Shown here: positions 1 to 30,722 of the stretch, in pieces
How positions within the stretch are numbered: the first letter of the stretch is position 1
How the letters are laid out: every line of letters begins with the position of its first letter
From: a virus
DNA length: 30,722 nt
Virus record (IMG/VR): IMGVR_UViG_3300042556_003686
Location: 1 to 30,722 of that record
Strand: one strand, 5' to 3'
The notes under the pieces: model-generated
What the model saw: only the letters and a program-made list of their open reading frames with translations
Told to the model about the DNA's origin: nothing
Database searches by the model: none
Program-made: the position numbers and the translations under genes

Positions 1-8
1 CTTGCATT

Positions 9-49
9 GGCCGGTCACCGGGGGACGCTCCGGTGGCCGGTTTCGTTTT
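9..49 (+). terminator. Rho-independent terminator
   Basis: A near-perfect hairpin (GGCCGGTCACCGG at 9-21 against CCGGTGGCCGG at 30-40, one mismatch) is followed by the T-rich run TTTCGTTTT at 41-49. It would end rightward transcription entering from outside the window. It also separates that transcription from the leftward small-gene operon that ends at 62. Confidence 0.7.
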
Positions 50-61
50 GATTGCGCGTCC

Positions 62-223
62 CTAAAGTTTTGTGCGGCGGTTCTCTTCACGGCGAAGGAG
101 CCAGCGGTGCCAACGGTGCTGTTCTTCGCACTCGTCGTAACCGCGGCAAAATCCCACCGCGTAAGCACCCATCACGGCGCAAAGCGCCATGAAGGTCAGC
201 ATGCTGATGATGTAGTAGTCCAT
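62..223 (-). CDS. small single-span membrane protein, 53 aa
   Basis: The frame encodes 53 residues, starting MDYYIISMLTFMALC and ending with TAG at 62-64. Residues about 4-25 form one hydrophobic helix, followed by a charged tail rich in Arg, Glu and Trp (WHRWLLRREENRR). This implies a short inner-membrane protein with its tail in the cytoplasm. A good Shine-Dalgarno sequence (TAGGAAC) sits just before the ATG and overlaps the stop codon of the gene upstream, so the two are probably translated together. It is the last gene of a three-gene leftward operon headed by a ribbon-helix-helix protein. No family is recognised. Small membrane proteins in phage immunity regions can act in exclusion or lysis, but nothing here shows which. 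Confidence 0.6.
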   Translation of the reverse strand: MDYYIISMLTFMALCAVMGAYAVGFCRGYDECEEQHRWHRWLLRREENRRTKL

Positions 224-231
224 ATGGGTTC

Positions 232-474
232 CTATTGTTTGTTGAGCCAGCGGCGGCGTCTGCGAGATACCGCGCTGATAAATGTCATAGGCCGCTCATG
301 CACATCGATGCCGCGGGACTTGAGCCACTCGTAGATCTCGAGGTAGCTGAAATGTTTCGCCCGGAGTTCGTTGACCGCGGGCATCCAGGATTCGATGACG
401 CGCCGTTGGCCCTTGCCCTTGACGTTGCGCGGCAAAGTGCCACGCGCCTCTTCGAGCAGCTGGTCGGTGCTCAT
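232..474 (-). CDS. small basic protein, possible HTH, 80 aa
   Basis: The chosen start (ATG at 472-474) overlaps the TGA of the upstream ribbon-helix-helix gene as ATGA, which favours it over an in-frame start much further upstream that would overlap that gene almost completely. The protein is 80 residues long and strongly basic at the end (VSRRRRRWLNKQ). The middle, FSYLEIYEWLKSRGIDV, has the spacing of a helix-turn-helix such as those in small phage or plasmid regulators where a 'sY.eI..wL...GI' element precedes an Arg-rich segment. This suggests a DNA-binding partner or co-regulator of the adjacent RHH protein, but that is inference from position and charge. The specific family is not recognised. 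Confidence 0.6.
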   Translation of the reverse strand: MSTDQLLEEARGTLPRNVKGKGQRRVIESWMPAVNELRAKHFSYLEIYEWLKSRGIDVHERPMTFISAVSRRRRRWLNKQ

Positions 475-632
475 TTCTCGGCCAGTTGAGTGATGAGCAA
501 CTCGCGGATCAGCGCGGACAAACTCATGTCCTGCTTGAACGCGAAACGCTGGGCTTTCTTGAGCAGATCCGGCGGCAATGAGATGCCCGTGGGCCGGACT
601 TTTTGCGAGGTGGGTTTGCGCTTGTTCGCCAT
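471..632 (-). CDS. ribbon-helix-helix (Arc/CopG-type) regulator
   Basis: This is a 53-residue protein from ATG 630-632, beginning MANKRKPTSQKV. The segment GISLPPDLLKKAQRFAF followed by MSLSALIRELLITQL fits the ribbon-helix-helix pattern: a short beta strand with alternating residues (TGISLP), helix A (DLLKKAQRFA), a turn with S-L-S and helix B (ALIRELLITQ). Such proteins dimerise through the strand and bind short operator repeats. A second ATG at 657-659 would add nine residues. Neither start has a clear Shine-Dalgarno sequence, and I prefer the internal one because the extra residues are atypical. It is transcribed away from a second RHH gene, with inverted repeats in the gap, so it is a candidate phage repressor or its antagonist. 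Confidence 0.7.
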   Translation of the reverse strand: MANKRKPTSQKVRPTGISLPPDLLKKAQRFAFKQDMSLSALIRELLITQLAEK

Positions 633-659
633 ATCGAAGCGCCAACTCTTGCCAAACAT

Positions 660-742
660 TTAACAAGGTTCAAGCGAAAATATGGGCAGAATACCCCATG
701 CCGAAAACTTGTTAACTTTTGGTATTGTGCGAAGGTAAAAGC
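660..742. promoter_or_regulatory. divergent promoter/operator region
   Basis: The gap between the two divergent RHH genes carries two roughly nested inverted repeats. The outer pair is TTAACAAG (660-667) and CTTGTTAA (708-715). The inner pair is ATGGG (682-686) and CCCAT (695-699). Each outer arm lies next to one of the two genes, the symmetry expected for operators controlling divergent promoters. GAAGG at 731-735 is the Shine-Dalgarno of the rightward gene, 7 nt before its ATG. Promoter boxes are not clear-cut. Confidence 0.5.
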
Positions 743-973
743 ATGAATCCCAAAAAACCCACGCACCTAAAGAGTGTCCACGCCGGCATTTCGATGGAAC
801 CCGCGCTGACCAAACGCGCCAAGGCCCAGGCCAAGGCCCAAGGCTTTAGCTCGCTATCCGCTTACGTGCGGTTCGTTCTCACCAAGGCCCTCAATGACGC
901 GGCTGACGCGGCGGAGATAAAAGGCAAGAAGCACCAAGCAGCTGCCAAAGGCAAACTGCCCCCACGCAAGTAG
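743..973 (+). CDS. ribbon-helix-helix-like DNA-binding protein, 76 aa
   Basis: The start ATG at 743-745 is supported by GAAGG at 731-735; an in-frame TTG at 719 lies inside the likely promoter and is not favoured. The protein has 76 residues. It contains HAGISMEPALTKRAKAQAKA then LSAYVRFVLTKALNDA, the same strand-helix-helix layout as the divergent gene (GIS-x-P at the strand end, then L-S-A-x-x-R in helix B). The tail is Lys/Ala-rich and probably disordered. The two proteins may bind the shared intergenic repeats and form a two-repressor switch, placed next to the integrase as in many temperate phages. Role as repressor or antirepressor cannot be decided from sequence. Confidence 0.65.
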   Translation: MNPKKPTHLKSVHAGISMEPALTKRAKAQAKAQGFSSLSAYVRFVLTKALNDAADAAEIKGKKHQAAAKGKLPPRK

Positions 974-992
974 TATCAATAACTTATTCACG

Positions 993-1013
993 CCCCCACG
1001 TTATCGGCGGGGG
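993..1013. terminator. possible bidirectional terminator hairpin
   Basis: CCCCC at 993-997 pairs with GGGGG at 1009-1013, with an inner CG/CG pair (999-1000, 1005-1006) and loop TTAT. The hairpin lies between two convergent genes ending at 973 and 1041. There is no T tract on either side, so this is a structure call rather than a clear intrinsic terminator. Confidence 0.35.
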
Positions 1014-1040
1014 TCGGACATCGGTAGTCCTATGTGTGAG

Positions 1041-1241
1041 TTACTTTTTCTGGGCCGCCGCTTTCTTCCGGGCATTCAGCCGGCACCGCCGGCGCGTCTT
1101 CGAGGCATACCGCTCATTGGTCGCGTAGTACTCCCGCTTCCGTTTGTTCTCCTTGTCCCGAAAGCCCCGCTCCCCCTCGTAGCGTTCGCGGTATCTCTCC
1201 CTCATGTACTCCTTCCTCTGGTCGGGATCGGCGTAAGGCAT
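1041..1241 (-). CDS. small highly charged phage protein, 66 aa
   Basis: The frame begins MPYADPDQRKEYMRERYRER and continues as one long Arg/Lys/Glu/Tyr-rich helix, ending RKKAAAQKK. Short proteins opening 'M-P-Y-A-D-P-x-x-R-x-E-Y' with repeated R-E-R-Y are common small phage proteins of unknown function, and the Arg/Lys content suggests nucleic-acid binding. I start at the ATG at 1239-1241; an in-frame TTG 15 nt upstream is less likely. The ATG is directly preceded by CTTTCGACT, which resembles the dispersed 13-bp repeat of the late operon. That shared word argues that this locus belongs to the phage rather than to flanking host DNA. Confidence 0.6.
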   Translation of the reverse strand: MPYADPDQRKEYMRERYRERYEGERGFRDKENKRKREYYATNERYASKTRRRCRLNARKKAAAQKK

Positions 1242-1285
1242 AGTCGAAAGATACAACGCGCCAAGGAAGTTGAAAGAGGCAAATG

Positions 1286-1454
1286 TGTGCTAACTTGCTG
1301 GGCTAACTCTCGGCTCCGCGGCCCATTCTACAGAGAGAGAGGCGAGGGTCGGAATCGAACCGACGCTCGGGGCCAGCCTTTCTGTTACAGAGTAAAACGC
1401 TCAAAAACTTACCGCATTAACCACTATTGCATGTACAATTTGCTGTGCTAACTT
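1286..1454. other. candidate attP: tRNA-like core with flanking arm repeats
   Basis: The core at 1341-1364, read on the minus strand, is a perfect 5-bp T-arm (GTCGG, loop TTCGATT, CCGAC) followed by CCTCGCC, the 3' acceptor strand of a tRNA. No matching 5' acceptor (GGCGAGG) exists in the next 100 bp, so it is not a complete tRNA. The word TGTGCTAACTT occurs at 1286-1296 and 1444-1454, one copy on each side of the core, and GGCTAACT occurs at 1301-1308. This matches a tyrosine-integrase attP: core taken from a tRNA 3' end with arm-type sites on both sides, next to int. Having both arms suggests an unintegrated (or circularised) phage genome; this is inference. Confidence 0.5.
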
Positions 1455-1461
1455 TTGCCCC

Positions 1462-2610
1462 ATGGCCTCGCTGACCACCATGCCCAACTCGCCTTTCTGG
1501 CTGGCCCGGATGCGCGTCTGGGTGGCGGCACCGGATCACCCCCAGGGCGGGTTCTGGCGTCAGACCATACGCTCGACCAAGTTGCCACTCAAGACCGCCC
1601 GCCGGACCGCCCAGCGCGTGGCAGACGAGATGGAAGCCGTAGGCCGAGAGCTACGCTCCGAGACGCCGGACAGCGTGTGGGCGCAATCGCGCTTGGATGC
1701 CCTGCTACGGGCCGCCGGCATGTCCGCGGCCAGACGGCGCTCGACGTGGGAAAAGGCCGCCCAAGGCTATCTTGCAGCCAAGACGGCCAAGACTCGCAGC
1801 ATGGAGAGCTACCGCAAACACGTGGCGCACTTCGCAGACTTCCTCGGCCAGCGCACCCGCCACGATCTCCGGTCCATAACGCCAGAGGATATAAGCGAGT
1901 TCTACCACGCCATGATCAAGCGCGGCCTGTCCACCAATACCGCCCAGCAAGTCACCAAGACCATCCGGGCCGTCTTCACCCGCGCCCTGCACCTCCGAAA
2001 CATCGAGGCCAACCCCGCGGCCCTCTTCCGCATGAGCGCGGACGCCACGCCCTCGGGACGCAAAGCATTCAACCAGGGCGAGATTGCGGCCATCCTCAAA
2101 GTCGCCCAGGGCGAATGGCGCACCTGCATCCTGTTCGGCCTCTACTTTGGCATGCGCCTCGGGGACGCCCGCCGGCGGTCCTACGAGGAGATCGAGGACG
2201 GCAACCTCCGGTTCCTGCCCGAAAAAAAATCCCGTCTCGGCAAAGTGGTCACCGTCCCGCTGATGGGTGAGCTACAGACGCTCCGCGGCCAGGGCCTCAT
2301 CACCCCTACCCTCGCGGCCATGGAGCACGGCACGGCGAGCAAACACTTTTCCCAGCTGCTCGACCGCGCCGGCATCGTGCGAGTGAAGACCACCAAGCGA
2401 GGCGAAGGCCGCGGCCTTACCGACAAGACCTTTCACTCATGGCGTCACACCACCAATTCCCTGCTGGCCGAGGCCGGTATCGATCAGCGCGTCCGCCAGC
2501 TGATCTGTGACCACGATTCGGTCCGCGTCAGCAACCGCTACACGGCGGTATCAATTGATACCATGGCCAAAGCCCTCACCAAGGCCATCAGCGTTCCCGA
2601 ACGGGTATAG
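1462..2610 (+). CDS. int: tyrosine recombinase (phage integrase), 382 aa
   Basis: This enzyme would catalyse site-specific integration and excision. The C-terminal catalytic domain shows the expected residues: Arg232 in FGMRLGD, His325-x-x-Arg328 in TFHSWRHT, His351 in CDHDSVRVSNRY, and the nucleophile Tyr360. A core-binding SAM-like domain lies at about residues 92-185 (starting near STWEKAAQGYLAAK) and the N-terminal 60 residues probably form an arm-binding domain. The length of 382 is normal for the family. The ATG is 8 nt from a TGTGCTAACTT repeat that may be an arm site, so integrase could repress its own gene. It is the only long plus-strand gene and points towards the lysis end of the late operon. 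Confidence 0.95.
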   Translation: MASLTTMPNSPFWLARMRVWVAAPDHPQGGFWRQTIRSTKLPLKTARRTAQRVADEMEAVGRELRSETPDSVWAQSRLDALLRAAGMSAARRRSTWEKAAQGYLAAKTAKTRSMESYRKHVAHFADFLGQRTRHDLRSITPEDISEFYHAMIKRGLSTNTAQQVTKTIRAVFTRALHLRNIEANPAALFRMSADATPSGRKAFNQGEIAAILKVAQGEWRTCILFGLYFGMRLGDARRRSYEEIEDGNLRFLPEKKSRLGKVVTVPLMGELQTLRGQGLITPTLAAMEHGTASKHFSQLLDRAGIVRVKTTKRGEGRGLTDKTFHSWRHTTNSLLAEAGIDQRVRQLICDHDSVRVSNRYTAVSIDTMAKALTKAISVPERV

Positions 2611-2673
2611 CGCCAAATCGGTTACACAGACGGCGCAGAATCAGCGACCCGAAGGGGTATAAAGCGAGAGCGT

Positions 2674-2733
2674 AGGTGGCGGTGGCGGGACTCGACACCC
2701 GCTGTGTTACATATTGTGGTGTTATTTTGTAAC
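2674..2733. other. second tRNA/tmRNA-3'-end-like segment with inverted repeat
   Basis: In the 183-bp gap after int, the minus strand reads GCGGG, an 8-nt loop TGTCGAGT, CCCGC (2685-2702) followed by CACCGCCACC, close to the T-arm and 3' end of a type II tRNA or tmRNA but with one extra base in the T-loop. It is followed by GTTACA (2706-2711) and TGTAAC (2728-2733). It may be an alternative or former attachment core. The rest of the gap 2611-2793 shows no convincing gene and no clear terminator. Confidence 0.3.
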
Positions 2734-2793
2734 GCTCCATTGTCTGGCCGCGTGTCCCCTTCCACGCCGCACCGCCAAATCATTTTCAAGTGA

Positions 2794-3213
2794 CTACGCT
2801 GCCCAGTTGACGTTCACGCCCCGGGTATCGAGGTGGACAAACGTCCGGTAAAGCCCCAGCCCGCCCTTGAATTTCCCGTCCCGCCGCATCTCGAGCAGGA
2901 TCTTGTAGAGGGCCGCCGGCTGCTCGGTGCCAAGATCCAGCGCACAGAACCTCATGTGCTGGCTTGCCCTGGCCCCGCCAATGCGCCGGTTGTACGCCGG
3001 CGAGCGGTAGGCCGAAAGAACACGGATCGGTTTGCCCAGTTTCTCGCGGGCCTCATCGGCCACCACCGCGGTCGGGATCATGTTCTTCCAAAGCGATTGC
3101 GGCGGCGGAGTATTCAGCCCCAAGGTCGCATCGCTCGATCCGCGGAAAAACAATTCCTCCGCCGTGAAGTGCTTCACGCCGGCCACGTTTAACATTGCTC
3201 GAAATGCATGCAT
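2794..3213 (-). CDS. endolysin, peptidase M15-type (D-Ala-D-Ala carboxypeptidase fold)
   Basis: The protein has 139 residues from the ATG at 3211-3213. It carries the M15 zinc site: LSAYRSP (67-72), SQHMRFCALD giving His86 and Asp93 as ligands, and FVHLD giving His127. Enzymes of this family (M15A and relatives) cleave peptide cross-links of peptidoglycan and commonly serve as phage endolysins. There is no signal peptide, so it needs a holin, and two membrane proteins lie immediately upstream. The usual Gly before the Ala-x-Asp is replaced by Cys (F-C-A-L-D). The ATG overlaps the stop of a 40-codon frame (TGATG). In-frame codons continue upstream to a TTG at 3297, but that extension is not protein-like for this family. 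Confidence 0.85.
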   Translation of the reverse strand: MHAFRAMLNVAGVKHFTAEELFFRGSSDATLGLNTPPPQSLWKNMIPTAVVADEAREKLGKPIRVLSAYRSPAYNRRIGGARASQHMRFCALDLGTEQPAALYKILLEMRRDGKFKGGLGLYRTFVHLDTRGVNVNWAA

Positions 3214-3335
3214 CAGAATTCTGCCTTTCCTTTCATCCAGAACCTCCGCGCTTTCAGATCCACGTCCAATTGCAGCGAGGAGAGCAGACGCTGCCAAAAT
3301 GGCCGCGGGTCCTCCGGTTCCGGTCGCTTCGTTAT
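3213..3335 (-). CDS. hidden 40-codon frame with ATA start, possible small lysis-cassette protein
   Basis: Between the second membrane gene and the endolysin one frame reads ITKRPEPEDPRPFW, then QRLLSSLQLDVDLKARRFW, and ends KGKAEF with TGA overlapping the endolysin ATG (TGATG). The frame begins at an ATA (3333-3335) that overlaps the TAA of the upstream gene as ATAA, exactly where this operon elsewhere uses ATGA. It has no ATG, GTG or TTG at a sensible place. The sequence looks protein-like: a Pro/Glu-rich head then an amphipathic helix. Either ATA is used as a start, or an ancestral ATG was mutated, or the frame is not translated. The residues match no family I recognise, and there is no membrane span. 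Confidence 0.35.
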   Translation of the reverse strand: MTKRPEPEDPRPFWQRLLSSLQLDVDLKARRFWMKGKAEF

Positions 3336-3640
3336 GAATTTGGCAAGGCCCGCCGGACTTCCGTATAGGTCACCGGACCGGCATAGCCATCCACCGGGGC
3401 GTTCACCACGGCCTGGATCTTTTTGACCCCGTTGCTCTGGGCCGCGTTGGTCGCGTAATTGATCACGCTCACCAAGGCGGCCATCAAAAAACCCGTGACC
3501 GCCGCGGGGTCAATGTGGCTGGCCAAGGTAGGATCGTGCGCGGCCACCCGCGTCACCGCGGCGGCCACCAGGGCGGCAATGGCCGGCGTCAGCAGGCTGC
3601 CACCCTTCGAGACAAGGAATCGGAGGATGAAGGATTTCAT
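3332..3640 (-). CDS. two-span membrane protein, holin/antiholin candidate, 102 aa
   Basis: The start ATG (3638-3640) overlaps the stop of the upstream holin-like gene as ATGA; longer in-frame extensions would run through that gene and are rejected. Two hydrophobic helices are visible at about residues 14-34 (SLLTPAIAALVAAAVTR) and 47-65 (AAVTGFLMAALVSVINYA), joined by a short loop. A C-terminal tail of about 37 residues follows, with a Val-Asn-Ala-Pro-Val-Asp-Gly-Tyr-Ala-Gly-Pro motif. The size, membrane spans and location two genes before the endolysin make it a candidate holin or antiholin. The family is not recognised with certainty. Confidence 0.65.
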   Translation of the reverse strand: MKSFILRFLVSKGGSLLTPAIAALVAAAVTRVAAHDPTLASHIDPAAVTGFLMAALVSVINYATNAAQSNGVKKIQAVVNAPVDGYAGPVTYTEVRRALPNS

Positions 3641-3918
3641 TTGAGTTTCACGCGCTGCACCGCGCTTTCGACAGTCCACCGGAGCAGCGATTCGGTGGCG
3701 GAAATTCCTTGGTCCAGTGCCGCCCTCTTCAGTGACAGCAGTGCCTGGTCGCGCTTGGCCCCGCTCGGCAGGTCCGTCTTGTTCAGATTGCGAACCACGT
3801 CCACCGCGAGAGGAAGCAGGGCCGTGGCCCCAGTGCGAAAAATGTCGCGCAGCAGCGGAAGGTAGAAATTCCACAAGGCCAGCGAGATCCCTGCGAGTGT
3901 AGCGAAAAGAGAGTTCAT
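3637..3918 (-). CDS. holin-like protein with one N-terminal membrane helix, 93 aa
   Basis: The protein has a hydrophobic segment at residues about 5-22 (FATLAGISLALWNFYLPLL), then a helical, charged domain with KRDQALLSLKRAALDQGIS and ESLLRWTVESAVQRVK. This layout of one N-terminal span followed by an amphipathic helical tail is that of the LLH (superfamily 6-type) phage holins, and the position at the head of the lysis cassette fits. Holins oligomerise in the inner membrane and release the endolysin. The start codon is 2 nt from a copy of the 13-bp repeat (GGATTAGTCGAAAA, sense strand), so translation starts very near that element; no Shine-Dalgarno is seen. Confidence 0.6.
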   Translation of the reverse strand: MNSLFATLAGISLALWNFYLPLLRDIFRTGATALLPLAVDVVRNLNKTDLPSGAKRDQALLSLKRAALDQGISATESLLRWTVESAVQRVKLK

Positions 3919-3920
3919 AG

Positions 3921-3934
3921 TTTTCGACTAATCC
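3921..3934 (-). repeat. dispersed 13-bp repeat, copy 1
   Basis: This is an exact TTTTCGACTAATCC on the plus strand. In the direction of late transcription it reads GGATTAGTCGAAAA, and it ends 2 nt before the ATG of the holin-like gene. It fills the gap between that gene and the fibre accessory gene ending at 3942. Confidence 0.85.
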
Positions 3935-3941
3935 TTTCCGG

Positions 3942-4352
3942 TTAGGGTTGTGCTGTCAACGCCTGCACAGCTTCGCTCGATGCTTCTTCATAAGTGCAAG
4001 GAGCCGGCGTCCAATTGTCCCGCGGCGAAGGATCAACCGCCGATGCCACAATCAGCTGCGAAGTCCAATCGCGCAGGGATTGCATGAGGGGGCCGAGAGG
4101 TTTGCCAGCCAGCACAAGCGACAAGCGAAGATCGGACAGCGCGTGGAGTTGCGTGCTGGTGAGGTGCTGCTCGACCCATTGTTCGGCAGTGACGCTGGGC
4201 GCTTCCTCTTCAACTTTTTCCCATCCGGCAGGAAGTTGTTCAACAGGGATGGCTCGTGTGCCTTCGGGCGGTTTCCAACCGGCAGGCTGGTCGGGGCGAA
4301 CAAAGGTCACAACCTTGCCGTCTGATTCGCGGATGATGGCGAGTGAGTTCAT
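3942..4352 (-). CDS. probable fibre-associated accessory/assembly protein, 136 aa
   Basis: Start ATG at 4350-4352 lies 1 nt after the stop of the glycine-rich fibre gene. An in-frame ATG further upstream would read through that gene and is rejected. The N-terminal half is beta-like (LAIIRESDGKVVTFVRPDQP, then GWKPPEGTR) and the C-terminal half is helical (TAEQWVEQHLTSTQLHAL). Small proteins directly after a tail-fibre gene are often fibre assembly chaperones or tips, and the opening 'I-R-E-S-D-G-x-V-V-x-F-V' resembles such proteins. This is a positional inference; no family is firmly recognised. Confidence 0.6.
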   Translation of the reverse strand: MNSLAIIRESDGKVVTFVRPDQPAGWKPPEGTRAIPVEQLPAGWEKVEEEAPSVTAEQWVEQHLTSTQLHALSDLRLSLVLAGKPLGPLMQSLRDWTSQLIVASAVDPSPRDNWTPAPCTYEEASSEAVQALTAQP

Positions 4353-4353
4353 G

Positions 4354-5595
4354 TCAGAAACAGTTGATGCGGACAAAGCCGTCACCGCCGTTGCCGCCAG
4401 CGCCACCTAAAAATCCAGAAAGCGCAGCACCGCCACCGCCGCCACCGCCGCCAAGCCCACCAGCGTTGTCTCCTGCTTGTGCGTCAGCAGTTATTGAGGC
4501 GTTGCCACCCTTTGCGCCTGTGCCGATTCTTGGCGAGAGGTTGGGCAGAAGCAAAGATTCACGAATGTCTGTAAAAGAACCGCCCAACAGTGCTCCGCCA
4601 TTAAATGCCGTTGGCGTTGCGTCGATGGAGCCGCCTGCCCTGCCTCCTTGTGTGCTGTTGGTGTTGGAACCGCCGCCAGCGTTGCCAACCAAGCTGCCCG
4701 TATTGCCCGTGGCCCCGCTGCCCGCAGTCCCCAAAATGGCGGTTCCTGTTCCTACCGCTCCTGCCGTTCCATTGGAGCCAAGAACGCTACTTGCTCCGCC
4801 CCCGCCGCCGCCGCCTGCCCCAAAAGCAGACCCGTGGCGCAGCGTAATGTTTGGCGTGACCCAGCGCACAGAAGTATTGCCGCCTGCCGTTCCTGAGAAT
4901 CCGTTGGCGATAGCGGGGCCACGGGCGGCTGCTCCTGCACCCCCCGCGCCGACGAGAACTTCAATCTGATCTCCGCCCGTGATGCGCGTTATGAACGTGC
5001 CATACGCGCCACTGCCGCCGCCACCGCCGCCTCCGCAAACAGCGCCAGACGCGCCAATTCGCCCACCCCCTCCGCCGCCACCCGCGCCGATCATTGTGAT
5101 GACTTGCATCGTGCTCCAAGAAGGGATGTTCCAAGTCCAACTACCAGAACCGCCTGTGGCTCCAGACGGTGCTGTTGCGTAGTAGAAGTCGTAGGCTTCG
5201 CTTTGCAGGGCGATTTCGCCAGAGGCATCGGGAACGGTCAGCGTGCGAACCGTCGAGGAGCTAATCCCCGACAGATCAAATTTTAATTCCTTGCTTGGTG
5301 TAGTTCCGTCATAGAGCGACCAGTTGGCGGAAGAGTTCACCTCTGGAAACGCGCCGAGATAAGTCCAATCCGCGGCCACGCCGTTGTTGGCCACTCGCAC
5401 ATACAGTCCAGCGGGCCGTCGAGAAATTAGCCACAGGCCGGAACCCGCCTTGGCAAGGAAAACGGAGTCGAGGGCTGGCGTCCCCACCGTCACCGGTAGC
5501 AGGGAGCTATTATCCACTACCCCGTCAATGTAACTCGCACCTCCACCGACAAGGTCGAGTTGGCCGGTGATCGGATTGTAAGCGTAGTTGCTCAC
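4354..5595 (-). CDS. glycine-rich tail fibre/adhesin, 413 aa
   Basis: Residues 1-150 form a non-repetitive region with YDFYYATAPSGATGG near the end, probably attaching to the virion. From about residue 165 the protein becomes glycine-dominated with runs such as GAGGGGGGGRIGAS and GGLGGGGGGGGAALS, ending FVRINCF. This composition and the terminal 'G-N-G-G-D-G-F-V-R-I' are typical of receptor-binding adhesins built from a glycine-rich polyglycine-II type sandwich, as in S16-type phage tips; that comparison is from knowledge of the families. The start codon is GTG at 5593-5595 and overlaps the previous gene's TGA (GTGA). The probable role is host-surface recognition as a second receptor-binding protein beside the tailspike. 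Confidence 0.8.
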   Translation of the reverse strand: MSNYAYNPITGQLDLVGGGASYIDGVVDNSSLLPVTVGTPALDSVFLAKAGSGLWLISRRPAGLYVRVANNGVAADWTYLGAFPEVNSSANWSLYDGTTPSKELKFDLSGISSSTVRTLTVPDASGEIALQSEAYDFYYATAPSGATGGSGSWTWNIPSWSTMQVITMIGAGGGGGGGRIGASGAVCGGGGGGGSGAYGTFITRITGGDQIEVLVGAGGAGAAARGPAIANGFSGTAGGNTSVRWVTPNITLRHGSAFGAGGGGGGGASSVLGSNGTAGAVGTGTAILGTAGSGATGNTGSLVGNAGGGSNTNSTQGGRAGGSIDATPTAFNGGALLGGSFTDIRESLLLPNLSPRIGTGAKGGNASITADAQAGDNAGGLGGGGGGGGAALSGFLGGAGGNGGDGFVRINCF

Positions 5596-5876
5596 GTCCA
5601 GTGAACGAAGGCCGGCTGTCCCGCGCCGGTGCCCGAGGTGTTCCAGATGATGTTCTTCGTCGCAATCAATCCGCTCGGGGTGTTGGTCGAAGTGTCAAAG
5701 CCACTGTAAAAGGCAATCGCCGTGACCTGGCCGCTCACGTTGTAGGTATAGCCCTCCGCCTTGGTCCCCGAGGGACGGTCCGGCGACATAAGAGCCGGCT
5801 TCCCGTCCGGCCCCATGGCCACGGCCACCACTTGGCTGACGATCCGGTTGTAGTCTTGGAATTTGATGTCACTCAT
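5592..5876 (-). CDS. small fibre-region protein, 94 aa
   Basis: This protein of 94 residues starts MSDIKFQDYNRIVSQVVAVAMG and is beta-rich, with SGQVTAIAFYSGFDT and SGLIATKNIIWNTSG. It is coupled on both sides: its ATG overlaps the stop of the upstream membrane gene (ATGA) and its TGA overlaps the GTG start of the glycine-rich fibre. It is probably a structural or assembly partner of that fibre. No family is recognised. There is no signal peptide and no membrane span. Confidence 0.65.
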   Translation of the reverse strand: MSDIKFQDYNRIVSQVVAVAMGPDGKPALMSPDRPSGTKAEGYTYNVSGQVTAIAFYSGFDTSTNTPSGLIATKNIIWNTSGTGAGQPAFVHWT

Positions 5877-6082
5877 GGCAGGTGGCCCTTTCTACGCGGA
5901 GGCATGTTTCTGATGATCGATATCAGCGAGGCCACGCCACAAGCCACTCCGATCCCCACGCCGGCCACCCGGAGGATCAACTCGAGGTGCGACATAAAAG
6001 TCACCAAGGCCCCGCCAAAAGAAGCGAGCATCCCAGTGAGGCCCTTGAACAAAGGACTGAAAGTGTGGCTGTCGGGGATCAT
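5873..6082 (-). CDS. small membrane protein, possible holin, 69 aa
   Basis: This 69-residue protein has hydrophobic stretches at about residues 14-29 (GLTGMLASFGGALVTF) and 34-57 (LELILRVAGVGIGVACGVASLISII) and a basic tail (RNMPPRRKGHLP). The size, the glycine-rich spans and the positive tail fit a small class II holin or pinholin, yet it sits in the fibre region and not beside the endolysin, where two other membrane proteins already occur. It overlaps both neighbours by ATGA, so it is translated as part of the fibre operon. Function is uncertain. Confidence 0.65.
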   Translation of the reverse strand: MIPDSHTFSPLFKGLTGMLASFGGALVTFMSHLELILRVAGVGIGVACGVASLISIIRNMPPRRKGHLP

Positions 6083-6927
6083 TGCTGCTGAAGATTTTTT
6101 GATTCGTAGATAGCACCGACATCCATGTAAGGAGCAGAAGAAGTGTCGGATATGATGTTCATCCCAATAGCAAAACCAAATTGCGTAGATCCTGCTGTTC
6201 CACCAGCTACTGCATTTACGGTCACGTTTGGAACAGTGGAAAAGTTTTGACCAAATGAGGAAGTTGCAAACACGTAAGTGTTGGTTGCGTCACGATATGA
6301 CCAGATCGCTTTTATATCGCTCCCAGGGATATCAGACCAAGCAGACGCCGTGGGTCCAGACGAGCTATGCACTACCAATCGGACTTGGTTTGTTGTTCCG
6401 TTGAGTCGCGTTTCAACAGCCCATCCGGCTCTATTCAGTCCATTTGTTCCAGTGTTAGCGTAAAGCGAAGATGCAGACACTCCGCGCAAAACCAGACGCT
6501 TAATCACCCCAACTCGAGAGCCACCCAATGTTCCTTGAACGATAAACCCCGCACCTTCATCAGTTAACAGCCCCGAATCGCTTCCGATGTTAAGAAAAGA
6601 ATGCCCGCTTACGTTGTCACCGTAATACGCAACGCCGTATTCGCCAGAGTTCGTCGTGAATGACGAAGAAACCATGCGCCCGTCAGACACAAGTATTGTT
6701 CCGGTGTTTGTTATTCTGGACCACTGGCCAGATTGAATGCTGACGCGGTTTAGCGTGTTTACAATTCTGACAGCGGAATCAGCCCCAAGATTGTTTGCCG
6801 CCGCAAAATTTGTTGGCCGTTGGACTACTCCGTTTGAGTTGACCATTACCGCCGTAAATCCGGTTTGACCACTTCCATTCGATGCGCCCGCAAGAGCCAA
6901 CACTATTAAGCAAAATAACTTTTTCAT
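6079..6927 (-). CDS. exported protein with signal peptide, 282 aa
   Basis: The ATG at 6925-6927 gives a clear Sec signal peptide: MKKLFCLIVLALAGASNGSG, with basic N-region, hydrophobic core and a cleavage site around A-G-A-S or soon after. There is no lipobox cysteine at the cleavage point. Starts further upstream lie inside the tailspike gene and would bury the signal, so they are rejected. The mature part is Ser/Thr/Asn/Gly-rich and beta-like (for example IQSGQWSRITNTGTILVSDG). The gene is visibly AT-richer than the GC-rich operon and follows the tailspike stop by 7 nt without a Shine-Dalgarno. A secreted protein in a phage fibre operon is unusual: it could alter the host surface, bind exopolysaccharide, or be acquired from a bacterium. 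Confidence 0.7.
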   Translation of the reverse strand: MKKLFCLIVLALAGASNGSGQTGFTAVMVNSNGVVQRPTNFAAANNLGADSAVRIVNTLNRVSIQSGQWSRITNTGTILVSDGRMVSSSFTTNSGEYGVAYYGDNVSGHSFLNIGSDSGLLTDEGAGFIVQGTLGGSRVGVIKRLVLRGVSASSLYANTGTNGLNRAGWAVETRLNGTTNQVRLVVHSSSGPTASAWSDIPGSDIKAIWSYRDATNTYVFATSSFGQNFSTVPNVTVNAVAGGTAGSTQFGFAIGMNIISDTSSAPYMDVGAIYESKNLQQQ

Positions 6928-6934
6928 ATTAGTA

Positions 6935-9817
6935 TTACGGTGTCCAATTTGCGATGGCTTTCCAATCGGAGGTATTGGTTGTTCCCACGGCGATGTAGGC
7001 AATGCCGGTAGCAGTATTGAAATATTGCTGACCGATAAATTCCGGCACAGCCGATGGAGCAGTTGCTCCTACAGTTGGAACGCCAGACCCATACGTTGAC
7101 ACTTGGCCGTTGGCACTTCGACGCACCACATTTTTTGATCCGTTGGCAAATGTTACTTCCAATCCGCTCGCTGGAGCGGTGCTGCTCTCAACTCCAACCA
7201 CAGATATTCCTCCGCCCAAATATGCCAGATCGTTGTTCCAAACAATTGTGACCGGAAGGTTTTGGCCGCCATAAGACATTATTTGAGACACGTACATTCG
7301 GATATCCGCTTGGTTAGAAGCGACATCAAGATTCATCTTCGTAATGACCGGGGATGCTTGCGCTATATGCATCAATTGATTACAGGCAATTTTGAAATCC
7401 ACATTACCGCCGGTTCCATCGGCATCCCCGTGATAGGCAACATAGCACTCGGTGTTTTGCGCGGTGCTGTCTTGCGTTGGTTGAAAATAGGTATAAGCCA
7501 TTTCCGGCTGCATGCCGATTTGCAACTTTCCAGAACCAATAAAACGTCCCAGCACCCGTAGCTTGTACCAGCCTACAGTGTCTGGAGTAAAAGTAATGCG
7601 CTGGTTTGTAACCGTAGTTGTCCACGGCTGCACCACGGACCCGGCAATCAGCCGCGTGCCATTAACAAAGCGATTTCCGTCAAAGACCACAGCAGAATTT
7701 CCGCCGCTGCTGCTATCGCCGTTTACCATAAACGTAAACCCATCAATAGTATTGTCAGACACGATCAGCTGATCCAAGACTTGCCCGCCATAGATTTGAA
7801 AAGCAGCAGAGCGTGATCCTGCACTGTGGCTATAGGCCCGCATCGAGTTGTTTGTGATTTTTCCCTTTGCGTTGTAAATCATAATGCCCGCGGGAAGATC
7901 AATCCCACTTGTATGAGTAGTAAATGATCCATTCCATCCTGATTGCGTTCCCGCCGGAAGCGATACTCCGATGATTGTGTTGTTAGCTATCAGTAGCGAT
8001 TCAAGTATTTCAGTCAGACCAAACGCAAAAATTCCCCTGCTGATAGGCCACGTTGTGTCCGTGTTTTTTGCCATTTGGATCTGGTTACCAACAATATGAG
8101 TGTTGTGTCCGCCTTGCTTTTGTCCTGCGAAATTAGCACTGTTCTGAACCAGTATTCCCGTGGTGCATCTGTACACCCCGTTATTGGCAACCACGCAATT
8201 GTTTTGCGATATTGCAATTCCCACATTGGTGACATTGTTGCGCTGTCCAATTGTAGGAGTTCCTACAATGATGTTATTGCACACGGTGGCTGGGCACTCG
8301 TTTTGTGATGCTACAAAAGCGTTCGACGCATACAAATCTCCTGCGAGCAAAATTCCTTCAAAAGCAAAATTGATAAGAGTGTTGTTTGAAACAACCACGG
8401 GATGGTTGCTGTTGTCGCCGCTGTTTCCAACAGTCAAAATAAGCCCATCGGGGCAGCGAATATCATTTGCGCCGGACACTGGCACCAAGGTTTTGGCCGT
8501 ACATCCATCGAAGTAGTTATTGCAGCACCTAATACCAAACACTTGTCGCGTTCTTACGCCGACAGTTTCATCAACGTGGGAGCCAGCAGAGGCTTGTCCA
8601 TATTCATAAAAGAAATTGTTGTGCGACACATCTACATTCGTTGCATTGTAGATGTTGATGCCTTGTGCGTAATTTTGAAATGTACAGTCGGAAATGGTAA
8701 TGTTTTTCGGATGATTGACGGAGGGCGATCCGGCCAATCCGTTAAATTGAAAGCAATAGGCCGTGCGCTTAATGGCCAGTTGACCAGAAGCAGTTCCGTG
8801 CGGAGGGCTGGCATCCCAAAACGTTATACCCTTGATCGTGACTTCATTAAACAGACCATCGACCGACATCCACTTGTAGTTGCCAATGGTATCTGTCGGT
8901 GTGGAGCAATACACCGTATTTTTGATTATGGCGTTGTCGCCAATGAGAAACAGAAATTTTGGCGCGTCTGTAGCACTGTTTGTGACGCTGATGCCAAGCC
9001 CAGATCCGCTTGCAATGTTGGATTGATTGGCGGTTGTTTTTGCAAATAGATAGGTTGCGCGAGGAAAATAAAGCGGTTTGCCGTTGTTGACTGCATACTG
9101 AACGGCAGCGCGAATGGCATCAGAATCATCGGTAACGCCATTTCCAACGGCACCAAAGTCTTTGACGTTTAGCATGTCGGCAAAACGATCCGCCACAAAA
9201 CGAGGCGTAGTTGAACCTGTCGCGGTGATCGGTCCGGTGGCAATGCTTGGGATGGTTTGCCAGCTGGGGGCAGATCCTCCGCCGGACGTGACGAGGGCGT
9301 TGGTGCCGGCGGTGGCAGGATATTGAGGCAGCTGGCGATTTTCTTCCCAAGTCAGCGTTCCGTTGTTACTTCCCAGCAGCCTGTTTCCCGTTCCGGGGTT
9401 GGGCAGATCGTTGGGATTGTTCTGGGTTTCGGGAACCTTGAGGGCGCGGTCGGCCAGACGCTTGGTCTGCTGGGCGATCATGGTCAGCTTGTCCAAGGCG
9501 CGTTCGTGGCTGGCCGCGGGGAAATCTCCACCCTCTTGGTAGCTGGTGGTCTGGGTGGCGGGGACTTCGCGGAAGATGGTGACTTTGCTCGAGGTCGGGA
9601 CCGCGGCGGTGGTGGTAAGGCTTCCGCCGTTAGGGTTGGCGGCCCCGGTGACGTTAAAGGTGCTGCCCAGGGCGAGCGTGGTATCGACGCCGGCGCTGTT
9701 GGTCACCACGCATTTGATGTGCGCGTTCTCGAAGAAAACAAAGGGAATGGCATAGCTCGAGGTGGTCGAGTTGTTGCCATTGTATTGAATCCGAGATGTG
9801 TCGTTTTGCAGAGCCAT
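6935..9817 (-). CDS. tailspike: T7-type fibre adaptor plus pectate-lyase-like beta-helix, 960 aa
   Basis: Residues 1-130 (opening MALQNDTSRIQYNGN, with YAIPFVFFENAHIKCV and EGGDFPAASHERALDKLTMI) match the N-terminal virion-anchoring domain of T7 gp17 fibres. Residues about 217-240 (NVKDFGAVGNGVTDDSDAI) are the start of a pectate-lyase-3 type right-handed beta-helix, continuing with many Asn-rich rungs (such as ITISDCTFQNYAQG) to about 680. The end (from about 750) is beta-sandwich-like, possibly carbohydrate-binding. Such spikes usually degrade capsule or exopolysaccharide, but the substrate is unknown. The DNA for the adaptor is GC-rich while the DNA for the helix and C-terminus is much AT-richer, marking a swap of the receptor-binding half. 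ATG is preceded at 1 nt by a copy of the 13-bp repeat. Confidence 0.9.
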   Translation of the reverse strand: MALQNDTSRIQYNGNNSTTSSYAIPFVFFENAHIKCVVTNSAGVDTTLALGSTFNVTGAANPNGGSLTTTAAVPTSSKVTIFREVPATQTTSYQEGGDFPAASHERALDKLTMIAQQTKRLADRALKVPETQNNPNDLPNPGTGNRLLGSNNGTLTWEENRQLPQYPATAGTNALVTSGGGSAPSWQTIPSIATGPITATGSTTPRFVADRFADMLNVKDFGAVGNGVTDDSDAIRAAVQYAVNNGKPLYFPRATYLFAKTTANQSNIASGSGLGISVTNSATDAPKFLFLIGDNAIIKNTVYCSTPTDTIGNYKWMSVDGLFNEVTIKGITFWDASPPHGTASGQLAIKRTAYCFQFNGLAGSPSVNHPKNITISDCTFQNYAQGINIYNATNVDVSHNNFFYEYGQASAGSHVDETVGVRTRQVFGIRCCNNYFDGCTAKTLVPVSGANDIRCPDGLILTVGNSGDNSNHPVVVSNNTLINFAFEGILLAGDLYASNAFVASQNECPATVCNNIIVGTPTIGQRNNVTNVGIAISQNNCVVANNGVYRCTTGILVQNSANFAGQKQGGHNTHIVGNQIQMAKNTDTTWPISRGIFAFGLTEILESLLIANNTIIGVSLPAGTQSGWNGSFTTHTSGIDLPAGIMIYNAKGKITNNSMRAYSHSAGSRSAAFQIYGGQVLDQLIVSDNTIDGFTFMVNGDSSSGGNSAVVFDGNRFVNGTRLIAGSVVQPWTTTVTNQRITFTPDTVGWYKLRVLGRFIGSGKLQIGMQPEMAYTYFQPTQDSTAQNTECYVAYHGDADGTGGNVDFKIACNQLMHIAQASPVITKMNLDVASNQADIRMYVSQIMSYGGQNLPVTIVWNNDLAYLGGGISVVGVESSTAPASGLEVTFANGSKNVVRRSANGQVSTYGSGVPTVGATAPSAVPEFIGQQYFNTATGIAYIAVGTTNTSDWKAIANWTP

Positions 9818-9818
9818 G

Positions 9819-9832
9819 GGATTAGTCGAAAA
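9819..9832 (+). repeat. dispersed 13-bp repeat, copy 2
   Basis: Exact GGATTAGTCGAAAA on the plus strand. In the sense of transcription it reads TTTTCGACTAATCC and ends 1 nt before the tailspike ATG. This is the opposite orientation to copy 1. It lies in the 47-bp gap between the giant ejection protein and the tailspike; nothing else is visible in that gap. Confidence 0.85.
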
Positions 9833-9864
9833 TAGTGCAGCGTTGCGTCAGAGGGACAAGCGGA

Positions 9865-12800
9865 TTATTCGGGATTCTCCGCGTTTTCCATCGCGCCCAC
9901 GATGGGTTTGGCGAAGTTGAGCAGGGCCGCGGGCGCGGCGAGCGTGGGGTTGAAGCTGGCGAAGCGGAGCAGGTTGTTCCACTGCTTGAGCATGGCCTCG
10001 GGGTCCGAGGTGTTGAACGTATTGTCCCAGCCTTTGATGGAGCGGATGCCGCGGTCGATCATCTCGTTGGCCGGATCGGTCGATTGGAATGTCATTTCAC
10101 CGAATGCTTCGCGCACCACGGTCGAACCCACGGTGCCCACCAGCATGTACCCGGAGAGCGGGGCCAGCATCATGGCCATGGCATAGCCTTCAAGCGTCCA
10201 GATTTCATCGTCCGGCTCGTCGCTGAACCAATCGCGGTAGAGGTTGGCCATCGTCTGGGTGACCACGGCCATGATCATCAGCGCGGAAATGGTGCTGGCA
10301 CCTTTGCCCCGCTCGCCTTCTTTGCCCAGCTGGCCGATGGCCTCGGCAAAGAGGGCCGTCTTCAAGCGGGCGTCCGAGAGGAACATCATGTAGACCTTTT
10401 GGAGCATGTTGCCCTGCACTTCCCGAAGCGACCGGCTGGTGATGTCGATTGGCTGGCTGTAGTTGAAGACCGCCTTGTCCATGGCGTCGAGGGCGGCCTG
10501 CTCGGCCATGGCATCAGACGCCTCGGCTTTCTTGGCCTTGTTGTAAGCGTTGCGGTAGACGATGGCGGCGGTAAAGCTGGTGAGCGCGGCATCGGTCATC
10601 TGCATCGGAATCATGGATTTCTGGGCGGCCCAGAGGAGCATGCTCGGGCGGACCGCGGCCCGCTCAAACACGTAGCGCACCTCGGGCCGGCTGCCTTCGA
10701 TGAGACGCCGTTGCACGGTGTCCGAGTTCCACGCCTTGGGCATGTCCGCCATCCACCGCGGGTCCAAGACGGTCTTGGTGTATTCGGCAAGGCCCATGTC
10801 CAGGGCGGCACGGCTGGCCGCGTCGATCTGCATGAAAAGGGTGCGGACACTGAATCCCAGCGAGGCAATGCTCTTGGCGCTGATGAGGGCGGCCCAAATG
10901 TCCTTGTCCGCGGAGAGTTCCATGGCGCGGCGTCCCCCACCCTGGGCCAGCGTGTCCATCCACTGGTCGAAGATCTGCAACCCGCTCCGCCCCATGGTGG
11001 CTTCCATCGATTCGCGCACGTTCTGGTTTTTGAGCACCCCGCGGATCTCGCGGTTGATCTCGGCAAAGTTAATCCAGTGACCCATCTGGGCGGCGTGCTG
11101 GAAGAAGACGGTGATGGCATCGGTCCGGCGCATGCGGGCATCGTGGCGTTGGCGGGCCTTGAGCGATCCGGGCGTGGTGCCGGCCAGTTCGAGCGCACTG
11201 CCCATGGGGGAAAGGTCATTGCTGTCATCCTTGTGCCGGTAGCGCGTGGGCGCGTAGTTCTCGATGCGGGGCATGGCCATGCCAAACATCTTCATGTAGA
11301 CGGGGTCCGCGGCATCCCCGCCGGCTTTGTATTCGCGGCGGAGGAAATCCATCGTGGCTTCCCCACCGGGGACCGAGGTGACCATCTTTTGCATGTCCTC
11401 GATGGATTCGTCGGTCCATCCCTGCCGGCGCATGCGGGCCTGCACCTCGCTCTGGTCCCAAGCGAGCAGCAGCTGCATGGCCTCGGCGGGTGACATGTTC
11501 AATTTGTCATCGGTGCCCTCGCTTTGCAGCACGTAGAATTCGAGGAATTGCTGGCGGTTGGGCGTCTCGCGCACGGCCCCGGAGGGCGTGGTGCGCCGGC
11601 GCATGATCGGCACGGCCAAGTAGGCTTCGCTCATCTTGGCCACGGCCTCGGCATTCAGACCGAAAGCCTTGGCCGAGGCGCGGCCTTCGAGGATGTTGGC
11701 CGCCGTTTCCATGGGCAGGCGGATGAGCTTCTCGTTGTAGCCCTCCTTGTAGCGGACCGCGGCCTTTCGCGTCTTCCGCATATCGTACATGAGCCGGCCC
11801 ACGCCAAAGCTGGTCTTCTTGCCGCTGGCCGCCATGAGCATATCGATGAACCGCTTGGCCGCGTCCATCCGGTATCGGCTGCTCCCAATTTCGGCTTGGC
11901 GGATCGACCGCTCCCACGTTTCGAGGAAGCCGGCCTTGGGCAGGACGCTCCGTAGCAGCTGCATGAAGCTGTAGTGCGAGAGGACAAATTGCCGCGGGTT
12001 CTTCAGCCACGGGTTCTCTTTGTCCATCTTATCGATCTGGTTCTCGGTGGCCTTCTTTAGACCGCCGGCCAGTTCCTCGGCCATGTCGCGGTATTGCTTG
12101 CGGCGGGCCTCCTGCTGCATGCGCCACATAGCGCGTCCGGCCCCAAACGTCTGGCGAAGGAATACCCGCGCCTGGTCGAGTTCCAAGGCGGAGCGGTTGA
12201 AAAAGTCGCCCAAGGCATTGAGCACGCCCCACTGTTCGAGCAGCTGCTCTTGCCGGTCCGGCGTGATGTCCGGGCTGGCCAGGGCGGCCTCGATCTCGGC
12301 CATGGTGTTGGACGTTTCGTCGGTGCCCAGTTCGATGGCGGCGATGGCCAGGTTGGCCACGCGCTGGGCGTCCGGCCCGAGGCTGCTGGTCTGGACCTTG
12401 TTCTCCCCGGGCCTGGGCATGGCGCGTTCGAGGAGATCCATGATGTCCTCCTGCAATTCGGTGCGGAGGTATTTCTCCAGGGCGGCGTCCGCCTTGGCAA
12501 TGCGGTCGGTGAGGTAATTGAGCCGGCCCTTGGCCGTGGAAAAGGAAAGCAGACGGCGGAATCCCCCCACCTCGGATTGTGCGTCCGGCGGGAGCAGCGT
12601 GATGATGGCTTCCAGCTGGGCCACGGCCTCGGGCATGGAAAGCGGTTCGAGGTCCGCCTTGTTGGCAAACTGCTCTTTGATCCGCTTGAATTTGGCAAGC
12701 ACCGCGGCCACCCGCTCCCGGCGGAAGGCGGGGTTGCTGTTGAGCGCGGCCACCGCGGACTCGAGGTCGCCGTAGTAGGACGCCGGCGAGATGGCGAAGG

Positions 12801-15800
12801 TGGATTCAAGCTGGACCGCCGCGGGATTTACCACGATGGCCGCGGGAATCACGTCACCGTCATCTCGGCGCTGGTCATAGTAAATGGCACCATCAAACCC
12901 GTTGGCTTTCAGTGCGTCTTGAAATGTTTCCTCTTGCGATGCTTCCTCATGGAACAGGTCTTCCATGGCAATGCCATTTGCTTTGGCAAATTCCTCAACA
13001 TCATCAACCGGCAAAAAGCGACCTTGAACCACCAAGCGCACCGGCGTTCCGTAGCCGGCTCCGTCTTGCATGCTGCTCACGTAAATTGGCCGGTCCTCAA
13101 CTTCGGTCAACGCCTGCTCGCTACCGTGATAAGCGATGAAGCGCACGTTGCCATTGGGCAGCGTAATCTCGTTGAATCCGCTGCGGTCCGGTTCCGGCGC
13201 GATGGAATACGAAGGCGTGCCGGCGGCTACAGCATCATCGTAAGCCTGGACGGCGGAATCGACATCCGCCCGGGACAAGCCGAGGGCTTGCAGCTGGTAA
13301 TCGTTGGAAGACCTTAACTCGCTGACAACTGAAGCGATTCCTCGGGGAAGTAGGTCTGGAGCATTTCCAGCATTCCCTGGAGCACTGGCACCGTCAGCGC
13401 GTCCTCCCCCTTGCTCTTGCGATCCGCTGCCACCCAGGCCGACAGACGCTTCTCCTGCTCCGGTCCCAGCTGGCGAACCTTGTCCGCCGGCCAAGCGGCT
13501 TTCATCCTCTGCCTTAATTTCAGCGAGGCTTCCTGTGGCGTCTTGGTCGTTTCCTTGGAGGAGTTGTTCATAGCTCTCTCGATTCCACTTCATCCATACC
13601 ACCTGGGGCATGGTCTGTCCACTCCAACCTTGGCTATGCCACACTTGGCGGAGGTCGGAAATCTTTCCGGGTTCTTGGTGATACTGTGGGTCAAAGTCCA
13701 CCGCCTTTTGTTCTTCAAATCCAAAGCGGGCATAGAGGCTGGGCAGCAGACCGTTGGGGTATTTACCCGAGACAACTTTGTAGCAGTCCAGGCGGGTTCC
13801 GCCCTCGCTGATGGCTTTGCTCATTATGAGGTTGAGCATGCCCGGGGCGGATAGCTCATTGTTCACCACGCCCACAATCGACCACTCGGTATCCGGGTCG
13901 CCCGGGTCAAACTCGCTGCCATCGGGACGCTTCAGCGCAAAGTAGACTTCCATTTCGCCCAGCTGGTAAATCCGCATCTTGCCTTGCTTCATCAAGGCGT
14001 TGATTTCCTCGGGCGTGTATAGCGTCAGCGTGACCGCGGCATCGTTGTTGCGAAGCGCACGGCTAAATTCGGCAATGCCGGCCTGTCGCGGTTTGTCGAG
14101 CACCCGCCATTGCTTGTTCAAGGCGGCAGTCACTGCGGCGGCCTGGTTGGGTACCAGCGTGGTCTGGCTTGTCGCCCATTGAGAAGCCATCTGCTTGCTA
14201 ATCTTCTGCACCTTGGGCGTGCCAATTGGCATGCGGCCCTTGAGGTAATAGCCATCGTTGCCACGCCCCGCCAAGGCCGCCCGCATCGTCGGCATGGCCA
14301 GTTCGTAAGGAATGGGCGTGCGGAAGTGGGCAATGACGCGCCCGGGTGCAAATGCGTTGTAGCTGGCGTGCGCCGGGACGTTAAAATCCGCGGCAGAAAG
14401 CGTGTTGTTTTTTAGTCCTTCCTCGAGACGTTTGACATCGATCTCAAGCAGCGAAAAACCAGACAGCTGTGGAGTGCCGGCATACGAAGGGTCGGTAGTA
14501 GCACGCCGGATCTGCTGCATCGGCGGAGCATTAAGTTTTTCCGCTTTGGCGGACGAGAGCTTGTCGGCAATGAAAGCACGTTGCTCAAAATTCAAACTGT
14601 CGATGTACGCATCAAACTGCTGGCTGGTAAACGCCCGCGGGAATTCAGTCAACGGCTTGTGAAAATTGATCTCTTTCTGGTCTTTGGATTTAGCGATGAT
14701 CTTTTGCGCGGCCTCGATGACGCCGTCCGCCAGGGCTGCCTCGTCCTGGCTGGAAATTCGGCCTTCGCGCACGTAGCGTTCGATCTCGCTGATCTTCTCC
14801 GTGACCACCGTGGTGTTGGAGGTATGCGCTTCCAGGCTCATCGCATACGGCATTATGAGAAACTTTTTGCGCCCATCTTGGCCTACGTAAATGGCCTTGG
14901 ATGCCCGGGCGGCGTTGAGCTTGGCCCGCCAAAATCCGGCGTTTCTGGCCGCCCACACTACCTTGCCAAGGTTGGCCGGATCTACGGCAAACGCCGGTCC
15001 GCCTTGGGCCAGCATCTTGCTGAATTTTCCTCCGCCCGCGGTGCGGTCTGCTTCGATGGGAACAAAACTTTTACCGATGACCCAATCGGGAATCATCCCG
15101 GGGACGCCCCCCCGGTCCGCCAGGATGTTGGCCGCGGTTACGCTGACGCTGATGGAGAAGGATCGGCTGTCGCCATCTCCTGTGCTCGCTGGAGCAAAAC
15201 GGCCCCGGCCTCCGCCAAGTCCATCACCTCCGCGGCTTCGGTCGCCAAAGCTGCCAATTCGTTCGAGGACGATTCCTCGTTGTTCAAGGGTTTTGAGGTA
15301 GGCTCCATAGGATTCGGGTGTCTTTCCACTTTTTACAATAGAGTGTGCCCAAAGTGCAGCTTGAACCTGCCGGGGTGTCCACCCTATTTCGGCGGCAATC
15401 TCGGTAAGTATCTGCTGCGCTTTGGCGAATTGTGCCGCGGTGGGCGAATCCACTCCAAAAATCAGACGGGCAATGTGCCGGTCTACCACCGGCTGGTCAT
15501 CCTGGCCGGCGTTGCTGGCGCGGTAGGCTTTGATCTTTTGGCCCTGCACCTGTGCGCTATCGCGGAGCCGGTTCAGATTCATAATCACCGCGGGCAGGAA
15601 TCCGTCGAATTCCTCGCCGCGCAACCATTGCCCAAATGCTTTAAGGCCCAAGCCCACATTGGCTTTGACGCTGGCCGCCTGGGAAGTGACATCCAGGATC
15701 TGTTGGAACATTTGAGCGTAATCGCCAAAAAATTCGTCAAGCACTTCCCGATGTTCTTCGTACCAATCTTTCCATGACGCTTGCGACAGCGCGGCATCGG

Positions 15801-18678
15801 TCAACGCTTGCCGCGTCATGCGAACGCGGAGCGAATTGCGCTTGGGGCTGATGGCAAAACTGCTTTCGACTAATCCTCCAGCATTAATTTCCGCTCTCGC
15901 CTGCTGGGCCGCCTGCACTCCGATCTGCCGGTCAATGTCGAGGCCCACGCTTTGGGCGAGGAATGCCTCAAATTCCGGTGCGATCTGGCCGGCGGCGATG
16001 GCTTCTTTGATGCGGATGCCGCGGGCGAAGATGGTGGCGAAGTATTCTTTTAGTGCCTCGAAGAAAGCGCGGAGCCGGGACGAGACGCGGGCGTTGTCCA
16101 GGTTGCCGGTGTAGTAGGCCACCGACATGGTGCTGACGGCCTCGACCACGTCACGTGACGTGAAGTCCTGTTCGAGGATGTTGTCGCCGGTGTTGGCCTC
16201 GTATTCCCGAATCCACCCCACCATATCGGCCTCGGAGAATTGGCCGGCTTGCAGGGCGATCTTGTATTGGCCCTCGGCGCGGTCTTCGAGGACGGCGCGG
16301 ATCTCCTCTTGAGACGTGGCCTTGACTACGCGGGTGATGCTTTGAAAAAGATTTTCTTTAATTTGCTCAAGCGTATTGACCGCGGTGAGGTTGACCGCGG
16401 CCCCCGGCTGCCATTTTTTTCCTGTTTCCCGCTCCCATTGTTCAATGCGCCTTTGCAGCTGCTCGGGCGTCATGTTGTTGTAGCGGTTGACCACTTCTTG
16501 CGTGGTCACTTGGATCTGCTCGCTAAATCCTTCTGGGTTGGTCGCTTGGCCGGCCTCGAGGAGGGCGTTGATCAGTTCCCCTTGGACGCTGGCAAAAAGT
16601 GTCTCGCTGCTGCCGGCGATGCGCTCAAATTCATAGAAAGCGGTATCCACGTCCACGCGGTCCGCGATGGTATTGCCCTCGGCGTCGAGCACGGTGAAGC
16701 GGTCCCCGTCCCGGCGGATGCTGGGCTGGAAAGGATCGGCGGGTTCCTGTAGCTGGGCCATGGTGTCCACGAAAAGCTGGCGGCGTCCGGCCTCGATGAG
16801 GGCGGGGTCGCGGGCGGCCTCGGCTTCCTTAAACGCGGCCACGCGCTCCTTCTTGGTCAGCGAGGTCGAGACGCGGTCAGCCTGCTCCTCGCTCATGCCA
16901 AAATACTTGAGCATCTTCTTATCCTGGAGGTAGGCCGCGTTGCGCCCGATCTCCTGCGAGGTGATAAAGGGCAGGCCGGTGAGAGTGAAAAGCAGCATGG
17001 TCACCGCGGTCACGCCCAGTTCCTCGTCAAATGCCTCGAGGTCTTTGCGCCAATCGTAGTCCGGTATGTCATCGCTCAAGGCGGCTCCCAGGGTTTGCAG
17101 GATGGGCAGGACGCGGTTCTGGGACAGTTCGATGCCGGTTTCCATGCCAAAGCTGGCGGTGCCCCGGGCAATGATCCGCGTCATGGGATTGCGCGAAGGC
17201 TTGAGGAAAAATTTGATGGCGCGGTCGAGGGACACGAATCGGCCCATGACCAAGTTGGCTTGGATTAGCTCGAGGCCGGCGGCCATGGGGGCGGCCAAGG
17301 CGGAAATCGCTGCCGCTTGGTCGGGGTCCATGTCGGGGTACTCAAGGAGGAGGTCATCCTTGTATTGCCCAAAGAAAGACGCGGTGATGGCGGGGAAACC
17401 GACAAAGGGAATGGCGGCGATGCCGGCGTAAGGGATCGATCCGACAAAGCCGTAGAAGCCCTGCTCCCACGTGGGCCAATCGGTGACCACCTTGATCGGG
17501 TCGATCTGGGTATCGGCCAAGTTGACCAGTTCGCGCTTGATCTGGAGGATCTTCAGTTTGCGGGCGGCGTCCGCCTTGAGCTTCTCACGCTGCTCCGCGG
17601 TGATCGGGGCTTGGCCGGACGTGGGCGCTTGGCTCAATCCCTTGCTCCCGTCGAGGTTGGTTGCCTCGTAGAGCGGAAGGTCGCTCTGGAGCAGACGCTG
17701 CTGGCCGCGGATGGATTCCTCGGTGAAGTTGCGGCTGATGCGCTCGCCCATCTCGCGGGTGAGGAAGCGGCCCAAGGTTTCCGCGGCTTGGTAGAAGACG
17801 CCCTTGTTGACTTGGTTGAGTTCGGCAAAGGCCCCGGCCAGAAGGTAGATCGATTGCCGGCGCTCGGTCGGCATGTCGGCAAACTTCTCGAGGATCTGCT
17901 CGGTCTGGAAGTTGAGCATCTCGGGGTCGTTCAGATCGACCTCGCCCGCGGGGGCGGCCTCGGGCTGCTTGACCGCCAGATTCATCACCGGACCCAGACC
18001 GCCCACCGTGCCGGCGGGGTTGGGTTGCTCGCCGGCCAGTTCGTATTCCTGCCCGCGTCCGGTCTGCTTGCTGACGATATCAAAGAGCCAGCGGGCCTCG
18101 TCCCCGATGGAATCATTGGCGCGGCGGAGGTTGTCCGCCATCTTGTCCGCGTTCTCCCGGATACGGAGCCGGTCTTCATCGGAGAGGATTTCGCCGGCCT
18201 CGGTGAGCTTCTGCTCGAGGAGCGGGCGGTAGGCAGGCTGGCCGGTGATGTCGGTGCCGGCTTGGGAATCGAAGAGGCCCTGGAAGACCGATTTCTGCAC
18301 CTCTTGGTAGATGCCATCCGCCGCGGTGTTGACCTCGTTCTCGCGGTCAAACTGCTTTTTGAAATAGTTGAAGAGGCCCTCGTCGGAGAGCGTGGGCGTT
18401 TGCAGCGCGGTCTTGCCGATCTCGTTTTTCTTGGCCTCGTAGATGGCGGGCATTTCTTCCGCGGGGATCTCGAGGCTGCTCGACAAGTAGGCAATGTTGG
18501 CCTGCCGCTTGGCGTACGTTTCGGGAAAAGGCGAGAGGGACGCGCCGGTCTGGATGGCCGGACGCTTGGCAAACTCCCCGAAATAGTCGGGATCGGTATA
18601 GACGCGGTTCCAGTGATTGTCGGGAAGTTCGCGGTCCCGGCTTTCGATGGCCAGCTGTTGTCCTTCGTTGGGCGTCAT
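9865..18678 (-). CDS. giant ejection (gp16-position) polyvalent protein, 2937 aa
   Basis: It holds the gp16 position, before the tail fibre, but is over twice T7 gp16's 1318 residues. Approximate residues: 400-475 and 550-570, hydrophobic stretches; 934, SFAISP; 1030-1113, a helical domain with VVDRHIARLIFGVDSP (resembles DUF7178); 1173, SFSIS, then a domain with DWVIGKSFVPIEADRTAGGG; 1545-1690, GNAT-like with LLPSLYARFGFEE; 1700-1790, Gly/Ser linker; 1821, SYSIAP; 1835-1950, ADP-ribosyltransferase-like (YHGSEQAL, PIYVSSMQDGAGYG, GFDGAIYYDQ); 1957, TFAISP; then a long helical region with two hydrophobic segments at 2796-2820 and 2829-2855. This is the layout of large polyvalent proteins delivered with DNA. 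Probably part of the trans-envelope ejection conduit that also carries effectors into the host. ATG overlaps the previous stop (ATGA). Domain names are pattern-based. Confidence 0.85.
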   Translation of the reverse strand: MTPNEGQQLAIESRDRELPDNHWNRVYTDPDYFGEFAKRPAIQTGASLSPFPETYAKRQANIAYLSSSLEIPAEEMPAIYEAKKNEIGKTALQTPTLSDEGLFNYFKKQFDRENEVNTAADGIYQEVQKSVFQGLFDSQAGTDITGQPAYRPLLEQKLTEAGEILSDEDRLRIRENADKMADNLRRANDSIGDEARWLFDIVSKQTGRGQEYELAGEQPNPAGTVGGLGPVMNLAVKQPEAAPAGEVDLNDPEMLNFQTEQILEKFADMPTERRQSIYLLAGAFAELNQVNKGVFYQAAETLGRFLTREMGERISRNFTEESIRGQQRLLQSDLPLYEATNLDGSKGLSQAPTSGQAPITAEQREKLKADAARKLKILQIKRELVNLADTQIDPIKVVTDWPTWEQGFYGFVGSIPYAGIAAIPFVGFPAITASFFGQYKDDLLLEYPDMDPDQAAAISALAAPMAAGLELIQANLVMGRFVSLDRAIKFFLKPSRNPMTRIIARGTASFGMETGIELSQNRVLPILQTLGAALSDDIPDYDWRKDLEAFDEELGVTAVTMLLFTLTGLPFITSQEIGRNAAYLQDKKMLKYFGMSEEQADRVSTSLTKKERVAAFKEAEAARDPALIEAGRRQLFVDTMAQLQEPADPFQPSIRRDGDRFTVLDAEGNTIADRVDVDTAFYEFERIAGSSETLFASVQGELINALLEAGQATNPEGFSEQIQVTTQEVVNRYNNMTPEQLQRRIEQWERETGKKWQPGAAVNLTAVNTLEQIKENLFQSITRVVKATSQEEIRAVLEDRAEGQYKIALQAGQFSEADMVGWIREYEANTGDNILEQDFTSRDVVEAVSTMSVAYYTGNLDNARVSSRLRAFFEALKEYFATIFARGIRIKEAIAAGQIAPEFEAFLAQSVGLDIDRQIGVQAAQQARAEINAGGLVESSFAISPKRNSLRVRMTRQALTDAALSQASWKDWYEEHREVLDEFFGDYAQMFQQILDVTSQAASVKANVGLGLKAFGQWLRGEEFDGFLPAVIMNLNRLRDSAQVQGQKIKAYRASNAGQDDQPVVDRHIARLIFGVDSPTAAQFAKAQQILTEIAAEIGWTPRQVQAALWAHSIVKSGKTPESYGAYLKTLEQRGIVLERIGSFGDRSRGGDGLGGGRGRFAPASTGDGDSRSFSISVSVTAANILADRGGVPGMIPDWVIGKSFVPIEADRTAGGGKFSKMLAQGGPAFAVDPANLGKVVWAARNAGFWRAKLNAARASKAIYVGQDGRKKFLIMPYAMSLEAHTSNTTVVTEKISEIERYVREGRISSQDEAALADGVIEAAQKIIAKSKDQKEINFHKPLTEFPRAFTSQQFDAYIDSLNFEQRAFIADKLSSAKAEKLNAPPMQQIRRATTDPSYAGTPQLSGFSLLEIDVKRLEEGLKNNTLSAADFNVPAHASYNAFAPGRVIAHFRTPIPYELAMPTMRAALAGRGNDGYYLKGRMPIGTPKVQKISKQMASQWATSQTTLVPNQAAAVTAALNKQWRVLDKPRQAGIAEFSRALRNNDAAVTLTLYTPEEINALMKQGKMRIYQLGEMEVYFALKRPDGSEFDPGDPDTEWSIVGVVNNELSAPGMLNLIMSKAISEGGTRLDCYKVVSGKYPNGLLPSLYARFGFEEQKAVDFDPQYHQEPGKISDLRQVWHSQGWSGQTMPQVVWMKWNRESYEQLLQGNDQDATGSLAEIKAEDESRLAGGQGSPAGTGAGEASVGLGGSGSQEQGGGRADGASAPGNAGNAPDLLPRGIASVVSELRSSNDYQLQALGLSRADVDSAVQAYDDAVAAGTPSYSIAPEPDRSGFNEITLPNGNVRFIAYHGSEQALTEVEDRPIYVSSMQDGAGYGTPVRLVVQGRFLPVDDVEEFAKANGIAMEDLFHEEASQEETFQDALKANGFDGAIYYDQRRDDGDVIPAAIVVNPAAVQLESTFAISPASYYGDLESAVAALNSNPAFRRERVAAVLAKFKRIKEQFANKADLEPLSMPEAVAQLEAIITLLPPDAQSEVGGFRRLLSFSTAKGRLNYLTDRIAKADAALEKYLRTELQEDIMDLLERAMPRPGENKVQTSSLGPDAQRVANLAIAAIELGTDETSNTMAEIEAALASPDITPDRQEQLLEQWGVLNALGDFFNRSALELDQARVFLRQTFGAGRAMWRMQQEARRKQYRDMAEELAGGLKKATENQIDKMDKENPWLKNPRQFVLSHYSFMQLLRSVLPKAGFLETWERSIRQAEIGSSRYRMDAAKRFIDMLMAASGKKTSFGVGRLMYDMRKTRKAAVRYKEGYNEKLIRLPMETAANILEGRASAKAFGLNAEAVAKMSEAYLAVPIMRRRTTPSGAVRETPNRQQFLEFYVLQSEGTDDKLNMSPAEAMQLLLAWDQSEVQARMRRQGWTDESIEDMQKMVTSVPGGEATMDFLRREYKAGGDAADPVYMKMFGMAMPRIENYAPTRYRHKDDSNDLSPMGSALELAGTTPGSLKARQRHDARMRRTDAITVFFQHAAQMGHWINFAEINREIRGVLKNQNVRESMEATMGRSGLQIFDQWMDTLAQGGGRRAMELSADKDIWAALISAKSIASLGFSVRTLFMQIDAASRAALDMGLAEYTKTVLDPRWMADMPKAWNSDTVQRRLIEGSRPEVRYVFERAAVRPSMLLWAAQKSMIPMQMTDAALTSFTAAIVYRNAYNKAKKAEASDAMAEQAALDAMDKAVFNYSQPIDITSRSLREVQGNMLQKVYMMFLSDARLKTALFAEAIGQLGKEGERGKGASTISALMIMAVVTQTMANLYRDWFSDEPDDEIWTLEGYAMAMMLAPLSGYMLVGTVGSTVVREAFGEMTFQSTDPANEMIDRGIRSIKGWDNTFNTSDPEAMLKQWNNLLRFASFNPTLAAPAALLNFAKPIVGAMENAENPE
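13314..13571 (-). CDS. possible overlapping gene inside the giant gene, 85 aa
   Basis: In the +1 frame relative to the giant gene there is a frame from ATG 13569-13571 to TAA 13314-13316. It reads like a real protein: MNNSSKETTKTPQEASLKLR, then PADKVRQLGPEQEKRLSAWV and VLQGMLEMLQTYFPEESLQ. GAGAG lies a few bases before the ATG as a weak Shine-Dalgarno. Over the same bases the giant protein is low-complexity Gly/Ser/Ala/Gln, which is what overprinting, or a neutral linker, would give. It could be a separate small protein, or an alternative C-terminus reached by a +1 frameshift after the GNAT-like module. It could also be a chance frame of a GC-rich linker, so confidence is low. Confidence 0.35.
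   Translation of the reverse strand: MNNSSKETTKTPQEASLKLRQRMKAAWPADKVRQLGPEQEKRLSAWVAADRKSKGEDALTVPVLQGMLEMLQTYFPEESLQLSAS
15863..15876 (-). repeat. dispersed 13-bp repeat, copy 3, inside the giant gene
   Basis: CTTTCGACTAATCC on the plus strand, exact over the 13-bp core (15864-15876). In the coding sense GGATTAGTCGAAAG encodes Gly-Leu-Val-Glu-Ser, immediately before SFAISP, the first interdomain motif of the giant protein. It is the only copy within a gene. Confidence 0.85.
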
Positions 18679-20945
18679 GCTTGGGCCATGGCGAGGACCG
18701 CGGATTTACGAGACAAACGCTCGCGCACCCAATCGATGAAGTCCTGGTTGGTCTTGATGTCGGAGAGCCATTTGTTGGCCCGCATCACGCGGCTGGCGTG
18801 TCCCTTGCCGCCGGTGCGGTCGAGGGTGGAGCGGAAGTCCGCGTCCGGGTTTTTGAGGATGGCGGGACCGGCCCCGATACCTTGGTAGTGGATGACATAA
18901 AGTTCGATGGGGTCGGGGTCGCGTCCGAGGGCGCGGCGGGCGGCTTGGATATTGGTCTTGGTCTTGGCCAAGCCGGCGCGGATCTGGCCTTCCACGCTAT
19001 TGTCCCCGCCGTAGCGTTTGCGGTCCCCGTCGAGCAGCTGGAAGAGGCCGCGGGCCGAGGAGGTCTTCGCTGCGGTGTTGGGGTTAAAATTGCTTTCCTG
19101 CTCAACCAGCAGCATGAGGTGGGGCACGTAGTCCCCCATCCCGGATTGGCCGGCCATCTCGGCTATGCGCTGGGCCACGGGCTGCTTGTCCGCGGGCATG
19201 GCGGCAAGGTTGAATCCCGCGGGCGCGGAAGGCGCACCGGCCACCGGCGGAAGCGGAGCATCGGCCTCGAGGCCCTCGGTGAGCGACGAGCTTCCCCAGG
19301 ACAAGCCGGCGGTCATCACGTTGGGGTTGTTGGCGGTCGGGTTGACCGCGGCACCAAACCAATCGCCCAGCTTTTCAAGAAACGAACGGTTGTCCGGTCC
19401 GCGGAAGAATTCCTGTGCGGCCTTGTCGCCGTATTGGCCATTGTTGAAGAGGTCTTGAAATTGCTTGAAGGCTTCGTCCGCGGTGATGCTCGGGTTGCGC
19501 TCGAAGATGCCCTCCACGGCGTCGAGCACCTCGGCCTGCTTCTGCTCGGTGGCGAGAAACTTCGGGTAGTCCACGGGCTTGCCGGCGCTATCGACCCCGC
19601 CGTCATTGCCGAGGATGCCATGCTTCCGCATGAGGTTGACCTGCTGGGTCAGTTGCTGGCGCATGATGACCTGGGCGTTGTCGAGCTTGCCCTCGTTCTT
19701 TTTGCGGGCCTCTGCGATGCGGCGTTCGATGGGCGCAGTGAAGCGTTCGATGTAACCGGCGGGCATGTTGGCGCGGACCGCCTCGTCCAAGGCCATGTAT
19801 TCCTTGAATGACTTTTCGGTCATTTCGCCGGTGGCGTTGTCGATCTCGGGCTGAAATTGGCGGACGCGGAAAAAGAGGTCGTTCTGCTTCTGCACAAACA
19901 CGGCCTGCCCTTCCGGCGTGTTGTCATAGGCCACCTTCCAGTTGTTGATGAGGGCCTCGACGTTTTCTTGCGGGATCTTGGCTTGCTCGCCAAGCTGGCG
20001 GATCTGCTCGTCGTTGATGCCTTGGGGATTCTTGAGCGAGAGGTCGCTGATGGTGGTGATGGCCTGCCTTTGCGTCTGGATGCGCTGGGACCGCGCATTG
20101 TCGCGGGCCTGCATGAAAGCGTACGCATCAAGCAAATCGTATTCCTTCGACTTGCCCCCACCTTCGGTGAGCACGGCGTTGAAGTGTTCCTCGGCGGCGA
20201 AGGGGTCCATGGCGATGCGTTGCTGCACCCCAGACAGCTGCTGTTTCTTGTCCAGTTCGAGCAGCTGCATTTGCTCGGTCCCGTTGTCGATATGGCCGGC
20301 GGCCTTTCGCTTGGCCACGGTGGCGGCGGCGGTTTCCCAATCGCCCATTTCCTCGGCGCGTTTTTGCAAGGTTTCCATTTCGCGGTCCGCGTTCTGGATC
20401 TGGCGTTTGCGGGCCGTGGTGGAAACGTCCACCGTGTAGTTGATCGTCTTGTTGTCGATCAGCACCTGGGCCTTGGCCTTGCCGGTTTCGGAAAATGGCA
20501 GGGCATCAAATTGTTTCATGGCCGCGGCCTTGCGCTTCTCCCATTCGGGCAGCAGCTGGTCGGCCTGCTTGTCCTGGCTCCACGTGAGGAAGTCGCCGTA
20601 GCTCTGGGCCAGCGTGTTGTCGATCTTGGCCAAGTTGCCCTCGTCGCGGGACCGCTGCATCTGCATGGAAAGGTCCATGAGGTTGCTGGCCACCTTGGCT
20701 CCGGTGGCCCCGAAATCCGCCCAAGCGCGGGAAGCGTAGTCGATAAATTCGACCGGCTGGGGCGTGGGCGCGTCGAGCAGCTGGGCCGTCTGCGAAAGGA
20801 TAGCGTTGCCGCGGCTGAAGTTCGGCGCGTTGAGGACCGGCGCGGAATAGGCGCGAGCGGACCCGGGGATCGGCGTGTTGGGCAACGGGGCCGATCCGGG
20901 CACCGCGTTGGGCGCGTTGGGAATCTGGTTGACGGGGACGGCCAT
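18675..20945 (-). CDS. internal virion protein with C-terminal lytic transglycosylase, 756 aa
   Basis: The size matches T7 gp15 (747 residues) and so does the gene order. The N-terminus is Pro/Asn-rich (NQIPNAPNAVPGSAPLPN), followed by a long, mostly helical body to about residue 560. Residues about 605-720 hold an SLT-type lysozyme domain: the catalytic Glu is in LLVEQESNFNP, followed by ARGLFQLLDGD and the later HYQGIGAGPAI. In T7 the transglycosylase is at the N-terminus of gp16; here it is at the C-terminus of the preceding protein, a rearrangement within the ejection machinery. It would open peptidoglycan locally during DNA entry. It overlaps the giant gene by ATGA and lies 2 nt after the gp14-like gene. 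Confidence 0.85.
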   Translation of the reverse strand: MAVPVNQIPNAPNAVPGSAPLPNTPIPGSARAYSAPVLNAPNFSRGNAILSQTAQLLDAPTPQPVEFIDYASRAWADFGATGAKVASNLMDLSMQMQRSRDEGNLAKIDNTLAQSYGDFLTWSQDKQADQLLPEWEKRKAAAMKQFDALPFSETGKAKAQVLIDNKTINYTVDVSTTARKRQIQNADREMETLQKRAEEMGDWETAAATVAKRKAAGHIDNGTEQMQLLELDKKQQLSGVQQRIAMDPFAAEEHFNAVLTEGGGKSKEYDLLDAYAFMQARDNARSQRIQTQRQAITTISDLSLKNPQGINDEQIRQLGEQAKIPQENVEALINNWKVAYDNTPEGQAVFVQKQNDLFFRVRQFQPEIDNATGEMTEKSFKEYMALDEAVRANMPAGYIERFTAPIERRIAEARKKNEGKLDNAQVIMRQQLTQQVNLMRKHGILGNDGGVDSAGKPVDYPKFLATEQKQAEVLDAVEGIFERNPSITADEAFKQFQDLFNNGQYGDKAAQEFFRGPDNRSFLEKLGDWFGAAVNPTANNPNVMTAGLSWGSSSLTEGLEADAPLPPVAGAPSAPAGFNLAAMPADKQPVAQRIAEMAGQSGMGDYVPHLMLLVEQESNFNPNTAAKTSSARGLFQLLDGDRKRYGGDNSVEGQIRAGLAKTKTNIQAARRALGRDPDPIELYVIHYQGIGAGPAILKNPDADFRSTLDRTGGKGHASRVMRANKWLSDIKTNQDFIDWVRERLSRKSAVLAMAQA

Positions 20946-20947
20946 GG

Positions 20948-21925
20948 CTATGCGAATGCTCCCGATTTCACGTCTTTGCGGTAGCCACTGTAGAGGCTGC
21001 CGGCTTGGCTCATGCCACTGAACAGCGTGCCGTAGGCCCCGATCTGGTAGGCTTGGCTTTGATTCATCCCCTGCATGTAGGTGCCGCGGGCCGCGTTCAT
21101 GTCATAGGTCAGCTGATCATTGATGAGGCCGCGCTGACGCACCAAGGCACTGCCCTGGTATTGGGCGGCGGCCAGTTCGTATTGCGCGGACTGACGTTCG
21201 AGGTTGAGGTTGGAAAGTTCGGCTTGGGCTTTGAGGTCCATGACTTGGCCATCCATCATGGCGTCCTGTCCGACAAAGCGGGTTTGCCATAGCTCCAAGG
21301 CACTGCCATAGCGTCCGGCATCGGCTTTGGTACGAAGGGCTTGGCTTTGCAGTCCGGCCTCGTAGAAGGCATCGGCCACGCCCAGTTCCATGAGGCCGGC
21401 GGTTTCGGCCATGACCATGAGCGGGCTGCCCTCAAAGGTGACGGCGCTCTTGCCCTGCCTGCCGCGGAGGGCGGACATGACCTTCTCGTTCTGCTCGCGT
21501 TGGCGGCGGGCGCGTTCGCGGGCTTGGGCCTCGACCAGGTTGGCCTCTTGGTCTTGCGATGCGGCGTTGCGCTGGGCGATGAGCGCATTGTTTTGCATCG
21601 CCATGATCTGTGAGTCGGAGCGCGATTGCAGGTTGCGCTGGTTGAGCAGGTTCATCCGCTGGCTCATCTGCATGTTTTTGGCTATCGCATTTTGCGAGGC
21701 CAAAGCCTGCTGCTGGGCCAAGGCATTCTGCTGGCTCATCAGCTGGTTCTGCACCATGGCGTTGTTGGCAGCGATCTGGGCCGCCTGCATTTGCAGATTC
21801 TGATTGTAGGCCGCCATTTGCGCGGCGGCTTGCGCTTGCTGCATCTGGCCATACATGGCCACGCCCGTGGAAGCCACAGACCCAACAATCGCAGCAACAG
21901 CAATAAATTCAGCGCCCGTTCCCAT
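20948..21925 (-). CDS. gp14-like internal virion protein, 325 aa
   Basis: The protein starts MGTGAEFIAVAAIVGSVAST, with one hydrophobic N-terminal segment (about 6-24) followed by a very Gln/Ala/Met/Asn-rich helix (AQAAAQMAAYNQNLQMQAAQ) running to about residue 135. It then has an RQREQNEKVMSALRGRQGKS segment, and a second helical half. T7 gp14 has the same place in the gene order and forms the outer-membrane part of the ejection conduit; the hydrophobic segment plus long coiled coil fits. At 325 residues it is longer than T7 gp14 (196). The first 17 bases overlap the end of the GNAT-like gene. No clear Shine-Dalgarno is seen, so coupling is likely. Confidence 0.75.
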   Translation of the reverse strand: MGTGAEFIAVAAIVGSVASTGVAMYGQMQQAQAAAQMAAYNQNLQMQAAQIAANNAMVQNQLMSQQNALAQQQALASQNAIAKNMQMSQRMNLLNQRNLQSRSDSQIMAMQNNALIAQRNAASQDQEANLVEAQARERARRQREQNEKVMSALRGRQGKSAVTFEGSPLMVMAETAGLMELGVADAFYEAGLQSQALRTKADAGRYGSALELWQTRFVGQDAMMDGQVMDLKAQAELSNLNLERQSAQYELAAAQYQGSALVRQRGLINDQLTYDMNAARGTYMQGMNQSQAYQIGAYGTLFSGMSQAGSLYSGYRKDVKSGAFA

Positions 21926-22349
21926 GGTCTTCCTCCGGTTCGATGGTAATGCCCACCATGCTGACCAAGTTGGTCATCTCGGTCTTAAATCCGAAACGCT
22001 CGAGATAGCGGGCAATGGGCGGAATGGTGGTCACGCGCATAATCGGGTAAGCGTTGCTCGCGGCGAACCGGCGCATGTAGGTGAAAAGGTTTTCCAGCGC
22101 ATCGCGGCTCTGCGAGAGCTTCAACTTGGGACGGGTCACCGGATACTCGGCCCAGCAGACGCCCACGCTGTTGTCCATGTAGAGCCAAAGCGCGGCCACC
22201 GGCTCCTGGTCCATCGTGCAGACCACGCCCAGCTTGGGCAGGATTTGCTCGGGCGGACACTTCGCGCCGTGGACAGCGAACCAATCGGAGATCATGGCAT
22301 AGTCATTCTCCGGGTCATAAAAGCGAAGTTGGTAGAGGTGCTTGCTCAT
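21909..22349 (-). CDS. GNAT-fold-like protein in the gp13 position, 146 aa
   Basis: The 146 residues include EPVAALWLYMDNSVGVCWAE, a central beta-hairpin, and YLERFGFKTEM near the end, the 'Y-x-x-x-G-F' signature near the end of N-acetyltransferase (GNAT) folds. The R/Q-x-x-G-x-G/A acetyl-CoA loop is not evident, so it may not be an active enzyme. In T7-like phages the gene between gp12 and gp14 is gp13, a small internal/assembly protein, so a structural or assembly role is the conservative call. The ATG is 1 nt after a copy of the 13-bp repeat. Confidence 0.65.
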   Translation of the reverse strand: MSKHLYQLRFYDPENDYAMISDWFAVHGAKCPPEQILPKLGVVCTMDQEPVAALWLYMDNSVGVCWAEYPVTRPKLKLSQSRDALENLFTYMRRFAASNAYPIMRVTTIPPIARYLERFGFKTEMTNLVSMVGITIEPEEDHGNGR

Positions 22350-22350
22350 C

Positions 22351-22364
22351 GGATTAGTCGAAAA
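22351..22364 (+). repeat. dispersed 13-bp repeat, copy 4
   Basis: Exact GGATTAGTCGAAAA on the plus strand. It occupies all but one base of the 15-bp gap between the stop of the nozzle gene and the ATG of the gp13-position gene. In the transcription sense it reads TGA-TTTTCGACTAATCC-G-ATG, the same arrangement as in front of the tailspike. Confidence 0.85.
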
Positions 22365-25355
22365 TCAGTCACCATAAAAATCGATCTTGGCCACCAAGGC
22401 CAGCACGGTGAGCGGAAGTGGCTGGTTTTGTCGCACCATGACTTGGAGGTTGCGGTCATGGTCGGACGCGGTGACCACCTCGGTGTCGCCGGTGAAGACC
22501 GGCGGCGAGGCGTCCATCGGGTCGGGGAAATCGCGGTTGTAGAGGTATTGCCACGTCTGGCCTTGGTCGGTGGAGACTTCTCCGCCCAGGCTTTTTTGCA
22601 GGGCCAAGACCATGCGGTGAATGCGCTTGAAGCGTCCCCGGCTGGTGCCGTCCGCCATGTTGTTGATGTCAATGGTCATCGGCTGGAGGGTCGAGGTGAA
22701 GGGCAGGCCGGCCAGCACGGTGGTGCGGGCCTTGTCCAAGGTGATCTGGCCGCCGGCCACGGTCTTGGGGGTTTCCACCGATCCATTGGCCAGCACGTCC
22801 ACGGTGCGCCCGTTGAGGTGCGAGAGGCCGGACATGGTGGCGTTCGCCGTTCCCGAATAGCGAACAGCGCAATCGAGGTACCACCAGTTGGCCTTGTCCG
22901 CGGCCTCGAAGGTTTCCCGGCTCTGGGTGTAGAAGCGTTCGATGAAGCGTTGGTTGCCGCGCTTGACGGCCAGCCAGACCTCGTCGGTGCCGTTGAGGCC
23001 GTAGATCGTGGCCACTGACTCAAATTGCCCGTCAGTTGTATGCCGGTGCCATCCCACCACATTCTGGTCGCGTTCGTAGGTCATGCCGATCAGCTGGCCA
23101 TCGCCCTTGACCGCCCAGTAAATGGCGTCCGTCTGCTGCTGGTAGGACCGCTCGACAATTTCCCCAGAGGTGACGTGTTCGGCCAAGACGGTCAGATCCG
23201 GGGCCACCCACCCGTCCTTGTCGAGCACGTAGACCAGTTCGCGCACCTTGCGCCCTTGGCGCTGCACGAAAAGCAGCACGTCATTGATCGTGGCCGCGGG
23301 CAGATACTTCGATCCGTAGGACGATTGCTTTTGGGCCGTGACATTGCTCGGGGTGATCCCCTCGTCGGTCGAGGCCCCAAGGGTCCATTCATTGCCACTG
23401 GTGCCGATGAGCAGCTTGTCCTGGCTCTCCATCCACATGAGTCGGTTGGCTTCCTTGGCCGAAAGGGTAAGGAAAAGACCGCCGTCATTGTTCGTGGTCA
23501 GACGTAAATTCTGAAAATCATCCACCACGCTGGCCCAGATGGAAAGAGGCCGGCGCTCGGTGCCGCCGTAGTAAATGCGGCTCTGGTGCAGAGTCACGGT
23601 GCGCGGGAATCCTTGGTGCGTGCTCCATGCGCCCTCGCTCCAGATCTTGGTCGCGGTGGTCTTGGCCACGGGGTTGACCACGTTGACCGTGACTTGGGTC
23701 GGGCTGGTGAATCCGGTGACCTTGACTACGCCGTAGACGCGGGAATCCGCAGCCTCGAGGCGGGCAATGCGCGTGCCGAAATTGATCGGGGTCCAGTATT
23801 TGTTATTGGCCGGCGTAAAATCGACCGGCTCCCAGTATTCAAAATTGCTCGGGCGGAAGTTTTGCAATTCCCAGTATTCGGGATTGTCTGGTGAATAATT
23901 TTGCAGTTCCGCTTTGCCGATTTCGTACAACGCCTTGATATCTTCGGTCGTTGTGGTCATCAGTTGGATGTCGTTGTTTTGCCTGTGCTGAACCCATCCC
24001 AAAGACATTGAGGAGATGGCAAGCCCCCTCCAATACGTTCCCGTTCCCTGTCCGTAGACGCGATTAGAAATGACTTGGAAATTGCCACCAGGCAGGTCAT
24101 GGACGGTTTCCGTCCAAGCCGGCAGTACATATATTTCTTTGTCCCGAGTGTAAGCGTGCTGCGTCGATGCGCCGGTGTTTCCTGTATTTCTGGCGAGCGC
24201 AACGTGATTGCTGTTGTGGGCTTGAACGCATTTGTAAGTTCGTTCGTTGTATTTGACCAAATCACCCACTTGATAAGTTTTGTTCTGCCAATCCCAGTTG
24301 GTCGTGGTGTTGTTGTGCGCCTTGGTGCATTTGTAGGTCCGCGTGTTCCACGTGACCAAATTGTCCACGGCATAATTTCCGGCAAACTCGCTCCAAGCGG
24401 GCGCGGTGGAATTATGTCCCAGCACGCACTTGTAGACGTTGTTCTCATAGGTCACCACGGTATCGAGCGCGTAATTGGTGTTGGTGGCCCAAGCCGATCC
24501 GGTCACGTAGTTGGAAATGGCCAAGCGGAGTAGCACCTCGCGCTCGGTCTTGCCGCTCGAGGTGATGTTCCGCTCGGCAGAGCCTTTGTAAGATCGAATG
24601 ACCTGCCAGGTGGCCCCGTTGTCTTCGCTTTGCTCGATGTTGATGATGGCGGACCAGACGCCCGAGGTGGAAAATTCCCAATCGCCAAAGACGTTGAGGT
24701 TGGTGCTGTTGGCATTGCCGTCGATATTGCGCTCGGTGAAGACAGCCTCGAGCGCATGGCCCAGCTGCCAGTAGCTTCCCACGTGGCCGGCGTTGAAGAT
24801 CCCGGTGGACGCGGTCAGCGTGCGGTTGTTCCCCGTGAGGTGGCTACAGGCCAGCGTGGTGTCGGTCAGATTCTCATCGAGTAGCGCCGGCCAATCCCAC
24901 GCCACCTCGGTCAACGTCCAGTTGGTGTCCGCCAAGCGGGAGAGCTTATGCGGAGCCACGTCCGGGTGGACGAGGTACATGATGTCGTTGATCTGGACAA
25001 ACTGCACTTCGCGCAATTGCGTTTCGGTGTAAGGGCTGGCCACTTCGACCGGATTGCCGCCGGAAAGGACCTGCACGCCATTGGACCAGAAGCGCAGGTA
25101 TTGGTGCCCCATCTCGATGACAAAGCGCGTGGTGGTGGAAAAGTTAAACCCGATCAGCCGGCATCGGAGGTTGTTGAATTTCGGGCTGCCCAAGTATTCG
25201 GTCCCGGGGCGGCGGATGACCCCGCCGTAAGGCAGGATGATAAAATTTTCGAGGGTCGAGCAGCCGTTGCGGTATTTCTCCACGTCACTCCGCGCCCCCA
25301 TGTAGGGGGACAATTCGCCGGCGTTGAACGAATTGATGAGGGCCGAGACAGGCAT
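22365..25355 (-). CDS. tail tubular protein B (gp12-like nozzle), 996 aa, with CBM-type repeats
   Basis: The N-terminus SALINSFNAGELSPYMGARS with NFIILPYGGVIRRPGTEYLG is characteristic of T7 gp12-type tail nozzles. Later motifs such as NEWTLGASTDEGITPSNV and SSYGSKYLPAATINDVLLFV also fit. It is about 200 residues longer than T7 gp12 (794). Part of the extra length is a run of three similar units at about residues 284-376. Their cores are YALDTVVTYENNVYKC, YAVDNLVTWNTRTYKC and YQVGDLVKYNERTYKC, each followed by a His-Asn. These look like CBM5/12 (chitin-binding type 3) modules. The nozzle probably both conducts DNA and touches surface polysaccharide. It starts 1 nt after the gatekeeper stop codon. 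Confidence 0.9.
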   Translation of the reverse strand: MPVSALINSFNAGELSPYMGARSDVEKYRNGCSTLENFIILPYGGVIRRPGTEYLGSPKFNNLRCRLIGFNFSTTTRFVIEMGHQYLRFWSNGVQVLSGGNPVEVASPYTETQLREVQFVQINDIMYLVHPDVAPHKLSRLADTNWTLTEVAWDWPALLDENLTDTTLACSHLTGNNRTLTASTGIFNAGHVGSYWQLGHALEAVFTERNIDGNANSTNLNVFGDWEFSTSGVWSAIINIEQSEDNGATWQVIRSYKGSAERNITSSGKTEREVLLRLAISNYVTGSAWATNTNYALDTVVTYENNVYKCVLGHNSTAPAWSEFAGNYAVDNLVTWNTRTYKCTKAHNNTTTNWDWQNKTYQVGDLVKYNERTYKCVQAHNSNHVALARNTGNTGASTQHAYTRDKEIYVLPAWTETVHDLPGGNFQVISNRVYGQGTGTYWRGLAISSMSLGWVQHRQNNDIQLMTTTTEDIKALYEIGKAELQNYSPDNPEYWELQNFRPSNFEYWEPVDFTPANNKYWTPINFGTRIARLEAADSRVYGVVKVTGFTSPTQVTVNVVNPVAKTTATKIWSEGAWSTHQGFPRTVTLHQSRIYYGGTERRPLSIWASVVDDFQNLRLTTNNDGGLFLTLSAKEANRLMWMESQDKLLIGTSGNEWTLGASTDEGITPSNVTAQKQSSYGSKYLPAATINDVLLFVQRQGRKVRELVYVLDKDGWVAPDLTVLAEHVTSGEIVERSYQQQTDAIYWAVKGDGQLIGMTYERDQNVVGWHRHTTDGQFESVATIYGLNGTDEVWLAVKRGNQRFIERFYTQSRETFEAADKANWWYLDCAVRYSGTANATMSGLSHLNGRTVDVLANGSVETPKTVAGGQITLDKARTTVLAGLPFTSTLQPMTIDINNMADGTSRGRFKRIHRMVLALQKSLGGEVSTDQGQTWQYLYNRDFPDPMDASPPVFTGDTEVVTASDHDRNLQVMVRQNQPLPLTVLALVAKIDFYGD

Positions 25356-25356
25356 T

Positions 25357-25956
25357 TTAGAATCCCCCGCTCACGCGGCTCTTGACCAGGTCGCTGTCCA
25401 CCCAGGCCATGCGGCGTTTGTCGCGTTGCTGGAAAACATCGGAGAGGCGGGCCTTGGGTCCGGTCACCTTGTCATACTCCTGCATGAGCGCGGTGGGCTG
25501 GTCGAAGCGTCCGGTCAAGGGGGCGCACAGCTTGGCCGCCAGCTTGAGCGAGAGGGCCTCGCTAAAGAGCGCGGGGTAAAACGTGGTGTCGGTCACGCGG
25601 GCGATGTAGCGCACCTCGGCCTTCTCGGCATCGGTGAGCAGGCGGTTGCCCTCGATGTGCCAAGGGTCGCGCACCTTGCCCAGATCATAGCCGTTCAATT
25701 GGAGAAGGCGCAGGTTGTCGGTGGGCAGCTGGTAAGCGTAGAGCCACTCGAAGTCTGGCGGCGTGGCCAGCTGGGCGAGCACGGCGCGTTTGCTGGCAAA
25801 GTTCCAAGGGTGGCTGGCCAGCACCTCGTCGCGGGTCGATTCGTAGAAGCGGTTGGCAAACTGGGCCTGCTTGGTCGAATCAGTCAAGGCCATGACCGGA
25901 CTAATGCCGAGGCGACCCAGGGCATCATTGACAATATCGGTTTCGGAGGCGGCCAT
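25357..25956 (-). CDS. tail tubular protein A (gp11-like gatekeeper), 199 aa
   Basis: The protein opens with ASETDIVNDALGRLGISPVM and continues with RFYESTRDEVLASHPWNFAS, a pattern typical of podovirus gp11-type tail tubular A proteins that bind under the portal. Its length (199) is nearly that of T7 gp11 (196). It is followed directly by the nozzle gene, as in T7. The stretch between it and the next gene (25957-26022) has a C-rich run after its start region but no gene; no Shine-Dalgarno precedes the ATG at 25954-25956. Confidence 0.9.
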   Translation of the reverse strand: MAASETDIVNDALGRLGISPVMALTDSTKQAQFANRFYESTRDEVLASHPWNFASKRAVLAQLATPPDFEWLYAYQLPTDNLRLLQLNGYDLGKVRDPWHIEGNRLLTDAEKAEVRYIARVTDTTFYPALFSEALSLKLAAKLCAPLTGRFDQPTALMQEYDKVTGPKARLSDVFQQRDKRRMAWVDSDLVKSRVSGGF

Positions 25957-26022
25957 AAAAGAAAGGGGGGCAGACTATTGGAGCCGGTCTGCCAGCGGTT
26001 GTGTGAGCTACCAATCCATCGC

Positions 26023-26217
26023 TTACGGAAGCGCGTTGATGGCTGTTTCCACCGTGGTGGTGGTGGCACCTTCCCGGATTTTGGCCAGGTAGGTGTTTAG
26101 GGCCGACAGCTGTGCCACGGAAAACGTCACAATAGTGGACGTGTTTCCGCCAAGCACATCGGACAACGACTCCGTGCGACCACGATCAACACGTTGTTGT
26201 GTTAATTTGATGGTCAT
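26023..26217 (-). CDS. small protein between capsid and gatekeeper, 64 aa
   Basis: This 64-residue protein starts MTIKLTQQRVDRGRTESLSD and ends ATTTTVETAINALP. The middle FSVAQLSALNTYLAKIREG is a plausible amphipathic helix. Its ATG is 6 nt after the capsid stop, and the gap TAATCCGTT echoes the end of the dispersed repeat (CTAATCC). The position between major capsid and tail tubular A is where some phages encode head decoration or head-completion proteins. No family is recognised. Confidence 0.6.
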   Translation of the reverse strand: MTIKLTQQRVDRGRTESLSDVLGGNTSTIVTFSVAQLSALNTYLAKIREGATTTTVETAINALP

Positions 26218-26223
26218 AACGGA

Positions 26224-27123
26224 TTAGGCTTCGGAGCAGGCGATTTCGACCACCTTCTTCTCTTCCATGCGGGTTGCGCCGATGGAAGCGGTGGTGCGGA
26301 TCTGCAAGCTGTGGCTGCGGTCCGGGCGGATGTCCACGTGGACACGGCGTCCGGCATCGGTCATGCGGAGTCCGCTCTTCACGTAAGCAACCACGTTGCG
26401 GCGGCTGTTGGCGAAGGCGAAGAACGCCTTGTTGACCACGCGGAACCGGAAACCCAGGAAGGTGTCCAGCTGGCCGGCCACCAGAGCCTTCACCGTGTTG
26501 TAATCGGCGGAGGTGACTTCGGTGGTGCGGAGCAGGTCCTGCATTTGCCGGGGACTGACCGCGATGATACGCGGGTCATCCTCGTCCACGTCCGCGTCAT
26601 CCAAGATGAACTTGGCTTGGCGCAGCTTGGCGATGGTGAGGCCACTGGTCGCGGCAGAACCGCTCTCGACAAAGTCGTGGGCGATTTTCTGGCCGGCGGG
26701 AAGGACCGTGTTGGTCGTTCCGGTGGCTCCGGTGGAGGCCGTGCCGATAGCCGCGGCGAGGATGATCTCGTCGCACTTGCGGGCAAAAGCCATGGCGTGG
26801 TTGGTCACCAACTCGCTCTGCGGGAGCGAAACTTCGCCCAGCAGTTCGGCATCCCACTCATCGAGGAGGTCAGCCTTCTCGTATTGCAGGGGGCGCAGCC
26901 AGCGTTGGGCCATCGCCGTGTCGGTGAGGTTGGTGGTTTGAGCACGCGCAGTGATCTGCGTCATGTTGACGCTGGCCATCTGATTGTACTTTTTCTCTTT
27001 TCCTTGAACGCGGTCGATGACCACGAATTCGCGGAGTTTGGAGAGTTTTTGCTGAACCAAGAAATTCCAGTTACTGGAAAACTCGGTTGTGAAAAACTCG
27101 GGGATCTGGGTAATAGCAGACAT
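26224..27123 (-). CDS. major capsid protein, 299 aa
   Basis: The protein opens ITQIPEFFTTEFSSNWNFLV with QQKLSKLREFVVIDR, typical of a podovirus phage-capsid family with an HK97-like fold. It includes the P-domain-like ISPRQ segment (AVSPRQMQDLLRTTEV) and a C-terminal strand with FRFRVVNKAFFAF. There is a strong Shine-Dalgarno (AAAGGAG, 7 nt before the ATG), the best in the window, as expected for the most abundant virion protein. It follows a long structured leader (27124-27329). No cleaved N-terminal delta domain or in-frame protease is apparent; a separate scaffold gene lies upstream. Confidence 0.88.
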   Translation of the reverse strand: MSAITQIPEFFTTEFSSNWNFLVQQKLSKLREFVVIDRVQGKEKKYNQMASVNMTQITARAQTTNLTDTAMAQRWLRPLQYEKADLLDEWDAELLGEVSLPQSELVTNHAMAFARKCDEIILAAAIGTASTGATGTTNTVLPAGQKIAHDFVESGSAATSGLTIAKLRQAKFILDDADVDEDDPRIIAVSPRQMQDLLRTTEVTSADYNTVKALVAGQLDTFLGFRFRVVNKAFFAFANSRRNVVAYVKSGLRMTDAGRRVHVDIRPDRSHSLQIRTTASIGATRMEEKKVVEIACSEA

Positions 27124-27130
27124 GATGTTT

Positions 27131-27137
27131 CTCCTTT
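27131..27137 (-). promoter_or_regulatory. strong ribosome-binding site of the capsid gene
   Basis: AAAGGAG (CTCCTTT on the plus strand) lies 7 nt upstream of the capsid ATG. Most other late genes rely on ATGA overlaps or lack an obvious Shine-Dalgarno, so this site probably drives higher capsid output. Confidence 0.75.
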
Positions 27138-27140
27138 GGT

Positions 27141-27158
27141 TTTTCGACTAACCCCGCG
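27141..27158 (-). repeat. dispersed 13-bp repeat, near copy 5
   Basis: TTTTCGACTAACCCCGCG differs from the consensus at one base (T to C). In the sense direction it reads CGCGGGGTTAGTCGAAAA and lies just ahead of the capsid ribosome-binding site. A small hairpin (CCGC-GTTG-GCGG) follows on the plus strand. Confidence 0.75.
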
Positions 27159-27286
27159 TTGGCGGTGTCGGTCGGGTTTTTGGTTTTCTGTCCCTCGGCC
27201 TACCGGATTGTCTGCACAGTGCAGGTCCCGGCCTGTTGGGTTTGCCGCGGGCAGGCTCACCAAGGAGTTGTCTGCTCTCGTACTAC
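27159..27286 (-). promoter_or_regulatory. structured leader between two repeat copies, upstream of capsid
   Basis: About 130 bp without a gene are bounded by two same-orientation copies of the 13-bp repeat. The minus strand can form several hairpins: GCCTG...CAGGC, the tight CTGCAC-T-GTGCAG, and GGCC...GGCC around them. No intrinsic terminator with a U tract is evident. It could be a processed or stabilised capsid leader, or the decayed remains of another RNA gene like the tRNA next to copy 7. Confidence 0.35.
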
Positions 27287-27307
27287 CTTTCGACTAATCC
27301 CGCGCAG
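27287..27307 (-). repeat. dispersed 13-bp repeat, copy 6 (extended form)
   Basis: CTTTCGACTAATCCCGCGCAG; the 13-bp core is exact and the extension CGCGCAG is shared with copy 7. Next to it CCGCG-CAGCAA-CGCGG forms a hairpin. It lies between the membrane gene ending at 27330 and the structured leader. Confidence 0.85.
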
Positions 27308-27329
27308 CAACGCGGTCAAAAAGAAATTT

Positions 27330-27485
27330 CTATTTCGAGCCGAAAACGCAAATGTAGAGGAAGCCTATATTCCCGAGGCTGTATCCGGCGAAGGCGATGG
27401 ACATTCCGATCTGGCCCTGTTTGTAGAATCCTATCGAGGTGGCAATATAACAGGCCGTGCAGATAAGCAGCGGGACGGTGGTCAT
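27330..27485 (-). CDS. small two-span membrane protein, 51 aa
   Basis: The ATG at 27483-27485 overlaps the stop of the HEXXH gene (ATGA), which decides this start. The 51 residues have two hydrophobic segments separated by KQGQ: VPLLICTACYIATSIGF and MSIAFAGYSLGNIGFLYICV. It is the last gene before the capsid leader and belongs to the scaffold-capsid cassette. There is no known structural role for such a protein between scaffold and capsid. Its function is unknown. Confidence 0.6.
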   Translation of the reverse strand: MTTVPLLICTACYIATSIGFYKQGQIGMSIAFAGYSLGNIGFLYICVFGSK

Positions 27486-27793
27486 GCCGGCTTGTGGTGG
27501 CCGATGGTGATTTGGCCCTGGCACTGCTTGCCGGTAAACTTGGCCACCGCGGAGCAGATGCGTTCCAGTTCGAGGATGGGTTCCTCGGCCACGTGGGGCA
27601 GGACCACGTGGGCAATCTCATGCACGATGATGCCGAGGCCATTGGCCGCCACGGCGCGGGGATCGAGGTAGACTGTCCGGGTTTCGTAGTCAGCCATGCC
27701 CTCCAGGCACTCGCGGGCCGGCGGACGCATGATCTTCACGCGCCACCAAGACCCATCGTATTTGAAGCGCATGGTGGGGACACGGGCGGCCAT
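27482..27793 (-). CDS. zincin-like protein with HEXXH motif, 103 aa
   Basis: The ATG at 27791-27793 lies 4 nt after the stop of the winged-helix gene, favouring it over an upstream in-frame start within that gene. Residues 53-66 (LGIIVHEIAHVVLP) contain the HEXXH zinc motif His58-Glu59-x-x-His62, followed by Glu residues (HVAEEPILELE) that could supply the third ligand. It resembles small SprT/ImmA-like metalloproteases of phages. Being between scaffold and capsid genes, it may process a virion or host protein, but it is far from known prohead protease folds. A target is not visible. Confidence 0.65.
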   Translation of the reverse strand: MAARVPTMRFKYDGSWWRVKIMRPPARECLEGMADYETRTVYLDPRAVAANGLGIIVHEIAHVVLPHVAEEPILELERICSAVAKFTGKQCQGQITIGHHKPA

Positions 27794-27797
27794 GGCG

Positions 27798-28049
27798 TTA
27801 CTCCATTTTCTGGCGGTAGTGCGGGACCGAATAGACCCCGCGCTTGGGTGTCGGGACGTGAAATGTTTTGCGCTCAATGCGTCCGGCTTTGACCGCTTTG
27901 TTCAAACTGATCCGCATGTAGTCCACCGATCTGCCCACGGCCTCGGCAATCTCGGGCACGGTGTGCCATCCGGCGGGCACATGGTCCGCGGGACGTTGCA
28001 GGTTGATGGCCGCTTTCCACGCGGCGGCGTTGATCATTTCCGCGGTCAT
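27798..28049 (-). CDS. small winged-helix/HTH protein, 83 aa
   Basis: The start at 28047-28049 overlaps the stop of the phosphoesterase gene as TATGA. The 83 residues include GWHTVPEIAEAVGRSVDYMR, then LNKAVKAGRIERKTF and a wing-like GVYSVPHYRQK. This is a winged-helix layout: recognition helix around SVDYMRISLNKA, then a basic strand. It may regulate late genes or pack with a virion enzyme; a DNA-binding protein within the head-gene cassette is unusual. An overlapping long frame that continues upstream in another frame of the phosphoesterase is a shadow and was rejected. Confidence 0.65.
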   Translation of the reverse strand: MTAEMINAAAWKAAINLQRPADHVPAGWHTVPEIAEAVGRSVDYMRISLNKAVKAGRIERKTFHVPTPKRGVYSVPHYRQKME

Positions 28050-28840
28050 AGGTTTGTGATGACCGGCGGCGGCGGGTTGAAGGTGAAGTTGTGGACGTGA
28101 GGCAGGGTCCCCTCCTCCAAGCCACGCCAATCGAGCACGATGACGCTGGGACGCGGAATGGCGTCCGGCACCACCTTCTTCCCGTGGCGGGTGAGGAATT
28201 GCCATCCTCCGGTCACGGCGAGCATGCCGGCCCCGTCCGTATACCAACCGCCACAATGGCGATGGGCGCGGAGGTAAACACTCGGCACGGGATGACCGGA
28301 CCGGATGCAGTTGAGGCGGGCATTGCCCAAGTTGATGCTCATGGCGCTGGCCTCGAGGTAGGCTCGGCTGGTGGCCGGCATGTGATGGGTCGCGTTGCAG
28401 AGCGTGCCGTTGATGGTGAATAGCCAATGGTCGCGGGCCTCGCCGGCCCCGAGAAGGTTGGCCAGGTAGTCCTCGACGTTGTGCGTGTGGCATTCGGTGC
28501 CGCGGGTGATCAAGATCTTGGCTGCTTTTTCCGCGTAGCCTTTCAAGGCCGCGGCGGCCATCCGGCAATGGTCTTCGATCAAGGTGGCCACCACCTCGGG
28601 GGACCTGTGATGGATGCCCTCGGTTGCATCGCCATTGCACAAAAGGACGTAGGGATCATCGCCGGCCAAGTCGAAGACCCGCCGCATGCCCTCCTGCCAT
28701 TTGTCCCACAGCCACTCTTGGTGGTAGTTGGAACCAAAGCCCACCGTGTTGCCGTAATGCGTTTCCACATCCGGCGCGAGCAGGCCCACCGTGCTGCCAC
28801 AGTGCAGGTCGCTGACCACCACCAAGAGTTGGGGTTTCAT
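28046..28840 (-). CDS. calcineurin-like metallophosphoesterase, 264 aa
   Basis: Motifs of the two-metal phosphoesterase family appear in order: VSDLHCGS (Asp11, His13), CNGDATEG (Asp71), RGTECH (113-118, in the place of the usual Gly-Asn-His-Glu), ATHHM (His152/His153) and RAHRH (His193, His195). Metal ligands are thus mostly present, but the standard Asn-His of motif III is replaced by Thr-Glu, so the substrate may differ. Such enzymes hydrolyse phosphomonoesters or diesters of nucleic acids or nucleotides. It starts with ATG overlapping the scaffold stop (ATGA) and is therefore made together with head proteins. Role could be nucleotide metabolism, DNA processing during packaging, or inactivating a host defence signal; sequence alone cannot choose. 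Confidence 0.8.
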   Translation of the reverse strand: MKPQLLVVVSDLHCGSTVGLLAPDVETHYGNTVGFGSNYHQEWLWDKWQEGMRRVFDLAGDDPYVLLCNGDATEGIHHRSPEVVATLIEDHCRMAAAALKGYAEKAAKILITRGTECHTHNVEDYLANLLGAGEARDHWLFTINGTLCNATHHMPATSRAYLEASAMSINLGNARLNCIRSGHPVPSVYLRAHRHCGGWYTDGAGMLAVTGGWQFLTRHGKKVVPDAIPRPSVIVLDWRGLEEGTLPHVHNFTFNPPPPVITNL

Positions 28841-29673
28841 CGTTGGGAGAGGTAGGAGCGGACTTGGCGGACCACGTCTTCGTCACCTTCCTGGTAACGG
28901 CGGTGGAGCGGGTTCTCCGGGTTGGCAATGATGTCCAGAGCGCGATCCTTGCCCACTTGCATGGGGCTGGCGTTGGCACTGACCAGTTTGTCTTCCGCGA
29001 TTTGCTCCGCGGCCCAGACGGCCAGCTTGACCATGGCCGGATCAGCAAAGCCACGGGCGGTCGGATCGATGCCCGCGGTGATGGCGGCCCGCTTGGCCAA
29101 GTCGAGCTTCTCGCCAAACTTGTCGCCGTATTCGCTTTGCAGCTGCTCTTTGCCGGCTTGCAGCTGTTGGATGACCATTTGCTCGCTGGCTTGCGCCATG
29201 GCCTGCACTTGCCCGATTTGCAAGGCAGCCAGTTCCTTCATGGCCGCCGGCGGGATGTTGTGCTTGTGGGCCAATTGCGCGGCCTGCTTGGCCATGGCCT
29301 CGTCAAACTGCACGCCCTCGGGCAGGGCCTCGGGCTTGAGGCTCTTCAAGTAATCGTCCGGGCTTTCCGGCACGCCCAGGGCCTTGCGGAATTCCGCGAT
29401 TTCCTCGGGCTTGCTCTTCTCGTTGGGCACCAGAACCGATTGGCTCTTCCGGCCCAGGATCTCCTGCATGCCGCGGTAGCTTTTGGCCAGGGCTTGGTAA
29501 TCGGCTTGGCCTTCGCGCCAGAAGTTGTCGGGGAGCCATTCCGGCTTCTCCGCGGGTGCCGCGGGAGCGGATGGCTCGGAAGACGGGCTGGCCTCGAGCA
29601 GGCTGGTGACGGGTGCAGTTTCGGACGCCGGCGTGATGGCGGCGTCCCCGGCGGGTGCTGTGGATGTGTCCAT
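28837..29673 (-). CDS. capsid scaffolding (gp9-like) protein, 278 aa
   Basis: The N-terminal 45 residues are Ala/Pro/Ser-rich (SLLEASPSSEPSAPAAPAEK), then EWLPDNFWREGQADYQALAK. A helical body with KPEEIAEFRKALGVPESPDD follows, an acidic, coiled central segment, and a C-terminal helical end (EDVVRQVRSYLSQR). This is typical of podovirus scaffold proteins, which are acidic and contain PxxFW and KxxEEIAExRKALGVP motifs. It lies upstream of the capsid, as in T7, but separated from it by an inserted cassette of four non-structural-looking genes. A copy of the 13-bp repeat lies 12 nt upstream of the ATG. No clear Shine-Dalgarno is visible. Confidence 0.85.
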   Translation of the reverse strand: MDTSTAPAGDAAITPASETAPVTSLLEASPSSEPSAPAAPAEKPEWLPDNFWREGQADYQALAKSYRGMQEILGRKSQSVLVPNEKSKPEEIAEFRKALGVPESPDDYLKSLKPEALPEGVQFDEAMAKQAAQLAHKHNIPPAAMKELAALQIGQVQAMAQASEQMVIQQLQAGKEQLQSEYGDKFGEKLDLAKRAAITAGIDPTARGFADPAMVKLAVWAAEQIAEDKLVSANASPMQVGKDRALDIIANPENPLHRRYQEGDEDVVRQVRSYLSQR

Positions 29674-29684
29674 AAATTGGTTGG

Positions 29685-29705
29685 TTTTCGACTAATCCCG
29701 CGCAG
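29685..29705 (-). repeat. dispersed 13-bp repeat, copy 7 (extended form)
   Basis: TTTTCGACTAATCCCGCGCAG; exact core, and the same CGCGCAG extension as copy 6. It lies between the 3' end of the tRNA and the scaffold ATG, so it could lie at a processing or transcription junction. Confidence 0.85.
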
Positions 29706-29706
29706 G

Positions 29707-29779
29707 TTGCAGGGGTCGGATTTGCACCGACGATCTCCTTCGTTATGAGCGAGGCGAGATACTGCTTCTCCACCCTGCA
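29707..29779 (-). tRNA. tRNA with CAU anticodon, initiator-like (fMet-type) or derivative
   Basis: The minus strand folds as a cloverleaf. The acceptor TGCAGGG pairs with CCCTGCA in 7 of 7. The D stem GAGA pairs with TCTC. The anticodon loop is CTCATAA (CAU at 29745-29747). The T stem GTCGG pairs with CCGAC. It closely follows bacterial initiator tRNA: GGGTGGAG at the start, GCTCATAAC in the loop, and an A11:U24 pair. But position 1:72 is U:A instead of a mismatch. The three G:C pairs of the initiator anticodon stem are absent (stem CCTCG/CGAAG with a mismatch or bulge), the D-loop is short, and T-loop position 55 is G. No CCA is encoded (ends A-CCT). It lies 4 nt after one late gene and before the scaffold, so is cut out of the late transcript. 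Confidence 0.75.
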
Positions 29780-29782
29780 ATG

Positions 29783-30073
29783 TCAGCGCACGATCTTGGT
29801 CTTGGGTTGGTCAAAGTCGGCATCCCCCACCATTGGCTCGGAGAGCTTGTGTTGGATGAAAAGAAGCACCTCGCGTTGGCCATCGCGGAGGGCCGCGGCC
29901 AAGGGGTCATAGGAATTGTGCATGGAACGCTGGAAGGCGGGCCGGTCCACGCGGAAGTAGGAGCGGAGGTGCTCCAAGATGGCTTGCCCGTCCTCGCTCG
30001 AGAAGACGCGGTGAAAGGCGTTGGTGATTTGCTGGCCCTTCTTCTGGGCCTCGAGCGTGGCGTCACTTGTCAT
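29783..30073 (-). CDS. small head-region protein, Bbp19-like, 96 aa
   Basis: The 96 residues start MTSDATLEAQKKGQQITNAF and contain HRVFSSEDGQAILEHLRSYF followed by LRDGQREVLLFIQHKLSE. The order 'F-x-x-V-F-x-x-x-x-G-x-x-I-L-x-x-L ... D-G-x-R-x-V/L-x-x-I' fits the Bbp19-like phage structural family, small proteins encoded next to the portal in podoviruses. Its ATG overlaps the portal stop (ATGA-type overlap at 30070-30073). Likely a portal-associated or head-assembly component. Confidence 0.7.
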   Translation of the reverse strand: MTSDATLEAQKKGQQITNAFHRVFSSEDGQAILEHLRSYFRVDRPAFQRSMHNSYDPLAAALRDGQREVLLFIQHKLSEPMVGDADFDQPKTKIVR

Positions 30074-30722
30074 AGAGATTGCTGGATGGCTTGGCCTACC
30101 ATGCTGTCACTCTTGATGGAGCCGGCCTTGGCCGCCATGTCCGCCTGGGCCATCATCTGCTGCTGCTCCTGCATGGCCTGCATTTGCGCGGCCCGCTCTT
30201 CGCGCATCTGGTCGCGCTTGTCGGTGTCCAAGATCCAATCCGCGGGCACCCCGTCATTGCGACCGAGGTCACGGGACACGGCGTCCATGTCATAGTTGTC
30301 GAGGATCTCGGGCTTGAGCGGGATGATCGGGGCCAGACGCTCCATGGTCCGCATGAAGGCCAGGTTGTGCAGGCTCTTGATGGCCAAGGCCACGCGGGAC
30401 GTGTAGGTCACTTCCGGCTCGGGGATCTCGGGGATGCCGGTCATTTCGTTCTGCACGATCACGTCCGGGGGCGGCGGCGGGAAGAGGCCCTGGCGCAGGT
30501 GGAGATTGAAAACGCGGCGGAGCAGAGGGTTGAAGAGTTCGGTCGTTTTGCGGGCAAAGGTCGGGCTGAATTGCACCAGCTTTTCCGAGGCGCGTTCGGC
30601 CACTTCGCGGGCCGTCATCTGCTTCTGGTCGAGCATGGCGAACATCTGGAAGAGATCCACGTGGAACGCCCGCTGGATCGAGGCTTCCTTGCGCTTCTCC
30701 CGCTCAAGGCCGATCTGGTATT
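30070..30722 (-). CDS. portal (head-to-tail connector) protein, C-terminal part, cut by the window end
   Basis: The frame is open to the right edge, so the N-terminus is missing. The visible part reads LERE then KRKEASIQRAF, and further on NPLLRRVFNLHLRQGLFPPPP, SRVALAIKSLHNLAFMRTME and a Gln/Met-rich end (MREERAAQMQAMQEQQQMMA). Such a clip/helix region with a Gln-rich tail is typical of T7-type (gp8) connector proteins, which form the twelve-subunit ring at the DNA entry vertex. A GTG at 30658-30660 is only an internal codon. Terminase genes are not visible and should lie elsewhere in the genome. Confidence 0.8.
   Translation of the reverse strand, partial: YQIGLEREKRKEASIQRAFHVDLFQMFAMLDQKQMTAREVAERASEKLVQFSPTFARKTTELFNPLLRRVFNLHLRQGLFPPPPPDVIVQNEMTGIPEIPEPEVTYTSRVALAIKSLHNLAFMRTMERLAPIIPLKPEILDNYDMDAVSRDLGRNDGVPADWILDTDKRDQMREERAAQMQAMQEQQQMMAQADMAAKAGSIKSDSMVGQAIQQSL

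Follow-up and report, generated by a model that had tools for sequence, protein, structure and literature searches.

The stretch of viral DNA analysed here (the window; 30,722 nucleotides, a 30.7-kb virus record of IMG/VR from a phage of freshwater type) holds exactly one tRNA gene, placed in the late operon beside the genes for capsid formation. The tRNA has a cloverleaf fold, is conserved in related phages, retains initiator identity positions and resembles initiators found in the phylum of its probable host; the allele in the window has been exchanged or has diversified. The reading that we favour, with a probability of roughly 55%, is that of a functional phage initiator-type tRNA (tRNA-fMet type) that is cut from the late transcript and augments the initiator pool, the allele of the window possibly serving in elongation as well. 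That it is processed, charged, formylated and used to initiate translation is our inference. The label is “initiator-type” rather than “proven initiator” because the tRNA lacks the three G:C pairs of the Escherichia coli rule (see below) and has lost G30:C40.

The tRNA gene and its place in the late operon

ARAGORN reports a tRNA-Met(cat) at 29705-29779 of the minus strand, and the Rfam tRNA model, run on a small stretch with permissive filters, matches 29707-29779 with 48.5 bits (E 1e-9). The whole-window Rfam scan at gathering thresholds missed the gene owing to its fast filters. The score with the phage-family model R1 is 71.9 bits. The first-pass annotation, made from the letters alone, had proposed an initiator-like tRNA(CAU) at this place in the late operon and a covariance model as a check of score and isotype; both the location and the Met(cat) isotype are borne out, the strand being the minus one. 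The features are listed in Table 1.

Table 1. Features of the tRNA gene and its surroundings (window coordinates).
Feature	Position	Strand	Basis or remark
Initiator-type tRNA(CAU), 73 nt, CCA not encoded	29707..29779	-	ARAGORN; Rfam; R1; R2
5′ half of the acceptor stem (UGCAGGG), complementary to 29708-29714; U1:A72, G2:C71, C3:G70	29773..29779	-	sequence
D arm GAGA-AGCAGTA-TCTC with A11:U24 and A18	29756..29770	-	alignment
Anticodon arm CCTCG-CTCATAA-CGAAG	29738..29754	-	sequence
Anticodon CAU	29745..29747	-	ARAGORN
T arm GTCGG-TGCAAAT-CCGAC; U54 G55 C56	29715..29731	-	alignment
Discriminator A73	29707	-	alignment; A in 30/30 distinct phage tRNAs
20-nt repeat CTGCGCGGGATTAGTCGAAA, immediately downstream of the tRNA	29686..29705	-	exact copy 27288-27307; 85% copy 27142-27161
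Portal/head-tail connector	from 30070 leftwards		
96-aa gene P0001, upstream of the tRNA	29783..30073	-	PHROG 5977, function unknown
Scaffold/assembly-like gene P0002, downstream of the tRNA	28837..29673	-	phrog_3742, phrog_458
264-aa protein	28046-28840	-	no PHROG match; sequence suggests metallophosphoesterase
Leader of the capsid gene, structured and conserved	27124..27345	-	alignment, fold
Major capsid protein gene P0003	26224..27123	-	phrog_3437, E 3e-67

The late operon is that of a T7-like podovirus and is encoded by the same strand as the tRNA, in the order portal/head-tail connector, 96-aa gene, tRNA, scaffold-like gene, 264-aa protein and major capsid protein. The stop codon of P0001 is spaced by 3 nt from the tRNA start, and 33 nt lie between the tRNA end and the start of P0002, whose slot in isolated relatives holds an annotated capsid assembly protein or protease. 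The 3-nt gap leaves no place for a promoter of the tRNA's own, so that the tRNA would have to be excised from the late transcript; a consensus scan found no sigma-70 promoter near it. A TTGACT sequence adjoins the tRNA in clade 2 (see below). Within the polycistronic late transcript the tRNA would be released by host enzymes, RNase P acting at the 5′ end and a 3′ processing enzyme at the other, followed by CCA addition; in the DNA, A73 is followed by CCT, i.e., CCA is not encoded. A single 2937-aa ORF (9865-18678, minus strand) was noticed in the tail/internal-virion region, of the roughly 40-kb podovirus type.

The tRNA reads, 5′ to 3′, TGCAGGG TG GAGA AGCAGTA TCTC G CCTCG CTCATAA CGAAG GAGATC GTCGG TGCAAAT CCGAC CCCTGCA A. 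The features first read from it are all present: A11:U24 within a fully paired D stem (GAGA/TCTC), the loop CTCATAA, the U1:A72 pair, and an anticodon stem without the three G:C pairs (GGG:CCC), in place of which stand U29:A41, C30:G40 and G31:C39. The remainder of this stem is a C:G pair at 27:43 and a C.A mismatch at 28:42. The cloverleaf lies 4.7 kcal/mol above the best fold in an energy model that leaves out tertiary contacts and modifications.

Conservation in related phages

A scan of viral contigs by capsid protein yielded three clades with capsid identities of 93-98% (clade 1, the window's own group), 56-61% (clade 2) and 66-68% (clade 3). In 37/37 clade-2 contigs with enough upstream sequence, all retrieved by the capsid protein alone and not by the tRNA, one initiator-type tRNA(CAU) precedes the capsid gene by 178-198 nt. 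It follows the scaffold stop codon by a few nt there and stands directly before the capsid-gene leader; in clade 1 it stands before the scaffold gene as in the window, about 2.6 kb from the capsid gene. A tRNA-pattern scan identified many further tRNAs at the same distance from the capsid gene, and the family model has exactly one match in each of seven near-full-length relatives (38-40 kb). In an alignment of 20 tRNAs (18 distinct), 91% of the cells are paired and 12 of 21 pairs show double changes, a level reached in 0/500 shuffles. This strong covariation of the stems, together with the recurrence of the same tRNA at the same place, shows that the gene is not a chance match. The cloverleaf is maintained across relatives by compensatory change, as for a functional tRNA and not for a pseudogene. 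The tRNA is absent from clade 3 and from isolated SAR11-type relatives; ARAGORN found none in the stretches read of HTVC010P, Skadi, Baldr, MEP301 and other phages with the same capsid type. It is thus dispensable for phages of this type.

The identity positions were compared in 30 distinct phage tRNAs drawn from 85 contigs. CAU, A73, G2:C71 and C3:G70 are invariant (30/30), while 1:72 is unpaired (U.U, C.A, C.U or A.A) in 29/30, the window allele alone having a U:A pair. The 11:24 pair is A11:U24 in 18 tRNAs, the window's among them with its purine 11 and pyrimidine 24, and U11:A24 in 12. Positions 18 and 55 switch jointly, being G18/U55 in clade 2 and A18/G55 in clade 1, perhaps through one event. 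The methionyl-tRNA synthetase (MetRS) identity elements, CAU and A73, are thereby present in the window tRNA and in all 30, and the host MetRS would charge the tRNA with methionine. Determinants of formylation are G2:C71, C3:G70, A73 and an unpaired 1:72 (PMC9976931). The window tRNA has the first three, and its 1:72 is a weak U:A pair, as in 6/29 initiators of the host phylum, so that formylation is probable. Once charged, the tRNA may add to the initiator pool late in infection, during bulk synthesis of the capsid protein.

Excision of the tRNA would also split the scaffold-capsid message from the late genes upstream, and the main role of the tRNA might be that of a cleavage mark parting the two. 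The tRNA is always intergenic: a stop codon precedes it by 3 nt in the window, and in clade 2 it comes a few nt behind the stop codon of the scaffold gene and is followed by the conserved structured capsid-gene leader. However, a pure cleavage signal needs neither CAU nor A73 nor an unpaired 1:72, and all of these are kept, which makes punctuation as the principal function rather unlikely. A literature search that covered few subscription papers returned none on tRNAs as punctuation marks of capsid operons in phages.

The window allele beside initiators of the probable host phylum

The initiator tRNA of E. coli is characterized by three G:C pairs at 29-31:39-41 and by a mismatch at 1:72. The only host lead for this phage family is one member (L227) found on a contig of a Verrucomicrobia MAG, whose binning may be wrong; the host link is weak since it rests on this single MAG-binned phage contig, which also holds a siphovirus module. 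Contig C79 of a Verrucomicrobia MAG holds a gene like that of tRNA-fMet, with a GGG:CCC stem (L262:230-303), which is embedded in frame in an ORF (61-747) similar to a siphovirus small terminase subunit. Initiators were gathered from 26 genomes of the MAG's family and from the phylum Verrucomicrobiota (loci L281-L339), giving 29 distinct sequences. A29:U41 replaces G29:C41 in 28 of the 29, position 1:72 is C.A (12), U.U (10), U:A (6) or C.C (1), and G30:C40 and G31:C39 are kept throughout (29/29). A29 is found in all 31 pattern matches within Verrucomicrobiota. It was rejected as a marker of the phylum, since in the Pseudomonadota used as control roughly one in three of the genomes that matched has it too. 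Four initiators (L329, L331, L332 and L334) share the window's acceptor TGCAGGG/CCCTGCA exactly, including U1:A72.

The E. coli rules therefore fail across Verrucomicrobiota (A29:U41 is almost universal and some initiators have U1:A72), and the “changed initiator features” noted in the first-pass annotation have to be judged against the host. Seen in this way, U1:A72 and the missing G29:C41 fall within the range of working initiators. The features are real but not specific to the phage, A29:U41 being found in 28/29 and U1:A72 in 6/29 of the Verrucomicrobiota initiators. The comparison with host initiators, which the same annotation had named as one able to overturn its proposal, largely does so for these two features but not for C30:G40, with a host taken from one MAG contig. 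The three-G:C-pair rule is broken by the window tRNA and by the Verrucomicrobiota initiators alike. Our search of the literature, in which subscription journals were poorly represented, found no paper on the initiators of this phylum.

Like Verrucomicrobiota tRNA-fMet, the window tRNA combines CAU, A11:U24, G2:C71 and C3:G70 with the absence of G29:C41; it differs by a 7-nt D loop, A18/G55, C30:G40, C28.A42 and the lack of an encoded CCA. The host elongator tRNA-Met shares the CAU anticodon, but the window tRNA has none of its G1:C72, C2:G71 and C11:G24, and so neither the strong 1:72 pair nor the Y11:R24 of elongators. Of the tRNAs in each of the 26 Verrucomicrobiota genomes, the phage-family model in most cases scores the initiator highest (about 65-70 bits versus 56 for the next tRNAs). 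The window tRNA shares 78% identity with host initiators, whereas its identity to the other host tRNAs sampled does not exceed 67%. A model of host initiators only (R2) gives it 69.8 bits, against 55.6 for elongator tRNA-Met and, by a small margin, 68.0 for the best non-initiator host tRNA; clade-2 tRNAs score 54.6-63.2 bits, overlapping non-initiators. An initiator origin, as first proposed, is supported by this proximity and by the identity positions kept. It is likely, though not overwhelming on sequence likeness alone, and the identity positions weigh more than similarity. Descent from the host initiator gene through an attachment site, with the phage integrase (1462-2610) using the host tRNA-fMet gene, was rejected on position and identity as scarcely credible: the phage does encode an integrase, but the tRNA is complete, stands about 27 kb away in the late operon and, being only 78% identical to host initiators, offers no crossover identity.

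The really unusual feature of the window allele is C30:G40, found in 0/29 host-phylum initiators and in 1/30 distinct phage tRNAs, the window's own. None of the other initiators examined, from phages or hosts, combines it with U1:A72. In E. coli, C30:G40 is the “M1” change, which lowers initiation about 20-fold and weakens start-codon discrimination, and it is the pair reported for the elongator tRNA-Met (PMC11497404). With these two pairs, the window allele may be selected less strongly at the P site and may enter elongation, and both roles are possible. A further step would be a dual or elongator tRNA, shifted so far that it mostly supplies methionine for elongation or tolerates weak start codons, for which speak the rarity of C30:G40, its loosening of start-codon choice and the fact that 1:72 is paired in no other phage allele. 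We consider this step unlikely, if worth keeping in mind, since the host phylum has initiators with U1:A72 that presumably work, and A11:U24, G2:C71, C3:G70 and A73 are all retained. The proposal of an “elongator made from an initiator” thus draws on a pair of changes unique to this allele, but the relatives in the same slot keep the initiator pattern, which makes elongation unlikely as the shared function. The other reading of that annotation, a regulator of initiation, is purely conjectural.

The allele is 100% identical in five contigs (the window, L002, L003, L006 and L084). Between the window and its sister L001 the tRNA is about 81% identical while the neighbouring genes are 96-98% identical; 13 substitutions, 8 of them in the anticodon arm, and one insertion separate the two. 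Of the five pairs changed, four differ on both sides (27:43, 29:41, 30:40 and 50:64) and 28:42 is broken. The C.A mismatch, the unusual T loop with G55 and the poor computed cloverleaf would suit a decaying copy of a host initiator tRNA, as the first-pass annotation had also considered. This is very improbable: 4/5 pairs carry compensatory changes, the five contigs have the same allele with all identity positions, A18/G55 change together and covariation in the family is strong. Low tRNA identity beside near-identical genes and the compensated pairs argue that the allele was replaced or diversified, not decayed, and the divergence is better explained if phages exchanged the tRNA or if its anticodon arm diversified fast. 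The nearest tRNA found, in phage contig L226 (89% identity, CCA encoded), shares U1:A72 and G55 with the window.

The same divergence might reflect evasion of a tRNA-cutting defence, a hypothesis taken from PMC10264068, in which the phage tRNA replaces a host initiator cut by VapC-type anticodon nucleases and escapes cutting itself through diversification of its anticodon arm. In hosts this arm, TCAGGCTCATAACCTGA, hardly varies, and it occurs in 0/30 distinct phage tRNAs; where the neighbouring genes of two phages are about 98% identical, the tRNAs differ by about 19%, mostly in this arm. On the other hand, the window loop CTCATAA is the host loop, and allele exchange by recombination would also explain the divergence, the closest tRNA (89% identity) being that of another phage, L226. 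One report notes that, where the VapC of a host cleaves tRNA-fMet, the phages of that host as a rule do not encode this tRNA (PMC10264068). We give this defence role a small but appreciable chance. A broader scheme is doubtful as a whole: the lineage would lock one initiator tRNA into the capsid operon as a late translation tool, C30:G40 and U1:A72 of the window would relax initiator/elongator and start-codon discrimination, and anticodon-arm exchange would be an arms race with initiator-cutting host nucleases.

Phage initiator-like tRNA-Met genes are already known, though little studied, and are annotated in Pseudomonas phage D3, Caulobacter phages (CcrColossus/CcrSC), Mesorhizobium phages and others. 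Together with that of L226, they have an initiator-like D arm and CAU as in the window, and those read are about 70-89% identical to its tRNA. Those read encode CCA or its start, and several stand in tRNA clusters or among accessory genes, whereas the window tRNA is alone and fixed beside capsid genes. New are this fixed position, the turnover of alleles and the finding that Verrucomicrobiota initiators depart from the E. coli rules at the level of the phylum. A lineage that keeps exactly one initiator-type tRNA by its capsid genes is a clean natural test of the role of phage initiator tRNAs, and the two allele types beside about 98% identical genes lend themselves to a direct comparison of initiation with elongation.

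Other elements of the window

Both further copies of the 20-nt repeat that follows the tRNA sit in the capsid-gene leader. A shorter version, GATTAGTCGAAAA, occurs 8 times with up to 2 mismatches in 20 kb of L002, where 0.2 occurrences are expected; the repeat is possibly a phage promoter or another late signal. The leader contains a hairpin (GCAGAC..CUCC..GAG.CUGC) that is nearly invariant in 14 diverse phages, and no Rfam match at gathering thresholds was found for it in the relatives tested.

A second structured RNA of about 99 nt, tRNA-like in outline, was noticed at 2678-2776 of the window (minus strand). It has a 7-8 bp acceptor-like stem GGCGGUGC and a T-arm-like hairpin, but five helices and a conserved 16-nt loop, and gives no Rfam match up to E 1. 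RNAs of this type, whose pairs covary, were found in 38 viral contigs and comprise 25 distinct sequences. A tRNA-like RNA of clade 3 was considered as a decayed form of the tRNA and rejected: it is a separate conserved RNA, present also at 2678-2776 of the window and beside the tRNA in the L002 contig, and because the two coexist it is no evidence about the tRNA. In some clade-3 phages this RNA directly precedes the capsid-gene leader.
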